DNA from: Roseateles subflavus
GTDB taxonomy: Bacteria > Pseudomonadota > Gammaproteobacteria > Burkholderiales > Burkholderiaceae_C
DNA length: 64,000 bases
NCBI RefSeq assembly: GCF_030285365.1
Contig: NZ_JASVDS010000003.1
Coordinates: 186,001-250,000 of the forward strand
Direction of reading: 5' to 3'
Shown piece after piece: positions 1 through 64,000 of the stretch (positions are counted from its first letter, which is position 1; each line of letters opens with the position of its first letter). The notes below the pieces were generated by a model. It was not told the origin of the DNA, searched no databases, and was given only the letters and a program-made list of their open reading frames with translations. The position numbers were made by a program, and so were the translations under genes.

Positions 1-809
1 ACCTGATGTTCGCGCGCAAGGGCGTGAAGTACGGGGCCGCGCAGATGTACGACCACATGGCCCTGGACGGCCTGGAAGACGCCTACGAGCGCGGCAAGGC
101 CATGGGCGTGTTCGCCGAGCAGTGCGTCAGCAAGTACGCCTTCACCCGAGAGGCTCAGGACCAGTTCGCCATCGCCTCGACCGAGCGTTCCAAGAAGGCC
201 AACGAGGACGGCAGCTTCGCCTGGGAGATGGCGCCCGTCACGCTGGCGGGCAAGGCCGGTGACGTCGTGATCGGCCGTGACGAGCAGCCCTTCAAGGCCA
301 AGCTGGACAAGATCCCCGGCCTGAAGCCCGCCTTCAAGAAGGACGGCACCATCACCGCCGCCACCTCGTCCAGCATCTCCGACGGCGCCGCCGCCCTGGT
401 GCTGATGCGCGAGAGCACCGCCGCCAAGATGGGTCTGACGCCCGTGGCCCGCATCGTGGGCACGGCCGTGCACGCCAACGCGCCCGAGTGGTTCACCACC
501 GCCCCGGTCGGCGCCATCCAGAAGCTGCTGGCCAAGAACGGCTGGGAGGCCAAGAGCGTGGACCTGTGGGAAGTCAACGAGGCCTTCGCCGCCGTGACCA
601 TGGCCGCCATGGCCGAGTTCAAGCTGCCGCACGAGATCGTCAACGTCAACGGCGGCGCCGTGGCGCTGGGCCACCCGATCGGCGCCTCCGGTGCCCGCAT
701 CCTGGTGACCCTGCTGGGCGCGCTGAAGCATCGTGGCCTGAAGCGCGGCGTGGCCTCGCTGTGCATCGGTGGTGGCGAAGCCACGGCCGTGGGCGTCGAA
801 CTCATCTGA
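1..809 (+). CDS. Acetyl-CoA acetyltransferase (thiolase), 5' end outside window
   Basis: This is the C-terminal two thirds of a thiolase; the reading frame is open from base 3 and the start lies upstream of the window. Thiolases interconvert acetoacetyl-CoA (or 3-ketoacyl-CoA) and acetyl-CoA. The visible part carries the NEAFA block, the GHPIGASG block with the catalytic histidine, and the C-terminal CIGGGEA block with the second active-site cysteine. The acyl-accepting N-terminal cysteine is not in view. The SDR and acyl-CoA dehydrogenase downstream on the same strand suggest fatty acid or branched-chain acyl-CoA breakdown. Whether it is a biosynthetic (PhaA/AtoB) or degradative (FadA) thiolase cannot be decided from this fragment. 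Confidence 0.93.
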   Translation, partial: LMFARKGVKYGAAQMYDHMALDGLEDAYERGKAMGVFAEQCVSKYAFTREAQDQFAIASTERSKKANEDGSFAWEMAPVTLAGKAGDVVIGRDEQPFKAKLDKIPGLKPAFKKDGTITAATSSSISDGAAALVLMRESTAAKMGLTPVARIVGTAVHANAPEWFTTAPVGAIQKLLAKNGWEAKSVDLWEVNEAFAAVTMAAMAEFKLPHEIVNVNGGAVALGHPIGASGARILVTLLGALKHRGLKRGVASLCIGGGEATAVGVELI

Positions 810-842
810 AGCTGAGGGTCGGGTCTTGCCCCGGCCCCACGA

Positions 843-885
843 GGCGCGGCCACCGGCTGAGGTCCGGACCGCGCCTTCCTTTTTG
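843..885 (+). terminator. Probable intrinsic terminator after the thiolase gene
   Basis: GGCGCGG (843-849) pairs perfectly with CCGCGCC (869-875). The loop holds a further GGTCCGGACC palindrome, and a T-rich tail (TTCCTTTTT) follows directly. It suggests the SDR gene has its own promoter or depends on read-through. Confidence 0.55.
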
Positions 886-905
886 ACGCCCCCGAGGCGA
901 CACCC

Positions 906-1574
906 ATGAAGCATGTCCTGATCATCGGCGCCTCCCGCGGCCTGGGCCTGGAGTTCGTGCGCCAGTACCGCGAGGCGGGCGACCGCGTCGTGGCCACGGC
1001 CCGCAGTGACGAGGGCCTGGCCGCGCTCCAGGCCCTGGGCGCCAAGGCGCTGCGGCTGGACGTGGCCAGCGTGGCCAGCTGCGCCGGCCTGGCCTGGCAG
1101 ATCGACGGCGAGGCCTTTGACGAGGTGGTGCTCAATGCCGGCGTCTTCGGTGCGCGCACCGACGGCCTGGTCACCCCGTCGGAGGCTGTCTTCGACGAGG
1201 TCATGCACACCAATGTGCTGGGCCCCATGCGCCTGCTGCCGCAGCTGATGGACAGCCTGGCGCCGCAGGCGCGCGTGGCGATGATCTCGTCCATCATGGG
1301 CTCACTGGCATTGAGGGAGAACAGCCATGGCTGGCTCTACCGTGCCTCCAAGGCCGCGCTGAACTCGGTGATGCGGGACGCCGCCCTGGAGCTCGCCGGC
1401 CGCGCCATCTGCGTGAGCCTGCATCCCGGCTGGGTGCGCACCGACATGGGCGGCGCCGGCGCCGACATCGACCCTGCCACCAGCATCGGCGGCATGCGCG
1501 CCTTGCTGGCCCGGCTGCAGCCGTCCGACAATGGCGGCTTCTTCAATTTCGACGGCCAGCCCCTGGCCTGGTGA
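906..1574 (+). CDS. SDR family NAD(P)-dependent oxidoreductase
   Basis: A 222-residue classical short-chain dehydrogenase. The glycine-rich nucleotide-binding motif GASRGLG lies near residues 8-14, NAG near residue 77, an ISS segment supplies the catalytic serine near residue 129, and YRASK gives Tyr145 and Lys149. The short length and the N-terminal KHVLIIGASRG start are typical of small cytosolic SDRs of the C-factor/YciK-like type. The substrate cannot be predicted. It sits 96 bp after the thiolase and 81 bp before an acyl-CoA dehydrogenase on the same strand, so a role in acyl-CoA metabolism is possible but is only inferred from position. Confidence 0.9.
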   Translation: MKHVLIIGASRGLGLEFVRQYREAGDRVVATARSDEGLAALQALGAKALRLDVASVASCAGLAWQIDGEAFDEVVLNAGVFGARTDGLVTPSEAVFDEVMHTNVLGPMRLLPQLMDSLAPQARVAMISSIMGSLALRENSHGWLYRASKAALNSVMRDAALELAGRAICVSLHPGWVRTDMGGAGADIDPATSIGGMRALLARLQPSDNGGFFNFDGQPLAW

Positions 1575-1655
1575 GGCGCTCACGAGGCGCCTCGTCCTCG
1601 TTTCCCGACGATCCACGGATCCCCCGATTTCCCCGTCCCCCGGAGTACCCCTCTC

Positions 1656-2786
1656 ATGCTGCTCAGTGAAGACCATCGTGCCGTGCAGGACGCCGTGCGC
1701 GCCTTTGTGCAAGACCAGATCGCGCCCAAGGCGGCCGAGTGGGACAAGAGCCACCACTTCCCCGCCGAGGAGCTGAAGGGCCTGGCCTCGCTGGGCTGCT
1801 ACGGCGTGGCCGTGCCCACCGAGTACGACGGTGCGGGCCTCGACTACCTTGCCCTGGCCATCATCCTCGAGGAGATCGGGGCTGGCGACGGCGCCACCTC
1901 GACCGTGGTGAGCGTCAACAACTGCCCGGTGTGCTCGATCCTGATGGCCTTTGCCAACGAGGAGCAGAAGCAGGAGTTCCTCAAGCCCCTGGCCCGCGGC
2001 GACATGCTCGGCGCCTTCTGTCTCACCGAGCCGCATGTGGGCTCCGAGGCCGGCGGGCTCAAGACCACCGCGGTCCGCGAGGGCGATGAGTACGTGCTCA
2101 ATGGCGTCAAGCAGTTCATCACCAGCGGCAAGAACGGCGACGTCGCCATCGTGATGGCCGTGACCGACAAGGCCGCCGGCAAGAAGGGCATCAGCGCCTT
2201 CCTCGTGCCCACCCGGACGCCCGGCTACACCGTCGCGCGCATTGAGGACAAGATGGGCCAGCACGCCAGCGACACCGCCCAGATCCTGTTCGAGAACTGC
2301 CGCATCCCCGCGCGTTACCGACTGGGCGAGGAAGGCCAGGGCCTGAAGATCGCGCTGTCCGGCCTGGAGGGGGGGCGCATCGGCATCGCCAGCCAGAGCG
2401 TGGGCATGGCGCGCGCGGCCTTCGAGGCGGCACTGAAGTACAGCAAGGAGCGCGTTGCCTTCGGCGTGCCCATCTTCGAGCACCAGGCCATGCAGCACAA
2501 GCTGGCCGACATGGCCACGCAGATCGAGGCCGCGCGCCAGCTGATCTGGCATGCCGCCAGCCTGAAGGACGCCGGCCAGCCCTGCCTGAAGGAAGCGGCC
2601 ATGGCGAAGCTCTTTGCCTCCGAGATGGCCGAGAAGGTCTGCTCGGCGGCCATCCAGATCCACGGCGGCTATGGCTATGTGAGCGACTTCCCCGTCGAGC
2701 GCATCTACCGCGATGTGCGCGTGACCCAGATCTACGAGGGCACGTCCGAAGTGCAGAAGATCCTGATCGGCCGCGCGCTGGTCTGA
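1656..2786 (+). CDS. Acyl-CoA dehydrogenase
   Basis: A 376-residue flavoenzyme of normal family length that oxidises an acyl-CoA to the 2-enoyl-CoA and passes electrons to electron-transfer flavoprotein. The signature segments CLTEPHVGSEAGG (FAD/substrate region) and, at the C terminus, IYEGTSEVQKILIGRAL are present; the Glu of YEGTSE (residue 361) is at the usual catalytic-base position of short- and branched-chain enzymes. With the thiolase and SDR upstream it forms a probable acyl-CoA degradation group. Chain-length preference is not readable by eye. An intrinsic terminator follows 25 bp after the stop codon. Confidence 0.94.
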   Translation: MLLSEDHRAVQDAVRAFVQDQIAPKAAEWDKSHHFPAEELKGLASLGCYGVAVPTEYDGAGLDYLALAIILEEIGAGDGATSTVVSVNNCPVCSILMAFANEEQKQEFLKPLARGDMLGAFCLTEPHVGSEAGGLKTTAVREGDEYVLNGVKQFITSGKNGDVAIVMAVTDKAAGKKGISAFLVPTRTPGYTVARIEDKMGQHASDTAQILFENCRIPARYRLGEEGQGLKIALSGLEGGRIGIASQSVGMARAAFEAALKYSKERVAFGVPIFEHQAMQHKLADMATQIEAARQLIWHAASLKDAGQPCLKEAAMAKLFASEMAEKVCSAAIQIHGGYGYVSDFPVERIYRDVRVTQIYEGTSEVQKILIGRALV

Positions 2787-2810
2787 GGCACGCCCCGCCC
2801 CTCCCCTCGA

Positions 2811-2835
2811 AGGCGGGCTCAGTCCCGCCTTTTTT
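2811..2835 (+). terminator. Intrinsic terminator after the acyl-CoA dehydrogenase
   Basis: AGGCGGG (2811-2817) and CCCGCCT (2824-2830) form a perfect 7-bp stem with a 6-base loop, followed by a run of five T. Confidence 0.85.
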
Positions 2836-2929
2836 CACGCTTGCGCCGGATCAGCGCCTCGCCCGGGCCGCGTGTCGCCCGTCGGCTGGATAGGCTCCAG
2901 GCCTTGAGTCGAATTCTTTGGAGGTGGCG

Positions 2930-4015
2930 ATGCTGTGGGCTGGATTGACGATGAAGCAGCGGGTGCTGCTGAACGTGGCCCTGAACGTGGGGCTTCAGGC
3001 GTGGGTGGTGGGCGGCCTGCTGGGCGGCCTCGGACGCGGCACGCTGATCACCGGCAGCCTGCTGCTCGGTGCTCTGGTGGTGTGGCTGTACCTGGACAGC
3101 GCCAGCGGCACTGCGGACTTCATGAAGCACCTGATGTCCGGCGTGCAGCGCGTGAGCGCGGGCGACCTGAGCGAGGACATCCGCATCGAGGGTGCCGCCT
3201 CGGCCAAGGAGGGCCTGCGCGTGATGCAGGGGCTGCAGGAGAACCTGCGCCAGGTCATGGGCACGCTGCACGATGGCGCCGAGCAGGTGAACACCGCCGC
3301 CAGCGAGATCGCGGCCGGCAACCAGGACCTCAGCCAGCGCACCGAGCAGGGCAGCGCCGACCTCCAGGCCGCGGCCAGCTCCATGCGCAACATGACGGAG
3401 GCGGCCCGCCACAGCAGCGAGGCCATGGACGAGGCCAGCCAGCTGGCTCAGCAGACGAGCCAGCAGGCGCGGCAGAGCGGCGATGTCGTCGGCCGGGCCG
3501 TGTCCGCGATGAGCGGCGTGAGCCACTCCAGCCGCAAGATCGCCGACATCATCGGGGTCATTGACGGCATCGCGTTCCAGACCAACATCCTGGCGCTGAA
3601 CGCCGCGGTGGAGGCCGCCCGAGCGGGCGAGCAGGGCCGTGGCTTCGCCGTGGTCGCGGGTGAGGTGCGCTCGCTGGCCCAGCGCAGTGCCGAGGCCGCC
3701 AAGGAGATCAAGAGCCTGATCACCAGCTCCGTGGAGCAGGTCGATGCGGGCTCCGGCCTGGTCAACGATGCCGGGCAACGCATGCAGGAGGTCGTGGGCA
3801 GCATCGAGCGCGTGGCCGCGCTGATCGCGGACGCCACGCAGCTGGCGCGCACCCAGAGCAGCGGCCTGCGCGAGGTCGCCGACTCCGTCGACCGGCTTGA
3901 CCAGTCCATGCAGCAGAACGCGGCGCTGGTCGAGGAGGGCGCCGCGGCGGCCGAGAGCCTCAAGAGCCAGGCCCACCGACTGAACGAGCTGGTGCGCGGC
4001 TTCCGGCTGCGCTGA
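2930..4015 (+). CDS. Methyl-accepting chemotaxis protein lacking a periplasmic sensor domain
   Basis: A 361-residue chemoreceptor. Start chosen at the ATG at 2930 because GGAGG lies 5 bases upstream; a TTG at 2918 would also keep the frame. Residues about 8-50 form two hydrophobic membrane segments joined by a very short loop (GLGRGTL), so there is practically no periplasmic ligand domain. A HAMP-like linker follows (about 55-110). The conserved cytoplasmic hairpin tip [20 protein letters not shown] begins near residue 212. It should feed the CheA/CheW pathway that controls flagella or pili. The input is presumably membrane or cytoplasmic (redox state, lipid, a partner protein), which is an inference. 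No che genes adjoin it. Confidence 0.93.
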   Translation: MLWAGLTMKQRVLLNVALNVGLQAWVVGGLLGGLGRGTLITGSLLLGALVVWLYLDSASGTADFMKHLMSGVQRVSAGDLSEDIRIEGAASAKEGLRVMQGLQENLRQVMGTLHDGAEQVNTAASEIAAGNQDLSQRTEQGSADLQAAASSMRNMTEAARHSSEAMDEASQLAQQTSQQARQSGDVVGRAVSAMSGVSHSSRKIADIIGVIDGIAFQTNILALNAAVEAARAGEQGRGFAVVAGEVRSLAQRSAEAAKEIKSLITSSVEQVDAGSGLVNDAGQRMQEVVGSIERVAALIADATQLARTQSSGLREVADSVDRLDQSMQQNAALVEEGAAAAESLKSQAHRLNELVRGFRLR

Positions 4016-4113
4016 GCGCGCCCGTCGGCGCGCGTGCAGCCTCGGTGCGGCACGCGCGCCAAACCGGTGAAAGCCCGGCTGCGGGCGTCACGCAGATCGC
4101 CTAAGGTCGCGAG

Positions 4114-4767
4114 ATGCATGAATCTCCCTTTGCCGCCCGCTCGGGCAGTCCCGCGCGGCCCCCGATCCAGTTCTACTTCGACTTCTCGTCGCCCTATGCC
4201 TACATCGCGTCGGAGTGGATCGACGCCGTCGCGGCTCGCCACGGGCGCACGGTGCAATGGCAGGCCATCCTGCTGGGCGTGACCTTCCAGGCCGCCGAGT
4301 TGAAGCCGCCGGTGGCGCACCCGATCAAGCGGGATTACGCGCTGCGCGACTTCGAGCGCTCCGCTCACTTCGCCGGCTTGCCGTACCGCCAGCCCGAGAC
4401 CTTCCCCATCCCCACGCAGAACGCCGCCCGGGTGTTCTGGTGGCTGCATGACACCCAGGGCGCGTCGCAGGCCGTGGGCTTTGCGCGGGCCGGTCTGCGG
4501 GCCTACTTCACGCGTGGCGTGGTGCTCAGCGACCCCGCGCAGCTGCGGGCGCTCCTGGCCGAGCTGGGCCTGGACGCCGATGCGGCCGAGCAGGCCTGGC
4601 AGGACCAGACCTGGAAGCAGCGCCTGCGGGGTGTCAACGAGGCGGCCGTGGCGGCCGGTGTGTTCGGGGCGCCCTTCTTCATGATCGACGGCGAACCCTT
4701 CTGGGGCAACGACCGCCAGCCACAGATCGAGCGCTGGCTGGCGCGCGGGCCCTTCACGCGGCTCTGA
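4114..4767 (+). CDS. 2-hydroxychromene-2-carboxylate isomerase (DsbA/kappa-GST fold)
   Basis: A 217-residue protein of the glutathione-dependent HCCA isomerase family, related to kappa-class glutathione transferases. The N-terminal strand FYFDFSSPYAYIASEWI carries the family SSPYAY signature, whose serine normally contacts the glutathione thiol. The C-terminal GVFGAPFFMIDGEPFWGNDR is the thioredoxin-fold cis-proline region plus the F-WGNDR motif. In naphthalene degraders the enzyme isomerises 2-hydroxychromene-2-carboxylate, but such paralogues are common in Burkholderiales without any naphthalene cluster and none is seen here, so the substrate is open. An AAGG ribosome site precedes the ATG. 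Confidence 0.88.
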   Translation: MHESPFAARSGSPARPPIQFYFDFSSPYAYIASEWIDAVAARHGRTVQWQAILLGVTFQAAELKPPVAHPIKRDYALRDFERSAHFAGLPYRQPETFPIPTQNAARVFWWLHDTQGASQAVGFARAGLRAYFTRGVVLSDPAQLRALLAELGLDADAAEQAWQDQTWKQRLRGVNEAAVAAGVFGAPFFMIDGEPFWGNDRQPQIERWLARGPFTRL

Positions 4768-4802
4768 ACGCCCCCGTCTGAACGCGCACCGTCGGGCCGC
4801 CA

Positions 4803-4831
4803 TGAAAAACGGCAGCCGCGGGGGCTGCCGT
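4803..4831 (-). terminator. Intrinsic terminator of the 4852-6215 gene pair
   Basis: Read on the minus strand, GGCAGCC and GGCTGCC pair around a CCCGC loop and are followed by GTTTTT. There is no T-run on the plus strand, so it serves the leftward genes. Confidence 0.8.
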
Positions 4832-4851
4832 CGAGGGGGGAAGGTCGCGAC

Positions 4852-5637
4852 TCAACCCTTGTTCTGGCGTCGCGCTTCCAGTTCCGCCCACAGGCTGTCG
4901 GCCATGCGCGTGGCCTCGCTGCGCTGGGCGTCGTTCAGCTGCTGGTAGTCCTTGGTCTTCAGCAGCCAGTCGGCGCTGAGCGTGTCCCCCGACCGACGGG
5001 CGACCAGGTTCCAGGCGGCGGCATCCAGCGGCCGCTTCTCCAGCAGATAGGACTCCGAGATGATGGACGCCGCATGCAGGTTGCCGCGCACATAGGCCTG
5101 GCGCAGGGCCTCGCGGGCCGCTTCGCGGTAGGGGTAGCCCGCCTCGAAGTCGGGGTCCTGCGGCTTGCCGTCCAGGGCGAAGAGATAGCGCTCGGCCAGA
5201 TGCGTCAGCGCCTGGCGGTCACCGGCCTCGGCGGCCTGCCGCAGCGTCGCCAGCGTCATCTGGTAGTAGCGCTGGTCGATGTGGTAGCCCAGCTGGCGCA
5301 GGGCCTCGGCCTCGGCCCGCTGCTGCGGGGTCTCCGGCTGGATGTCGGGGGGCGGCATGCCCGGCACGCTGCCGGTCGTGCCGCCCTGGCCCGCGGCCAT
5401 CCAGACCTGCTGACCGGAGGCGTCAGCCCCCGGCGCCTGCGCGGCACTGGCCGGCAGCGGGCGGAACAGGTCCGCCAGACCGGTGTTGAGCCCCGCGTTG
5501 CGCTGGGCCGCCTCGGCTTTGGCGCGGGCCTGGGCCTCCTCGGCACGCGCGGCCTCACGTTCATCCAGCCAGTGCCAGCTGACGAACGTGAGCCCCGTGA
5601 CGACCAGGGCGGCCAGCCCGAGATGCTTGGGGCTCAT
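4852..5637 (-). CDS. Hypothetical membrane-anchored protein with TPR/Sel1-like C-terminal part
   Basis: 261 residues from the ATG at 5637, which has AAGGGG upstream; longer in-frame starts would overlap the preceding gene. An N-terminal hydrophobic segment (about residues 4-19) looks like an uncleaved signal anchor, followed by an Ala/Glu-rich probable coiled coil (residues 25-45) and a low-complexity Pro/Gly/Gln linker. The C-terminal 130 residues are alpha-helical with spaced Ala/Leu pairs (EAGDRQALTHLAERYLFAL) resembling Sel1/TPR repeats. It lies 11 bp downstream of a secreted zinc peptidase gene and is probably co-transcribed with it, so it may be a periplasmic partner. No recognised function. 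Confidence 0.75.
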   Translation of the reverse strand: MSPKHLGLAALVVTGLTFVSWHWLDEREAARAEEAQARAKAEAAQRNAGLNTGLADLFRPLPASAAQAPGADASGQQVWMAAGQGGTTGSVPGMPPPDIQPETPQQRAEAEALRQLGYHIDQRYYQMTLATLRQAAEAGDRQALTHLAERYLFALDGKPQDPDFEAGYPYREAAREALRQAYVRGNLHAASIISESYLLEKRPLDAAAWNLVARRSGDTLSADWLLKTKDYQQLNDAQRSEATRMADSLWAELEARRQNKG

Positions 5638-5648
5638 GGTCCCGCCCC

Positions 5649-6215
5649 TTACAGGCTCAGGCAGCGGCCGAGGCCGTTGGCGTAGCCGTAGCGCGCGTAG
5701 TAGTCGCGCTGCGCCGGAGAGCCGTGCGTGGAGTAGTCCGCGGCGGCGCGGGCCGAACGGACGGCGGACTCGATGAAGGCCGGGTAGCCCAGCGAGGTCT
5801 GCGCGTACTTGGCGAAGGTGCCGGCCACGCAGTCGGCCTGCAGCTCCTGCATCGGCGCCTGCTTGTAGATGCCGCGCGTGAACTGGATGCTGTGGCCCCA
5901 CTCATGGGCGATGATGAACTTGGCCACGTAGTTGCCGTAGCTGTTCTCCTGGCCCTGCAGGAAGCGCACGCCCACGCTGATGGTGTAGGGGCCGCAGGCC
6001 ACGGCATTGCCGGGGACGCCCTCGCCGCAGGCGTTGCGGTCCACGTACACCGTCGGGCGTGCGTAGCCGCCCAGCTGGCCGCGGATCTCGGTGGCCGAGT
6101 TCTGGATGTAGGTGTTGTTGACGGTGGCCGCCTGGGCGCCCAGGGCGCTCAGGGCCAGCGCGGTCACGACGCCCAGGGTGCGGGCGATGGGGGACTTCAG
6201 AAGTTTCGTGTGCAT
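5649..6215 (-). CDS. Secreted neutral zinc metallopeptidase, YpfJ-like (PF04228 type)
   Basis: 188 residues from the ATG at 6215. A clear Sec signal peptide is present (positive MHTKLLK, hydrophobic core, AQA cleavage site near residue 29). The zinc site is HEWGH, and about 20 residues later comes ELQADCVAG, the glutamate-containing third ligand motif typical of the YpfJ/KPN_02809 family. The protein is about 100 residues shorter than E. coli YpfJ and has lost the N-terminal cytoplasmic/TM part, having only a signal peptide. Two cysteine pairs could make disulfides. Likely periplasmic or exported. First gene of a two-gene unit with the anchored protein at 4852. Confidence 0.85.
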   Translation of the reverse strand: MHTKLLKSPIARTLGVVTALALSALGAQAATVNNTYIQNSATEIRGQLGGYARPTVYVDRNACGEGVPGNAVACGPYTISVGVRFLQGQENSYGNYVAKFIIAHEWGHSIQFTRGIYKQAPMQELQADCVAGTFAKYAQTSLGYPAFIESAVRSARAAADYSTHGSPAQRDYYARYGYANGLGRCLSL

Positions 6216-6455
6216 ATCTGCCTCGTACAGATGGATGGATGATTCGGGCCTTGCGACCCGGCTGTTATGGAGCGCATGCCGCACAACTTCTGCATGCGCA
6301 AGCGGGAGTGTGGTGGCCGAGCGGGCCCAAGGGCTCGGGGTTTGCCAGCAGAGATCGGGCGCAACCCTATTGGCAGTTCTTCCAGGGTGGGCGGCCGGAT
6401 GCCGCGGGCCTTCACGGGCCTCCACGGGGTCGAGCGGCGCGGGACGGCGGGGGCG

Positions 6456-7427
6456 TCAGCCGCGGGCGGGCAGGGGCTGCCGGGCCTTCGGCGGTGCCAG
6501 CGGCGCCAGCAGTTTCTGCCAGACCAGCGGGTGCCACAGGCCACGCTCGTGCAGCGGCATGCCATCCGGCAGGTCGGGATTGGGCAGGCGGAACCAGAGC
6601 CGCTTCTCCAGCTGCGCGCGCTGGACCTGCCGCCCGAGATGCGTCTCGAACAGCGCCGCGAAGCTGCCGTCGGCCAGGCACTGCGTCCAGCCGGCCCGCA
6701 GGCGATCGGCCAGCGCCGGCAGGCGGGTGTTGACGAAGAAGCCGTAGATCGAGGGATAGGCGATGCACCAGCCGTCGAGCACGGCGAGCTCCGGGTGGGC
6801 ATCGACGATGGCATGGGCCTCGTCGGCGGCCAGCAGGAAGATGTCGAAGCGGCGCAGCTTCAGCATCGCGGGGAAGGCTTCGAGCGTCTGGACGGCTTCC
6901 AGCTTGAAGCCGTTGCCGGCGAGCACGCGGGCATCCGGCCAGTGGCTCACCTGGCCGAAGCGGTAGGTGCGCAGCGCCAGCGCGTGGCGCAGACCCTCGA
7001 ACTCCTGGCGACGCTCCGCCAGCACCACCGGCAGCCGCACGCCATTCACACCGCGCCGCAGGCAGATCGGCAGGCTGATGCCGGCGTCCTGGCGGCTGCG
7101 CGAGCACATGCTGGCCCAGACGTCGATATCCCCGGCCCGCAGCTGCGCGAGGGCGCGGCTCTGGGTGGTGGAGCTCAGGTCCGTGCGGAGCTCGTAGCCA
7201 CCGTGGCTGCTGCGGGTGCGGTCGAGCAGCAGGCGAAGCACCTGCAGGCGGTAGGGGTCCGGCTCATCGGTATCCGACATGTTGTGCCGGATCACCGACG
7301 TCGTCGCGGCGGGCGGCTGGGCCCGCGGCCGTGGCGGCGCCAAGGCCAGTCCCGTCGCGAGCCCTGCACGGCAGGCCGTCGCCAGCAACTGGCGGCGCAG
7401 GGGGCAGGCGAGGTCGTGCAGTGGCAT
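6456..7427 (-). CDS. Periplasmic substrate-binding-protein-like protein
   Basis: A 323-residue exported protein. The N terminus has a twin-arginine-like signal (LRRQLLA followed by an Ala/Gly/Leu core and a Pro-rich end near residue 40). The body shows the pattern of family-3 solute-binding proteins of ABC transporters or sensor kinases (a VIRH strand, then TQSRALAQLRAGDIDVW and YGFFVNTRLPALADRL). No transporter permease or ATPase is nearby, so it may be an orphan receptor or may feed a distant system. The 108-bp gap to the next leftward gene upstream makes co-transcription with the indolepyruvate oxidoreductase gene possible. Confidence 0.7.
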   Translation of the reverse strand: MPLHDLACPLRRQLLATACRAGLATGLALAPPRPRAQPPAATTSVIRHNMSDTDEPDPYRLQVLRLLLDRTRSSHGGYELRTDLSSTTQSRALAQLRAGDIDVWASMCSRSRQDAGISLPICLRRGVNGVRLPVVLAERRQEFEGLRHALALRTYRFGQVSHWPDARVLAGNGFKLEAVQTLEAFPAMLKLRRFDIFLLAADEAHAIVDAHPELAVLDGWCIAYPSIYGFFVNTRLPALADRLRAGWTQCLADGSFAALFETHLGRQVQRAQLEKRLWFRLPNPDLPDGMPLHERGLWHPLVWQKLLAPLAPPKARQPLPARG

Positions 7428-7535
7428 GGCGGAAGGGGCGCTGCCGGCAGGATAGCGCCGGAGCCGGCCGAAGTGACCGCGGGGCGGTCCTTCGGTGCGG
7501 ACTTGTACCGCTGGCCGGACGGCGCGAACCCGGCC

Positions 7536-10500
7536 TTACAGCTCGGCCACGCCCTTGATCCGGATCGGTGCCGCGCTGGCCACCGGGCTGGCGTCCTGCA
7601 CCTTGCCCTGCAGTCGATCCAGCAAGTCCTTCCATTGCGCGCGGGCCGTCACCACATTGGCCAGCTTGACGTGGCCGTAGCCACGGATCTTCTCGGGCAG
7701 GCGGGCCAGGGCCAGCATCAGCTCGTAGCGCGGCTTCTCGAGGCCGGGCTGCAGCAGCGGCAGGATCTCGCGGCGCAGCAGCTGCTCGTAGTCGGCCAGC
7801 AGCTGGCGCTCCATGCGGCGTTCCTCGGTCTTGCCGAAGACGTCCAGCCAGCTGCCGCGCAGGCCCTTGAGACCGGCCAGCACCTTCAAGGCCGAGAAGG
7901 TCCAGCTGCCCAGCTCGATCTTCTTCGCGCGACCATCGGCGCCGGGCTTGGAGACCAGGGGCGGGGCCATGTGGAAGGACAGGCGGTCGAAGGACTGGAA
8001 CTGCTCCTTCAGCGCCTGCTCGAAGCGGCCGTCGGTGTAGAGGCGGGCGACCTCGTACTCGTCCTTGATGGCCATGAGCTTGGCGAGGTAGCGCGCCACG
8101 GCCTTGGACAGGCGCTCGCCCTGGCCCAGCTCGCCCAGGCGGCCCTCGGCCAGGCGGATCTCCTGCACGAGGGCGAGGTAGCGCTGGGCGTAGGCGGCGT
8201 CCTGGTAGTCGGTCAGGAAGCGCAGGCGGCGGCTGATGAGGCCGTCTTCGCCATCGAGCTTGTCCTGGCCCAGCAGCAGCTGCACCGGCGTTGCCTCGGG
8301 CTGGCCGGCCAGGCGGCGCAGGGCCTCGGGCGCGGCAATGGCCAGGCGGCCCAGCGCGAAGGCCGTCTTGTTGCCGTCCACGGCCACGCCGTTGAGCTCG
8401 ATGGCACGCATGAGCGCCGCAAAGCTCACCGGGATCAGGCCGCGCTGCCAGCAGGCTCCCAGCATGATGATGTTGCTGGGCATGGTGTCGCCCATCAGCG
8501 TCTGGGCGATGGACTGGGCGTCGATCGTGTCGAGCAGCTCGTCCGAACCGCCGACGGCATGCTGCATCTTCGCGAGCAGGCCCAGGCCCTGCAGGCTGGC
8601 GTCCGGGTTGCGCACGAAGGCGGCGGTGGGCAGCTCGTGGGTGTTGGCCAGGATCACGGTGCGGCCGGGCTTGACGGTGCCCAGGGCATCGGGCGAGGCG
8701 CCCACCACCATGTCGCAGGCCAGCAGCACGTCGGCCTGCTGGGTGTCGATGCGGACCTGGTTGAGCAGGTCCTGCGTCGGCGCCACGCGCACGAAGGACA
8801 GCACCGAGCCGCCCTTTTGCGCAAAGCCCATGAAGTCGAGCACGGAGGCCTGCTTGCCTTCCAGATGGGCCGCCATCGAAACGAGCGCGCCCACGGTCAC
8901 CACGCCGGTGCCGCCCACGCCGGTCACCAGCATGTCGAAGGGGCCCGTCCACTGCCAGGCGGCGGGCGGCTGGATGGCGTCGATCTCGCGCGCCAGATCG
9001 GCGGCGGTGAAGCCCGAGCCGACCTTCTTCTTCAGCTGGGCGCCGTGCACCGAGACGAAGCTCGGGCAGAAGCCGTTGACGCAGCTGAAGTCCTTGTTGC
9101 AGCTGCTCTGCTCGATCGCACGCTTGCGGCCCCAGTCGGTCTCGACCGGCACGACCGACAGGCAGTTGCTGGCCTGTCCGCAGTCCCCGCAGCCCTCGCA
9201 GACGGCCTCGTTGATGAAGACGCGCTTGGGCGGGTCGTAGAACTCGCCCTTCTTGCGGCGGCGGCGCTTCTCGGCGGCGCAGGTCTGGTCGTAGATCAGC
9301 ACCGTCACGCCCTCGATCTCGCGCAGCTCGCGCTGCACGGCGTCGAGGTCGGCCCGCGGATGGAAGGTGGTCTTGGGCGGGAAGAGGCCCTCGTGGCCCA
9401 CGTACTTCTCGGGCTCGTCGGACACCACGGCGAGGCGCTTCACGCCCTCGGCTTCCACCTGGCGCGCGATCTGGGGCACGCTGGTCGTGCCGTCCACCGG
9501 CTGGCCGCCGGTCATGGCCACGGCGTCGTTGTAGAGGATCTTGTAGGTGATGTTCGCCCGCGCCGCGATGGCCTGGCGGATGGCCAGGTAGCCGGAGTGG
9601 TAGTAGGTGCCGTCACCCAGGTTCTGGAAGACGTGCTTCTCCGTGGTGAAGCGGCTGTGCGCCGCCCAGTCCACGCCCTCGGCGCCCATCTGGATCAGGC
9701 CGGAGGTGCCGCGCTCCATCCAGCTGGCCATGAAGTGGCAGCCGATGCCGGCCAGCGCACGCGAGCCCTCGGGCAGCTTGGTCGAGGTGTTGTGCGGGCA
9801 GCCCGAGCAGAAGTAGGGCTGACGGCGCACGCCATCGGCCTCGTTGGAGAGCAGGCAGGGCGTGAGGAAGTCCACCACCAGATGGCGGCGGTCCAGGGCC
9901 GGGTTGAGGCGGGCCAGCCAGTCCGCCACCGTGGCCATGATGCGTGAGGGGCGCAGCTCGCCGAGCGCGGAAAGCACCGCGGCCCCGTGCTCATCGGTCT
10001 TGCCGACCACGCGCGGGCGCTGGGCATCGGGCAGGTGGTACAGCAGCTCCTTGATCTGGCGCTCGACCACCGGAGCCTTCTCCTCGATCACCAGCATGTC
10101 GGTGAGGCCCTGCGCGAACTCGCGCATCCGCGTGGGCTCCAGCGGGAAGACGAGGCCGACCTTGTAGACGCGCACGCCGGCCGCGGCCAGGGCGTTGGGG
10201 TCCAGATCGAGGCGGCGCAGCACCTCCATGAAGTCGTAGTGCGCCTTGCCCACGGTCACGATGCCCAGCGTGGCGCGCGGGCTGGTGACGATGTGCTTGT
10301 CGATGGAATTCAGCTTGGCGAAGGCCAGCACGGCGTCCAGCTTGTGGGCCAGGCGCGACTCGAGGTCCAGCGAAGGCAGGTCGACCTGGCGGATGTGCAG
10401 ATTCGTCGGTGCGACGTAGTCGACGGGCAGCTCGAAGTCCAGCGGTACGCGGTCCAGGTCCACCGTCATGCCGGACTCCACCACCTCGGAGATGGCCTTG

Positions 10501-11135
10501 AAGCCGACCCAGGCGCCCGAGAAGCGCGACAGCGCCCAGCCGTACAGACCGAACTCGAGGTACTCCGCCACATTGCCCGGATGGACGATGGGCATGCTCC
10601 AGGCCTGCAGCGCGAGGTCGCTCTGGTGCGGGGTGGAGGAGGAGACGCAGCCGTGGTCGTCCCCGCACACCACCAGCACGCCGCCCTGCGTGGACGTGCC
10701 GTAGACGTTGCCGTGCTTGAGCGCGTCACCGGAGCGGTCCACGCCGGGGCCCTTGCCGTACCACATGGCGAAGACGCCATCGACCGTGCGCTTGGGGTCG
10801 AGCGCCACGCGCTGCACGCCCAGGCAGGCGGTGGCGGCCAGGTCTTCGTTGATGGCGGGCAGGAAGTTCACCTGGGCCGCGTCGAGGAATTTCTTGGCCT
10901 TCCACAGCTGCTGATCGACCATGCCCAGCGGCGAGCCGCGGTAGCCGGAGACGAAGCCCGCGGTCTTCAGGCCGTTGCGCTCGTCGAGCGCCTTCTGGGC
11001 CAGCAGCAGGCGCACCAGGGCCTGCGTGCCGGTGAGGAAGACCTGGCCAGTGGCGGCGCTGAGGTTGTCCGACAGCTTGTAGGGGCGCAGCGCCGGCACA
11101 TCGGGGCGCGGGGCGGGCGTGAGGGCATCGGACAT
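7536..11135 (-). CDS. Indolepyruvate ferredoxin oxidoreductase, IorA-IorB fusion
   Basis: A 1199-residue 2-oxoacid:ferredoxin oxidoreductase of the fused proteobacterial type. In order: an N-terminal pyrimidine-binding transketolase-like part; a TPP-binding part with YFCSGCPHN near residue 440; a 4Fe-4S segment with CEGCGDCGQ near residue 645 and further Cys residues to about 695; and a gamma-type domain starting GVGGTGVVTVGAL near residue 737. It should decarboxylate aryl pyruvates (indolepyruvate, phenylpyruvate) to the acyl-CoA with an iron-sulfur electron acceptor, as in aerobic aromatic amino acid breakdown. AGGAG precedes the ATG. It is divergent from an Lrp/AsnC regulator, the classic arrangement for amino-acid-responsive control. 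Confidence 0.92.
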   Translation of the reverse strand: MSDALTPAPRPDVPALRPYKLSDNLSAATGQVFLTGTQALVRLLLAQKALDERNGLKTAGFVSGYRGSPLGMVDQQLWKAKKFLDAAQVNFLPAINEDLAATACLGVQRVALDPKRTVDGVFAMWYGKGPGVDRSGDALKHGNVYGTSTQGGVLVVCGDDHGCVSSSTPHQSDLALQAWSMPIVHPGNVAEYLEFGLYGWALSRFSGAWVGFKAISEVVESGMTVDLDRVPLDFELPVDYVAPTNLHIRQVDLPSLDLESRLAHKLDAVLAFAKLNSIDKHIVTSPRATLGIVTVGKAHYDFMEVLRRLDLDPNALAAAGVRVYKVGLVFPLEPTRMREFAQGLTDMLVIEEKAPVVERQIKELLYHLPDAQRPRVVGKTDEHGAAVLSALGELRPSRIMATVADWLARLNPALDRRHLVVDFLTPCLLSNEADGVRRQPYFCSGCPHNTSTKLPEGSRALAGIGCHFMASWMERGTSGLIQMGAEGVDWAAHSRFTTEKHVFQNLGDGTYYHSGYLAIRQAIAARANITYKILYNDAVAMTGGQPVDGTTSVPQIARQVEAEGVKRLAVVSDEPEKYVGHEGLFPPKTTFHPRADLDAVQRELREIEGVTVLIYDQTCAAEKRRRRKKGEFYDPPKRVFINEAVCEGCGDCGQASNCLSVVPVETDWGRKRAIEQSSCNKDFSCVNGFCPSFVSVHGAQLKKKVGSGFTAADLAREIDAIQPPAAWQWTGPFDMLVTGVGGTGVVTVGALVSMAAHLEGKQASVLDFMGFAQKGGSVLSFVRVAPTQDLLNQVRIDTQQADVLLACDMVVGASPDALGTVKPGRTVILANTHELPTAAFVRNPDASLQGLGLLAKMQHAVGGSDELLDTIDAQSIAQTLMGDTMPSNIIMLGACWQRGLIPVSFAALMRAIELNGVAVDGNKTAFALGRLAIAAPEALRRLAGQPEATPVQLLLGQDKLDGEDGLISRRLRFLTDYQDAAYAQRYLALVQEIRLAEGRLGELGQGERLSKAVARYLAKLMAIKDEYEVARLYTDGRFEQALKEQFQSFDRLSFHMAPPLVSKPGADGRAKKIELGSWTFSALKVLAGLKGLRGSWLDVFGKTEERRMERQLLADYEQLLRREILPLLQPGLEKPRYELMLALARLPEKIRGYGHVKLANVVTARAQWKDLLDRLQGKVQDASPVASAAPIRIKGVAEL

Positions 11136-11197
11136 GGGGGTCTCCTGGCGCGGGTTCTTGTAGGGAAAACTGCGCGAGATTTTTGGCGAGCCCTGGC

Positions 11198-11227
11198 AGT
11201 GTTTGTTTCTTCAATTCCCCCTGTCAA
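11198..11227 (-). promoter_or_regulatory. Candidate sigma-70 promoter of the indolepyruvate oxidoreductase gene
   Basis: On the minus strand a perfect TTGACA (11227-11222) is followed after 18 bases by AACACT (11203-11198). The start of transcription would fall near 11190, giving a leader of about 55 bases. The minus 10 box is weak, consistent with a promoter needing an activator. Confidence 0.45.
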
Positions 11228-11236
11228 GCGGGTGAA

Positions 11237-11253
11237 TGAGAGAATTCATCTCA
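11237..11253. promoter_or_regulatory. Inverted repeat, candidate Lrp/AsnC operator
   Basis: TGAGA-GAATTCA-TCTCA: 5-bp perfect arms around an AT-rich 7-base centre. It lies 10-26 bp upstream of the minus 35 box of the leftward oxidoreductase gene and ends 12 bases before the regulator's own start codon. This position would suit both activation of the enzyme gene and autorepression. Assignment to the Lrp-type protein is inference from position. Confidence 0.45.
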
Positions 11254-11265
11254 AGGAGGCTTGAT

Positions 11266-11736
11266 ATGGAGTCGGAACGTTTCGATCGGGCGACGCGCCA
11301 GATCCTGGAGGCGCTGCAGGCGGACGCCCGCCTGTCCACGCAGGCGCTGGCCGAGCGGGTGGGGCTGTCGGCCACGCCGGTATGGCGTCGCGTGAAGGAG
11401 CTGGAGGACAGCGGGGTGATCCGCCGCCACGTGGCCCTGGTGGACCGCGAGAAGCTGGGGCTGTCGATCTGCGTGCTGGCCAACGTCAGCCTCGTGAGGC
11501 ACAGCGAGGGGGCGGTCGAGCAGTTCGAGCAGCTCGTGCTGACGAGCCGCGAGATCATCGAGTGCCACGGCATCACGGGCGAGGCGGACTACGTGATCAA
11601 GGTCGTCGTGCCGGACATGAAGGCCTACGACCAGTTCCTGCAGAGCAAGGTCTTCAAGGTGCCGGGCGTGGCCAGCGTGCGCAGCAACGTGGTGCTGCGC
11701 GAGGTGAAGTACGAGACGGCGCTGCCGGTCGGCTGA
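11266..11736 (+). CDS. Lrp/AsnC family transcriptional regulator
   Basis: 156 residues from the ATG at 11266, chosen for the strong AAGGAGG six bases upstream; a longer frame from 11236 lacks one. Residues about 5-60 are the AsnC-type winged helix-turn-helix (RQILEALQADARLSTQALAE then VGLSATPVWRRVKELEDSGVI). Residues 70-150 are the RAM ligand-binding domain with the characteristic ITGEADYVIKVVVPDMKAYD. Such proteins bind amino acids and form octamers. The divergent aromatic oxoacid oxidoreductase gene is the obvious target, so an aromatic amino acid effector is likely. The stop is only 7 bp from the stop of the convergent next gene. Confidence 0.93.
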   Translation: MESERFDRATRQILEALQADARLSTQALAERVGLSATPVWRRVKELEDSGVIRRHVALVDREKLGLSICVLANVSLVRHSEGAVEQFEQLVLTSREIIECHGITGEADYVIKVVVPDMKAYDQFLQSKVFKVPGVASVRSNVVLREVKYETALPVG

Positions 11737-11743
11737 GGCCCGT

Positions 11744-12547
11744 TCAGAGCGCGCCGACGCGCAGCGCGGCCGGCTCGCTGGTGTGCAGCACCTTGCCGGG
11801 CTCCAGGTTGTCGACGAACTCCAGCTTCAGCGTGTAGCGGCCCTTGGGCGGACGCAGCCAGGCCTCCGTCTCGCCCCCCGCGAAGTCCATCAGCTCGGCG
11901 GCGCGGCCCTCGGGCTGGACCTGCAGTCGGAAGTGCCCCGTGCCCTTTTCCTTGAGCGCCTGGTGCGACACGTTCAGCGCCGAGGCATGGAAGAGCACCT
12001 GCACGGGCGTGTTCTCGCCCACCTCCGCCTGCACCGGCCGCACGGAGATGCCCGGCTTCTGCAGGGACGCCGGGTCGATGTCCTTGCGCTGCGCCGTCAC
12101 CGTCACCTTGATGGGCTTGCTGTAGACGAAGTTCGGCACGTGCCGGTGGTCGGCCAGCACGAGGCGCAGCGTGTAGACCCCCGGCTGCAGGTTCAGCGCC
12201 GTTTCCATCTGGCCCTTGCCGAAGTGGATGTACTGCTCGGTGAAGGGCAGGGGCTTGGAGAAGTCCAGCGGCAGGTCGCGGTTGATCAGCAGGTGGTGGT
12301 GGCCGGTGTGGGCCTGCGCCTTGGTGATCGGGGCGATGCCGAAGCCCGTGAGACCGAAGCGCACGAGGTAGGGCGTCTCGATGCGGGCGCCGTCCTCGAG
12401 GTTCGTGAAGTGGGCCGACTTCTCCATGCGCGGCGCCTGCGTGAGCCAGGGGTGGCTCGTGGCGGCCCCGGCGGGCAGGGCCGATGCCAGCAGTAAGGCG
12501 GTCAGGGCGGCGGAACAGAAGGCGGCAAGGGCGGGGCGGCGCGGCAT
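11744..12547 (-). CDS. DUF4399 domain exported protein
   Basis: 267 residues from the ATG at 12547 (GGAG upstream), which places a good signal peptide at the N terminus (RRPALAAF core, cleavage after PAGAA near residue 29). The first half carries the DUF4399 hallmark: a beta-rich segment with ALAxTGHHHLLI-type text (here AQAHTGHHHLLIN), then GQMETALNLQPGVYTLRLVLADHRHVPN. The His cluster suggests metal binding, but the biochemical role is unknown. A second beta-sandwich-like half (about residues 170-265) looks like an Ig/FN-type domain. The upstream gene on the plus strand is divergent. Confidence 0.85.
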   Translation of the reverse strand: MPRRPALAAFCSAALTALLLASALPAGAATSHPWLTQAPRMEKSAHFTNLEDGARIETPYLVRFGLTGFGIAPITKAQAHTGHHHLLINRDLPLDFSKPLPFTEQYIHFGKGQMETALNLQPGVYTLRLVLADHRHVPNFVYSKPIKVTVTAQRKDIDPASLQKPGISVRPVQAEVGENTPVQVLFHASALNVSHQALKEKGTGHFRLQVQPEGRAAELMDFAGGETEAWLRPPKGRYTLKLEFVDNLEPGKVLHTSEPAALRVGAL

Positions 12548-12634
12548 GGAGGCTCCAGGGCGCGCATGCGCCGGAAAATGACCGCGAAGTGTAGTGGGCC
12601 GCCGTGACGCCCGCGTGGGCGCACCTCCAATCAT

Positions 12635-12709
12635 GGGGTCAGGTTTTGCCTCTTGCGATCCCAGCCTTTTCCTGGGGGCAAGGCTGGCATGGACAATGCG
12701 GTCTGACCC
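12635..12709. repeat. Structured intergenic element, REP-like
   Basis: GGGTCAG (12636-12642) pairs with CTGACCC (12703-12709) and encloses a second perfect stem, CCAGCCTT (12661-12668) with AAGGCTGG. The leading GGGGTCAGGTTTTGCCTC (18 bases) recurs exactly at 56878-56895, and relatives (GCAAGACCTGACCC) occur at 31788 and 46304. Confidence 0.5.
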
Positions 12710-12741
12710 TGCCGTTCCTGCGGCAGGCTGCGGAGGTGTCC

Positions 12742-13419
12742 ATGTTCACGGTCTATGGTCTTGCGGGGCGCGTCGTCAGTGGTGACATCGAGCAGCTGGC
12801 ACGGTCCGATGCCGTGCAGGCGCTGGCCCGGGTGCGTGCGGCGGCGGCGGTCGGGCGCGGCGCGGAGGTGGCCGGCGCGGCGCTGCAGCCGGTGCAGGCC
12901 GGCCTGACGTCCCAGTCCGAGGCGCGGCCGGTGGTGGTGCGTCAGGCCCTGGCGCAGTACGAGGGCGCGCCGGACCGCGAGCATCCGCTGTCCCGGGTCC
13001 GCGCGGTGATGAGCAGCCCCGCCTTCTGCCTGTCCGGCGGCATGAGCATCGACGAGGCCTGGCAGGCGCTGCAGCGCCGGGGCCTGGGCCAGGCGCCCGT
13101 GCTGTCGGCGGATGGCCGCCTCATCGGCCTGCTGCTGCGCGGCGAGCTGCTGCCGCCGTCGTTGATGGGGTCGGCCGACCTGCCCAATCCCTGGCACTGG
13201 CAGCACCTGCTCACCGAGACGGTCGAGCAGCACATGCTCTCGCCCGTGCCGGGCGCCAGCCCGCAGACCTCGCTGCGGCAGCTCGCGCGGCTGTTGCTGG
13301 ACCTGCGCCTGCCGGGGCTGCCCGTGGTGGACGAGGCCGGCGGCGTGACGGGCTTTGTCTCGCGCAGCGACCTGCTCAAGGCGCTGGCCCACGAGCCGCC
13401 GCTCGATCTCTGGGGCTGA
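12742..13419 (+). CDS. CBS domain-containing protein
   Basis: 225 residues from the ATG at 12742 with GGAGGTG six bases upstream; the frame is open to 12604 but without a ribosome site. An Ala/Arg-rich N-terminal region of about 85 residues is followed by two CBS motifs: VMSSPAFCLSGGMSIDEAWQ to APVLSADGRLIGLLLRGEL, then EQHMLSPVPGASPQTSLRQLA to LPVVDEAGGVTGFVSRSDLLKAL. CBS pairs bind adenosyl ligands such as AMP or ATP and regulate a partner. No enzyme domain is fused and the partner is unknown. It converges on the EAL gene with a 21-bp gap. Confidence 0.85.
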   Translation: MFTVYGLAGRVVSGDIEQLARSDAVQALARVRAAAAVGRGAEVAGAALQPVQAGLTSQSEARPVVVRQALAQYEGAPDREHPLSRVRAVMSSPAFCLSGGMSIDEAWQALQRRGLGQAPVLSADGRLIGLLLRGELLPPSLMGSADLPNPWHWQHLLTETVEQHMLSPVPGASPQTSLRQLARLLLDLRLPGLPVVDEAGGVTGFVSRSDLLKALAHEPPLDLWG

Positions 13420-13440
13420 GGCGCCTCGGCCGCGGGTGGC

Positions 13441-15153
13441 TCAGCGCCGCTGGCGCGACTGCAGCCAGGCGGGGTACTCCGCCGAAGGCATGGCGGCCGC
13501 GTAGAGCCAGCCCTGGGCGGACTGCACGCCGATGTCCCGCAGGAAGGCCTCCTGCGAGATGGTCTCCACGCCCTCGGCCACGATGCTCAGGTTGAGCTCC
13601 TTGGCCACGCTCACCACCGACTTCATCAGCGCCTCGCTGCGCTCCTGCTCGGGGCCGGACTTGAGGAAGGAACGGTCCAGCTTGATGACGTCGATGGGCA
13701 GCCGGGCCAGCATGGCCAGCGAGGAGAAGCCCGTCCCGAAGTCATCGAGATAGACCTTGTAGCCGAGGCCCCGGCACTCCTGCATGAAGGCGGCCGTGCG
13801 TGCCTGGTCGCCAATGACGCTGCTCTCGGTGAGCTCCACGTCCAGCAGGCCGTGCGCCGCGCGCTGGCATTCGGACAGCCAGCGCAGCAGGTCGGCGTCC
13901 TGGAACTGCCGTGCGCTGATGTTGACGGCGATGCGGGTGGGCAGACCCAGGGCGCGCCACTGCGCGGCCTGGGAGGCCGCACTGACGATGACCCAGCGGC
14001 CGATGGCGGAGATCTGGCCGTTGTCCTCGGCGCGGGCGATGAAGAGGTCCGGGCGGATGAGGCCGCGTTTCGGGTGCCGCCAGCGCAGCAGGGCCTCGAC
14101 GCCGAGGCAGTGCCCGGTGCGCAGGTCGAGCTTGGGCTGGTAGTGCAGTTCCAGCTGCTGGAGCTCCAGCGCCTTGCGCAGGTGATGGTCCAGCCACAGC
14201 CGCTCGCGGGCGCGCTGCTGCATGCGGGGGTCGTAGACGCGCTGCGTGCGGCCGCCGTCCTCCTGGGCGCTGTGCAGCGCGGTGTCGGCATTGCGCAGCA
14301 GTTCTTCCAGCTCGGCGCCGTGCAGCGGGTGGCAGGCGATGCCGATGCTCACGGGCACCACGAGCTCGGTCCGCTTGAGGCTCAGGGGCTGCGTGAAGCG
14401 CTGCAGCACCATGCGGCCCAGACGCTGCATTTCCTCGATGCCGCCCGGGCCGGGCATCAGGACGGTGAACTCGACGCCCAGCGAGCGCGCCACGACAGCG
14501 GGCGCGGGCAGCAGGGTCTTGAGCGCGCTGGCCACGGCCACGAGCACCTCGTCGGCGCCGTCCGGGCCGAAGTTGTCACGCAGCAGGCTGAAGTCGCGCG
14601 GCTTGATGGCGAGCAGGCCGAACTCCTCGCGCCGCTCGATCAGGCTCAGCAGGCGCTCGCGCAAGGCGTAGCGGCTGATGAGGCCGGTGAGCTCGTCCTC
14701 GTAGACCAGCGTGTGCAGGACTTCGTTCTGCAGCTCCTGGCTCTCGCTGCCCGTGCCAACACCGGCATCCGGGCCGAGGTCCGTGCCGCACAGCACGAGC
14801 TGGCGCCGCGCCGGCCCGGCGCTGTGCAGACGCTGGATCTGCCAAAGATAGAGGTGGTCCCCCTCGGGGGTCGGACAGCGCAGCTCGTCCTGCCACAGCG
14901 GGTCGGGCTGCCCGGCAGCCTTGGCGAGCTGGGACAGCAGGGGCGCCGGCAGGGAATGCAGGGTGCTCACGGCGCAGCCTCGCAGCTGGCTCGGGCGCAG
15001 CCCGGTCAGCGCACCGAAGCCGGCATTGGCCTGGCTGATGCGGCCCTGCTCGTCCACGAGGGCGAGGGCCAGCCCCTGCAGCTCGCTCAGGGCGTGATCC
15101 AGTGGCCCGGCGTCGCGCGGGAGGCGCTCGGAGGCGATCGGGGAGGGACTCAT
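13441..15153 (-). CDS. PAS-GGDEF-EAL protein, predicted c-di-GMP phosphodiesterase with degenerate GGDEF
   Basis: 570 residues from the ATG at 15153; the longer frame to 15429 crosses the divergent promoter region. A PAS-like domain (about 15-120) is followed by a GGDEF domain in which the signature reads SLGVEF, losing the first Gly and the Asp of GGDEF, so cyclase activity is unlikely. The EAL domain keeps the residues needed for hydrolysis: VEALLRW, VNISARQF, ELTES, DDFGTGFSSL, IKLDRSF, AEGVET and SAQGW. It should cleave cyclic di-GMP in the cytoplasm, perhaps with the GGDEF half as a GTP sensor (family knowledge; not shown here). Divergent from cheZ. Confidence 0.92.
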   Translation of the reverse strand: MSPSPIASERLPRDAGPLDHALSELQGLALALVDEQGRISQANAGFGALTGLRPSQLRGCAVSTLHSLPAPLLSQLAKAAGQPDPLWQDELRCPTPEGDHLYLWQIQRLHSAGPARRQLVLCGTDLGPDAGVGTGSESQELQNEVLHTLVYEDELTGLISRYALRERLLSLIERREEFGLLAIKPRDFSLLRDNFGPDGADEVLVAVASALKTLLPAPAVVARSLGVEFTVLMPGPGGIEEMQRLGRMVLQRFTQPLSLKRTELVVPVSIGIACHPLHGAELEELLRNADTALHSAQEDGGRTQRVYDPRMQQRARERLWLDHHLRKALELQQLELHYQPKLDLRTGHCLGVEALLRWRHPKRGLIRPDLFIARAEDNGQISAIGRWVIVSAASQAAQWRALGLPTRIAVNISARQFQDADLLRWLSECQRAAHGLLDVELTESSVIGDQARTAAFMQECRGLGYKVYLDDFGTGFSSLAMLARLPIDVIKLDRSFLKSGPEQERSEALMKSVVSVAKELNLSIVAEGVETISQEAFLRDIGVQSAQGWLYAAAMPSAEYPAWLQSRQRR

Positions 15154-15340
15154 GACAGCTAGGTGCCCGTGCTGGCCAGTTTGGGCGCAGTATCGCCCGC
15201 GATCCAAAAGCGAAGTGTGTGATTTGTCGTGCAAATGGCGGCTTTCGTGGGCGCGGGGCTGGCGTGCCGGGGGACTACGATGCCGGGGTGCGGCAGGCGA
15301 TGGGCCTGATCGCCACCCAGGGAACAGCACGATCACCGCC

Positions 15341-15943
15341 ATGTCAGACGACCCGATTCGCCCGGAGCCGGCCCGTGACCAGGCCCTGCACAGCGAGCTG
15401 AGCGCGGAGGCGCTGCGGGTGCTGCACAAGGTCGTCGAGGAACTGCCGGACGCCTGCGAGCGCCTGCGCTATGTGCAGGAGATGACCGAGCAGGCGGCGA
15501 ACAAGGTGCTGAACCTGGTCGAGAAGGCCCAGAGCGATGCCGGCGAGGTGGCCAGGAAGGGCCAGGATCTGGCCGAGGCCCTGGAGCGCCTGGCATCCTC
15601 CGACGACATGAGCGTGGATCGCGCCCGGGCGATGATGCGGCTGTGCGCGGCCTACGCCCGCCAGGCGAGCGGCTTCGGCGAGCGCGAGCAGGGCCTGCAC
15701 ACCGAGCTGATGCTGGCCCAGGGATTCCAGGATCTGTCGGGGCAGGTGATCAACAAGGTCATCGGCATGCTGGATCGGGTGGAGAGCCCGCTGCAGCAGC
15801 TGCTGGCAAGCTCCGAGCCGCCCGCGGCGGCAGAGGAAGCCAGCGTTGCCGGTTCCAGCGCGGCGCTGGAAGGCGTGCAGACGCCCGACAAGGCGCTCAA
15901 GCAGGACGACGTGGACGACCTCCTGGCCTCGCTGGGCTTCTGA
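15341..15943 (+). CDS. cheZ: Protein phosphatase CheZ
   Basis: 200 residues from the ATG at 15341. CheZ dephosphorylates CheY-P and so resets flagellar rotation. The central helix has the family core ELMLAQGFQDLSGQVINKVI, containing the catalytic Asp/Gln pair (QDLSGQ). The C-terminal peptide QDDVDDLLASLGF matches the CheY-binding amphipathic helix found at the end of CheZ proteins, joined by a flexible Ala/Ser/Glu linker. No other chemotaxis gene is adjacent, which is unusual since cheZ normally follows cheY. The divergent neighbour is a c-di-GMP phosphodiesterase, so both touch motility. Confidence 0.92.
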   Translation: MSDDPIRPEPARDQALHSELSAEALRVLHKVVEELPDACERLRYVQEMTEQAANKVLNLVEKAQSDAGEVARKGQDLAEALERLASSDDMSVDRARAMMRLCAAYARQASGFGEREQGLHTELMLAQGFQDLSGQVINKVIGMLDRVESPLQQLLASSEPPAAAEEASVAGSSAALEGVQTPDKALKQDDVDDLLASLGF

Positions 15944-15952
15944 ACGCCCGCG

Positions 15953-16789
15953 CTAGCTGAGCAGCCCGCTCTGCCAGTGGCGGGTCTGCAGCCCGTAGTA
16001 GCTGGCCAGCAGCGCATACAGACGCGGGTGCACGCGGGCCAGGTCCTCGCCCTGCTCGAAGAAGCTCTCGCTGGCCACGGCGAAGAACTCGGCCTCGTCC
16101 GTCGCGGCGTAGGGGTCGAGCAGCGTCGGCGCCCCCATGGCCAGCGCCTGTCTCAGCGCCTGGAACTCCCGCTGCATCACGTCGGCCCAGTGCGCATGCG
16201 CCTCGCGGCTGCCCAGCGGGGGCGCGCCGTTGGCCCGGCCATTGGCCTGGTCGAGCTGGTGGGCGAATTCGTGGATCACCACATTGCGCCCGTCGTGCGG
16301 CGCCCGCGCGCCGGCCAGCACGTCCTGCCAGGACAGGATCACCTGCCCCTGCTGCCAGGACTCGCCGCTGAGCCAGTCACGCCGCTCCATCTGCACGCCC
16401 GCCCCGAGGTCATGCACGCGCTGCACCGCGAAGGCCGCCGGGTAGACCACCACCTGGCTGAGCTGCGGATAGACGCCGCGGGCATGGCCCAGCAGCGGCA
16501 GGCAGGCCTGGGCGGCGATCAGCACCTTCATGGCCGTGCTGACGTTGAACCCGGCGCTGCCGATGACCGGCTTCTCGGCCACGAAGACCTGGATCAGCTG
16601 CTGGAGCCGGCGTTGCTGGGGCGGACTCAGGCGGCGGTACAGCGGCCACTCACGCCGCAGCAGGCTGCGCCAGGCGGCCGGGAACGGGGCCGCCATCCAG
16701 CGCTGGCGCCGGCGCCGGCGCTGCCAGGGGGGCAGCAGGAGCAGGGCCAGGGCGAGCAGACCCAGGAGGCTGAGGAGCAAGAGCGGCAT
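15953..16789 (-). CDS. mtfA: MtfA family zinc-dependent peptidase
   Basis: 278 residues from the ATG at 16789; length and ends fit MtfA (E. coli 265 residues). The N terminus is strongly hydrophobic (residues 2-20, Leu-rich) followed by a basic WQRRRRRQRW stretch, suggesting membrane attachment. The peptidase site is HEFAHQLD (HExxH), followed by the EFFAVASESFFEQ segment typical of the family, whose Glu supplies the third ligand. In E. coli MtfA is a cytosolic peptidase that binds the glucose repressor Mlc. Whether that partner exists here is unknown. It ends 9 bp after the convergent cheZ stop. Confidence 0.88.
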   Translation of the reverse strand: MPLLLLSLLGLLALALLLLPPWQRRRRRQRWMAAPFPAAWRSLLRREWPLYRRLSPPQQRRLQQLIQVFVAEKPVIGSAGFNVSTAMKVLIAAQACLPLLGHARGVYPQLSQVVVYPAAFAVQRVHDLGAGVQMERRDWLSGESWQQGQVILSWQDVLAGARAPHDGRNVVIHEFAHQLDQANGRANGAPPLGSREAHAHWADVMQREFQALRQALAMGAPTLLDPYAATDEAEFFAVASESFFEQGEDLARVHPRLYALLASYYGLQTRHWQSGLLS

Positions 16790-17322
16790 GGCGGCGTCGA
16801 ATTTCGCGTGAAGCGACGCAGGTGGGGCCGGCGATGTCCACTGCAAGGGGCGGCGCGCCGCTTCGGCGGAGGGGCGGGCGACGGCGGGGGGGGGGGCGCT
16901 GCCCCGTTCCGGTGCGTCGCGGTGCAGGGATGCCCCCGTCTGGCCCGGATCGCACCCCGGGCGGTCGCCTGCACGCAGACCACTTGAATCCAGCCCGGCG
17001 CGGGTGAGGCGTCGTCGCCACACTTTGCAACACTCGCGACCTTTTGGGGGCTTCCACTAGCTGGCCGGCGGGGCCCTGCTGCCAGAATTCGGCCCAGGCT
17101 CATCCGTGCATTGGCTGGCCGCCCGTCGTCCGCACTGTCATCTGTCTTGCACATGGCCGCGGCACACTGGGCGCCGGCCCGTCGATGACGCCAGGCGGCG
17201 TCGTGGCCGACAGGCTCCGGTGGTGCCGCTTCTGTCCATGCGGTCCGGCGGGCGTCTGCCCGGCACGGGCCGGTACCGGAGTGACTCCCGCATGCGTTTT
17301 TTTGTGCTGAGTCCGGTGAGCG
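16790..17322. other. Intergenic region between mtfA and the TonB-dependent receptor gene
   Basis: About 530 bp without a convincing gene. It contains a run of eleven G (16886-16896) roughly 97 bp upstream of the mtfA start. The right part, from about 17280, becomes AT-richer as the receptor promoter region begins. Confidence 0.5.
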
Positions 17323-17366
17323 AAAACGTTTGGCTTTTTGAGAAACCGAGAAGTAAAACGTTTGCG
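17323..17366 (+). promoter_or_regulatory. Two LacI-type palindromes in the receptor promoter region
   Basis: AAAACGTTTGGC at 17323 and AAAACGTTTGCG at 17355 share AAAACGTTTG with the 8-bp palindrome AAACGTTT, the central-CG form of LacI/PurR-family operators. Their spacing is 32 bp, three helical turns. A possible promoter TTGGCT (17330) - 18 bp - TAAAAC (17354) would be overlapped by both copies, which would suit repression. Confidence 0.5.
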
Positions 17367-17395
17367 CTTGATCTGGTTTCTGTTGTGTGCACTTG

Positions 17396-17437
17396 ACCCG
17401 CCGGGCTGGATGAGCTTGGGCGGGTTGTCGGTTTTTT
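17396..17437 (+). terminator. Terminator-like hairpin in the leader of the receptor gene
   Basis: ACCCGCC (17396-17402) pairs perfectly with GGCGGGT (17419-17425); six bases later comes a run of six T (17432-17437). It lies between the putative promoter and the ribosome site (AGAGGAG near 17448), so it could act as an attenuator. The gap between stem and T-run makes it a weak terminator at best. Confidence 0.35.
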
Positions 17438-17462
17438 CATTCTTCCTAGAGGAGTTGTCGGC

Positions 17463-20400
17463 ATGAACGACTTGCATTGGTCTCGTTTTTCCCGCACGGC
17501 GCTGAGCGTCGCGGTGGCCATCGTGGCCGCCGCCCCGGCCCTGGCCCAGAACACCACCGCCGCCGTGGGTGGCCGCGTGACCTCGCCTGAGGGCAAGCCC
17601 GTGGCCGGCGCGACCGTCGTGCTCGTGCACACCGAGTCCGGCTCGACCAACACCCTCGTGACCGACGCCGAAGGCCGCTACTCGGCCCGCGGCCTGCGCG
17701 TGGGGGGCCCCTACGTCATCACCGTGACCAAGGGTGGCGACAGCAACCAGCGTCAGGGCGTCTTCCTGGCCCTGGCCGAGACCACGGCCATCGACCTGGT
17801 CGTCGGCCAGGCCCAGAACCAGCTGGCGCAGGTGACGATCTCCGGCTCGAGCAGCAAGATCAACTCCGCCACCATGGGCTCGGGCACGAACCTGACCGGT
17901 GCCGACCTGGCCCAGCAGTTCTCCATGCAGCGCAATCTGCAGGACTACGCCCGTCTGGACCCCCGCATCGCCCAGACCAACAAGGAGAACGGTGAGATCT
18001 CGGCCGCCGGCCAGAACAACCGCTTCAACTCCATCACGGTGGACGGCGTGTCGATCAGCGACACCTTCGGCCTGGAAGCCAACAACCTGCCGACGATGAA
18101 GCAGCCGGTCTCGATGGACGCCATCGATTCCGTGCAGATCAATCTGTCCAACTACGACGTGACCCAGAAGGGCTACACCGGCGCCAACGTGAACGCCGTG
18201 ACCAAGTCGGGCACGAACACGTTCAAGGGCACCGCCACCTACGCGTACCGCGACCAGGACATGGCCGGCCGCCGCTGGAACCGTCCGCCGACCGACACCT
18301 TCACCCGCCTGACCCCCTTCAAGGAAAAGCTGTACGGCTTCACCCTGGGCGGCCCGATCATCAAGGACAAGCTGTTCTTCTTCACCGCGTACGAAGAGCA
18401 GCACAACACGATCTCTTCGCCCGCCTTCGGCCCGGCCGGCTCGACGAACGCCACCGCGGTGAACATCACCCAGGCCCAGATCGCCGAAGCCCAGAAGATC
18501 ATGCAGGACGTCTACAAGGTGGACGCCGGCAGCCTGGACAACGTCAGCGGTATCGAGCTGAGCGTCAAGGACGTGCTGGTGAAGCTGGACTGGAACATCA
18601 GCGAGAAGCACCGCGCCAACGTCCGTTACACCAAGACCGAGCAGAACGAGCCGACGCTGCCGGGCTTCAGCAGCAACCAGCTGTCCCTGAGCTCCTACTG
18701 GTACCGTGAGCGCAAGACCATCGAGACGGTCATGGCGCAGCTGTTCAGCGACTGGACGGAAGACTTCTCGACCGAGCTGAAGATCTCGAACCGCGACTAC
18801 GAGAAGGCCACGCTGAGCGACACCAACCTGCCGGCGATGTCCCTGGTCTGGACCAATGGCGGCAGCCGCACCCTGAACCTGGGTACCGAGCGCAGCCGTC
18901 ACCTGAACAACCTGAAGACCAAGACGCTGGACGGCTACTTCGCCGGCAACCTGTTCGTGGGCGACCACGAGATCAAGGGCGGCGCCGACCTCTCCCGCAA
19001 CGAGATCTACAACGTCTTCCTGCAGGACACCCGCGGCAACTACACCTTCTCCGGCAACGGCGCTCCGGGCACGGCCAACGACCCGCTGACGATGCTGCGC
19101 AACGGCATCCCGTCGTCCTACTCGGTGCAGCTGCCCTTCCCGGGCAAGTCGCTCGATGACTCGATCGCCAACTGGACGCTGACCAACGTCGGCTTCTTCC
19201 TCCAGGACACCTGGAAGATCAACAAGAAGCTGAACATCACCGCCGGCATCCGCGTCGACGAAGTCAAGACGGATGACCGCCCGGTGGCCAACGCCGCCGC
19301 TGCGCTGCCCGTCATCCCGGGCAACCCGACCACCAACGTGCGCCAGACCGGCGGCTTCGGCCTGGACAACACGGCCAACGTCGACGGCCAGCGGCTGGTG
19401 CAGCCCCGCCTGGGCTTCAACTACCAGCTGGACACCGTGGATCAGCGCAAGTCGCAGATCCGGGGTGGTGTGGGCCTGTTCCAGGGCGCTGCCGCCAACG
19501 TGTGGCTGACCAACCCGTACCAGAACGTGGGCGCCACCGCCGTCTACAACTGCGGTACCGGCACCACGCCCTGCCCGACGGGCCTGCGCTTCAGCGCCGA
19601 CGGCTCGAACCAGCCGTCGCTGACCGGCACGCCCCAGGCCAACGTCGACTTCGTCGAGAAGGGCCTGTCGCAGCCGTCCGTGTGGAAGCTCAACCTGGCC
19701 TGGGACGGCCAGCTGCCCTGGTACGGCCTCGAGGCCGGCGTGGAATGGCTGCACACCAAGGTCAAGCAGGGCCTGTACTACCAGCACCTGAACCTGGGCA
19801 CGGTGACCGCCTACGCTCCGGACGGTCGCGAGATGTACTGGAACGCCGCGGGCCGCAGCGAAGCCTGCTGGACCGCCGGCACGGAAGCCGTGAACTCGGC
19901 TTGCGGTTCGCGCTTCAAGGCTCTGGCCAACTCCGCGTACAACAACGTGCTGCTGGCGTCGTCGACCAACAAGGGTGACGGCGACACGCTGACGCTGCAA
20001 CTCTCGCAGCGCGTGAACGCCAACCTGCGCTGGCAGCTGGCCTACACCCGCACGGCCGCCACCGAAGTCAGCCCGCTGGCCTCGTCGGTGTCGAGCTCGA
20101 GCTGGAACAACCGCGCCAACTTCAATCCCAACGAAGACGTCGCCGCCAACTCGCAGTACCTGATCCGCGACCGCATCAGCGCCGCCGTGAACTTCAGCAA
20201 GGCCTTTGTCGACAACTACAAGACCACGCTGGGCGTGTTCTATGAAGGTCGTGCCGGCAAGCCCTACAGCTGGGTCTACCGCAATGACATGAACGGTGAC
20301 GGCCGCTCGCGCAACGACCTGATGTACATCCCGACCGCCCCGGGCTCCGGCGAAGTGCTGTTCCGCCTGCCGGGTCAGACCGTGGCCGCCTCGGGCGCCG

Positions 20401-20798
20401 CAGCCGAAGCCGCGTTCTGGGACATCGTCAACGGCGACAAGGCCCTGCGCAACGCCAAGGGCGGTGTCGTGGGTCGCAACTCCGCCTTCGCTCCCTGGGT
20501 CAACAACTTCGATCTGCGCCTGTCGCAGGAAGTGCGCGGCTTCACCCGCGGTGGCAAGGGCGTGATCACGCTGGACATCATGAACGTCGGCAACCTGCTG
20601 AACCGTCGCTGGGGCCAGATCTCCGAAGCTGGGTTCCCCTCGACCCGCAGCTTCGTGAACTTCGCCGGCATCACGCCGGACGGCAAGATGGTCTACGCCG
20701 TCTCGACGCCGGATCCGCTGGTCACCCCGACCGACGCCGCCGGCCGCACCCGCCTGGCACAGTGGGGCATGAACCTCACCGCCAAGTACGAGTTCTGA
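17463..20798 (+). CDS. TonB-dependent receptor, Oar-like, with N-terminal carboxypeptidase-regulatory domain
   Basis: A 1111-residue outer-membrane receptor. Signal peptide to about residue 29 (AAPALAQ), then a CarboxypepD_reg beta-sandwich (GGRVTSPEGKPVAGATVVLVHTES to AEGRYSARGLRVGGPYVI, residues 35-95). The plug domain lies about 120-230 and includes NSITVDGVSISDTFGL and VTKSGTNTFKGTATYAYR, followed by a large beta-barrel ending in KYEF, whose terminal Phe suits BAM recognition. Oar-type receptors import large substrates or are linked to surface behaviour. The gene uses many CGT/GGT/TCC codons and AGAGGAG precedes the ATG, suggesting strong expression. Two LacI-type palindromes upstream point to carbohydrate-linked control. 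Its 3' end is duplicated. Confidence 0.93.
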   Translation: MNDLHWSRFSRTALSVAVAIVAAAPALAQNTTAAVGGRVTSPEGKPVAGATVVLVHTESGSTNTLVTDAEGRYSARGLRVGGPYVITVTKGGDSNQRQGVFLALAETTAIDLVVGQAQNQLAQVTISGSSSKINSATMGSGTNLTGADLAQQFSMQRNLQDYARLDPRIAQTNKENGEISAAGQNNRFNSITVDGVSISDTFGLEANNLPTMKQPVSMDAIDSVQINLSNYDVTQKGYTGANVNAVTKSGTNTFKGTATYAYRDQDMAGRRWNRPPTDTFTRLTPFKEKLYGFTLGGPIIKDKLFFFTAYEEQHNTISSPAFGPAGSTNATAVNITQAQIAEAQKIMQDVYKVDAGSLDNVSGIELSVKDVLVKLDWNISEKHRANVRYTKTEQNEPTLPGFSSNQLSLSSYWYRERKTIETVMAQLFSDWTEDFSTELKISNRDYEKATLSDTNLPAMSLVWTNGGSRTLNLGTERSRHLNNLKTKTLDGYFAGNLFVGDHEIKGGADLSRNEIYNVFLQDTRGNYTFSGNGAPGTANDPLTMLRNGIPSSYSVQLPFPGKSLDDSIANWTLTNVGFFLQDTWKINKKLNITAGIRVDEVKTDDRPVANAAAALPVIPGNPTTNVRQTGGFGLDNTANVDGQRLVQPRLGFNYQLDTVDQRKSQIRGGVGLFQGAAANVWLTNPYQNVGATAVYNCGTGTTPCPTGLRFSADGSNQPSLTGTPQANVDFVEKGLSQPSVWKLNLAWDGQLPWYGLEAGVEWLHTKVKQGLYYQHLNLGTVTAYAPDGREMYWNAAGRSEACWTAGTEAVNSACGSRFKALANSAYNNVLLASSTNKGDGDTLTLQLSQRVNANLRWQLAYTRTAATEVSPLASSVSSSSWNNRANFNPNEDVAANSQYLIRDRISAAVNFSKAFVDNYKTTLGVFYEGRAGKPYSWVYRNDMNGDGRSRNDLMYIPTAPGSGEVLFRLPGQTVAASGAAAEAAFWDIVNGDKALRNAKGGVVGRNSAFAPWVNNFDLRLSQEVRGFTRGGKGVITLDIMNVGNLLNRRWGQISEAGFPSTRSFVNFAGITPDGKMVYAVSTPDPLVTPTDAAGRTRLAQWGMNLTAKYEF

Positions 20799-20839
20799 TC
20801 CTGCAGGGGCCGGCGCCCGCCGGCCTCGCCCGCATCAGC

Positions 20840-20872
20840 AGGGCCGCACCTCGCGAGGGGGCGGCCCTTTTT
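20840..20872 (+). terminator. Intrinsic terminator of the TonB-dependent receptor gene
   Basis: AGGGCCGC (20840-20847) pairs with GCGGCCCT (20861-20868) and is followed by five T (20868-20872). This is the first copy in the tandem duplication and keeps the better T-run. Confidence 0.8.
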
Positions 20873-20886
20873 CATGGGTGCTCGTC

Positions 20887-20990
20887 TCAGGGCGCGGGGA
20901 ACTTGGGCATGCCGAGCGAACGGATGGCGGCGTCCAGGGCCTGCGTCGTCGCGTCGGGCGTCTTCCTGCTGCACAGCAGTGGCGCTGACC
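20887..20990 (-). pseudogene. Remnant of the binding-protein C terminus in duplication copy 1
   Basis: Read on the minus strand it encodes TQALDAAIRSLGMPKFPAP and a stop, matching the end of the intact gene at 21117 (MQALDAAIRSLGMPKSPAP). It has no start codon or upstream coding sequence of its own. Confidence 0.85.
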
Positions 20991-20997
20991 CTGGGGC

Positions 20998-21027
20998 ATG
21001 AGCCTCGGCGCCAAGGACGAGTTCTGA
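20998..21027 (+). pseudogene. Remnant of the receptor C terminus in duplication copy 2
   Basis: MSLGAKDEF and a stop codon correspond to the receptor tail MNLTAKYEF. The changes alter residues (Asn to Ser, Thr to Gly, Tyr to Asp), as expected for sequence free of selection. Confidence 0.85.
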
Positions 21028-21068
21028 TCCTGCAGGGACCGGCGCCAGCCGGCCTCGCCTGCATCAGC

Positions 21069-21100
21069 AGGGCCGCACCTCGCGAGGGAGGCGGCCCTTT
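21069..21100 (+). terminator. Second copy of the receptor terminator
   Basis: The same AGGGCCGC/GCGGCCCT hairpin as at 20840, but the T-run is broken (TTTCT). It is a by-product of the tandem duplication and may act as a back-up. Confidence 0.55.
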
Positions 21101-21116
21101 CTCATGGGCGCTCGTC

Positions 21117-21887
21117 TCAGGGCGCGGGGGACTTGGGCATGCCGAGCGAACGGATGGCGGCGTCCAGGGCCTGCATCGTCGCGTCGGACGTCTTCTTGCT
21201 GCACATCATGTGGCGCTGCAGCCCGGCGGGCATGTCGGGGAAGCTCAGCGAGCTGAGCTGCCGGCTGACCTCGCCATGCCGCGCGAGCCAGAGGTAGTCC
21301 TCGCGGTCCATGAACATGTAGTCCGCGCGGCCGGCCCCCAGCATGCGCGTGAGCTGCACCGGCGTGACCGTCGCGCGCAGCGGGGCGGGCGTCTGCCGGC
21401 GGATGAGCCCGTCGAGCTCCCCGCCGTAGGAAATGCCGTCCACGACGGCCATGCGCAGGCTCGCGTCGGCCAGGAGGCTGGCGAGGCTGCGATGGGCACG
21501 CACGGCGGCGGCCGACCGCGGCCCGACCAGCACGACATGCGGCACGTCCTGGGACATCGGCAGACTGAAGCGTGCATACAGCTCGCGTTCGGGCAGACGG
21601 TACCAGCCCGGGGAGCACAGCGGCCGCTCATTGGCCTGCAGCTCCAGCTGGATGCGCTTGAGCGGGGCCTCCTCCATCTGCACGGCGAGACCCGCGGCGG
21701 TCAGCACGGCCCGGGACTGCTCGATCAGCAGGCCCTTGGGCTGTCGATCCTCGGTGTAGGAGTAGGGCGGCTTGTCACGGTAGAGCAGCAGCAGCGGGCG
21801 ATCCTCCTGCGCCTGGGCGCCGCCGGGCAAGCCGCCAGCCAGGGCCAGGCACAGGCTGGCTGCAGCGAGGCGACGTGAGGCGTTCAT
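21117..21887 (-). CDS. Periplasmic substrate-binding-protein-like protein
   Basis: 256 residues with a signal peptide (MNASRRLAAASLCLALAGG, cleavage near AQA at residue 26). The mature part begins with LLLLYRDKPPYSYTEDRQPKGLLIEQSRAVL, the typical first lobe of family-3 solute-binding proteins, and continues with RADYMFMDREDYLWLAR. No permease or ATPase genes adjoin it, so it may be a stand-alone sensor or scavenger like the protein at 6456. The ATG overlaps the stop of rbgA by 4 bp (ATGA), implying translational coupling. Its 3' end is duplicated next door. Confidence 0.75.
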   Translation of the reverse strand: MNASRRLAAASLCLALAGGLPGGAQAQEDRPLLLLYRDKPPYSYTEDRQPKGLLIEQSRAVLTAAGLAVQMEEAPLKRIQLELQANERPLCSPGWYRLPERELYARFSLPMSQDVPHVVLVGPRSAAAVRAHRSLASLLADASLRMAVVDGISYGGELDGLIRRQTPAPLRATVTPVQLTRMLGAGRADYMFMDREDYLWLARHGEVSRQLSSLSFPDMPAGLQRHMMCSKKTSDATMQALDAAIRSLGMPKSPAP

Positions 21888-22903
21888 GCGTCCTCCGCGT
21901 CCTCGTCGACATCGTCGACGTCAGCGTCCCCGTCGGCCGCCTCGGCATGGCGGTCCGCATCCCAGCTGTCGCGGCTGGACCGGCCCTTGCGCTGCGCCTT
22001 CTTCTCCTTGAGCAGGCGCTCGCGCTCGGCGTCCGCCACGGCGGCCGCGGCGGACCAGGCCTGGAACTCGTCCGGCGTCTCCAGGCTGATGCGGCCCAGC
22101 ACGCCCTGGCGGAAGTCGTACATCAGGATCTCGGCGGCCTTCTGCATGTTCACGCGCCCGCCGCTCAGCACGGCCCCGCGCTTGCGGCCGATGGCCTCGA
22201 GCAGCCGATCGTCCTTGAGCGTCTCGAAGGCGCCCTCGAGCTTGTAGCGGGCCTGCAGCAGGGGCGCGTAGTTCACCCGCAGGTAGTCCAGCAGCTCGAG
22301 CGCGACCTCCTCCTCATCCAGGGCGTTGCGGCCCACGGCGCCACTGGCGGCGAGGTTGTAGCCACTCTCGGGGATGTGGATGCGCGGCCAGAGCATGCCC
22401 GGGGTGTCGAAGAGGTAGGCGTCCTGCGCCAGCACGATCTTCTGCTCGACCTTCGTGATGCCCGGCTCGTCACCCGTCTTGGCGGACTTCTTGCCCACCA
22501 GCGTGTTGATCAGCGTGGACTTGCCCACATTGGGGATGCCGCAGATGAGGATGCGCAGCGGCTTGCTCATCCCGCCGCGCAGCGGCGCGAGCTCGCGACA
22601 GGCGGTCACGAGGGCCTTGGCGGGCGCCTTGTTGCCGGCGTCCAGCGGCAGGGCGCGAGTGCCGGGCAGGGCGTTGTAGTGGTCCAGCCATCGCTGCGTG
22701 CGGTCGGGATCGGCCAGGTCCTGCTTGTTGAGCAGCTTGAGGCTGGGCTTGCCGTCGGTCAGCGAGGCCAGCAGCGGGTTGGCGCTGGAGCCCGGCAGAC
22801 GGGCATCGAGGAGCTCGATGACCACATCGATGCCCTGCTTCATGCGCTCCTTGATTGCCTTGCGGGTCGCATGCATGTGACCCGGGAACCATTGGATGGC
22901 CAT
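21884..22903 (-). CDS. rbgA: Ribosome biogenesis GTPase YlqF/RbgA
   Basis: 339 residues. It shows the circularly permuted GTPase order of this family: NKQD (G4, about residue 59) comes first, then GIPNVGKST (G1, about 122-130), PGIT (G2) and DTPG (G3). The N-terminal WFPGHMHATRKAI is the YlqF signature. In Bacillus RbgA helps mature the 50S subunit; the proteobacterial homologue is presumed similar. The C terminus is an unusually acidic Asp/Glu/Ala tail preceded by a basic helix (KEKKAQRKGR). The binding-protein gene overlaps its stop, and a histidine kinase gene lies 36 bp upstream on the same strand. Confidence 0.93.
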   Translation of the reverse strand: MAIQWFPGHMHATRKAIKERMKQGIDVVIELLDARLPGSSANPLLASLTDGKPSLKLLNKQDLADPDRTQRWLDHYNALPGTRALPLDAGNKAPAKALVTACRELAPLRGGMSKPLRILICGIPNVGKSTLINTLVGKKSAKTGDEPGITKVEQKIVLAQDAYLFDTPGMLWPRIHIPESGYNLAASGAVGRNALDEEEVALELLDYLRVNYAPLLQARYKLEGAFETLKDDRLLEAIGRKRGAVLSGGRVNMQKAAEILMYDFRQGVLGRISLETPDEFQAWSAAAAVADAERERLLKEKKAQRKGRSSRDSWDADRHAEAADGDADVDDVDEDAEDA

Positions 22904-22939
22904 GCTCTGGATTCTTTCGTGTGTCGCGGTACTGGGCCG

Positions 22940-25849
22940 CTATTGTCCCGTAGCCGGACCCTCGGCGGCGCGGTGCAGGGGCGCCTCGCCTTCCTGCTCG
23001 CGCTGCGGGGCCCGCCGGGGCAGGTCCAGGGTGAAGCAGGTGCCGCGGCCCGGGCTGCTGTGCACGCGCAGGCGACCACCGAAGAGCTGCTCGACGATGT
23101 TGTAGCTGATGGACAGCCCCAGGCCCGTGCCCCCGCGCCCGAGCTTGGTCGTGAAGAAGGGCTCGAAGACGCGGTGCAGCAGCTCCGGGGGGATGCCCGC
23201 GCCGTCGTCGGCGAACTCCAGCTCGAGCCAGCCGGGATCCGTGGCGCGCGCGCGGACGGTCATCAGCCCCTCGCGCGAGCTGCCCTCGAAGGCATGGAGC
23301 AGCGCGTTGTTGATGAAGTTGCTGAGCACCTGGCCCAGCGGCCCGGGGTAGCCGTCGATCTCGAGGCCGGACGGGATGTCGATCTCCACGCGGTGGCCGG
23401 CCTTGCGCACCACGCCCATCATCGTGGCCACGATGTCGGTGACGGTCTGGGCCAGGTCGAACACGCGGCGCTGCTCGCTGGTGCGGTCCACCGCCACCTG
23501 CTTGAAGCTCGCGACGAGGCCGGCGGCCGTCTGCAGGCCGCGATGGATCAGCTGCGCCGCCTGGCGGGCTTCGTCGAGGTAGCGGACGAGGCTGCTGCGG
23601 CGCAATGCATTGGCCGCCATGGACGACTCGATCTCGTCGGTCTTGTTCAGCAGCGTGCCGGCCATCAACAGCGAGTTGCCGATGGGCGTGTTGAGCTCGT
23701 GCGCGACGCCGGCCACGAGCGCGCCCAGCGCGGCGAGCTTTTCCTGGGCGGCGAGCTGCTTCTGCGCGTCGCCCAGGTCGCTGTAGGCGCGGGCGTTGTC
23801 CAGCGCGATGGCGGTGTAGGCGCTCAGGGTGCGAAAGACCAGGCGCTCCATCTCGCCATAGGCATTCTGCTGAGGCGACTGGATGGTCATCACGCCGAGC
23901 ACGCGCTCGCCGACGGTCAGCGGGGCGAAGAGGGCGCTGAGGGTGCGCATCGTGCCGGGCACCTGGCTCGGGTCGGAGCCGTCCGGGGCCAGCGACACCA
24001 GCAGCTCCCGCCGCTCCCGCAGCGCGCGGGCGGCGTTGCTCTCCTCGGCGTCGAGGCGGATGCGGTGCGGCGGCAGGTGCTCGCCATGCTCGACGTCGAA
24101 CACCGAGCTCATCGTGAGGCCGTCCGCGTCGATCAGGTAGACGGCGAAGCTGCGCGCGTCCAGCAGCGCGTGCACATGGCGCTCCAGCACGGCGAACACC
24201 GAGGGCGCGTCGAGCTTGGTCGTGATCTCCTGGCCGATGGCCCCCAGGCGGGCGAGCGTGCTGCTCGTCTGCTGTGCCAGCTCCGCCCGACGCGCCTCGG
24301 CGCCCGCCAGCGCGCGGTGGTGCGCGGACTCGGCCCGCTCGCTCTCGGTCATGTGGCGCAGCTGCATGGCCAGCATGCGGCCGGTGACGTCCTGGCCATG
24401 CATGCGCTGGCGCAGCGTGCTGGCCTCCACGGCGGCCTGGTAGGCGAGCTCGAAGCGACCGAGGTCGGCGTTGGTCCGCGCCTGCAGCTGCAGCAGCTCG
24501 ATGGGCGGAGCGTAGTGCTGGATGGCCGAGGCGGCCGACAGGGCCCGCTCCAGGTGCCGGGCGGCCAGCGCGAGGTGCTCCTCGCCGGGCTGCTGGCGAT
24601 GGCGCTTGCGGGCGATCCGGGCCAGCAGGAGGTGAGCCAGGACTTGCTGGTCGCCCACCTGCTGCTGGCAGGCGTCGTCCAGGCAGGACTGCGCGACCTG
24701 CTGGGCCTCGTCGAGCCGGTCCAGCCGCATGAGGGCCAGCGCGCGGCTGCGGCGCAGGTCCATGGCGAGGTCCCGGGCCTGCGCGGCTTCCGCGCGCGCC
24801 TGAAGGGCATCGAGCCGTTCGAGGGCCTCGGCATACTGCTGCTGGTCCACGGCCAGCTCGGCCCGGTAGCGCAGGGCGATGGCGTAGTAGCGCGAGGCCT
24901 GCAGCGGGCGCAGCGTCTGTTCGGCCTCCTCCAGGCGCTGCTGCGCGAGGTCCAGGCGCCCGAGGTGGCGCAGGGCCTCGCCGACCTGGCTCTGGCAGCT
25001 GCCGACGGCGCTGGGCCAGCCCGTGGGCAGCGCAAGGTCCAGCGCGCGCTGCACCCACTCGAGCGCGGCGTCGTGGTCGTTGAGGCTGGTGAAGGCGTTG
25101 CCGATGTTGCCGGCCGCGATGATGGCCAGGTGCAGCTGCCCGCTGGCCAGCGCCAGCTGGTGGCAACGTACATAGGCTTCGATTGCCTGGGCATAGTCGC
25201 CCTGGCGGAAGGCCCGCGTGGCCCGCAGCTGCTGCAGCGCGGACTGGACGTAGAGCGGCCAGTGGGCCCCCTCGGGGCCCTCGCCGCCGACATCGTCCTC
25301 GGGCGCCTGACCGCGCAGCACCTGCAGGCGGGCCAGGACGGCGCGGTAGAAGGTCTCGCGCGCCGGCTCGGCCGCCAGGGCCGCACACTGGGCGGCCTGG
25401 CGCAGGCACTCGTCACGTTCCGCGAAGTTGCCGGCGCCGGTGGCGATGGCGGCCCGCACGCCGTGAAGATCCGCGGCCAGCACCGGGCTCGGCGCGGCCT
25501 CGGGCGCCAGCCCGGCGATGAGCGCAGACGCCTCCGCCAGGTGGGCCTGCAGGCGCATCAGGTCAGCCTGGGTCAGCAGGGACAGCCAGCGCGCCTGGGG
25601 GCTCAGGGCTTTCCCGCTCCTCTCGCTTTCCCGCGTGGCGATGGCAAGACATTCGGCGGCATGGCGGCTGTCTCGCTCCCGCAACTGCCATGCAAGCTGG
25701 ACGCAAGTGGACGTTTCTGTCGGCAACAGATGCAAGACGCCGTGCGCGTACCAGGCCTGCAAGGCGTCGTCTGTGTCGTACAGCGGTTGGACGTCACCGG
25801 ACATTGCAAGCGAAACCGGGGAGCTGCGAAGACCCGCATCTTGCCTCAC
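22940..25849 (-). CDS. TPR-GAF sensor histidine kinase
   Basis: 969 residues from a GTG at 25849 (GAGGG upstream); an ATG at 25804 (MSGDVQPLYD) is an alternative. There are no obvious membrane segments, so it is probably cytosolic. About residues 100-500 are helical TPR-like repeats (QAIEAYVRCHQLALASGQ and similar). A GAF domain lies about 550-690. The kinase core has GVAHELNTPIGN (phospho-His near 716), NFINNALLHAF (N box), DDGAGIPP (G1) and GRGGTGLGLSI (G2). There is no receiver domain and no response regulator nearby. The TPR part suggests sensing through a protein or peptide partner; the signal is unknown. Confidence 0.9.
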   Translation of the reverse strand: MRQDAGLRSSPVSLAMSGDVQPLYDTDDALQAWYAHGVLHLLPTETSTCVQLAWQLRERDSRHAAECLAIATRESERSGKALSPQARWLSLLTQADLMRLQAHLAEASALIAGLAPEAAPSPVLAADLHGVRAAIATGAGNFAERDECLRQAAQCAALAAEPARETFYRAVLARLQVLRGQAPEDDVGGEGPEGAHWPLYVQSALQQLRATRAFRQGDYAQAIEAYVRCHQLALASGQLHLAIIAAGNIGNAFTSLNDHDAALEWVQRALDLALPTGWPSAVGSCQSQVGEALRHLGRLDLAQQRLEEAEQTLRPLQASRYYAIALRYRAELAVDQQQYAEALERLDALQARAEAAQARDLAMDLRRSRALALMRLDRLDEAQQVAQSCLDDACQQQVGDQQVLAHLLLARIARKRHRQQPGEEHLALAARHLERALSAASAIQHYAPPIELLQLQARTNADLGRFELAYQAAVEASTLRQRMHGQDVTGRMLAMQLRHMTESERAESAHHRALAGAEARRAELAQQTSSTLARLGAIGQEITTKLDAPSVFAVLERHVHALLDARSFAVYLIDADGLTMSSVFDVEHGEHLPPHRIRLDAEESNAARALRERRELLVSLAPDGSDPSQVPGTMRTLSALFAPLTVGERVLGVMTIQSPQQNAYGEMERLVFRTLSAYTAIALDNARAYSDLGDAQKQLAAQEKLAALGALVAGVAHELNTPIGNSLLMAGTLLNKTDEIESSMAANALRRSSLVRYLDEARQAAQLIHRGLQTAAGLVASFKQVAVDRTSEQRRVFDLAQTVTDIVATMMGVVRKAGHRVEIDIPSGLEIDGYPGPLGQVLSNFINNALLHAFEGSSREGLMTVRARATDPGWLELEFADDGAGIPPELLHRVFEPFFTTKLGRGGTGLGLSISYNIVEQLFGGRLRVHSSPGRGTCFTLDLPRRAPQREQEGEAPLHRAAEGPATGQ

Positions 25850-28110
<2,261 letters not shown>

Positions 28111-28140
28111 TCGACCCTCGATCCCTACGCGGAATGAAGA

Positions 28141-28166
28141 CGCCGGGCGAAAGCCCGGCGTTTTTT
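28141..28166 (+). terminator. Intrinsic terminator of the M4 protease gene
   Basis: CGCCGGGC-GAAA-GCCCGGCG, an 8-bp perfect stem closed by a stable GAAA tetraloop, followed by six T. Confidence 0.93.
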
Positions 28167-28194
28167 CTTGTGGGCGCCGCCCATGGGCCCATGG

Positions 28195-28220
28195 AAAAGG
28201 CCCTCGATCACTCGAGGGCC
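28195..28220 (-). terminator. Intrinsic terminator of the TonB-domain gene
   Basis: On the minus strand GGCCCTCGA and TCGAGGGCC form a 9-bp stem around GTGA and are followed by TTTT. Confidence 0.8.
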
Positions 28221-28263
28221 TGTGGCCGTTCAGGGGTGCCGGAGGGCGACCCGCGGCACAAAC

Positions 28264-28596
28264 TCAGTCGTCGTTCTTGAACACCAGCTTGACTTCGTGG
28301 GTCTGCTTCTCGGTGCCGGCTTCGAAGCGCCAGTCCATCAGGGCGGTCGTCACGGCGCGGTCGAACACGCGGCGCGGCTCGGACTCGACGATGTCCACGC
28401 CGGACACCTTGCCATCGGCCTCGATGCTCAGCTTGGCCTTCACGGTGCCGGCGCTGATGCCCTTCTGTGCGGCCTCGCGCGGGAACTCCGGCGCCACCTT
28501 CTTGATGAGCTTGGGCGTGGCTTGGGCGCCGAAGGCCAGCAGCAGGGCGGCGGCGGCGGGCAGGAACTTGGCGGCAAGGAGGGAAGTCTTCTTCAT
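28264..28596 (-). CDS. TonB C-terminal domain protein, short periplasmic form
   Basis: 110 residues from the ATG at 28596. The N terminus (KKTSLLAAKFLPAAAALLLAFGAQA) reads as a signal peptide or short anchor. It is followed at once by the TonB C-terminal fold: LIKKVAPEFPREAAQKGISAGTVKAKL, then DGKVSGVDIVES and FDRAVTTALMDWRF. The long Pro-rich linker that lets TonB span the periplasm is missing, so it cannot be a conventional energy transducer on its own. It may be a soluble partner or a peptidoglycan- or receptor-binding domain. It lies 64 bp downstream of a chemoreceptor gene on the same strand and may be co-transcribed. Confidence 0.82.
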   Translation of the reverse strand: MKKTSLLAAKFLPAAAALLLAFGAQATPKLIKKVAPEFPREAAQKGISAGTVKAKLSIEADGKVSGVDIVESEPRRVFDRAVTTALMDWRFEAGTEKQTHEVKLVFKNDD

Positions 28597-28660
28597 GGGA
28601 GTCTCTGGAGGGCTACTGCTGGGAAAGAGGGAGGGGATGCGTGGATCGGGCGCCGGGACG

Positions 28661-30205
28661 TCAGGCCCGGAAGAAGCCCACCGCGTCGAGCAGACGGCTC
28701 GAGCTGTCGCGCAGGGCTTCGGTCGAGCGGCTGAGCTCGTCGACCAGCGTGGTGTTCTGCTGGGTGGCACGGTCCAGCTCGTTCATGGCCCCGTTGACCA
28801 CGCCGACGCCGGCCGCCTGCTCCTGGGCCGAATGCGAGATTTCCTCGATCAGCTGGCCCATGTTGTTGACCTCGTCCACGACGCTGCGGATGGTGGCGCC
28901 CGCGTTGTTGACCAGGGCGGTGCCGTTCTCGACCTTCACGGACGATTCCTGGATCAGCACCTTGATCTCCTTGGCCGCCTGCGCGCTGCGCGAGGCCAGG
29001 GCGCGGACCTCCGAGGCCACGACGGCGAAGCCCTTGCCGTGGTCCCCGGCGCGGGCCGCTTCCACGGCGGCGTTCAGGGCGAGGATGTTGGTCTGGAAGG
29101 CGATGCCGTCGATCACGCCGATGATGTCGCCGATCTTGCGCGAGCTCGTGCTGATCTCTTCCATCGTCGAGACCACCTGGGCCACGACCTGGCCGCCGGC
29201 CGAGGCCGACTGGCGGGCCTTGCCGGCGATGCCGGCCGCCTTGCGGGTCAGCTCGCTGGCGCCGGTGAGGTTGGCGGCGATCTGCTCGACCGAGGCCGCC
29301 GTGTTCTGCAGGCTGGCCGCCGAGCGCGCCGTGCGGTCCGACAGATTGCTGTTGCTGTTGGCGATGGCGCCGGAGTTGTGCGCCACTTCGCCCGCCGCCT
29401 GCGACACGCTGTTCACCACGCCCGACAGCGCATCCTGCATGTCCTTCATCGCGTGAAGCATCTGGCCCAGCTCATCCTGGCCGCTGGCCTGGATGCGATG
29501 CGACAGGTCGCCCGAGCTGATGGCCAGCGCGGCGTCCTTGGCCTGGCGGGCCGGCACGATGATGGAGCGTGAGATGGCCACGCCACCGCCGCCGCCGATC
29601 AGCACGGCCACGACCACCAGACCCATCGTGATGGCGACCGAGCGGCTGGCCAGCGTCGAGCCGGACTCGGCCAGCTCGCGGGCGCTCTCGAACTTCGACT
29701 CGACCAGGCGCTTGAGGCTTTCCTGGTAGGCCTGCTGCGCCGGGCGCACATCGGTGATCAGGCTTTCGCGGGCTTCGTCCGGGCTGCCGTCAGCCTGGAT
29801 CTTGAGGAACTTGCTCACCGAGGCCATGAACTTGCCCTGGCGCTCCTGCACCTGGCCCACGATGTCCTTTTCCTTGTCGTCATCGACCAGGCCCTGCAGC
29901 TCGCCCAGGTGCTTGTCCAGCTCCTGCATGGCGCCATCGATGGCGGCCTTCTGCTTCTTGATCTGCCGCGCCTCGTCCAGCAGCAGCAGGTCGCGCGAGG
30001 CGCGGGCGATGACGTTGACGTCGCCTTCCAGCGCGTTGGCGGTGGCGATCTTGACCAGGCTGGAATTCGCGGTGCGGTCCAGATCCTTGGCCAGGTGGTT
30101 GGCATTGGCGGCGCCGTAGGCACCGATGGCCATCAGCAGCAGGATCAGCAGGGCATAGCTCACGGCCAGACGCTGACCGATGCGCATGTGAGACAGGAAT
30201 TGCAT
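28661..30205 (-). CDS. Methyl-accepting chemotaxis protein with 4HB sensor
   Basis: 514 residues. Membrane segment 1 is about residues 12-32, a periplasmic four-helix bundle covers about 35-188, and membrane segment 2 ([19 protein letters not shown]) is near 190-212. HAMP follows and the signalling hairpin tip [20 protein letters not shown] begins near 363. The C terminus VGFFRA lacks the CheR/CheB pentapeptide NWETF. The layout is that of a classical ligand-sensing transmembrane receptor; the ligand is unknown. It is encoded next to a TonB-domain protein rather than other chemotaxis genes. Confidence 0.94.
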
Positions 30206-30532
30206 CAGGGAACCTCAGGAAACTTCGATCCGGACCCAGCTCTGCACGTGCGCTCTCGGGCGGCGCGACGCGCGGCTCCGAACGAATTCGGAGCGTGGCG
30301 CGGCCGCCGTGTCGGGATTGCCCCGCTGGAGTCAACCGCGCGGTGTGACAGAAGTCTCGGTCGCCGCGCCCCGGCCCCTCAGGTGCAGGGTGGACGGGAA
30401 ACGGCAGCGCGAAGTGTCTTCGCTGAGCCGCGCTTTGGCACACGTCAAGCGGGCGGCGGCGTGAACGAATCCGCGGCAAACCAGTGCAATGCCAGCTTGG
30501 CGTCAGGGAGCCCGGGCCGGCGAGTCAGCCTG
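30206..30532. other. Intergenic region upstream of the chemoreceptor gene
   Basis: 327 bp with no supported gene. It contains a perfect inverted repeat GCTCCGAA-CGAA-TTCGGAGC (30275-30294) about 70 bp upstream of the chemoreceptor start, without a T-run in either direction. It might be an operator or an mRNA hairpin of the chemoreceptor leader. Confidence 0.45.
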
Positions 30533-31882
30533 CTAGGGGTTTATGCCCGTGTCGTTCGTCAGGGACTGGACCTGGCGGGCGCTCAGGGCGCCGCCTGGCT
30601 GCCCCCAGCTGGTGCGCACATGGCTCAGCAGGGCGGCGAGTTGCTCGGCATTGAAGGTCCCGGCGAAGGGCGGCATGCCGAAGGGGCGGGGGTGCTGCGG
30701 CGTGGCCGGCGCGAAGCCGCCCTGCTGCACGATGCGCACGAGGTTGATCGCCGAGGGCTGCAACACCACGCGGCTGCCCTTGAGCGGCGGGTACACGCCC
30801 GGCCGCCCTTCGCCGCCGGCACCGTGGCAGGCTTGGCAGTGCGTCTCGTACAGCCGGGCACCGAGGAGCGCCTGCCCGGGCGCGGTGTCCGGGGGGCGTG
30901 CCGGCGACAGGGGCGATGCCTTGGCCGGTGTCTCGTGGGGCGCGCCCTCGGTCGGCAGCGCGCGGAGGTAGCGGGCCATGGCCTCGGCGTCGGCCTCGCT
31001 CAGGTGCCGCGTGCTGCCGACGATCACCTCGGCCATCGGCCCCTGGGCCACGCCCCGCTCTGACACCCCCTGGCGCAGCCAGGCCGCGGCCTCGGCCATC
31101 GTCCAGTCCTGCATGCCGGCCTCGGCGGGCCGGTGCAGCGAAGGCGCTTCCCAGCCCAGCCCGCGCAGCAGGCTGCCGTCGAAGCGGTCGCGGGCCTGCG
31201 GGCCGCCCAGCGCGTTGCGGCTGCTGTGACAGGCATTGCAGTGCGCCACACCCTGGGTGAGGTAGGCGCCACGGTTCCAGGCGGCGTCCTGCCGGGGATC
31301 CGGCTCGAAGCTGGCGGGTCGGAAGAAGAGCGCGCGCCAGGCGGCCAGGGCCCAGGCGCTGCCGTAGGGCCAGGGCAGCGTCTGGGGGCGCGGGGGCTGA
31401 TGGACGGCCGGCTGCGACTGCAGATGGCTGAAGAGCGCATCGCTGTCCGCGCGGCTCAGCAGCGTGTAGCTGGTGTATGGGAAGGCCGGGCTCAGCAGGC
31501 GACCATCGCGGCTGCGGCCTTCGTGCAGCGCGCGCCAGAAGTCGTCCGCCGTCCAGCGGCCCAGGCCGGTGGCTGCATCGGGCGTCAGGTTGCCGCTGTA
31601 GACCGCGCCGAACGGGGTCGGGATCGCGCGTCCGCCGGCGAGAGGCGCACCGCCGGGCGCGGTGTGGCAGCCGGCGCAGTTGCCCACACGGGCCAGGTAG
31701 GCGCCCCGCGCCTGCAGCTCGGCCGTCGGGCGCGCCGGCGGTGCGGGCGGCAGGGGCCCCGGGCGGTTGACCCACAGGACCCACCCAGCAAGACCTGACC
31801 CTGCCAGCGCCACGCCCAACACCAGGCGCAACACCAGGCCGGGCGCGAGGCTTCGCAGGCGCTTCGCCGCGCGGCCCGTCAC
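30533..31882 (-). CDS. Triheme c-type cytochrome, membrane-anchored
   Basis: 449 residues from a GTG at 31882 that overlaps the stop of the upstream cytochrome gene (GTGA), implying coupling. An N-terminal membrane segment (VLRLVLGVALAGSGLAGWVLW, about residues 15-35) is followed by three heme sites: CAGCH, CNACH and CQACH. The three-domain architecture and the second-domain text YLTQGVAHCNACHSSRNALGG resemble the cytochrome subunit of membrane-bound alcohol, aldehyde or gluconate dehydrogenases (AdhB type). No such dehydrogenase gene lies nearby, so the donor is unknown. It presumably passes electrons to the quinone pool or terminal oxidase. Confidence 0.9.
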   Translation of the reverse strand: MTGRAAKRLRSLAPGLVLRLVLGVALAGSGLAGWVLWVNRPGPLPPAPPARPTAELQARGAYLARVGNCAGCHTAPGGAPLAGGRAIPTPFGAVYSGNLTPDAATGLGRWTADDFWRALHEGRSRDGRLLSPAFPYTSYTLLSRADSDALFSHLQSQPAVHQPPRPQTLPWPYGSAWALAAWRALFFRPASFEPDPRQDAAWNRGAYLTQGVAHCNACHSSRNALGGPQARDRFDGSLLRGLGWEAPSLHRPAEAGMQDWTMAEAAAWLRQGVSERGVAQGPMAEVIVGSTRHLSEADAEAMARYLRALPTEGAPHETPAKASPLSPARPPDTAPGQALLGARLYETHCQACHGAGGEGRPGVYPPLKGSRVVLQPSAINLVRIVQQGGFAPATPQHPRPFGMPPFAGTFNAEQLAALLSHVRTSWGQPGGALSARQVQSLTNDTGINP

Positions 31883-32607
31883 GGCAGCACCCCGCAGCGC
31901 ATCGGCAGGCGTTCGGGCGAGGCCGGCTCCGGCCGGGCGCCCGCGGGTACGGGCTGCGAGGCGAGCCAGTCCGCCATCACGCGAATGTCCTGCGGGTCCA
32001 GCTTGCGGGCGACGTCGGCCATGCAGTCCGGCGCGACCGAGCGACGTTCGCCCTGGCGCCAGGCGGCCAGTTGCGCCAGCAGGTAGTCGCGCGGCAGGCC
32101 GAGGAGACCGGGCACGCCGGGCTGACGGCCGAGCAGCGTCGCGCCATGGCATTGCTGGCAGGCCGGCAGCCCGCGGGCGGGATCGCCCTGGCGCACGAGC
32201 CCCTGCGCGCGGTTCAGTTCCGCAGGCGGGAGGGCCACCGCCTGCGGCGGCGGATGCGGCAGGTCGAGGCTCGCGAAATGCCGGGCGATGTCCTGCAGGT
32301 AGTCGTCGCTGAGCGGCGCCAGCAGCGTGTTCATCGGCCCGTACTGCCGCCGCCCGTCGCGGAAGCTCAGCAGCTGCTGGTAGAGATAGCCCGCCGGCTT
32401 GCCGGCCAGGCGCGGGTAGTAGCCGTCGCGCGCGGCGCGGCCCTGCGCCCCGTGGCAACCGGTGCAGGCGAGGACGCGCTGGGCCATGGTGTCTTCAAAG
32501 GGCGGTGGCGCCACGTCCGCGGCCCGGCTGCCAAGGGCGAAGGCTCCCAGCGCGATGGCGGCCAGCAGGGGCCGCCAGCCGACACGGCGCAGCGGGCGCG
32601 TCTGCAT
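31879..32607 (-). CDS. Diheme c-type cytochrome (cytochrome c4/c553-like)
   Basis: 242 residues with a signal peptide (MQTRPLRRVGWRPLLAAIAL, cleavage after SRA near 29). There are two heme sites, CTGCH (about 48-52) and CQQCH (about 150). The text DGYYPRLAGKPAGYLYQQLLSFRDGRR with PMNTLLAPLSDDYLQDIARHFA is typical of cytochrome c4-like diheme proteins, which shuttle electrons to cytochrome oxidases. The gene starts immediately after the yggS stop and overlaps the triheme cytochrome, so the three genes form a tight leftward unit (yggS first). Confidence 0.9.
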   Translation of the reverse strand: MQTRPLRRVGWRPLLAAIALGAFALGSRAADVAPPPFEDTMAQRVLACTGCHGAQGRAARDGYYPRLAGKPAGYLYQQLLSFRDGRRQYGPMNTLLAPLSDDYLQDIARHFASLDLPHPPPQAVALPPAELNRAQGLVRQGDPARGLPACQQCHGATLLGRQPGVPGLLGLPRDYLLAQLAAWRQGERRSVAPDCMADVARKLDPQDIRVMADWLASQPVPAGARPEPASPERLPMRCGVLP

Positions 32608-33306
32608 TCAGGCCTTGGCCGGCCGCGAGCCGAAGATGGCCGAGCCGACGCGCACCAGGGTCGCGCCCTCCAGCACGGCCGCCTCCAGGTCGGCGCTCAT
32701 GCCCATGCTGAGGGTGTCGAGCGCGAGGCCTTGATCGCGCAGACCTTGCAGCAGCTGTGCGAGCTGCCGGTGGGGCAGGCGCTGGGCCTCCAGGTCCTGC
32801 GCGGGTTCCGGGATGGCCATCAGCCCGCGCAGGCGCAGGCGCGGCAGGGCGGCGACCTGCGTGGCGAGCGCCGGCACATCCGCCGGCGCCACGCCGCTCT
32901 TGCTGGCTTCGCCGCTGATGTTGACCTGCAGGCAGACCTGCAGGGGCGCGAGCCTCTCGGGACGCTGCTCGGACAGGCGTTGGGCGATCTTCAGGCGGTC
33001 CACCGTGTGCACCCAGTCGAAGGCCTCGGCCACCACGCGGGTCTTGTTGCTCTGCAGGGGCCCGATCAGGTGCCACTCGATGCCGGCGCGCAGGTCGGCC
33101 AGCGCGGCGATCTTGTCGAGGGCCTCCTGCACGTAGTTCTCGCCGAAGGCGCGTTCGCCGGCCGCATGGGCCTCGCGCACGGCCGCCGCCTCGAAGGTCT
33201 TGCTCACCACCAGCAGGCGGGCCGACGCCGGCTCGCGGCCGGCCTTCGTGCAAGCGTTAACAAGCCGCCGGTGCACTTCTTGAATGTTCTCTTTGATCGT
33301 CGCCAT
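32608..33306 (-). CDS. yggS: YggS family pyridoxal phosphate homeostasis protein
   Basis: 232 residues. The PLP lysine lies in LLVVSKTFEAAAVREA (residue 36), followed by the family signature AFGENYVQEALDKI, then WHLIGPLQSNKTRVV, LMAIPEPAQD and the C-terminal LSMGMSADLEAAVLEGATLVRVGSAIFG, written here in two overlapping parts to show order. These cytosolic proteins bind PLP and influence vitamin B6 and amino acid pools without a known reaction. It is divergent from pilT with only 26 bp between start codons, a very common arrangement in proteobacteria. Confidence 0.95.
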   Translation of the reverse strand: MATIKENIQEVHRRLVNACTKAGREPASARLLVVSKTFEAAAVREAHAAGERAFGENYVQEALDKIAALADLRAGIEWHLIGPLQSNKTRVVAEAFDWVHTVDRLKIAQRLSEQRPERLAPLQVCLQVNISGEASKSGVAPADVPALATQVAALPRLRLRGLMAIPEPAQDLEAQRLPHRQLAQLLQGLRDQGLALDTLSMGMSADLEAAVLEGATLVRVGSAIFGSRPAKA

Positions 33307-33309
33307 AAT
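33280..33309 (+). promoter_or_regulatory. Candidate sigma-70 promoter of pilT
   Basis: TTGAAT (33280-33285), 18-bp spacer, CATAAT (33304-33309). The promoter lies inside the 5' end of divergent yggS, its minus 10 box covering the yggS start codon on the other strand. Transcription would begin near 33316, leaving a leader of about 17 bases; no ribosome site precedes the pilT ATG. Confidence 0.6.
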
Positions 33310-33332
33310 GGCCTACGCTATTCGCCCACACC

Positions 33333-34376
33333 ATGGACATCACACAACTGCTGGCATTCTCGGTCAAGAACAAGGCCTCCGACCTTCACCTCTCCGCCGG
33401 GCTGCCGCCCATGATCCGGGTGCACGGGGATGTGCGACGGATCAACGTCGAGGCGCTGGAGCACCGCCAGGTGCACGACATGGTGTACGACATCATGAAC
33501 GACGCCCAGCGCAAGAACTACGAAGAGACGCTGGAGTGCGACTTCTCCTTCGAGATCCAGGGCCTGGCCCGCTTCCGGGTCAATGCGTTCAACCAGAACC
33601 GCGGCGCCGGCGCCGTGTTCCGGACCATTCCGTCCAAGATCCTGACGCTCGAGCAGCTCAACGCGCCCAAGGTCTTCGCCGACCTGGCCCTGAAGCCGCG
33701 CGGCCTGGTGCTGGTGACGGGCCCGACGGGCTCGGGCAAGTCGACCACGCTGGCCGGCATGGTCAACCACCTCAACGAGAACGAGTACGGCCACATCCTG
33801 ACCATCGAGGACCCGATCGAATTCGTGCACGAGTCCAAGAAGTGCCTGGTCAACCAGCGTGAGGTCGGCCCGCACACCATGAGCTTCTCCAACGCCCTGC
33901 GCTCGGCGCTGCGGGAGGATCCGGATGCCGTGCTGGTGGGCGAAATGCGGGACCTGGAAACCATCCGCCTGGCGCTGACCGCAGCCGAGACGGGCCACCT
34001 GGTCTTCGGCACGCTGCACACGAGCTCGGCCGCCAAGACCATCGACCGTATCGTCGACGTCTTCCCCGCGGCCGAAAAGGAAATGGTGCGGGCCATGGTC
34101 TCGGAGTCGCTCGTCGCGGTGATCTCCCAGACGCTGTGCAAGCTCAAGGACGGCAGCGGCCGCGTGGCGGCGCACGAGATCATGCTGGGCACCTCCGCCG
34201 TGCGCAACCTGATCCGGGAGAACAAGGTCGCGCAGATGTACTCCGCCATCCAGACCGGCAATTCCCAGGGCATGCAGACGCTGGACCAGAACCTCACCGA
34301 GCTGGTGCGCCGCAATGTCATCTCGCCGGCCGAGGCTCGGGCCAAGGCCAAGTTCCCCGAGAACTTCCCCGGCTGA
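33333..34376 (+). CDS. pilT: Type IV pilus retraction ATPase PilT
   Basis: 347 residues, the normal PilT length. Walker A GPTGSGKS (130-137), Asp box ILTIEDPIEFVH, Walker B DAVLVGEMRDLETI and the His box GHLVFGTLHTSSAAKTIDRI are all intact, and the C-terminal AVRNLIRE corresponds to the AIRNLIRE motif needed for retraction. The protein forms a hexamer at the base of the type IV pilus and depolymerises pilin, powering twitching. pilU follows 124 bp downstream, as in Pseudomonas and Neisseria. Confidence 0.97.
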   Translation: MDITQLLAFSVKNKASDLHLSAGLPPMIRVHGDVRRINVEALEHRQVHDMVYDIMNDAQRKNYEETLECDFSFEIQGLARFRVNAFNQNRGAGAVFRTIPSKILTLEQLNAPKVFADLALKPRGLVLVTGPTGSGKSTTLAGMVNHLNENEYGHILTIEDPIEFVHESKKCLVNQREVGPHTMSFSNALRSALREDPDAVLVGEMRDLETIRLALTAAETGHLVFGTLHTSSAAKTIDRIVDVFPAAEKEMVRAMVSESLVAVISQTLCKLKDGSGRVAAHEIMLGTSAVRNLIRENKVAQMYSAIQTGNSQGMQTLDQNLTELVRRNVISPAEARAKAKFPENFPG

Positions 34377-34500
34377 CCGGGCACTCCCGCGCGGGGTGGC
34401 GTGTCGCCGGCACGAGACATTCCGTCACCCCTGCGACGCGCTTCCTGTTGCATGATGCGCGCCGTTTTGGCCCCCGGTGGGCATGGAAGGACTTCCAAGC

Positions 34501-35637
34501 ATGGAACGCGATCAGGCCTCGAAATTCATCAATGATCTGCTGCGGCTGATGGTCTCCCGCAAGGGCTCGGATCTGTTCCTCACGGCCGAGTTCCCGCCCG
34601 CCATCAAGGTGGACGGCAAGGTGACCAAGGTGTCGCCCCAGCCCCTGACCGGCCAGCACACCCTGCAGCTGGCGCGTTCGATCATGAACGACAAGCAGGC
34701 GGCCGACTTCGAGAAGCACAAGGAGTGCAACTTCGCGATTTCGCCGCAGGGCATCGGGCGCTTCCGGGTGAACGCCTACCTGCAGCAGGGCCAGGTGGCC
34801 CTCGTGCTGCGGACGATTCCCCAGAACCTGCCGAGCATCGAGTCCCTGGACCTGCCGCCCATCCTCAAGGACGTGGTGCTGACCAAGCGCGGCCTGGTGA
34901 TCGTGGTGGGCGCCACGGGCTCGGGCAAGAGCACCTCGCTGGCGGCCATGATCGACCACCGCAACGAGACCACCTACGGCCACATCATCACCATCGAGGA
35001 CCCGGTGGAGTTCGTGCATCCGCACAAGAACTGCATCGTCAGCCAGCGCGAGCTGGGCCTGGACACCGACAGCTGGGAGATGGCGCTGAAGAACACGCTG
35101 CGCCAGGCGCCGGACGTCATCCTGATGGGCGAAATCCGGGACCGCGAGACCATGGAGCACGCGGTGGCCTTCGCCGAGACCGGTCACCTGTGCATGGCCA
35201 CGCTGCACGCCAACAGTGCCAACCAGGCGCTGGACCGCATCATCAACTTCTTCCCCGAGGAGCGTCGTGCCCAGCTGCTGATGGACCTCTCGCTGAACCT
35301 GCGCTCCATCGTCTCGCAGCGCCTGCTGCCGCGCCGGGAGGGCAAGGGCCGGATCGCCGCCGTGGAGATCCTCCTGAACACGCCGCTGATCTCCGACATG
35401 ATCTTCAAGGGCGAGGTGGGCGAGATCAAGGAAGTCATGAAGCGCTCGCGCGAGCAGGGCATGCAGACCTTCGACCAGGCGCTGTTCGACCTCTTCGAGT
35501 TCGGCCGCATCAACTACGAGGACGCCCTGCGCAACGCCGACTCCGTCAACGATCTGCGCTTGCAGATCAAGCTCAACAGCGAGCGTGCCCGCAGCGGCGA
35601 GCTGAGCCAGGGCACCGAGCACCTCACCATTCTCTGA
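34501..35637 (+). CDS. pilU: PilT-dependent retraction ATPase PilU
   Basis: 378 residues from the ATG at 34501, with AAGGA nine bases upstream; an in-frame GTG at 34477 is less likely. Walker A GATGSGKS (about 137-144), IITIEDPVEFVHPHKN and GEIRDRETMEHAVAFAETGHL are present. The C-terminal extension after the ATPase (EQGMQTFDQALFDLFEFGRINYEDAL) is characteristic of PilU and makes it longer than PilT. PilU assists PilT under load and is not sufficient alone (family knowledge). The start of the next gene is 37 bp after the stop. Confidence 0.96.
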   Translation: MERDQASKFINDLLRLMVSRKGSDLFLTAEFPPAIKVDGKVTKVSPQPLTGQHTLQLARSIMNDKQAADFEKHKECNFAISPQGIGRFRVNAYLQQGQVALVLRTIPQNLPSIESLDLPPILKDVVLTKRGLVIVVGATGSGKSTSLAAMIDHRNETTYGHIITIEDPVEFVHPHKNCIVSQRELGLDTDSWEMALKNTLRQAPDVILMGEIRDRETMEHAVAFAETGHLCMATLHANSANQALDRIINFFPEERRAQLLMDLSLNLRSIVSQRLLPRREGKGRIAAVEILLNTPLISDMIFKGEVGEIKEVMKRSREQGMQTFDQALFDLFEFGRINYEDALRNADSVNDLRLQIKLNSERARSGELSQGTEHLTIL

Positions 35638-35674
35638 CCCGATTCCCCAGCCCGGACCCGATCCCGTACACGCC

Positions 35675-36583
35675 ATGGCAGACAGCATCAACACGACGCG
35701 CACCTACGAACCGACGGCCCCCCGCCGCGTGGCCTTCATCGGCCTGGGCGTGATGGGCCTGCCCATGGCCGGGCACCTGGCCCGGGCCGGGCACGCGGTG
35801 ACCGTCTACAACCGCAGCGCCGCCAAGGCCGCCGCCTGGGTGGCGGAATTCGCGGGCGCCTCGGCCCCGACGCCCGCCGAGGCGGCGCGCGAGGCCGACG
35901 TGGTCTTCACGTGCGTCGGCAACGATGACGATCTGCGCTCGGTGCTGCTGGGTGAGACCGGGGCCTTTGCGGGCATGAAGCCGGGCGCGATCCTGGTCGA
36001 TCACACCACGGCCTCCGCCGAGGTGGCGCGCGAGATGCAGGCCGCGGCCAAGGCCCGCGGCCTGCATTTCGTGGATGCGCCGGTGTCGGGCGGGCAGGCA
36101 GGCGCCGTCAACGGCCAGCTCACCGTCATGTGCGGTGGCGACGCCGCTCCCTTCGAGGCCATGAAGCCGGTCGCCCTGGCCTTCTCCCGTGCCGTGACCC
36201 TGGTCGGCGAGCCGGGGGCGGGCCAGCTGGCCAAGATGGTCAACCAGATCTGCATTGCGGGCCTGGTGCAGGGGCTGGCCGAGGCCGTGGCCTTCGGCGA
36301 TCGTGCGGGCCTGGACATGAAGCAGGTCCTGGACGTCATCGGCAAGGGCGCCGCGCAAAGCTGGCAGATGGACAACCGTGGCAAGACCATGGTCGACGAC
36401 CAGTTCAACTTCGGCTTCGCCGTGGACTGGATGCGCAAGGATCTCGGCTTGGTGCTGGATGAAGCCCGGCGCAATGGCGCGAAGCTGCCGGTGACCGCCC
36501 TGGTCGACCAGTTCTATGCCGACGTGCAGGGCCTGGGTGGCGGCCGCTGGGACACCTCCAGCCTGATCAAGCGCCTGCGCTGA
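35675..36583 (+). CDS. NAD(P)-dependent beta-hydroxyacid dehydrogenase (HIBADH family)
   Basis: 302 residues. Rossmann motif GLGVMGLPMAGHLARAG near residues 25-41, substrate-binding DAPVSGGQAGAVNGQLTVM near 129-147, and catalytic lysine region GQLAKMVNQICIAG near 183-196. This is the tartronate semialdehyde reductase / 3-hydroxyisobutyrate dehydrogenase / glyoxylate reductase family; which one is not decidable without neighbours. The PilT/PilU genes upstream do not suggest a pathway, though the same order is common in related genomes, as far as I recall. An N-terminal extension of about 15 polar residues precedes the first strand. Confidence 0.9.
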   Translation: MADSINTTRTYEPTAPRRVAFIGLGVMGLPMAGHLARAGHAVTVYNRSAAKAAAWVAEFAGASAPTPAEAAREADVVFTCVGNDDDLRSVLLGETGAFAGMKPGAILVDHTTASAEVAREMQAAAKARGLHFVDAPVSGGQAGAVNGQLTVMCGGDAAPFEAMKPVALAFSRAVTLVGEPGAGQLAKMVNQICIAGLVQGLAEAVAFGDRAGLDMKQVLDVIGKGAAQSWQMDNRGKTMVDDQFNFGFAVDWMRKDLGLVLDEARRNGAKLPVTALVDQFYADVQGLGGGRWDTSSLIKRLR

Positions 36584-36716
36584 GCAGGCCGGCCTCAGCG
36601 GTCTTCAGCGCCAGGGGCCGGGCCAGCATCGTCGTGTACAAGCACGAGGCGAAGCCATCAGCCGAAGCGCGGGTGGCGCGACCGCAAGGGATCGTGCCAG
36701 TGCGGGGCTGTTTAAG

Positions 36717-36752
36717 GCCGAGTGCCGGGCCGAGTGCCGGGCAGAGCGCCGG
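36717..36752. repeat. Three tandem 12-bp units
   Basis: GCCGAGTGCCGG at 36717 and 36729 is followed by the variant GCAGAGCGCCGG at 36741. It lies in the 274-bp gap between two convergent genes, which otherwise holds no gene. Confidence 0.7.
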
Positions 36753-36812
36753 GCCGCTCCCAAGCCGGCCCACAGGGTCATGAGTGCCGGTCCAACAAGC
36801 AGGCATGACCGT

Positions 36813-36846
36813 CCCCCCGGGGGACCGGCGAAGTACCCCTTCGCCG
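36813..36846. repeat. REP-like double palindrome, family A
   Basis: CCCCCGGGGG (36813-36822) is followed by CGGCGAAG (36826-36833) pairing with CTTCGCCG (36839-36846). A relative with CCCCC-TTGA-GGGGG and CCGGC-GAA-GCCGG lies at 55269-55295. Such elements sit between convergent genes in many Burkholderiales genomes. Confidence 0.55.
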
Positions 36847-36857
36847 AGGGGCTCACC

Positions 36858-37520
36858 TCACCGTGATTCGCTCGGCTTCGGCGGCTTCGGGGCGGTGCGC
36901 GCGAGTTCCTCTTCGGAAATGATCTCGAACAGGCGGACGACCTTCTTCACGCCGGACACCCCTCGGGCGATCTCGGTGGCCCGGTGCGCCTCGCGCTCGG
37001 TCACGCGGCCCAGCATGAAGACCTCGCCGCGCTCCACGACCACGTAGAAGGCATTGGAGATCAGGTCGCGGGCATCCACGAGGCTGGCCTTGATCTTGCC
37101 CGCCACGAGCACGTCGTTGGACCGCGAGCTCAGGGAGCTGATGAAGCCGACCTGGACCTCGTTCACCACGCGGCCCACGTTCTCCACCTCCGCCACGATC
37201 CGCTCGGCTTCGGCCTTGTCTTCCTCGGTGCGCGTCTCGCCCGTGAGCAGCACCTGGCGGTTGTAGCTGTTCACGCTGATGTGGACGCGATCGCCCAGCT
37301 TGTCGGCCAGGCGCTTGCCGGCCTTCAGCTCGATGCCCTGGTCTTCGACCTGCGTACCGGAGGTGCGGCGGTCCGTGGCCACCATGGCCGTGCCGACCAT
37401 GCCGCCCACCATCAGGGGCGCGCAGGCGCTGAGCAGTCCGCCACCCAGCGTGGCGAGCAGGGGGATCAGGGCGAGTTGCCGCAGGCGGCGCGTGCGATTC
37501 ACTTGCATGGGTTCAGGCAT
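36858..37520 (-). CDS. dolP: BON domain lipoprotein, DolP-like
   Basis: 220 residues from the ATG at 37520 (an ATG at 37508 is also possible). The lipobox LLSAC puts the lipidated Cys near residue 33. Two BON domains follow: GIELKAGKRLADKLG to VLLTGETRTEEDKAEAE, and DVLVAGKIKASLVDA to VFMLGRVTEREAHRATEI. In E. coli DolP is an outer-membrane lipoprotein that supports envelope integrity and BAM function at sites rich in anionic lipid. The C terminus is a Pro/Lys tail. It is the last gene of the yraN-diaA-dolP cluster, in the same order as in E. coli. Confidence 0.9.
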   Translation of the reverse strand: MPEPMQVNRTRRLRQLALIPLLATLGGGLLSACAPLMVGGMVGTAMVATDRRTSGTQVEDQGIELKAGKRLADKLGDRVHISVNSYNRQVLLTGETRTEEDKAEAERIVAEVENVGRVVNEVQVGFISSLSSRSNDVLVAGKIKASLVDARDLISNAFYVVVERGEVFMLGRVTEREAHRATEIARGVSGVKKVVRLFEIISEEELARTAPKPPKPSESR

Positions 37521-37616
37521 CCAGTCGATGAGGGGCGAAAGCTGGCGAAGGCGTCAGCGGCGTTGGCGAAGCGGCATGGGCGACGTGGCAAGTGCGGTGC
37601 CTGTGGCGACCCGCAT

Positions 37617-38201
37617 TCACTCCTCGATGCCCAGCAGCTGGGCGTCGATGGCATCGCAGAGGCAATGGCTCAGCAGGCGATAGCCCTCGGCCACCCGTGC
37701 AAAGCGGCTGTGAGGCAGGCGCAGCGGAATGTCGGTGTCCAGCAGGGCGCTGCGCAGGGCCTCGTCCTGGCTGCCGCTGAGCAGCACCACGCTCATGTCC
37801 TGCGCGTGGGCCGCCTCCAGCAGCGGCACGAGGCTTGCGCCGCTGCCGCTGGGGTTGTCGATCAGCAGGAGCAGGTCGCCTGGATGGCCGAGCGTCTGGA
37901 TCTGGCGCGCCAGGCCCGCTGCTTCGTCCAGCACGCCGGGGCCCTGGTGCAGCAGCGCGTTGATGGCAATCGCCGCGAGGCCGGGGCGCTCCTGCTCGAA
38001 GCGACCCGTGAGCAGCGCCGCGGCATAGGCGGCATCCTGCGCGGCCAGGCCGGCGCCGGCGCAGAGCAGCCGACCGCCGCCGGTGATGCCGTCGACCAGC
38101 ATCTGCGCGGCCAGGGCCATGGGGCGGGACAGCGGCTCGGCGACCTGGTAGAGCAGGTCCGCGCTTTCGAAGAACTGTTGTTGGATGCGTTGTTCAAGCA
38201 T
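37617..38201 (-). CDS. SIS domain protein, DiaA/GmhA-like
   Basis: 194 residues with a single SIS fold. The order yraN-this gene-dolP matches E. coli diaA, so a DiaA-like role at DnaA/oriC is the best positional guess; GmhA (heptose isomerase) is the sequence relative. The sugar-phosphate loop that reads GNGGSA or GNGTSA in those families is here CAGAGLAAQDA, and the second loop (TTSG type) reads LIDNPSGSGASLV. Isomerase activity is therefore doubtful. The RFEQERPGLAAIAIN segment is well conserved. Function as a non-catalytic regulator is inference. Confidence 0.82.
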   Translation of the reverse strand: MLEQRIQQQFFESADLLYQVAEPLSRPMALAAQMLVDGITGGGRLLCAGAGLAAQDAAYAAALLTGRFEQERPGLAAIAINALLHQGPGVLDEAAGLARQIQTLGHPGDLLLLIDNPSGSGASLVPLLEAAHAQDMSVVLLSGSQDEALRSALLDTDIPLRLPHSRFARVAEGYRLLSHCLCDAIDAQLLGIEE

Positions 38202-38288
38202 TGCCGCGCATGATAAGCCAGGGCATGGAGGGCTGCGGGTTTACCCCGCGTGAAATGGGGCGGCGGCGGGCCTGGCCTCGTGCCGCCG

Positions 38289-38720
38289 CTAGCCCGCGTT
38301 CGTGGCCTGCGCATCGAAGGCGCCGGGCAGCCAGTGCAGCTCGTCGCCGTCGATGGCGATGACGTCGAAGCGGCAGGGCGGCGGCTGGCGAAAGCGCAGC
38401 AGGTAGTGCTGCGCGGCCAGCAGGACCCGCCGCTGCTTGCGCTGGCCGATCGAGGCTGCCGCGCCGCCATGGGCGGACGAGCGGCGCGCGCGGACCTCCA
38501 CGAAGATCACGCAGCCGTCGGTGGCCTGCACGATCAGGTCGATCTCGCCGCCCTGCGCATGCGGCCCCCGGGCCACCCGATAATTGCGCTCCAGCAGCCG
38601 CATGCCCTGCGCCTGCAGATGCCGCAGCGCCTGCTGTTCGGCCTCTGCCCCGCGGGCCTGCCGGCTTTCGCCGACCCCGCTGCGGGGCGGCCCTGACTTG
38701 AAGGCGCTCCACTTGAACAT
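38289..38720 (-). CDS. yraN: YraN family (UPF0102) endonuclease-like protein
   Basis: 143 residues from the ATG at 38720, which has AGAGGC upstream. It shows the family pattern of a restriction-endonuclease-like fold: RGAEAEQQALRHLQAQGMRLLERNYR, GGEIDLIVQ (Asp of the active site) and VIFVEVRARRSSAHGG (the ExK-like position carries VEVRAR). These small proteins resemble Holliday-junction resolvases; the cellular role is unclear. It begins 16 bp from the divergent rsmI start, and the two always seem to travel together in proteobacteria. Confidence 0.9.
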   Translation of the reverse strand: MFKWSAFKSGPPRSGVGESRQARGAEAEQQALRHLQAQGMRLLERNYRVARGPHAQGGEIDLIVQATDGCVIFVEVRARRSSAHGGAAASIGQRKQRRVLLAAQHYLLRFRQPPPCRFDVIAIDGDELHWLPGAFDAQATNAG

Positions 38721-38736
38721 CGATGCCTCTTTGCTG

Positions 38737-39627
38737 ATGCAGGCTGCCCGCGCGGCGGCCGGTGGTCAGCAGTATCCGGCCGGTACGCTCTATCTCGTGC
38801 CCACGCCCATCGGCAATCTGGCGGATGTCAGCCTGCGCTGCCTGCATGTGCTGGCGCTCGTCGATGCCGTCGCCTGCGAAGACACCCGGGTCAGCGGCCA
38901 GCTGCTGCATCACCTGGGGCTGCACAAGCCGCTGGTGAGCCTGCACCAGCACAACGAGCAGTCGGCCTCGGCCGCGCTCGTGGCCCGCTTGCAAGCGGGC
39001 GAGCGCATTGCGTATGTGTCGGATGCGGGCACGCCCGCGGTGTCGGATCCGGGCGCCCTGCTGGTGGCCGCCGTTCAGCAGGCCGGCCTGCGGGTGCTGC
39101 CGCTGCCGGGCCCCTCGGCGGTCGTGACCGCCCTCAGCGCCGCAGGGGATGCCCGCGCGCAGGGCTTTGCATTCGCCGGCTTTCTGCCACCCAAGGGCCA
39201 GGAGCGCCGCACAAGACTGCAGGCACTGCTGGGGTCGGCACAGAGCCAGGTGCTGTTCGAGGCGCCGCATCGCATTGCCAACCTGCTGGCGCTGATCGCG
39301 GAACTCGCGCCCGCACAGACGCTGAGCGTCTGCCGCGAGCTGACGAAGCAGTTCGAGACCGTCCATACGGACCTGGCCGCGTCCATGCCGGCCTGGCTGG
39401 CGGCGGACCCGCAGCGGGAGCGGGGCGAGTTCGTGCTGGTGCTGCATGCCGAGCCGCCACAGGCCGCCAGCGAAGAGCTGCCGGCCGAGGTCAGCCGCAT
39501 GCTGGCCCGCCTGCTGCAGGAACTGCCGCTGAAGCAGGCCGTGCAGATTGCCACGGACCTCAGCGGTCTTCCGCGCAATGGCCTCTACGACGCGGCCCTG
39601 CAGATGAAGAAGGCCGCCGAGGCCTGA
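38737..39627 (+). CDS. rsmI: 16S rRNA (cytidine(1402)-2'-O)-methyltransferase RsmI
   Basis: 296 residues from the ATG at 38737; a TTG at 38713 with a GAAGG site would add eight residues and overlap yraN. The tetrapyrrole-methylase fold is recognisable from LYLVPTPIGNLADVSLRCLHVLALVDAVACEDTRVS, given here as two motifs (PTPIGNLAD and CEDTRVS), then SDAGTPAVSDPG and GPSAVVTALSAAG. The enzyme 2'-O-methylates C1402 of 16S rRNA in the decoding centre using SAM. Its divergent partner genes yraN-SIS-dolP reproduce the E. coli yra locus without lpoA. Confidence 0.95.
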   Translation: MQAARAAAGGQQYPAGTLYLVPTPIGNLADVSLRCLHVLALVDAVACEDTRVSGQLLHHLGLHKPLVSLHQHNEQSASAALVARLQAGERIAYVSDAGTPAVSDPGALLVAAVQQAGLRVLPLPGPSAVVTALSAAGDARAQGFAFAGFLPPKGQERRTRLQALLGSAQSQVLFEAPHRIANLLALIAELAPAQTLSVCRELTKQFETVHTDLAASMPAWLAADPQRERGEFVLVLHAEPPQAASEELPAEVSRMLARLLQELPLKQAVQIATDLSGLPRNGLYDAALQMKKAAEA

Positions 39628-39694
39628 GGCATCAGCGGCCATGAGGGCCGTCATCGGGTGAGCGGGGCGTCACGGATGCGCCGGCGCAGGGCGC

Positions 39695-40054
39695 TCAGTT
39701 GCCGGGGGAGCTGGCGCTCTTGTCGTTGTGCTTGGCGTGGTGGATGTCCTTGCTGGCGGCGTCCTGCATGTGGTGCAGGCGGCGGCGCTCGTGCTTGGTC
39801 ACCGTGCCATCGGACTTGGCGTTGGTTTCAGCCTGGTTGATGCGGTTCTGCTCGCGTTCCAGGCGGCGGGTCTCGCGGGCCGTCAGCGTGCCGGAGGCTG
39901 CACCCTGGGCGATGCGTGCCTGCTGCTTGGCTTCGCGCTGGTCGGCGCGCGGGGTGGCCGGCGTGGAGGCGTCCTGGGCCTGGGCACTCAGGGCGGCGGC
40001 GCTGCCCACGGCAAGCACGGCGATCAGGCGGGTCATCGAGGTCGAGAAGCTCAT
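39695..40054 (-). CDS. Small exported basic/charged hypothetical protein
   Basis: 119 residues from the ATG at 40054. A signal peptide (TRLIAVLAVGSAAALSAQAQ, cleavage near residue 25) is followed by a highly charged, probably helical mature part with two related half-repeats: QARIAQGAASGTLTARETRRLEREQ and AKSDGTVTKHERRRLHHMQ. The SGTLT/DGTVT followed by charged helices looks like paired helix-turn units reminiscent of degenerate EF-hand-like loops. It ends with a His/Lys-rich tail. It resembles short periplasmic proteins seen in many Burkholderiales, as I recall, with no known role. Confidence 0.75.
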   Translation of the reverse strand: MSFSTSMTRLIAVLAVGSAAALSAQAQDASTPATPRADQREAKQQARIAQGAASGTLTARETRRLEREQNRINQAETNAKSDGTVTKHERRRLHHMQDAASKDIHHAKHNDKSASSPGN

Positions 40055-40395
40055 GAAGGCACTCCTTGGAGTTGGTATCGGGTGTATGGTTTCGGGGCGG
40101 AGCCGACACCGCGTCGGCTGTGAGGGGACAACGTCGCAGCAGGCGCCTGCGGCGACAGGCGGCGTGTAAAGAACGGTGAAACGCGACCGGTGAAAGGCGA
40201 CCGGTGAAACGCGAACGGAGAGCGCTGTCGGTGAAGCGCGTCGGGACCACCACGGCATGGGGCGCGCTGGAACTCTCCAGGACTGCAAGGGACTGCCGAG
40301 GCGCAGGATGCCGGCATCCGGCGAAAGAAGCATCGGCAGAATGGGTGAAAGACCGCATGAGTGCAGCGGGGGTCGGCGCTCCTACAATGGCCCGC
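40055..40395. other. Intergenic region before tldD
   Basis: 341 bp between divergent genes. It contains the short tandem repeat at 40174-40242 and, at its right end, TACAAT (40383-40388) directly in front of the tldD start. No gene is supported here. Confidence 0.5.
40174..40242. repeat. Imperfect tandem repeat, 14-bp unit
   Basis: CGGTGAAACGCGAC at 40174, CGGTGAAAGGCGAC at 40188 and CGGTGAAACGCGAA at 40202 are consecutive. After a diverged unit, CGGTGAAGCGCGTC follows at 40229. Too short and unspaced to be a CRISPR array. Confidence 0.8.
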
Positions 40396-41859
40396 ATGAT
40401 TTCGCGCGAACCCACCATCGCCCGTCTGGCGACCGCCCGCAGCCAGCTGCTGGAACCCTTCGGCCTCACCGAGGCGACACTCGCCAAGGCCTTGCGGCTG
40501 ATCACCGAGCATCGCGTCGACGACGCCGACCTCTACTTCCAGACCACGCGCGCCGAGGGCTGGAGTCTCGAGGAAGGCATCGTCAAGAGCGGCAGCTTCT
40601 CCATCGACCAGGGCGTGGGGGTGCGCGCGGTGGCCGGCGAGAAGACGGCCTTCGCCTACTCCGACGACATCTCCGAGAACGCCCTGCTCGATGCCGCCCG
40701 CACGGTGCGCAGCATCGCCGCGGCCGGCCAGAGCCGCCGCGTGAAGGTGCCGGGCGAGCCCGTGATTGCCGCCAGCCGTTCGCTGTACGGCGACGCCGAC
40801 CCCATCGCCAGCCTGGACAGTACCGAGAAGGTGGCCCTGCTCGAGCGCGCCGAGCGCATGGCCCGCGCCAAGGACCCGCGCATCGTGCAGGTCATGGCCG
40901 GCCTCGCCGCCGAGCATGACGTGGTGCTGATCGCCCGTGCCGACGGCACCCTGGCGGCGGACGTCCGCCCGCTGGTGCGCCTGTCCATCACCGTGATCGC
41001 CGAGCAGGGGGATCGCCGCGAGGTGGGCACGGGCGGCGGTGGCGGCCGCTTCGGGCTGGCCTACTTCACGGACGAGATGATCGCCTCCTACGCCGACGAC
41101 GCCGTCAAGGCCGCCCTGACCAACCTCGAATCCCGCCCGGCCCCTGCCGGCGAGATGACGGTGGTCCTCGGCCCGGGCTGGCCCGGCGTGCTGCTGCACG
41201 AGGCCGTGGGCCATGGCCTGGAGGGGGACTTCAACCGCAAGGGTTCCAGCGCCTTCGCAGGCCGCATGGGCCAACGGGTGGCGGCCAAGGGGGTCACCGT
41301 GCTGGACGACGGCACGCTGGCCGACCGCCGCGGCTCGCTCAATGTGGACGACGAGGGCCATCCCTCGCAGGCCAATGTGCTGATCGAGGATGGCATCCTC
41401 AAGGGCTACATCCAGGACGCCATGAACGCGCGGCTGATGAAGGTCGCGCCCACCGGCAACGGCCGTCGCGAGAGCTACGCCCACCTGCCCATGCCCCGCA
41501 TGACCAACACCTACATGCTGGGCGGCGACAAGGACCCGGCCGAGATCATCGCCAGCATCGACAAGGGTCTCTACGCCACCAACTTCGGCGGCGGGCAGGT
41601 CGACATCACGAGCGGCAAGTTCGTTTTCTCGGCAAGCGAGGCTTTCTGGGTCGAGAAGGGCCAGATCCAGTACCCGGTGAAGGGCGCCACCATCATCGGC
41701 AACGGTCCGGATGCGCTGACCCGCGTCAGCATGATCGGCAACGACATGGCCCTCGACACGGGCGTGGGCGTCTGCGGCAAGGAAGGCCAGAGCGTGCCGG
41801 TGGGGGTGGGGCAACCGACCCTGCGGATCGACGGCCTGACCGTCGGCGGCACGGCCTGA
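40396..41859 (+). CDS. tldD: Metalloprotease TldD
   Basis: 487 residues from the ATG at 40396 (481 in E. coli); an in-frame ATG at 40387 is possible. TldD pairs with TldE/PmbA to form a peptidase that unfolds and degrades small peptides, as in microcin B17 maturation and CcdA turnover. The zinc motif HEAVGH (268-273, HExxxH) is intact, as is the family C-terminal block NFGGGQVDITSGKFVFSASEA. A TACAAT hexamer ends only 7 bases before this ATG, so the mRNA may be nearly leaderless. pmbA is not in the window. Confidence 0.95.
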   Translation: MISREPTIARLATARSQLLEPFGLTEATLAKALRLITEHRVDDADLYFQTTRAEGWSLEEGIVKSGSFSIDQGVGVRAVAGEKTAFAYSDDISENALLDAARTVRSIAAAGQSRRVKVPGEPVIAASRSLYGDADPIASLDSTEKVALLERAERMARAKDPRIVQVMAGLAAEHDVVLIARADGTLAADVRPLVRLSITVIAEQGDRREVGTGGGGGRFGLAYFTDEMIASYADDAVKAALTNLESRPAPAGEMTVVLGPGWPGVLLHEAVGHGLEGDFNRKGSSAFAGRMGQRVAAKGVTVLDDGTLADRRGSLNVDDEGHPSQANVLIEDGILKGYIQDAMNARLMKVAPTGNGRRESYAHLPMPRMTNTYMLGGDKDPAEIIASIDKGLYATNFGGGQVDITSGKFVFSASEAFWVEKGQIQYPVKGATIIGNGPDALTRVSMIGNDMALDTGVGVCGKEGQSVPVGVGQPTLRIDGLTVGGTA

Positions 41860-41933
41860 TGACGGGGACGCTGCCGGGCTTGACCGGCCGCAAGATGCGG
41901 CGCTGAGACAACAAACGACTCCCCCGCCCGGGC

Positions 41934-41963
41934 TTGACGCCCTTGCGCCGCAGCAGGCAGTAT
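41934..41963 (+). promoter_or_regulatory. Candidate promoter of the leader-DAHP synthase unit
   Basis: TTGACG (41934-41939), 18-bp spacer, CAGTAT (41958-41963). The predicted start lies at about 41969-41972, at or just before the leader-peptide ATG, so the leader may be read from a leaderless or nearly leaderless transcript. No Shine-Dalgarno sequence precedes that ATG. Confidence 0.45.
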
Positions 41964-41971
41964 TCGCCACC

Positions 41972-42046
41972 ATGCACTCGCCGAAGTTTTACTTTGCCTT
42001 CTTTTGGTTCTCGCACCGCACCGGCGGAGGAGAGGCGAACGCGTAA
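41972..42046 (+). CDS. Aromatic-amino-acid leader peptide for DAHP synthase attenuation
   Basis: A 24-codon frame ending in TAA. Codons 5-13 read KFYFAFFWF: five Phe, one Tyr and one Trp within nine codons, followed by a Ser/His/Gly/Glu tail without further aromatics. It lies 25 bp upstream of a strong terminator hairpin and 107 bp upstream of the class I DAHP synthase gene. This is the layout of the pheL/trpL type of ribosome-mediated attenuation: shortage of charged aromatic tRNAs would stall the ribosome on codons 6-13 and favour read-through. Composition this extreme, in a genome where Phe and Trp are rare, is unlikely by chance. Translation itself is inferred. Confidence 0.82.
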   Translation: MHSPKFYFAFFWFSHRTGGGEANA

Positions 42047-42104
42047 CCCCAGACACGCAACGAATCTCTGAAGACCGCCGGGCTCCCCCGGCGGTCTTTT
42101 TTTT
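42021..42104 (+). promoter_or_regulatory. Attenuator: antiterminator and terminator of the DAHP synthase leader
   Basis: Terminator: AAGACCGCCGGG (42071-42082) pairs with CCCGGCGGTCTT (42087-42098) over 12 bp with a CTCC loop, then eight T (42097-42104). Competing antiterminator: CCGGCGG (42021-42027) pairs with CCGCCGG (42075-42081) in the terminator's left arm, extended by AGAG (42031-42034) with CTCT (42066-42069). An upstream segment CTCGCCG (41977-41983) can pair with the CGGCG region and release the terminator. These are the 1:2, 2:3 and 3:4 stems of a classical attenuator. Confidence 0.78.
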
Positions 42105-42153
42105 CGCCCTTGCGTCGTCGACCCCCACCTCAGAACCAGCAGAAAGTCTGACC

Positions 42154-43293
42154 ATGAATGCCAAGACCCCCAGCGCGTCCTCGTCTGCCGCTCACCAGGC
42201 CGAGCGCTGGTACTCGCCGCAGGACAAGACCAGCCAGACGGACGACGAGCGCATCCGCGACATCACCCCGCTGCCGCCGCCCGAGCACCTGATCCGCTTC
42301 TTCCCCATCGGCGGCACGCCCATGGAGCGCCTGGTGGTGGGCACGCGCCAGACCATCCGCCGCATCATGCAGCGCAAGGACGACCGTCTGCTGGTCATCA
42401 TCGGTCCGTGCTCGATCCATGATCCGGCCGCCGCCCTCGAGTACGCGCGCCGCCTGGTGGTGGAGCGCCAGAAGTACGCCGACACGCTGGAGGTCGTGAT
42501 GCGCGTCTACTTCGAGAAGCCGCGCACCACGGTGGGCTGGAAGGGCCTGATCAACGACCCCTACCTCGACGAGAGCTACCGCATCGACGAGGGTCTGCGC
42601 ATCGCCCGACAGCTGCTGCTGGAGATCAACCGCCTCGGCCTGCCGGCCGCCGTGGAGTTCCTCGACGTCATCTCGCCGCAGTACATCGGCGACCTCATCT
42701 CCTGGGGCGCCATCGGCGCGCGCACGACGGAAAGCCAGGTGCACCGGGAGCTGGCCTCCGGCCTGTCGGCGCCCATCGGCTTCAAGAACGGCACCGACGG
42801 CAACATCAAGATCGCGACGGACGCCATCCAGGCGGCGGCGCGCCCCCATCACTTCCTGTCCGTCCACAAGAACGGGCAGGTGGCCATCGTCGAGACCAAG
42901 GGCAACAAGGATTGCCACGTGATCCTGCGCGGCGGCAAGGCGCCCAACTACGACGCCGAGAGCGTCGGTGCTGCCTGCAAGGACCTCGCGGCCTCCAAGC
43001 TGGACACCACGCTCATGGTCGACTGCTCGCATGCCAACAGCTCCAAGCAGCACCTGCGCCAGATCGAGGTGGCAAGGGACATCGCGGCCCAGGTGGCGGG
43101 CGGCAGCAACCAGATCTTCGGCGTGATGGTGGAGAGCCACCTGCACGACGGGGCCCAGAAGTTCACCCCGGGCAAGGACGACCCCGCCAAGCTCGAGTAC
43201 GGCAAGAGCATCACCGACGCCTGCCTGGGCTGGGACGACTCGCTCGCGGTGCTCGAGGTGTTGTCCGAAGCCGTCAGGGCGTCCCGGGGCTGA
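42154..43293 (+). CDS. aroG: 3-deoxy-7-phosphoheptulonate (DAHP) synthase, class I
   Basis: 379 residues from the ATG at 42154. The enzyme joins phosphoenolpyruvate and erythrose 4-phosphate in the first step of the shikimate pathway. Family motifs: IIGPCSIHDPAAALEYA (PEP site, metal-binding Cys), MRVYFEKPRTTVGWKG, IGARTTESQVHRELASGLS, GFKNGTDGN, MVDCSHANSSK and the late VMVESHLHDGAQ. It belongs to the AroF/AroG/AroH group with an N-terminal segment (PLPPPEHLIRFFPI) that usually binds the feedback amino acid. Which isozyme type it is cannot be read by eye, so the symbol is tentative. The upstream leader with Phe, Tyr and Trp codons predicts transcription control by all three end products. Confidence 0.95.
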   Translation: MNAKTPSASSSAAHQAERWYSPQDKTSQTDDERIRDITPLPPPEHLIRFFPIGGTPMERLVVGTRQTIRRIMQRKDDRLLVIIGPCSIHDPAAALEYARRLVVERQKYADTLEVVMRVYFEKPRTTVGWKGLINDPYLDESYRIDEGLRIARQLLLEINRLGLPAAVEFLDVISPQYIGDLISWGAIGARTTESQVHRELASGLSAPIGFKNGTDGNIKIATDAIQAAARPHHFLSVHKNGQVAIVETKGNKDCHVILRGGKAPNYDAESVGAACKDLAASKLDTTLMVDCSHANSSKQHLRQIEVARDIAAQVAGGSNQIFGVMVESHLHDGAQKFTPGKDDPAKLEYGKSITDACLGWDDSLAVLEVLSEAVRASRG

Positions 43294-43333
43294 GGGCCCT
43301 GGGCTAGGATGGGGTTCACAGGAGGCTCAAGCC

Positions 43334-43645
43334 ATGCGCAGTGAAGTCCAGGTCGTGTTCGGCCCCGGCGAGGAAGTCCATCTGGCGGTCGATGCGGCCG
43401 AAGTGCTCAGCTTCGATGTCGCGCGGCAGTGGCTGGACGAGCAGTTCGTCAAGCACGGCTGCGAGCCCATGCGTGGCTCGGGCAAGGTGCTGATCGCCGA
43501 CAAGATCCTGGGCGTGGCCGCGGCCGTGGGGCCCGCGGCCCTGCGGGATCCGGCCTTCGGGCTGGACTTCGCGCGGGCCGCCTCCGGGGCGCTCAGCAAG
43601 GCGCTCGTCAAGGTGGACGTGGGCCGGCTGAGCGTGTCCTTCTGA
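43334..43645 (+). CDS. Hypothetical protein
   Basis: 103 residues with a strong AGGAGG site nine bases upstream of the ATG, 40 bp after the DAHP synthase stop on the same strand. It is a small alpha/beta protein without signal peptide, membrane segment or cysteine-rich motif (one Cys): MRSEVQVVFGPGEEVHLAVD, then DVARQWLDEQFVKHGCEP, then a Gly/Ala-rich middle and KALVKVDVGRLSVSF. Not recognised. Co-transcription with the synthase gene would put it under the same attenuator, which is inference only. Confidence 0.72.
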   Translation: MRSEVQVVFGPGEEVHLAVDAAEVLSFDVARQWLDEQFVKHGCEPMRGSGKVLIADKILGVAAAVGPAALRDPAFGLDFARAASGALSKALVKVDVGRLSVSF

Positions 43646-43660
43646 GCGGTTCCCTCTGAA

Positions 43661-44266
43661 TCAGCTGCCCAGCTGCGGCACCGGCAGCTGCCAGCCGTAG
43701 TGCAGGGAGGCCAAGCGCAGGCTCGCCACGCTGGCCATGCCGAGAACGAAGGCCAGGTCCCGCTTCATGCCTGCGCGGTGCAGCAGCTGGTACAGCGCAA
43801 TGCCGGCCAGCGCGGCCGTGGCATAGATGTCCTGGCGCAGCAGCAGTGGCACCTGGCCGCTCAGGAGGTCCCGCACCACGCCGCCGCCCGTGGCCGTGAG
43901 GGTGCCCATCAGCAGCACCGGCACCGGCGGCAGATGGCAGTCCTCGGCGATCTCGGCGCCGCACAGCGCGAACACGGCCAGCCCGACGGCGTCGGCGATC
44001 TTCAGGGCCTGCAGCGCGCCGGGCGGCAGCGGGCCCGTGAAGAGCGTGGCCAGGGCCGCGACGACGATGACGGTGAGGTAGCGGCTGTCCTTCATCCAGA
44101 ACACCGGATGCCGGTTCAGCAGAAGGTCGCGCAGCGTGCCGCCGCCCACGGCCGTGATGGCGGCCAGCACCAGCAGGCCGAAGAGATCGAGCCCCGCGCG
44201 CAGCGCGGCCAGGGCGCCCGAGATGGCAAAGACGGCGACGCCGGCCAGATCAAACCAGTAGAGCAT
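43661..44266 (-). CDS. TRIC-type cation channel family protein (UPF0126/YadS-like)
   Basis: 201 residues from the ATG at 44266. It has two homologous halves of three membrane segments plus a seventh, with the paired signature TAVGGGTLRDLLLNRHPVFW (first half) and TATGGGVVRDLLSGQVPLLL (second half). Prokaryotic TRIC proteins form trimeric K+-permeable channels whose glycine-broken helices line the pore; the physiological role in bacteria is unclear. It converges on the small gene at 43334 with a 15-bp gap and is divergent from htpG. Confidence 0.9.
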   Translation of the reverse strand: MLYWFDLAGVAVFAISGALAALRAGLDLFGLLVLAAITAVGGGTLRDLLLNRHPVFWMKDSRYLTVIVVAALATLFTGPLPPGALQALKIADAVGLAVFALCGAEIAEDCHLPPVPVLLMGTLTATGGGVVRDLLSGQVPLLLRQDIYATAALAGIALYQLLHRAGMKRDLAFVLGMASVASLRLASLHYGWQLPVPQLGS

Positions 44267-44309
44267 CGTGGCAGTGTAATGAGCCGGCCGCCGCTGGGGG
44301 CCGTGCCCT

Positions 44310-44337
44310 CTTGAATCCTGTCGGATCGTCCTCAACT
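44310..44337 (+). promoter_or_regulatory. Candidate heat-shock (sigma-32) promoter of htpG
   Basis: CTTGAAT (44310-44316), 13-bp spacer, CCTCAACT (44330-44337), close to the sigma-32 pattern CTTGAA with CCCCATNT and preceded by a C-rich stretch (GCCCT). The expected start is near 44345, leaving a leader of about 70 bases. Heat-shock control of htpG is known in other proteobacteria. Confidence 0.4.
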
Positions 44338-44418
44338 GGGCTGACGCATGGCGGCAGACGGTGAGGATGCCGCCACGATCACCTGTCACACTCCATCCCG
44401 TTTTCAAGCATTCACGCC

Positions 44419-46299
44419 ATGGACAAGCACACCCATTCCTTCCAGGCCGAAGTCAAGCAGATCCTGCACCTCGTCACCCACTCCCTGTACTCCAACAAGG
44501 AGATCTTCCTGCGCGAGCTGGTGTCCAACGCCTCCGATGCCTGCGACAAGCTGCGCTTCGAGGCCCTGGACAACGCGGCCCTCTACGAAGAGGCCCCGAA
44601 CCTGGAGGTGCGCGTCAGCTTCGACCCCGAGGCCCGCACCGTCACCATCAGCGACAACGGCATCGGCATGAGCGCCGAGGAAGCTGTCGCCCACCTGGGC
44701 ACCATCGCCAAGAGCGGCACACGCGAGTTCATGTCGCGCCTCGAGGGGGACCAGAAGAAGGACGCCAACCTCATCGGGCAGTTCGGCGTGGGCTTCTACT
44801 CGGGCTTCATCGTGGCCGACCGCATCACCGTGGAAAGCCGCCGTGCCGGCTTGAAGGCGGAGGAGGGCGTGCGCTGGAGTTCCGAGGGCACCGGCGAGTT
44901 CGAGGTCGAGACGATCACCAAGGCCGGCCGTGGCACCGACGTCATCCTGCACCTGCGTGAGGGCGAGGAGGAGTTCCTCAAGACCTGGCGCCTGAAGTCC
45001 ATCATCGGCAAGTACTCCGACCACATCTCCCTGCCCATCCTCATGCGCAAGGAGGAGTGGGACGCCGAGAAGGGCGAGCAGCAGCTCACGGAGCAATGGG
45101 AGAGCGTGAACAAGGCCTCGGCCCTCTGGACCCGCAGCAAGAGCGACGTCACGCCGGAGCAGTACGAGGACTTCTACAAGCAGATCTCCTACGACACCGA
45201 GGCCCCGCTCGCCTACACCCACAACCGTGTGGAAGGCCGCAGCGAGTACACCCAGCTGCTCTACATCCCGAAGAAGGCGCCCTTCGACCTCTGGAACCGC
45301 GACAAGCGCGGCGGCGTGAAGCTCTACGTCAAGCGCGTCTTCATCATGGACGATGCCGAGGCGCTGATGCCCGTCTACCTGCGCTTCGTGAAGGGCGTGA
45401 TCGACTCCGCCGACCTGCCGCTGAACGTCAGTCGCGAGCTGCTGCAGGAGAGCCGCGACGTGAAGGCCATCCGTGAGGGTTCGACCAAGCGCGTGCTGTC
45501 GATGCTCGAATCCCTGGCCAACAGCGAGGACGCGGCCGAGCGCGAGAAGTACGCCGCCTTCTGGCAGGACTTCGGTCAGGTGCTCAAGGAAGGCCTGGGC
45601 GAGGACCACCAGAACCAGGAGCGCCTGGCCAAGCTGCTGCGCTTCGCGTCCACCCATGCCGACGAGGGCGTGAGCCTGGCGGACTACGTCTCCCGCATGA
45701 AGGAAGGGCAGGACGAGATCTACTACATCACGGCCGACAGCCTGTCCGCCGCCAAGAACAGCCCGCAGCTGGAAGTCTTCCGCAAGAAGGGCATCGAGGT
45801 GCTGCTGCTGGTCGACCGCGTCGACGAGTGGATGCTCTCGCACCTCTATGAATTCGAGGGCAAGTCCCTGCAGTCGGTGGCCAAGGGGGCCATCGACCTC
45901 GGCAAGCTCCAGGACGAAGAGGAAAAGAAGAAGGCCGAGGAAGCCGCCGAAGCCTTCAAGCCGCTGCTGGAGAAGCTCAAGACCGCGCTGGAAGGTCGGG
46001 CCAAGGATGTGCGCGTGAGCACTCGCCTGGTCGACTCCCCCGCCTGCATCGTGGTGGAAGAGGGCGACATGTCCGGCCACCTGGCCCGTCTGCTCAAGCA
46101 GGCCGGGCAGGCCGCGCCGACCTCGCTGCCCACCCTGGAAATCAACGCCGAGCATGCGCTGGTCAGGAAGCTGGAGGGCAGCGAGCGCTTCGACGACCTT
46201 GCGCAGATCCTCTTCGACCAGGCGGTCCTGGCCGAGGGCGGGCACCTCGAGGATCCGGCGGCCTATGTGAAGCGCGTGAATGCGCTGCTGATGGGCTGA
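44419..46299 (+). CDS. htpG: Molecular chaperone HtpG (Hsp90)
   Basis: 626 residues, standard bacterial Hsp90 length. The N-terminal ATPase has [33 protein letters not shown] and [12 protein letters not shown]. The middle domain includes the catalytic-Arg loop region [16 protein letters not shown]. The C-terminal dimerisation domain ends without the eukaryotic MEEVD tail. It acts as a cytosolic ATP-dependent chaperone, with DnaK in other bacteria. The initial [16 protein letters not shown] matches the typical start. A 10-bp hairpin follows the stop. Confidence 0.97.
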
Positions 46300-46303
46300 A
46301 GAG

Positions 46304-46333
46304 GCAAGACCTGGCCCTCGGGGCAGGTCTTGC
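46304..46333. repeat. Hairpin after htpG, related to the GGGTCAGG element
   Basis: GCAAGACCTG (46304-46313) pairs perfectly with CAGGTCTTGC (46324-46333), with three more G-C pairs inside past a bulge. There is no T-run, so if it protects or ends the htpG message it is not a classical terminator. The arm resembles GCAAGACCTGACCC at 31788. Confidence 0.6.
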
Positions 46334-46337
46334 GGGA

Positions 46338-47438
46338 TCAGGCGAAGCTGTCGCCGTCCAGATGGAAGTCCTCGTCGTCGTCCTTGTAGGAGGGCGGCGG
46401 GGGCGTCTCGGAGGCGGACTGCATCGCCTCCCGCTGTTCCCCCAGCTTCGCCACCTGGTCGTTCCAGTAGTTCGGCGTGCCGAACCAGGGGAAGGCCAGC
46501 GGGAAGGCGGGGTCACCCCAGCGGCGGGCGAGCCAGGCGCTGTGGTGAATCATGCGCAGCGTGCGCAGCGGTTCGATCAGCCGGCGCTCGCGCCAGTCGA
46601 AGGCACGGATGGATTCATAGCCGTCCATCAGCGCGTCCCATTGCCAGCGCGCGGTGGCGTCGTCACCGCTGAGCAGCATCCACAGGTCCTGCACGGCCGG
46701 GCCGGTGACGGCGTCGTCCAGGTCGACGAAGTGCGGGCCGTGGTCGGGCGTCCAGAGGATGTTGCCCGGGTGGCAGTCGCCGTGCAGGCGCAGCTGCGGT
46801 GCGTCGGCCAGGGCCTCGAAGGCCTGCGTGATGAGCGCCAGGCAGTCCCGCACCACGCGATCCCAGCGCGGGGCGATCTCGGGCGGCAGCACCTCGTGGT
46901 CCATCAGCCAGGCGCGGGCGGTCTCGCCCGGTTCGGCGCCCCACCAGCGCACGCGATGCTCGAAGGGCTGGCGTGCGCCGACCTGATGCAGGCGCGCCAG
47001 CAGGCGCCCGATCCAGCGCAGGACCTCGGGATCCTCCAGCTCCGGGGCGCGGCCACCCTGGCGGCTGGCCACGGCAAAGCGTTGCGTGCCGATGCGCCCC
47101 AGCGTCGATGGCGAACCCAGCAGTTCCAGGGCGCCGAGCGGGCTTTCGAAGCAGTCGCTGCGGTCCAGGGTCCAGGGGCGGGCGACGGGCACTTCGGCAT
47201 CGGCCAGTTCGGCCGCAAAGGCGTGCTCCTCCAGGATCTGCGCCTCGCTCCAGCGGCCGGGGCGGTAGAACTTGGCCACGGCCACACGGCCATCCTCCAG
47301 GTGCACCTGCAGCACGCGGTTCTCGTAGGAGTTGAGCTGCAGCATGCGGCCGTCGCCGCGCAGGCCGGCGGCCTCCAGGGCATCCAGCATGAATTCGGGT
47401 GTCAGTTCGCCAAAGGCGCGGTCGGTGTCGGGGAGCAT
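46338..47438 (-). CDS. srkA: Stress response serine/threonine kinase SrkA (YihE/RdoA)
   Basis: 366 residues. The aminoglycoside-phosphotransferase-like kinase fold is shown by NSYENRVLQVHLEDGRVAVAKFYRP (nucleotide loop and Lys), the catalytic loop LRLHGDCHPGNILW and the metal-binding HFVDLDDAVTGP. In E. coli SrkA phosphorylates proteins and counteracts MazF and oxidative killing. The C-terminal 30 residues are a Ser/Pro/Asp-rich tail beyond the usual end. Its position just after htpG (convergent) may be incidental. No ribosome site stands out before the ATG at 47438. Confidence 0.92.
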   Translation of the reverse strand: MLPDTDRAFGELTPEFMLDALEAAGLRGDGRMLQLNSYENRVLQVHLEDGRVAVAKFYRPGRWSEAQILEEHAFAAELADAEVPVARPWTLDRSDCFESPLGALELLGSPSTLGRIGTQRFAVASRQGGRAPELEDPEVLRWIGRLLARLHQVGARQPFEHRVRWWGAEPGETARAWLMDHEVLPPEIAPRWDRVVRDCLALITQAFEALADAPQLRLHGDCHPGNILWTPDHGPHFVDLDDAVTGPAVQDLWMLLSGDDATARWQWDALMDGYESIRAFDWRERRLIEPLRTLRMIHHSAWLARRWGDPAFPLAFPWFGTPNYWNDQVAKLGEQREAMQSASETPPPPSYKDDDEDFHLDGDSFA

Positions 47439-47497
47439 GCTGGGCAGGTGGCGCGTCGAAAGGGGCCCGGCAGTCCGGGCGGTACGGCGAGGGGCGC

Positions 47498-48322
47498 TCA
47501 GCGGCCGCCGGGGAAGCGGGGGCTGTCGACGACGACGCCGACGATGTCCCGTGAGGCGTCCGGGCCGGCGATCGGCTGGTCCAGGCTGATGTCCAGGCTG
47601 CCTTCGTCCAGGGTCTCGTCGCCCATCGGCGCGGAGCGTCCACCGGTGCCGCTGTCAAAACGCGGATCCGGCGCGAAGAAGGAATCCTGGAACACCGAGG
47701 AGTCCTGCCACAGGCTGGCGCCGACGGTGTTGAGCGGCCGTCCGGCGCTGGCTCCTGCGGCGGGGCTCAACGGCGTCGGTGCGGCGGCGGGCGCCCGGGG
47801 CGGCTTGGTGCCCGCCTGCGGGCCGCGGACATGGTTGTTGTTGTAGGGCACCAGCAGCTGCAGCTCGGCCGCCGTGGGCAGATGGTCCAGGGGGCAGCGC
47901 AGGTAGCGCACCCGGCAGGCATTGAGCACGGACTGCTTGATCTGCAGGCCCCGGCCCTGCTGCTGTCGCTCGGTGTCGAGGTCGATGGCGGCCAGCACGC
48001 GGCCGTTGCTGCTGCAGATGGCAAAGCCCACGTTCAGGGCACCCAGCAGCTCGAACCAGTAGCGGGTCTCGCTGGCTTCGCTCGGCTGGCAGAAGCGCAC
48101 CAGCGGCAGCTTGCACAGGATGACGTGATGCGGCAGGGCCTCGCGCAGCAGGCGGTAGACGCGGCGTTCGTCGGTGCTGAAGACCGGGCGCGGCGAGAGC
48201 GGCCAGTCGGTGGGGAGCTTGTGACGGGTGCCCCGCGGGCGTTTCCAGAGCCAGGCGGCGCCCAGGGCGGCAAGCCCGAGGCTTGAGGCCAGGGCAATGA
48301 TCCACGGAATGAGGGTCGGCAT
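47498..48322 (-). CDS. DUF2726 domain membrane protein
   Basis: 274 residues with one N-terminal membrane segment (IPWIIALASSLGLAALGAAWLW, residues 5-26). The soluble domain FSTDERRVYRLLREALPHHVILCKLPLVRF to LNVGFAICSSNGRVLAAIDLD is the DUF2726 signature, a nuclease-like fold often found near topoisomerase-type zinc ribbons in other proteins; activity is unproven. The C-terminal 100 residues are low-complexity (Pro, Ala, Gly, Ser). It lies 59 bp upstream of srkA on the same strand and may share its transcript. Confidence 0.8.
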   Translation of the reverse strand: MPTLIPWIIALASSLGLAALGAAWLWKRPRGTRHKLPTDWPLSPRPVFSTDERRVYRLLREALPHHVILCKLPLVRFCQPSEASETRYWFELLGALNVGFAICSSNGRVLAAIDLDTERQQQGRGLQIKQSVLNACRVRYLRCPLDHLPTAAELQLLVPYNNNHVRGPQAGTKPPRAPAAAPTPLSPAAGASAGRPLNTVGASLWQDSSVFQDSFFAPDPRFDSGTGGRSAPMGDETLDEGSLDISLDQPIAGPDASRDIVGVVVDSPRFPGGR

Positions 48323-48435
48323 GGGCCTTGGTGACGACAGGAGGGACCGTTCGACGCGACCGGGGCGAACCCGGCCGGTCGGGCTGTCGTCAAAGTGTAA
48401 CCAGGGCGGAACCGCCGGACGCGCGGCGTCGCCGA

Positions 48436-49173
48436 CTATTGCTTGGCGGCCTTGCCAGCGTCGCGGTATTGCGACTTCACCTCGGCCACGCCGTCGATGA
48501 AGTCCCCGAAGGCCCGGACGTGCCGCTTGAACTGGAAGTCCAGCTCGGCCATGTGGCGTTCGATGGCCTCGCCGACGTGGGAGGAGACCGAGTCCGGCGG
48601 CAGCCGCAGCCAGGCCTCGGATTCGCTGCCGTCCCGTTCCACCGTGGCGCCGGCATTGCGGGCGATCCGGAGCATGGGGGCGTTCTCGCTCAGGGCGTGG
48701 ATGAACAGGGTCTCGATGCCGCGGTTGCGGGCATGCAGGGCGGCGTGCTCGAACAGGCGGGCGCCGAAGCCGCGACCCCGGGCGCTCGCCAGCACCGAGA
48801 CGCCGAACTCGGCCATGGCCGGCTTGCCCTGGCGCTGCGGTGCCGGCTCGTAGGCCAGGTGCGCCATGGCCACGAGCTGCAGGCGGCGGTTGAAGATGCC
48901 CAGGACTTCATCGCGGGCGAAGTCCAGGTTCATGGCGTACTTGGTGATCTGTTCGTCACTGGCCGGGTAGCCGAATCGCAGGTAGCGGTCCCGCTCACTG
49001 AGGCTCAGCAGGTGCGTGAGGATGCGGCGGCGGTGACGGCGGGCGAGCGAACGGATGGGCACCCAGCTGGCGAAGCGCTGCAGGCCCAGCTTCTGGGGCA
49101 GCCAGCCCAGGGCGCTCGGTTCGGGTTCGGTGTGACCGGGATCGGCCAGGGACGAGGGTTCGTGGGCAGTCAT
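48436..49173 (-). CDS. GNAT family N-acetyltransferase
   Basis: 245 residues from the ATG at 49173, chosen for GGAGG seven bases upstream (an ATG at 49188 lacks one). The acetyl-CoA binding loop of motif A appears as [23 protein letters not shown], where [10 protein letters not shown] fits the R/Q-x-x-G-x-G/A pattern, followed by [28 protein letters not shown] (motif B). An N-terminal 60-residue extension and a C-terminal helical part ([22 protein letters not shown]) flank the domain. The substrate is unknown. The region upstream is the rplM promoter on the other strand. Confidence 0.85.
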
Positions 49174-49508
49174 GGGCGGCCTCCACACAGCCGGGAGGGC
49201 TGGGGCATGTGCGCATATTAGCGGGGTGGTCGCCAGCGGACCTTGATCTGGTCGGCATTGCGGTTTGCGCGTCGCTTGCCGCCGGGGCCGGGTTTGGGTA
49301 CACTCGCGGGCTTTTCCCGTATTTGGCTGCGGGGAAGGATGCGCCTTGGCGCCACGACGTGAGAGGTCGCGAGCAGGCTGGAGCCCTTCGAAAGAGGGGG
49401 GCTGGCAGGCAAAGAAGCGGCACCGAACGGGGGCCCAGACGCAGGAATTTCAGCCAGCGACTGCTGCAGCAGGTGTTTTTTGCCTTCTGCAGCCAACGAA
49501 AGCAACTC
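49174..49508. other. Intergenic region with the rplM promoter and long leader
   Basis: 335 bp without a gene. After the promoter at 49276-49304 there are about 195 bases of leader to the rplM start. They include GAAAGAGGGGG and GCTGCAGCAGG stretches that could fold, so an L13-type autoregulatory leader is possible, but I could not identify a defined structure by eye. Confidence 0.4.
49276..49304 (+). promoter_or_regulatory. Sigma-70 promoter of rplM-rpsI
   Basis: TTGCCG (49276-49281), exactly 17 bp, TACACT (49299-49304). It is the only good promoter match ahead of rplM and lies just upstream of the GC-rich start region, as usual for ribosomal protein operons. Confidence 0.6.
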
Positions 49509-49937
49509 ATGAAGACCTTCAGCGCCAAGCCGGCCGAGGTGACGCACGAGTGGTTTGTGATTGACGCCACCGACAAGGTGCTCGGACGTGTTGCCAGCGA
49601 AGTGGCACTCCGTTTGCGCGGCAAGCACAAGGCCATTTACACGCCTCACGTGGACACCGGTGACTTCATCGTCGTGATCAACGCAGACAAGCTGCGCGTG
49701 ACCGGCAACAAGGCCACCGACAAGGTGTACTACCGCCACAGCGGCTTCCCCGGCGGCATCTACGCCACCAAGTTCAAGGACATGCAAGCCAAGCATCCGG
49801 GCCGCGCCCTGGAGAAGGCTGTCAAGGGCATGCTGCCCAAGGGTCCCCTGGGCTACGCCATGGTGAAGAAGCTGAAGGTTTACGCGGGTGGTACCCACCC
49901 GCACACCGCCCAGCAGCCCAAGGCTCTGGAAATCTAA
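49509..49937 (+). CDS. rplM: 50S ribosomal protein L13
   Basis: 142 residues, exactly the usual length. The sequence opens [20 protein letters not shown] and contains [36 protein letters not shown] and the signature [15 protein letters not shown] and [20 protein letters not shown]13 binds 23S rRNA early in 50S assembly. Codon use is less GC-extreme than that of its neighbours, as for strongly expressed genes. rpsI follows after 9 bp in one operon. Confidence 0.98.
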
Positions 49938-49946
49938 GGAGCGGCA

Positions 49947-50339
49947 ATGATCGGAAACTGGAATTACGGTACCGGCCGCCGCAAGTCGTCGGTCGCTCGC
50001 GTCTTCATCAAGAAGGGCACGGGCCAGATCATCGTCAACGGCAAGCCGCTGGATCAATACTTCGGCCGTCAGACGTCCATCATGGTCACCCGCCAGCCCC
50101 TGGTGCTGACCAACAATGGCGAAGCCTTTGACATCAAGGTGAACGTTCACGGTGGCGGCGAGTCCGGCCAGGCCGGTGCTGTCCGTCTGGGCATCACCCG
50201 TGCACTGATCGACTACGACGCAGCCCTGAAGCCCGAACTGAGCCGCGCCGGCTTCGTCACGCGTGATGCGCGTGAAGTCGAGCGTAAGAAGGTCGGTCTG
50301 CACGGCGCTCGTCGTCGGAAGCAGTTCAGCAAGCGCTGA
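49947..50339 (+). CDS. rpsI: 30S ribosomal protein S9
   Basis: 130 residues. It starts [20 protein letters not shown] and has the S9 signature [19 protein letters not shown]. The basic tail ending [16 protein letters not shown] reaches the P-site tRNA anticodon stem in the ribosome. A ribosome site (AAGGAGCGG) overlaps the end of rplM's 3' flank. The rplM-rpsI pair is conserved across bacteria. The intrinsic terminator 65 bp downstream ends the operon. Confidence 0.98.
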
Positions 50340-50403
50340 TCTTCCTGGCCGGTTCATGCCGGCCCCGCTTGGCAACGCCCTTCGGGGTCTTGCCGGCATC
50401 CCG

Positions 50404-50426
50404 AAAGGCCGCTTCTGCGGCCTTTT
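50404..50426 (+). terminator. Intrinsic terminator of the rplM-rpsI operon
   Basis: AAAGGCCGC-TTCT-GCGGCCTTT: a 9-bp perfect stem with a TTCT loop, merging into TTTTG. Confidence 0.88.
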
Positions 50427-50571
50427 GTCATTTCTGCGGTGGCGTGCGTGGCAGCCTCGGGCGGATCAAAGCCCTTCTTGGCGCCGGGTCATGCCCTCCA
50501 TGGATGAAAACCTGAGTCGAGCGCTGGGAGATAATCCAGCCATCTGACCTCCCTCCAGCAGGACACAAGCG

Positions 50572-50946
50572 ATGAGCGCAGTTCTCGAATCCACCACCGC
50601 CGGCCCCAGCGACATCCCGGCGCCCATCATCTTCACCGACAGCGCGGCCGAAAAGGTGCGTGATCTCGTCGCCGAAGAAGGCAATCCGGAGCTGAAGCTG
50701 CGCGTCTTCGTGCAGGGCGGCGGCTGCTCGGGCTTCCAGTACGGCTTCACCTTCGACGAGGTGGCCAACGAGGATGACACCCAGATGATGAAGAACGGCG
50801 TCACGCTGCTGATCGACGCCATGAGCCTGCAGTACCTGATGGGTGCCGAGATCGACTACAAGGAAGACCTCCAGGGCGCACAGTTCGTGATCAAGAACCC
50901 CAACGCCTCCACGACCTGCGGCTGCGGTTCCAGCTTCTCGGTCTGA
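50572..50946 (+). CDS. erpA: Iron-sulfur cluster insertion protein ErpA
   Basis: 124 residues of the A-type carrier (HesB/IscA) family. The three cluster ligands are Cys52 in GGGCSGF and Cys116/Cys118 in the C-terminal CGCGSSFSV. The N-terminal extension of about 18 residues before [11 protein letters not shown], and the spacing, fit ErpA rather than IscA. ErpA delivers Fe-S clusters to targets such as isoprenoid-pathway enzymes and is essential in aerobically grown E. coli. It has its own promoter region after the rpsI terminator. A hairpin terminator follows. Confidence 0.94.
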
Positions 50947-50983
50947 GCATTGCACCGAAGCCCGGCGAGGGCTTCCCCCGATG

Positions 50984-51015
50984 ACGCCGCACGGCCCTGG
51001 CCGCTGCGGCGTTTC
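50984..51015 (+). terminator. Probable terminator after erpA
   Basis: ACGCCGCA (50984-50991) pairs perfectly with TGCGGCGT (51005-51012), followed by a T-rich stretch (TTTCGCATTT). A shorter hairpin GAAGCCC/GGGCTTC lies just upstream at 50957-50975. Confidence 0.6.
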
Positions 51016-51063
51016 GCATTTCGGCCGGCGTGGCGAGTGGTGTGATGAGGCCGGCCGGCGGGC

Positions 51064-52224
51064 TCAGGCGGGATGCCAGGCGCCCAGAATGCGCGGCCCT
51101 GACGCCCCGGTGACGGCGGGGAGGTTGCCGGCCAGGCGCTCGACGTGGCGCATCGCGAGCCAGGCAAAGGCGGCGGCCTCCACCTGCATGGCGGGCAGGC
51201 CGAGGGCATCGCTGGCCTGGATTGACCAGGCCGGCAGGGCCTGGCCCAAGGCCCGCATCAGGCGGCCATTCAGGGCGCCTCCGCCGCACACCGCCAGCCG
51301 ACCGCCTGGGCCGCCATGGCGGAGGAGGGCTTCGGCGATGGAGAGGGCAGTCAATTCCAGCAGCGTGGCCTGCACGTCCACGGGGCGCGCCGGCGAGCCC
51401 AGGGTGTTCAGGTGCGCCTGCAGCCACACGGGATTGAAGAGGTCCCGCCCTGTGCTGCGTGGCGGCGGCAGGCGGAAGAAGGGGTCGCCCAGCATCGAGG
51501 CGAGCAGCGCAGGCAAGACCTGCCCCTGGCCGGCCCAGGCGCCGTCAGCGTCGTAGGGCAGGCCGTGATGGCGGTGGATCCAGTGGTCCAGCAGACAGTT
51601 GCCCGGGCCGCAGTCGAAGCCGCGCGGTGTGGCCCCGGGCTCGACGCTCAGCAGGCTCACATTGCTGATGCCGCCGACGTTGAGCACCGCCTCGCAGCGC
51701 CCTGCGAACACCGCCTGATGGAAGGCGGGCACCAGCGGCGCCCCCTGGCCTCCGGCAGCCACGTCGCGGCTGCGCAGGTCGGACACGACGCCGATGCCGC
51801 TCAGCTCGGCCAGCAGGGCGGCGTTGAGCAGCTGCCAGGTGTAGCCGCTGCCGTCGAACTCGCCGGGCCGGTGGCGGACGGTCTGGCCGTGGGCGCCGAT
51901 CGCGCGGATCGACAGCTGGGGGTGCCGCTGCTGCAGCGTTCTGGCCAGCTCGGCATAGGCCCGGGCGACGCCGTTGGCCGCCAGTGCCGCACGGTGGAGC
52001 TCGTTGTCTCCCGGAGTGTTCAGGGCGAGGAGCTCATTGCGCAAGGCGGGCTCGAAGGGCGCAAAGGCGTGATCGATCACCTGCATCCCGCCCTGGGGAT
52101 GGAGGGCTGCCAGGACGGCATCCACGCCGTCGAGCGAGGTGCCGGACATCAGCCCGAGGTAGTGCTCGGTGCCTGAGCTCGCGTCCCGGGAGCGGGTGGG
52201 TGAGGTCACCGGCGGTGCGCTCAT
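51064..52224 (-). CDS. anmK: Anhydro-N-acetylmuramic acid kinase
   Basis: 386 residues from the ATG at 52224. AnmK phosphorylates and opens 1,6-anhydro-MurNAc from cell-wall turnover to MurNAc-6-phosphate. Visible motifs: YLGLMSGTSLDGVDAVL (phosphate 1 region), AIGAHGQTVRHRPG, GVVSDLRSRDVAAGGQGAPLVP with the catalytic Asp, LNVGGISNVS, DCGPGNCLLD and LAVCGGGALNG. It lies 22 bp downstream of an M23 peptidase gene on the same strand, so release and recycling of peptidoglycan are encoded together. It converges with erpA. Confidence 0.94.
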   Translation of the reverse strand: MSAPPVTSPTRSRDASSGTEHYLGLMSGTSLDGVDAVLAALHPQGGMQVIDHAFAPFEPALRNELLALNTPGDNELHRAALAANGVARAYAELARTLQQRHPQLSIRAIGAHGQTVRHRPGEFDGSGYTWQLLNAALLAELSGIGVVSDLRSRDVAAGGQGAPLVPAFHQAVFAGRCEAVLNVGGISNVSLLSVEPGATPRGFDCGPGNCLLDHWIHRHHGLPYDADGAWAGQGQVLPALLASMLGDPFFRLPPPRSTGRDLFNPVWLQAHLNTLGSPARPVDVQATLLELTALSIAEALLRHGGPGGRLAVCGGGALNGRLMRALGQALPAWSIQASDALGLPAMQVEAAAFAWLAMRHVERLAGNLPAVTGASGPRILGAWHPA

Positions 52225-52246
52225 GGCGCCGTCTTGGCGAGGGGGA

Positions 52247-53629
52247 TCAGTCGGCGTCGCTGACGCCCTGGCCGAGCGAGCGGGCGACGTCGATCTGCGT
52301 GCGGGCGGCAAGCGCTGCCTGCTGGAACTGGCCCTTGGCGTAGCCGGGCAGCGTCAGCGATTCTGAGGCGCGGGCAATGACGCGCGGATCCTGGTGTGCA
52401 CCCTTCACGCGGAACTCGAAATGCAGGTGCGGGCCGGTGGCCCAGCCGGTCGCGCCGACGGCGCCGATCTTCTGGCCCTGCTCCACGCGCTGGCCCTTCT
52501 TGACGTCGATGCGGCTCAGATGGGCATAGACCGTCACGCGGTCATTGCTGTGGCGCACATGGACGACGTTGCCGAAGCCGTTCTGCCAGCCGGCGGACTC
52601 CACGACGCCATCGCCGACCGTTTGCACGGCGGTGCCGGTGGGGGCGCCGTAGTCCACGCCCAGGTGGGCGCGCCAGGTCTGCAGGATCGGATGCATGCGC
52701 ATCGAGAAGCCCGAGGTCACGCGGGAGAAGGGCAGCGGGCTGGCCAGGAAGGCGCGGCGCTTGCTCTGCCCGTCCATCGTGTAGAAGTTGCCCTTGCCGG
52801 TGACGCTGTCGCGGAACCAGACGGCGCTGTAGCTGCGACCGTTGTTGACGAACTCGCCCGCGAGCACCTTGCCGGCGCCGCCGTCCCAGGTGATGGGCTC
52901 GCCGTCGGCCGTCAGGCCTTCATAGACGACTGAGAAGCGGTCGCCCTTGCGCAGCTCGCGGTGGAAGTCGATGTCGCCCGAGAACATCTCGGCGATCTGG
53001 GAGGCGATGGCGTCCGGGATGCGGGCGTCGTCCGTGGCGGCCCACAGCGAGCTGCGGATCGTGCCGCTGGCCAGGCGCACCTGCGATTGAAGCGGCGCGG
53101 TTTCCAGGATGGCGGCGATCCGGCTGCCGCTGCGCTCGATGCGCAGGCGGCTGAAGTGCGTGGATTGCAGTTCCGGACGGTCGGCCGGGAAGCGGGCGAT
53201 CAGGGACTCCACGCGGCCCGAGGGCAGGGCGTTGACCTGGATAAGCTTGCCGGCGCGACCCTGGAGGACGCGGCGCGCATGGGGATCGGTGCGCAGGAAG
53301 GCGGCGAACTCGGGGTCGAAGGCGCCCATGCGCTTGAGCAGGCTGTCGGCCGTGTCGCTGCTGCGGGTGAGGTCATTGCGCGAAAGGGCCACCTCGTGCT
53401 CGGCCAGGTCAGCCAGCTGGGCCGAGAGGTCGTGCGAGCGCACGGCCTCGGCGATGGTGGTCTGGGGCAGGTCCTGGGCGTCGGGTGCGAGCGGCGCGAC
53501 GCCGAAGGCCGTCACGGCAAAACAGCTCAGCAGGCCCACGAGGCTGCCGGTCAAGGCGCGCGGATGGCGAGCCGCGAAGGCCTCGGCATGTCCCAGCACC
53601 TGTTTCAGTTCCTTGGTCCAGTCAGTCAC
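52247..53629 (-). CDS. M23 family peptidoglycan endopeptidase, membrane-anchored
   Basis: 460 residues from a GTG at 53629. The N-terminal cytoplasmic part is about 35 residues, then one membrane segment (ALTGSLVGLLSCFAVTAFGVAPL, near 37-58). A Csd3/OapA-like N-terminal region covers about 80-290 (FSGDIDFHRELRKGDRFSVVYE). The lysostaphin-type catalytic domain has HLGVDYGAPTGT (about 319-330) and HLHFEFR (about 399-405), giving the zinc ligands. It should cleave peptide cross-links in the periplasm, like MepM. It is encoded divergent from tyrS and upstream of anmK, a conserved order in betaproteobacteria. Confidence 0.93.
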   Translation of the reverse strand: MTDWTKELKQVLGHAEAFAARHPRALTGSLVGLLSCFAVTAFGVAPLAPDAQDLPQTTIAEAVRSHDLSAQLADLAEHEVALSRNDLTRSSDTADSLLKRMGAFDPEFAAFLRTDPHARRVLQGRAGKLIQVNALPSGRVESLIARFPADRPELQSTHFSRLRIERSGSRIAAILETAPLQSQVRLASGTIRSSLWAATDDARIPDAIASQIAEMFSGDIDFHRELRKGDRFSVVYEGLTADGEPITWDGGAGKVLAGEFVNNGRSYSAVWFRDSVTGKGNFYTMDGQSKRRAFLASPLPFSRVTSGFSMRMHPILQTWRAHLGVDYGAPTGTAVQTVGDGVVESAGWQNGFGNVVHVRHSNDRVTVYAHLSRIDVKKGQRVEQGQKIGAVGATGWATGPHLHFEFRVKGAHQDPRVIARASESLTLPGYAKGQFQQAALAARTQIDVARSLGQGVSDAD

Positions 53630-53866
53630 GCTTGCGGGTCCCGGTCTTCTTTGCACTTGCTTCGGACCGCGCCGTCGCGGGTGGCCTGGATGCGACGCGG
53701 CCCACAAGGGACCGTCCACTAGAATCCAGCACTTTTGCGGCCGTCCAAAGATGGCCGCTCAGGCCAAAACTGGCGCCGAGTATACCCAGGGACCCCCTAG
53801 ATCAAGGGCTGGGAAACCCGTCATACGGCCAATTTCCGCTGCGCATCGCCCTCACGAGAGCTCTTC

Positions 53867-55114
53867 ATGTCCGAATCGCGAACCGACACCCCCGCCAAGC
53901 CGGCCTACCCCGTCACCGACCGTGTGCAGGAGGCCCTGCGTGTCAGCCTGCGGGGCTGCGAAGAGCTGCTGCCGCAGTCGGACTGGGTGCAGAAGCTGGC
54001 GCGCGCGGAGGCCACCGGCACGCCGCTGCGCATCAAGCTGGGCCTGGACCCGACGGCGCCGGACATCCACATCGGCCACACCGTGGTGCTGAACAAGATG
54101 CGCCAGCTCCAGGACCTCGGGCATCAGGTGATCTTCCTGATCGGCGACTTCACGTCCATGATCGGCGACCCGTCCGGCCGCAACAGCACGCGCCCGCCGC
54201 TGACCAAGGAGCAGATCAAGGCCAACGCCGAGACCTACTACAAGCAGGCCAGCCTGGTGCTGGATCCGGCACGCACCGAGATCCGCTACAACAGCGAGTG
54301 GAGCGAGCCCCTGGGCGCCAGCGGCATGATCCAGCTGGCCGCCAAGTACACCGTGGCCCGCATGATGGAGCGCGACGACTTCGCCAAGCGCTTCGCCAGC
54401 CAGACGCCGATCTCGGTGCACGAGTTCCTCTACCCGCTGATGCAGGGCTATGACTCCGTCGCGCTGAAGTCGGACCTGGAGCTGGGCGGCACCGACCAGA
54501 AGTTCAATCTGCTCATGGGCCGGCACCTGCAGGCGGAGTACGGCCAGGAGCCGCAGTGCATCCTGACCATGCCCCTGCTGGAGGGCCTGGACGGCGTGGA
54601 CAAGATGTCCAAGTCCAAGAACAACTACGTGGGCATCACCGAACCGGCGAATTCGATGTTCGCCAAGATCCTGTCGATCAGCGACGAGCTGATGTGGAAG
54701 TGGTTCAACCTGCTGTCCTTCATGAGCCTGGACGAGATCGCGGCGCTGAAGCAGGAGGTCGAGGGCGGCCGCAATCCGAAGGACGCCAAGGTCCTGCTGG
54801 CCAAGGAGATCACGGCCCGCTTCCACAGCGCCGCGGCGGCCGACGCTGCCGAGGCCGACTTCAACAACCGTGCCAAGGGGGGCATCCCCGACGACATCCC
54901 CGAGGTGAGCCTCAGCGGGGCGCCCCTCGGGATTGCGGCCGTGCTGAAGTCCGCGGGCCTGGTGGCCTCCAACAGCGAAGGCATGCGCATGATCGAGCAG
55001 AACGGCGTGCGCATCGACGGCACCGTCATCAGCGACAAGGGCCTGAAGCTCGAGGCCGGCACGGTGGTCGTGCAGGTCGGCAAGCGCAAGTTCGCCAAGG
55101 TCACGATCGCCTGA
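53867..55114 (+). CDS. tyrS: Tyrosyl-tRNA synthetase
   Basis: 415 residues. The class I signatures are HIGH (68-71, within [13 protein letters not shown]) and KMSKS (246-250). Tyrosine-binding text includes [19 protein letters not shown] and [17 protein letters not shown]. An S4 RNA-binding domain occupies the last 70 residues ([22 protein letters not shown]). Overall it is the TyrZ-like bacterial form, as usual in betaproteobacteria. The enzyme charges tRNA-Tyr, whose level feeds back on the aromatic leader at 41972 in principle. Confidence 0.96.
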
Positions 55115-55132
55115 GATCGTCCGCAGGAAAGA

Positions 55133-55162
55133 AAAACGGGAGGCCATCGAGCCTCCCGTTTT
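55133..55162. terminator. Bidirectional terminator between tyrS and the tricorn-like gene
   Basis: AAAACGGGAGGC-CATCGA-GCCTCCCGTTTT: a 12-bp perfect stem with A and T runs on the two sides, so it can end transcription from either direction. Confidence 0.92.
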
Positions 55163-55220
55163 GTTTTGCGGTCCCCTCGTTACCGAGGTGCCGTTCGCAT
55201 CAGCCCTTGCGGACCGCCAT

Positions 55221-55300
55221 CCATCGCGCGGAGCCCGGGGATCCGGCTAAGCCGGGCCCTCGGGCTCGCCCCCTTGAGGGGGCCGGCGAAGCCGGTACGG
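55221..55300. repeat. REP-like palindromic cluster, family A
   Basis: GCCCGG...CCGGGC, then CCCCC-TTGA-GGGGG (55269-55282), then CCGGC-GAA-GCCGG (55283-55295). It shares the C5/G5 plus CGGCGAAG core with the element at 36813. It lies between two genes that converge. Confidence 0.6.
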
Positions 55301-55305
55301 GGTGG

Positions 55306-58300
55306 TCAAGGCTTCACGGGGCGCGGGTAGGGGCCGGGCTTGGGTTGCACCACGGGCTGCTCCGCGATGCGCTTCTTCAGCTCGGCGATGGCGCGATCCA
55401 GCTGCGCATCCTGGCCCTTGAACGTGGCGCGCGGCAGGTTGTCCACCTCGATGTCCGGCGTCACGCCCTTGCCCTCGATGAGGAACTTGCCGTTGATGTC
55501 CATCTGGCCGGTCTCGGCGGCTCGCATGATGCCGTTGTCCACCAGGCGGTTGCGGTCGGACAGCCACACGCCCGCGCCGGAGCTCGTCTTGCCGATCACC
55601 GGGCCGATGTTCAGGCGCTTGAAGCCTTCCGAGAAGGTCTCGCCGTCGGAGTAGGTCTCCTCGTTCATCAGCACCACGGCGTGGCCACGGAAGACGTGCT
55701 GCATGTTCGGGTAGGGCTTGGCGCCTTCCGGCGAACGGCGCTGCCAGAAGGCCCAGGCGCGGCGCAGCAGCTTCTCGAGCACCCAGCTGTCGATGTTGCC
55801 GCCATTGTTGTAGCGCACATCGATGATGAGGCCGTCGCGGTCGCTGGCGGCGTAGAACTCGCGGGCGAAGTCGGCGATGTCATTCGGGCCCATGGCGCGC
55901 AGGTGCACGTAGCCGATGCGGCCTTCGCCGGCCTGCTCGACGATCCTGGCGCGGCTCACGCGCCAGTCGTTGTAGCGCAGCTCGTTGTCGCGGCGGGCCG
56001 CCACCGGCATGACGATCTTCTGCACGGCCTTGCCGTCGGCGGTCTTGAGGTCCAGCAGGACCTGCTTGCCCGCCTGCCCGCGCAGCAGCTCGACGATGTG
56101 CGGGGCGTCGGCGGCCTTGCGGCCGTTGACCGCCGTGATCACGTCCCCGGCCTTGATGCCGAGCCCCGGCGCGGCCAGCGGGCCGGCCTCGTTCGGCAGC
56201 TCGGGATCGGCGGCATAGAGGTGGTCGATGCGCCAGCCCTCGGCCACCTTGCTCATGCGCGCGCCGAGGCCGGCGATGCCGGGTTCCTCGGGCCCCTGGC
56301 GCGTGTCGCCCGGGTTGACCTGGCTGTGCAGGGCGCTGATTTCGCCCACCATCTGCGCCATCAGCTCGCCCAGTTCGTGGCGGTCGGTCAGGCGCTCGAG
56401 CAGCGGCTCGTACTTGGCGCGCACGGCCTTCCAGTCGACGCCGTGCATGGCCTTGTCGTAGAAGTGGTCGCGGTGCATGCGCCAGGCGTCATTGAACATC
56501 TGCTTCCACTCGGCGCGGGGCTGCGTGGCGATCTGCCAGTCGTTCCAGCGCACCTGGAACTTGCCCGTCTCGGGCGGCAGCTTCGGCGCGGCGTCGACGA
56601 TCAGCAGCTCCGGCCCGCTGGCGCTGCCTCGCATCAGCATGAGCTTCTTGCCGTCGGCGCTCAGCTCGTAGCTGCGCACGTCGCCGGACAGCAGCTCGGC
56701 GGGCATGCCCTGGTTGTCGATGGCGATGCTCTTGAGGCTGGTCTTGCGTTCGAGGTCCTGGTCGAGGAACCACAGGCGCTTGCCGTCGGTGCGCAGCGCG
56801 CGGATGTTGCCGGCCGGCAGCGGCACCTCGTACAGGCGCTGAGCCAGGCCCTCGGTCACCAGCGCGGGCTTGGCCTTGGGGTCAGGTTTTGCCTCGGCCT
56901 TCGTCTCGGGCTTGCCATCGGTCTTGGCATCTGCCTTGACGTCGGCCTTTGCCTCCGGCTTGGTGTCGGCCTTCGCGTCAGGCTTGGCCTCGACCTCCAG
57001 CTCGTCCTTCGGCGCGAACGGCGAGCGCAGGCCCGGCTGCAGCGCCAGGGCGTAGACCTTGCCGCGCTTGTCGAAGAAGGCGCCCATGTTGCGGTCGCCC
57101 CAGGGGCTGCCGTTGCCGGTGACCTGGAAGTTGCGGTCGGACACGAAGTAGAGCCACTTGCCGTCGGGGCTGAAGGCGGGGGACTGGCTGTCGTAGCGAT
57201 CGCTCGTGAGGCGGTGGGTCTTGCCGTCGGCCAGCGTGTAGAGCATCAGCACGTTGCGGTCGGGGTTGCCCTGCGGCATGACGTAGGCCAGCGCCTTGCC
57301 ATCGCTGCTCCAGGTCAGGTCGGCCGGGTTGGCCTCCAGCTTGTCCTGTCCGATCACCTGCGTGCTGGGCTGCGGCTGGGCCTTGAGGTCGGTCAGGTAG
57401 AGACGACCTTCCTTGTCGGTGTGGGCGAGGTAGCGGCCGTCCGGCGACGGCGCCAGGGCCGTGCGCAGCGTGGTGGCGCCGCGGGTGATCTGCTCCGGCT
57501 TGCCCAGGCCGTTGGCCGGGAAGCGCCAGATTTCCTGCTCGTCGCTGAAGTCGCAGATGGCGAAGACCTGCTTGCTGTCGCTGCTGAATTCGGTCTTCTT
57601 GCAGGCGCCGTCGGCCGGCACGGGCAGTTCGGCACGGCGCAGCGGGCCGACGCCCTGCGTGGCCAGGTGGCCGCGGGAGGCGAGGACCACGCGCTCGCCG
57701 TTCGGCGCGAACGAGGCCTCGGTCAGGAAGTCTTGCGGGCGCTTGATCCAGCGGGCGCGCTGCTGGTCGAAGTCGCCGCCGAGGGCGATGTCCAGCTTGC
57801 GTGCCGGCGTGCCCTGGGCGAGGTCCGCGAGATAGAGGTCGGCGCCGAGCGCATAGACCACCCGGCCGTTGTCGATCGAGGCATGGCGGATGTCCCAGCC
57901 CTTGTGCTGCGTGTGCTGGCGCAGGTCGCCACCGCGGGCGTTGACGGACCACAGGTTGACGGTGCCGTCGCGGTCCGAGAGGAAGGCCACGCGCTCTTCG
58001 TTGCCGGCGCGATAGGGCATGGGCCGGCGGTCGTTGCTGCCTTCGGCAATGAAGGGGCGGGCCTCGGCCTCGCTCGTGAGGTCCAGCGTCCACAGGCGCG
58101 CCAGCGCGCCGCCGCGGTACTGGCGGGCGTTGTCGCCGCGCAGGCCGTTGCGGGTGAAGAAGAGCGTCTTGCCATCGGCGCTCAGGGCGGCATCGCTCGC
58201 CTGGGCCACGGGCAGGGCGCGGCGCTGCAGGGTCTTGGGGTTGATGGCGAAGAGCTGGCTGCCGGGACGGCTGTCCAGGCCGGTGTAGATCACCTCGCCG

Positions 58301-58671
58301 CTGGCACTGAAGCCCCAGACGCGCATGCCGCCGCCTTCCCAGGTGAGGCGCTGGGGCACGCCGCCGGTGGCCGGCATGATGTAGATCTCGGTGCCGCTGT
58401 CGTACTGGGCGGTGAAGGCCAGCCACTGGCCGTCGGGCGAGACGGCGGGCTGGGTCTCCAGGCCGGGGTGCGAGGTGATGCGCTGGGCTTCGCCGCCTTG
58501 CGCGGCCACGCGCCAGAGGTCACCCTCGCCGACGAAGTAGACGGTGTTCCCTTGCAGGGCGGGCTGGCGGTAGAAGCCATTCTGGCCGGCCAGGGCGCTG
58601 GTGGCGCCGACGGTGAGCAGGGCGCAGGCCAGGGCCAGCGGGGCGGGACGGAAGCGGGACGTTGTTTTCAT
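55306..58671 (-). CDS. Tricorn-like S41 family peptidase
   Basis: 1121 residues with a signal peptide (PAPLALACALLTVGATSALAG, cleavage near 29), so periplasmic, unlike archaeal tricorn. WD-like beta-propeller repeats fill about residues 35-550 (GSNDRRPMPYRAGNEERVAFLSD type blades). A Lys/Ala/Asp/Pro low-complexity linker follows (about 557-600). Then a tricorn C1 region, a PDZ domain (near 850-930, GLGIKAGDVITAVNGR) and the S41 core DVRYNNGGNID with NEETYSDGETF, whose Ser (about 1008) fits the tricorn nucleophile. It probably degrades oligopeptides in the periplasm. The substrate is unknown. Confidence 0.92.
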   Translation of the reverse strand: MKTTSRFRPAPLALACALLTVGATSALAGQNGFYRQPALQGNTVYFVGEGDLWRVAAQGGEAQRITSHPGLETQPAVSPDGQWLAFTAQYDSGTEIYIMPATGGVPQRLTWEGGGMRVWGFSASGEVIYTGLDSRPGSQLFAINPKTLQRRALPVAQASDAALSADGKTLFFTRNGLRGDNARQYRGGALARLWTLDLTSEAEARPFIAEGSNDRRPMPYRAGNEERVAFLSDRDGTVNLWSVNARGGDLRQHTQHKGWDIRHASIDNGRVVYALGADLYLADLAQGTPARKLDIALGGDFDQQRARWIKRPQDFLTEASFAPNGERVVLASRGHLATQGVGPLRRAELPVPADGACKKTEFSSDSKQVFAICDFSDEQEIWRFPANGLGKPEQITRGATTLRTALAPSPDGRYLAHTDKEGRLYLTDLKAQPQPSTQVIGQDKLEANPADLTWSSDGKALAYVMPQGNPDRNVLMLYTLADGKTHRLTSDRYDSQSPAFSPDGKWLYFVSDRNFQVTGNGSPWGDRNMGAFFDKRGKVYALALQPGLRSPFAPKDELEVEAKPDAKADTKPEAKADVKADAKTDGKPETKAEAKPDPKAKPALVTEGLAQRLYEVPLPAGNIRALRTDGKRLWFLDQDLERKTSLKSIAIDNQGMPAELLSGDVRSYELSADGKKLMLMRGSASGPELLIVDAAPKLPPETGKFQVRWNDWQIATQPRAEWKQMFNDAWRMHRDHFYDKAMHGVDWKAVRAKYEPLLERLTDRHELGELMAQMVGEISALHSQVNPGDTRQGPEEPGIAGLGARMSKVAEGWRIDHLYAADPELPNEAGPLAAPGLGIKAGDVITAVNGRKAADAPHIVELLRGQAGKQVLLDLKTADGKAVQKIVMPVAARRDNELRYNDWRVSRARIVEQAGEGRIGYVHLRAMGPNDIADFAREFYAASDRDGLIIDVRYNNGGNIDSWVLEKLLRRAWAFWQRRSPEGAKPYPNMQHVFRGHAVVLMNEETYSDGETFSEGFKRLNIGPVIGKTSSGAGVWLSDRNRLVDNGIMRAAETGQMDINGKFLIEGKGVTPDIEVDNLPRATFKGQDAQLDRAIAELKKRIAEQPVVQPKPGPYPRPVKP

Positions 58672-58799
58672 GGGTCTCCTCGGTGGGCCTTGTGGTCCGG
58701 TGTCGTGCTGTGCCGCGCCTGGCCGTCGTGCGGCCCTTGCGCCGTGTGCGGGCGCGGGGCGGGTGTGCAGCGCGCCGGATTGTGGCGCAGGCCAGGGAG

Positions 58800-59696
58800 T
58801 CAGCGGTTCGTCACACCGGCACTGACGTGACCGGACGGTACGTGCGGCACGGCGCTCTGCACGTGCCCGACCTGGTCGTCGAAGAAGAAGTCCGGCTCGA
58901 ACTCCCGCAGGAAGGCGCCCTTGGGCAGCCCGCCAAGGAACATGGCTTCGTCGACTTCGATCTCCCAGTCCATGAGCGTGCGGATGGCGCGCTCGTGGGC
59001 GGGGGCGCTGCGGGCCGTCACCAGGGCGGTGCGGACGCGCATCTCGGTCTGCGGATGGCGCTGGAGCTCGTGCAGTGCCCGCAGCACCGGCTTGAAGGGG
59101 CCGTCCGGCAGCGGGCGCAGCACGTGCTGCTGCTCGTGGGCCTGGAAGGCGTCGAGGCCCTGGCGCTGGTAGACCAGCTCGGCTTCATCAGAGAAGAGCA
59201 CGGCGTCGCCGTCGAACGCGATGCGCAGCTCCTGCGGGTGATCCGCCGAGGCGCGGGCCGATTGCGGGAAGACCCGCGCCGCCGCCACGCCGGCCCCGAG
59301 GGCCTGGCGCACGTCGTCCTCGTTGGTCGAGAGAAAGAGCTGGGCGTTCAGCGGCCGCAGATAGCGCCAGGGTGACTGCCCGCGGGTGAACACGCCGCGC
59401 AGGATGGGCAGGCCCAGGTGGTGCGCCGAGCGGAACACGCGCATGCCGGAGATGGGGTCGTTGCGCGAGAGCACGACCACCTCCACGCGCTGCAGCTCGG
59501 GCGTGTTGAAACCCAGTAGCTTGCGCACGAGGGAGAAGGCGACGCCCGGGGTGGCCGGGGTGTCCAGGCGCTGCTGCTGCAGGGCCATGTAGGCACGGTC
59601 GTCACCGGCCTCGAAGACCTCGTTCTCCGCCTCGAAATCGAAGAGGGCACGGGAGGAGATGGCGATGACGAGCTTGTCGTCGAGGGTGGGGGGCAT
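58800..59696 (-). CDS. 5'-nucleotidase (PF06189 type)
   Basis: 298 residues from the ATG at 59696. The sequence LVIAISSRALFDFEAENEVFE is the family start (IAVSSRALFDL in relatives), followed by VEVVVLSRNDPISGMRVF, AFDGDAVLFSDEAE (HAD-like DxDxVLF) and the late FLGGLPKGAFLREFEPDFFFDD. This bacterial family is related to mammalian cytosolic 5'-nucleotidase IA and removes phosphate from nucleoside monophosphates. It is encoded 60 bp downstream of a Lon-like AAA ATPase gene on the same strand. The longer frame to 59738 has no better start. Confidence 0.88.
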   Translation of the reverse strand: MPPTLDDKLVIAISSRALFDFEAENEVFEAGDDRAYMALQQQRLDTPATPGVAFSLVRKLLGFNTPELQRVEVVVLSRNDPISGMRVFRSAHHLGLPILRGVFTRGQSPWRYLRPLNAQLFLSTNEDDVRQALGAGVAAARVFPQSARASADHPQELRIAFDGDAVLFSDEAELVYQRQGLDAFQAHEQQHVLRPLPDGPFKPVLRALHELQRHPQTEMRVRTALVTARSAPAHERAIRTLMDWEIEVDEAMFLGGLPKGAFLREFEPDFFFDDQVGHVQSAVPHVPSGHVSAGVTNR

Positions 59697-59756
59697 GGCC
59701 GGGATGATAGCGAGCCGATGCCGCCCTGCGTCGGGCATCGGCCAGGGCCCATCCGT

Positions 59757-60746
59757 TCAGTGCACGAAGCCGATCGGCTGCCGTTTCGGATTCGCCGCCG
59801 GCAGGTCCTCGCACAGCACCGTCCCGCGTCCGGCCAGCTTGGCATTGCCGAAGGCCGTCATCCAGGCGCGGCGCATCTCGCGCGGGGCGACCTCGGCCAT
59901 GCGGTCCAGGACCGCGGCGCTGGGCGTCTCGTCGAAGCGACGCCCCCACTCGTGCTGGCCGCGGATCCCCTCGTACAGCCGCGAGGCGATGCGACGCGCC
60001 GCCTCGAAATCCGGCGCCTGCACCTCGTACACATTGACGCGGTTGAGGATGGGGTCGGGAATGCTGCGGGCGTCATTGGCCGTGGCGACCCAGATCACCT
60101 GGCTGGCATCCACGGCGACCTCGGCGAACTCGTCGACGAAGCTGCCCGCGGTGTCGTGCTCCAGCAGGCTGTAGAGCGCGCCCAGCGGGTCGTAGGTGGC
60201 CTCGGCGCCGGCCTTGTCGATCTCGTCGACCACCATCACGGGATTGGCGTAGTCCCCGTCCACCAGCGCCTCGAAGACCTTGCCCGGCCGTGCGCCCTTC
60301 CACTGGCTGGAGGCGCCCGAGAGCACCCAGCCGGCCGTGAGCGAGCTCATCGAGATGAAGCCCATGCCCGTGTTCAGCAACGCCGCCATCTGGCGTGCGA
60401 AATGGGTCTTGCCGACGCCCGGCGGGCCGAGCAGCAGCAGGGGCGTGATCTCCAGCGCGTCGCCGCTGTCGGCGCACAGGGCGATCTGGCGCCGGACGTC
60501 GTCCAGCACCTCATGGAAGTTGGGCAGCTCGTCGTAGAGCCGGTCGAGGCTGAGGAGGCCCGAGGGCTTGACCTGGAAGCGGTCCGGCCCCTTCTCCAGC
60601 ATGCGCTCGTAAGTGCTGCGCAGGGGCTCGTGCTCCTGCGGCGGGAGCTTGGCGAGCTTGCGCTCGACGTCCTGGACCTCGAAGACCCGCCGCATCTGCG
60701 CGATGGGGATGCGGGGCGGCATACAGGCGATGGCGTGGCTGCTCAT
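59757..60746 (-). CDS. AAA family ATPase, Lon-like without protease domain
   Basis: 329 residues from the ATG at 60746. Walker A GPPGVGKTHFARQ (about 107-119), a pore-loop-like segment GWVLSGASSQWKGARPGKV, Walker B NPVMVVDEIDKAG, sensor 1 VIWVATANDARSIPDPILNR with the trailing Arg finger. The order and text match the AAA module of Lon, but the Ser/Lys protease domain and the N-terminal substrate domain are absent. It may be a stand-alone unfoldase or remodeller. Partner unknown; the downstream 5'-nucleotidase is the only near gene. Confidence 0.88.
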   Translation of the reverse strand: MSSHAIACMPPRIPIAQMRRVFEVQDVERKLAKLPPQEHEPLRSTYERMLEKGPDRFQVKPSGLLSLDRLYDELPNFHEVLDDVRRQIALCADSGDALEITPLLLLGPPGVGKTHFARQMAALLNTGMGFISMSSLTAGWVLSGASSQWKGARPGKVFEALVDGDYANPVMVVDEIDKAGAEATYDPLGALYSLLEHDTAGSFVDEFAEVAVDASQVIWVATANDARSIPDPILNRVNVYEVQAPDFEAARRIASRLYEGIRGQHEWGRRFDETPSAAVLDRMAEVAPREMRRAWMTAFGNAKLAGRGTVLCEDLPAANPKRQPIGFVH

Positions 60747-60807
60747 GATGGACTCCCAGCGACTGGCTGTGTCCATTCAAGCAAAAAGCCACCCCGGCGG
60801 TGCACTC

Positions 60808-60830
60808 GAGAAAGCCCGGATTTGCCGGGC
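60808..60830 (-). terminator. Probable terminator of the gsp genes
   Basis: On the minus strand GCCCGG-CAAAT-CCGGGC (60830-60814) is followed by TTTCTC. It lies 52 bp after the gspF stop. The stem is only 6 bp and the T-run is broken. Confidence 0.45.
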
Positions 60831-60881
60831 AGTGTTCAAAACCTCACAAGCGCCGCGAGCCCGCCGTTCGCCTGGCGGGGC

Positions 60882-62096
60882 TCAGTGCACCATCGCGTTC
60901 ATCTGGATGATGGGCTGCAGCACGGCCAGCACGATCAGCATCACCACACCGCCCATCGCCACGATCAGCAGGGGCTCCAGCAGCGTGGCCATGGCCATGG
61001 CGCGGCGCTGCACCTCGGCACTGAGCTGGGTGGCGGCGCGCTGGAGCATGTCGGGCAGCTGACCGGTCTGCTCGCCCAGGCGGGCGAACATGGCCAGCAG
61101 GCCGGGGAACCGCTTCTTGCCGGCCAGGGCCGGACCCAGCGGCGCGCCCTCGCGCACGAGCACCAGCGCATCCATCGCGTCCTCGCGCATGGCGGCGTTG
61201 GAGAGTGTCTCGGCGGCGGCCTGCAGGGCCTTGAGGATGGGCACGCCGCTGCCGGCCAGCATGGCCAGCGTGCCAGCGAAGCGCGCGGCGTTGTAGCCGC
61301 GGGCCAAGCGTCCCACCAGCGGCAGGCCCAGCAGGCCCGCGTCGAAGCGGATGCGGAACGCCGCCTGCTGCAGCGCCTGGCGCAGCGCCAGCAGGCCGCC
61401 CACGAGCACGAGGGCGATCAGCCAGCCCCAGTGCCGCACGAGGTCCGAGATGGCCAGCACGAAGACGGTCAGCGGCGGCAGGGCCTGCTTGTTGCTGACG
61501 AACACGGCCGCGACCTTGGGCACCACATTCGTCAGCAGGAAGGTCACGATCAGCACGGCAATCACGCAGACTACGAGCGGGTAGGCCATGGCCCCCACGA
61601 CCTTCGCGCGCAGCGCCTGGCGGTCCTCGAGGTCGTCGGCCAGCTTCTCCAGCACGCGGCCGAGCGCGCCGCTTTGCTCGCCGGCCGCGACGACGGCGCG
61701 GTAGACCGGATCGAACTCGCGCGGCGCGGTGGCCAGGGCGCGCGCGAAGGCGGCGCCGCCGTTCACCTCGGCCCGCAGCTGGGCGACCAGCTCACGCTGG
61801 CGCTCGTCCTCGCATTCCTCGGTGAGGGAGGTCAGCGCACGCTCGATCGGCAGGCCGGCCGCGACCAGGCCCGCGAGCTGGCGCGTCCAGACCGTCAGCG
61901 AGGTCTGGTTGAAGACGCGGCGCGCGAAGAGCGAGGGCTTGGCCTCGGCGCTCTGCTGCGCCACGGCCTCCACGGCCACCGGCACCAGCTTCTGCGCACG
62001 CAGCGCCGCGCGGGCGGCACGCGGGGTGTCCGCCTCGATCAGGCCTTTGCTGCTGCGGCCGTCCTCGGCCAGGGCTTCGTACTTGTAGGCGGGCAT
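60882..62096 (-). CDS. gspF: Type II secretion inner-membrane protein GspF
   Basis: 404 residues, usual length. The N terminus PAYKYEALAEDGRSSKGLIEADT is the family start. The two homologous T2SSF halves carry TRQLAGLVAAGLPIERAL and AGTLAMLAGSGVPILKAL, and three membrane segments lie near 170-190, 220-245 and 375-397. GspF couples the GspE ATPase to pseudopilus assembly in the inner membrane. It is the last gene of the gspD-gspE-gspF run, with a 6-bp gap from gspE. Confidence 0.95.
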   Translation of the reverse strand: MPAYKYEALAEDGRSSKGLIEADTPRAARAALRAQKLVPVAVEAVAQQSAEAKPSLFARRVFNQTSLTVWTRQLAGLVAAGLPIERALTSLTEECEDERQRELVAQLRAEVNGGAAFARALATAPREFDPVYRAVVAAGEQSGALGRVLEKLADDLEDRQALRAKVVGAMAYPLVVCVIAVLIVTFLLTNVVPKVAAVFVSNKQALPPLTVFVLAISDLVRHWGWLIALVLVGGLLALRQALQQAAFRIRFDAGLLGLPLVGRLARGYNAARFAGTLAMLAGSGVPILKALQAAAETLSNAAMREDAMDALVLVREGAPLGPALAGKKRFPGLLAMFARLGEQTGQLPDMLQRAATQLSAEVQRRAMAMATLLEPLLIVAMGGVVMLIVLAVLQPIIQMNAMVH

Positions 62097-62102
62097 GCGG
62101 CC

Positions 62103-63542
62103 TCACTCGCGCGTGACGCGCAGCACTTCCTCTTGCGAGGTGACGCCCAGCGCGACGAGGCGCTCGCCGTCCTCGCGCATGGTGCGCAGACCGACGGCTT
62201 GCGCGGCCGCGAGCAGCTCGCTCTCGGCGGCGCGGTTGTGGATCAGGTGCTGCACCTGGTCGTTCGCCGTCATGAGCTCGTAGACGCCCGTGCGGCCCTT
62301 GTAGCCGCTGTGGCCGCATTCCGGGCAGCCGACCGGGTGGTAGCGGACCCTGCCGCTGCCATCGGCACTCGGCTCGGGACGCTTGCAGTGCGGGCACAGC
62401 TTGCGCACGAGGCGCTGCGCCAGCACGCCCAGCAGCGAGGAGCTCAGCAGGAAGGGCTCGACGCCCATGTCGATCAGGCGGGTGACGGCGCTCGGCGCGT
62501 CGTTGGTGTGCAGCGTGGCCAGCACCAGGTGGCCCGTGAGCGACGCCTGGATGGCGATCTGCGCGGTCTCGAAGTCGCGGATCTCGCCGATCATGATCAC
62601 GTCCGGATCCTGGCGCAGGATGGCGCGCAGGGCCTTGGCGAAGGTGAGGTCGATCTTGGCGTTGACCTGCGTCTGGCCGACGCCGGCCAGCTCGTACTCC
62701 ACCGGGTCCTCGACGGTCAGCACATTGGTCGTGCTGGTGTCCAGCGTCTGCAGGCCGGCGTAGAGCGTGGTGGTCTTGCCCGAACCCGTCGGGCCGGTGA
62801 CCAGCACGATGCCGTGCGGCTGCTGCAGCTGGCGCTTGAACTCGGTGAGCAGCGCGCCGTCCATGCCCAGGCCCTCGAGGCTGAACTTGGACTCCGACTT
62901 GTCCAGCAGGCGCAGCACCGCGCGCTCGCCGTGGGCCGAGGGCAGCGTCGAGACGCGCACGTCCACGGCACGCCCGCCGATGCGCAGCGAGATGCGGCCG
63001 TCCTGCGGCAGGCGCTTCTCGGCGATGTCCAGCTCAGCCATGATCTTCAGGCGCGAGATCAGCGCCGCGTGCAGCGCGCGATTGGGCTGCACCACCTCGC
63101 GCAGCGTGCCGTCCACACGGAAGCGCACGGAGCTGGCGCGCTCGTAGGGCTCGATGTGGATGTCGCTGGCGCCGTCCTTCGCGGCCTGCGTGAGCAGGGC
63201 ATTGAGCATGCGGATGATGGGCGCGTCGTTCGCGGCCTCGAGCAGGTCCTCCACGGCGGGCAGGTCCTGCATCATGCGCGAGAGGTCCACGGCGCTCTCG
63301 ACCTCGCCCACCACGGTGGCGGCACTGCTCTCCGCGCCGGCGTAGGCATTGCTGATGCGCTCGGCAAGCAGCGCCTGAGGCTGCGATTCCAGACGGTCCA
63401 CGGCGTAGAGGCGCTGGACCTCGGACAGCGTGGCGAGGCTCACCTCGGGCGCGGCCCACAGCGTGAGCTGCTGGCCGTCGTCCTCCAGCAGCACGGTGTG
63501 GCTGCGGGCGAAGGCGTAGGGCAGGGGGTGACGGCTGGCCAT
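62103..63542 (-). CDS. gspE: Type II secretion ATPase GspE
   Basis: 479 residues from the ATG at 63542. Walker A GPTGSGKT (about 249-256), Asp box [12 protein letters not shown], Walker [16 protein letters not shown] and His box [20 protein letters not shown] are intact. The zinc-binding CM domain has CPHC and [17 protein letters not shown] (about 380-415). The N-terminal domain is short, as in betaproteobacterial GspE. It powers pseudopilus extension for protein secretion across the outer membrane. Four bases separate it from gspD. Confidence 0.96.
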
Positions 63543-63546
63543 GGGG

Positions 63547-64000
63547 TCAGTTCTTGCTGGCGCCCAGGGGCAGGCCGGGCTTCTTCTCGTCGGTGCTGGG
63601 CAGCACCGGCGCACCGGTGTCGGGCAGCGCGAACTTGGGCTGCGGCTGGCCCGACTGCTGCAGGGCGCGGATGTACTCGTAGCGGTCCAGGGTCAGGTCG
63701 TCGGCGGACTTCTGGTCGCGCATGATGACGGGGCGCAGGAAGACCATCAGGTTGGTCTTCACGCGGCTGCGGCCGGTGTTCTTGAACAGGTTGCCCAGGA
63801 GCGGAATGTTGCCCAGGCCGGGCACGCGGCCCTCGCTGTCGGCGAACTCGTCCTTCAGCAGGCCTCCCAGCACGAGGACGCCGCCGTCGTCCACGGAGAC
63901 GGTGGTCTCGATGGAGCTCTTCTCGGTGGCGGGGCCGCTGGTGTCGGCCTTGGTTGTCGGGTCGATGGAGGAGTTCTCCTGGTAGACCGTCATGCGCACC
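63547..64000 (-). CDS. gspD: Type II secretion secretin GspD, C-terminal end only
   Basis: The last 150 residues of the outer-membrane secretin; the start lies beyond the right edge of the window. The secretin signature is present: [19 protein letters not shown], then [32 protein letters not shown], written here as motifs IPLLGNLFK and [13 protein letters not shown]. The S-domain/tail (about 50 residues, Pro/Gln/Lys-rich, ending GASKN) would contact a pilotin or the membrane. It starts the leftward gspD-E-F unit. The M4 protease at 26281 is a plausible substrate of the machine (inference). Confidence 0.93.

What the first reader, a model, noticed from the sequence alone, without database searches (positions are those of the whole stretch)
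41934..42153. A complete Phe/Tyr/Trp attenuator in front of DAHP synthase
A 24-codon leader (41972-42046) has KFYFAFFWF at codons 5-13, then a 12-bp terminator with eight T (42071-42104), and a competing antiterminator (42021-42034 with 42066-42081), all 50-180 bp before the class I DAHP synthase gene. One leader reading all three aromatic amino acids would give cumulative transcriptional control of the first shikimate step. The textbook E. coli DAHP synthases are controlled by TyrR/TrpR and feedback inhibition instead. I cannot tell whether this leader has been described in Burkholderiales.
Basis: partly seen in the sequence, partly recalled or inferred. Interest (0 to 1): 0.87.

Follow-up and report, generated by a model that had tools for sequence, protein, structure and literature searches.

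The report
Aromatic attenuator before DAHP synthase
A short RNA switch in front of the first gene of aromatic amino acid synthesis, shared by many related bacteria, appears to let the gene be read only when ribosomes run short of phenylalanine, tyrosine or tryptophan, in a genome that shows no sign of the two textbook repressors.

Summary
41972-42046 encodes MHSPKFYFAFFWFSHRTGGGEANA; an intrinsic terminator follows (42070-42104); 42021-42033 pairs with 42065-42081 as a competing antiterminator; a class I DAHP synthase starts at 42154. Not chance: an aromatic-run leader with the same terminator precedes this gene in 56 of 80 loci from named genomes and in 25 of 25 close orthologs among 40 relatives. 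A covariance model gave 76 strong full-length hits in 300 genomes of the order, each before a DAHP synthase. The RNA arm GGCGG is kept although read in different frames. Modelled on the window, a ribosome on codons 5-13 leaves the antiterminator free (1.00), on codons 15-24 blocks it (0.00-0.01), but at the stop codon frees it partly (0.59). I add that most leaders look leaderless (-10 ends 6-8 nt before the start in 50 of 77, no Shine-Dalgarno) and that the genome has no TrpR or TyrR-type match. Phe is universal, Tyr nearly so, Trp in 62 of 77: joint sensing is inferred. Known kind (classical attenuation; Corynebacterium aroR-aroF nearest); not found described for Burkholderiales in ten searches of an incomplete library. 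No expression data.

The parts
41934..41963 (+). candidate promoter: TTGACG (41934-41939), 18 nt, CAGTAT (41958-41963); predicted start of transcription about 41970-41972
   Evidence: Sequence; the same stretch is kept in the two other species of the genus; over all rows the best -10 (typically TGTGCTACATT) ends 6-8 nt before the leader start in 50 of 77 rows against 4.7 expected for a gap of 5-8. Weak in the window itself: no consensus hit, low score.
41972..42046 (+). leader peptide ORF MHSPKFYFAFFWFSHRTGGGEANA, no Shine-Dalgarno, predicted leaderless
41987..42010 (+). control codons 6-13 (Phe Tyr Phe Ala Phe Phe Trp Phe)
   Evidence: 7 aromatics in 9 residues is the maximum of 1301 short-ORF starts in the window
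42021..42033 (+). antiterminator 5' arm (CCGGCGG, A, GGAGA)
   Evidence: GGCGG core (variants GGTGG, GGCGA allowed) in reading frames 0, 2 and 1 in 40, 34 and 3 of 77 leaders
42065..42081 (+). antiterminator 3' arm; its CCGCCGG (42075-42081) is also in the 5' arm of the terminator
42070..42104 (+). intrinsic terminator: 13-pair stem, 4-nt loop, eight T
42154..43293 (+). class I DAHP synthase gene (aroFGH family, TIGR00034), the controlled gene

Best explanation
A ribosome-mediated transcription attenuator controls the DAHP synthase gene. Transcription starts at or within a few bases of the leader AUG, so the leader peptide is translated from a leaderless, Shine-Dalgarno-free 5' end. If Phe-, Tyr- or Trp-tRNA is short, the leading ribosome stalls at codons 6-13; its front edge stops just before 42021, the GGCGG arm stays free and pairs with the 5' half of the terminator, and polymerase reads on into the synthase gene. 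If the aromatic tRNAs are charged, the ribosome moves on over codons 15-24 and covers the arm while polymerase makes the terminator, and a leader RNA of about 130 nt is released. Shown by comparison: the leader, its codons, both stems, their joint change, the association with this gene; by modelling: the geometry. Inferred: the transcription start, actual stalling and termination, the timing of ribosome against polymerase, and that Tyr and Trp as well as Phe are sensed.
For: Conservation: leader plus terminator in 56 of 80 loci and 25 of 25 orthologs. Association: 76 of 76 full-length model hits of 41.8 bits or more in 300 genomes precede a DAHP synthase. RNA-level selection: GGCGG kept in different frames; double-change cells 27 against 6.5 shuffled in the terminator, 20 against 7.5 in the antiterminator; own arms pair better (-23.6) than swapped arms (-20.7 kcal/mol), 0 of 5000 permutations as good. 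Geometry: the arm begins a median of 12 nt from the first base of the last aromatic codon. Ribosome masks: in the window pairing of the arm with the terminator is 1.00 with the A site on codons 5-13, 0.78 on 14, 0.00-0.01 on 15-24; in 77 of 77 leaders some aromatic codon gives 0.5 or more and some later codon gives under 0.1. Leaderless signature. No TrpR or TyrR-type match in the genome.
Against: No expression, 3'-end or translation data. With the ribosome at the stop codon the arm is partly free again: 0.59 in the window, 0.5 or more in 28 of 77, so termination must come from a ribosome in transit, not one waiting at the stop (the zero for the stop is by construction). With a strict mask the very last aromatic codon gives 0.5 or more in 57 of 77 only. 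The window's own -10 is weak. Covariation rests on few independent changes in related sequences; the counts of further pair types (90 and 83 of 500 shuffles as high) and of antiterminator pairs with double changes (378 of 500) are not unusual. 24 of 80 loci have no such leader. No protector 1:2 stem is predicted in the window, so untranslated RNA should read through, unlike the E. coli trp leader as recalled.
Confidence: 0.9

Rival explanations
1. Same attenuator, but in practice a Phe (or Phe/Tyr) sensor; the single Trp codon is incidental and no three-way control exists.
For: 77 of 77 leaders have Phe (mean 4.5), 76 Tyr (1.8), 62 Trp (0.8); some leaders of another family have neither Tyr nor Trp (L159, L172); in C. 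glutamicum aroR Tyr supply reportedly had no effect (passage of PMC11802643).
Against: Trp12 sits late in the run, where stalling leaves the arm free; all three codon types are kept in the three species of the genus.
Confidence: 0.35
2. The hairpin is merely the terminator of the upstream tldD gene and the ORF is an accident.
For: tldD ends at 41859, about 210 nt upstream, on the same strand.
Against: The leader, the arm complementary to the terminator and their spacing are conserved over many families; in most rows the -10 motif lies just before the leader; the hairpin lies next to the synthase start in the 76 strong hits.
Confidence: 0.02
3. The nascent peptide itself arrests the ribosome or senses a free amino acid (TnaC-like), rather than codon starvation.
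For: The aromatic run is strongly conserved as a class.
Against: Order, number and identity of aromatics vary, and the C-terminal part differs with the frame of the GGCGG core, so no fixed arrest motif is seen.
Confidence: 0.03

Closest known systems
aroR-aroF attenuator of Corynebacterium glutamicum (Neshat et al. 2014, not held; known here through passages of PMC11802643 and PMC4046766)
   Same: Leader peptide with aromatic codons (Phe-Tyr-Phe) before a DAHP synthase gene; ribosome stalling raises transcription.
   Different: Different phylum; Phe-Tyr-Phe against seven aromatics with Trp; sequence relation not tested.
pheL-pheA Phe leader of enterobacteria (Rfam RF01859)
   Same: Phe-rich leader and intrinsic terminator (recalled).
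   Different: Controls pheA, not the first shikimate step; the window scores 22.4 bits against a gathering score of 55.
trpL of Sinorhizobium meliloti
   Same: The attenuated RNA starts with the ATG of the leader ORF (passage of PMC7298713).
   Different: A trp attenuator, controls trpE(G).
Multivalent leaders thrL and ilvL of E. coli (recalled, no call)
   Same: One leader reads several amino acids of one branched pathway.
   Different: Other amino acids and genes.

Membership tests
Classical ribosome-mediated (leader peptide) transcription attenuators | short ORF rich in codons of the end product(s) upstream of the biosynthetic gene | tested here: met
Classical ribosome-mediated (leader peptide) transcription attenuators | intrinsic terminator between leader ORF and gene | tested here: met
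Classical ribosome-mediated (leader peptide) transcription attenuators | mutually exclusive antiterminator freed by stalling at the control codons and blocked when the ribosome passes them | tested here: met
   By comparison and folding only; at the stop codon the block is partial (0.59 in the window)
Classical ribosome-mediated (leader peptide) transcription attenuators | protector 1:2 stem that favours termination when the leader is not translated | tested here: inconclusive
   Region 1 pairs with the core at 0.5 or more in 31 of 77, not in the three rows of the window's genus; whether all accepted attenuators need it is not settled here
Classical ribosome-mediated (leader peptide) transcription attenuators | read-through responds to aminoacyl-tRNA supply | not testable with these tools
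   Needs reporters or RNA 3'-end data
Rfam Phe_leader RF01859 | covariance model score at or above gathering | tested here: not met
   22.4 bits against 55; no Rfam family at gathering in the window or in 20 related loci
Leaderless mRNA | transcription start at the start codon, no Shine-Dalgarno | tested here: inconclusive
   No SD: mean -1.1 against -5.7 kcal/mol at the synthase start; -10 gap of 6-8 nt in 50 of 77; the window's own -10 is weak; in most Burkholderia- and Oxalobacteraceae-type rows the -10 lies 25-39 nt before the ATG

The most novel reading that the evidence does not exclude
A widespread, leaderless, three-amino-acid attenuator does the work of TyrR and TrpR at the entry of the shikimate pathway in much of the Burkholderiales; because no protector stem is predicted in the window's genus, it is on by default when the leader is not translated, so it reads both aromatic tRNA charging and the ability to start translation on a leaderless mRNA, and it releases a conserved terminated leader RNA that might act in trans.
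Probability: 0.2. Interest if true: 0.72.

Novelty: new member of a known kind. Interest (0 to 1): 0.56.

Why it matters
DAHP synthase commits carbon to all aromatic amino acids. A 2016 comparative study says that TyrR and TrpR are conserved in many groups of gammaproteobacteria but absent in other classes (passage of PMC5343134), and the window's genome has no match to the Trp repressor or TyrR-type HTH models. The other candidate genes that I checked there (two prephenate dehydratase hits, trpE, a pabB-like gene, pheS, two further DAHP synthases) show no aromatic-run ORF in their loci. The element offers a testable answer to how these bacteria tune the first shikimate step, with natural variants that lack Trp or Tyr codons, and a possible handle for engineering aromatic production, for example in Cupriavidus (leader in L063).

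Tried and rejected
Chance ORF plus tldD terminator: rejected by conservation. Rfam membership: none at gathering; sub-threshold hits (ar14, Phe_leader, ncS54 and five others) are far below their gathering scores. Weak model hits: of the eight full-length ones under 41.8 bits that I fetched (L184-L191, 31.7-39.0 bits) only L189 precedes a DAHP synthase; L186 looks like a terminator behind a ketosynthase gene (my recognition of the translation); most shorter hits begin near model position 100 and so are bare terminators. Literature: ten searches (one search listed 20 of 47 papers) showed no description of this element in Burkholderiales; most subscription papers are missing from the library. Vitreschak 2004 and Neshat 2014 are not held; Panina 2001 was seen only as cited; Lopatovskaya 2010 is recalled. 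Passages of Naville and Gautheret 2010: no aroG or aroF in the main text, tables not seen. Sass 2015 on Burkholderia cenocepacia: no occurrence of leader peptide, attenuation or aroG in the main text. The gene tree (150 rows with and 25 without the leader) needs 9 changes of the label, at least 2 forced by starred branches, so one origin with losses or several origins stay open.

Full report
What was checked. The leader ORF 41972-42046 has 24 codons with Phe6 Tyr7 Phe8 Ala9 Phe10 Phe11 Trp12 Phe13. The terminator is 42070-42099 with eight T at 42097-42104. The antiterminator pairs 42021-42027 with 42075-42081 and 42029-42033 with 42065-42069. The gene at 42154-43293 is a class I DAHP synthase (over the TIGR00034 cut-off, below that of the narrower AroG model); upstream is tldD. 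The nearest named relative of the protein is a Roseateles MAG at 86%, so the genome is most likely a Burkholderiales; its genus has three genomes in the held set.

Chance. Of 1301 short-ORF starts of 12-45 codons on both strands of the window, one reaches 7 aromatics in 9 residues and the next best reaches 5. A terminator-like site alone would be unremarkable (1 found, 0.6 expected).

56 of the 80 carry an aromatic leader followed by a CCGCC...GGCGG hairpin and T run; one of these, L010, is degenerate (4 aromatics, no GGCGG core). Among 40 relatives 25 genomes have an ortholog at E 1e-160 or better, the window's own included, and 25 of 25 have the leader. Leaders were picked on aromatic content; all 81 then passed the terminator pattern. 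After removing 3 identical rows and L010, 77 rows were aligned (A1).

RNA constraint. The core (GGCGG, with GGTGG and GGCGA allowed) lies in frame 0 (Gly-Gly) in 40, frame 2 (x-Ala-x or x-Val-x) in 34 and frame 1 in 3 of 77 leaders, so the nucleotides rather than the encoded residues are kept. Terminator: 94.0% of cells paired, 5 of 11 pairs with double changes (1.7 in shuffles), 27 such cells against 6.5; further pair types 9 against 7.6, not unusual. Antiterminator: 87.9% paired, 20 double-change cells against 7.5, but 2 of 7 pairs with double changes against 1.8 in shuffles and 7 further types against 5.6, neither unusual. From I judge that part of the unpaired cells come from rows set one column off. 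Related sequences inflate such counts. Own arms pair at -23.6 kcal/mol on average against -20.7 for swapped arms, 0 of 5000 permutations as good; 58 of 78 rows beat their swapped mean.

Geometry and folding. The 7-nt arm starts at a median of 12 nt after the first base of the last aromatic codon, where the front edge of a ribosome with that codon in its A site would lie (footprint recalled). In 29 of 77 the value is 10 or less, so the last codon itself would cover the core by 1-2 nt (one by 7). One search modelled the stalled ribosome without ever cutting the core (77 of 77 sequestered) and its stop-codon case is zero by construction. One search is the fair test: covered bases (18 before to 12 after the A-site base) are kept unpaired and the rest may pair. 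In the window pairing of the arm with the terminator's 5' half is 1.00 with the A site on codons 5-13, 0.78 on codon 14, 0.00-0.01 on codons 15-24, and 0.59 at the stop. Over 77 leaders the last aromatic codon gives 0.5 or more in 57, the best aromatic codon in 77, and some codon past the run gives under 0.1 in 77; at the stop 28 of 77 give 0.5 or more (mean 0.31). So the switch point falls just after the aromatic run, and termination should depend on a ribosome in transit over the arm while polymerase makes the terminator; a ribosome waiting at the stop would allow some read-through. With no ribosome the mean is 0.44, and 0.995 in the window. Antiterminator energy is at least as strong as the terminator's in 54 of 77; region 1 pairs with the core at 0.5 or more in 31 of 77 and at 0.0 in the three rows of the window's genus, so there an untranslated leader should read through.

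Leaderless leader. In 77 rows with enough upstream DNA (L066 left out) the best -10 hexamer ends 6-8 nt before the leader start codon in 50, against 4.7 expected from shuffles for a gap of 5-8; typical is TGTGCTACATT then 6-7 nt then ATG. There is no Shine-Dalgarno: mean hybrid energy -1.1 (4 of 77 at -4 or better) against -5.7 at the synthase starts (62 of 77) and -2.2 for shuffled leader upstreams (15 of 77). In most Burkholderia- and Oxalobacteraceae-type rows the -10 lies 25-39 nt off, so a short 5' UTR without SD is predicted there. In the window's genus the -10 is weak (for L084 the best hexamer lies elsewhere), so there the claim leans on position and on the conserved TTGACG.

Distribution. 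Model R1 over 300 genomes of the order gave matches in 122; many are bare terminators. The 76 full-length matches of 41.8 bits or more each precede a DAHP synthase: 30 of 30 and 46 of 46. At least four of them (G000, G022, G025, G034) are sequences that went into the model. In two the aromatic run is nearly lost (L178, L181). 233 of the 300 genomes have a TIGR00034 synthase, so the leader marks a part of the order. In one search the Polynucleobacter, Methylotenera, Thauera and Rhodocyclus loci and the named gammaproteobacterial ones (Enterovibrio, Shewanella, Thioalkalivibrio, Ectothiorhodospiraceae) lack it. The stricter filters lose weak matches, so counts are lower bounds.

What it senses. 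Phe in 77 of 77, Tyr in 76, Trp in 62, all three in 61. Some leaders elsewhere have neither Tyr nor Trp (L159, L172). Three-way sensing is thus possible in the window and its genus but not universal.

Genome context. No match to the Trp repressor family or to the TyrR-type HTH in the window's genome, with E. coli ringing in both controls. Two further DAHP synthases (57% and 51%), two prephenate dehydratase hits, trpE, a pabB-like gene and pheS show no short ORF with 5 or more aromatics in 9 in their loci.

Prior knowledge. Attenuation at a DAHP synthase is known in Corynebacterium glutamicum (passages), a leader RNA starting at its ATG in Sinorhizobium trpL (passage). Ten searches showed nothing on Burkholderiales DAHP synthase leaders; key subscription papers are not held. 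I rate it a new member of a known kind with unusual features, the comparative evidence as strong, and the three-amino-acid function as open.

Noticed in passing
L198 about 4111-4931 and L199 about 5248-5977 (genomes G275, G157; also G140, G214, G305, G287): A Tyr/Trp-rich leader (such as ...NAYFYWYRSS... or ...SYYWYRTS...) with a CCGCC...GGCGG terminator precedes no DAHP synthase but, where I read on (G275, G140, G157, G287), a gene of about 200 codons; the two proteins tested (G275, G157) match no Pfam family at a curated cut-off. For G214 and G305 only the leader was read. Perhaps a second aromatic attenuator on an unknown gene.
   Followed up: partly
window 41987-42010 and A1 leaders: Phe codons in the leaders are mostly TTT (224 TTT, 119 TTC in 77 leaders) while the window's DAHP synthase uses 0 TTT and 8 TTC and tldD 0 and 12: rare codons or a need to stay unstructured.
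   Followed up: no
L020, L021, L025 (Polynucleobacter), L023, L029 (Cupriavidus): Close homologs of the window's protein (78-79%) without the leader, nested among leader-bearing rows in the gene tree: apparent losses or transfers.
   Followed up: partly
window 40390-41859; upstream of L013, L020, L059: The end of tldD lies just upstream of the synthase in several distant loci, a conserved neighbourhood.
   Followed up: no
L159, L164, L170, L172, L173 (family f13): Leaders dominated by a Phe run: L159 and L172 have no Tyr or Trp, L173 one Trp, L170 only a final Tyr, L164 one early Tyr and one Trp: natural test cases for which codons matter.
   Followed up: no
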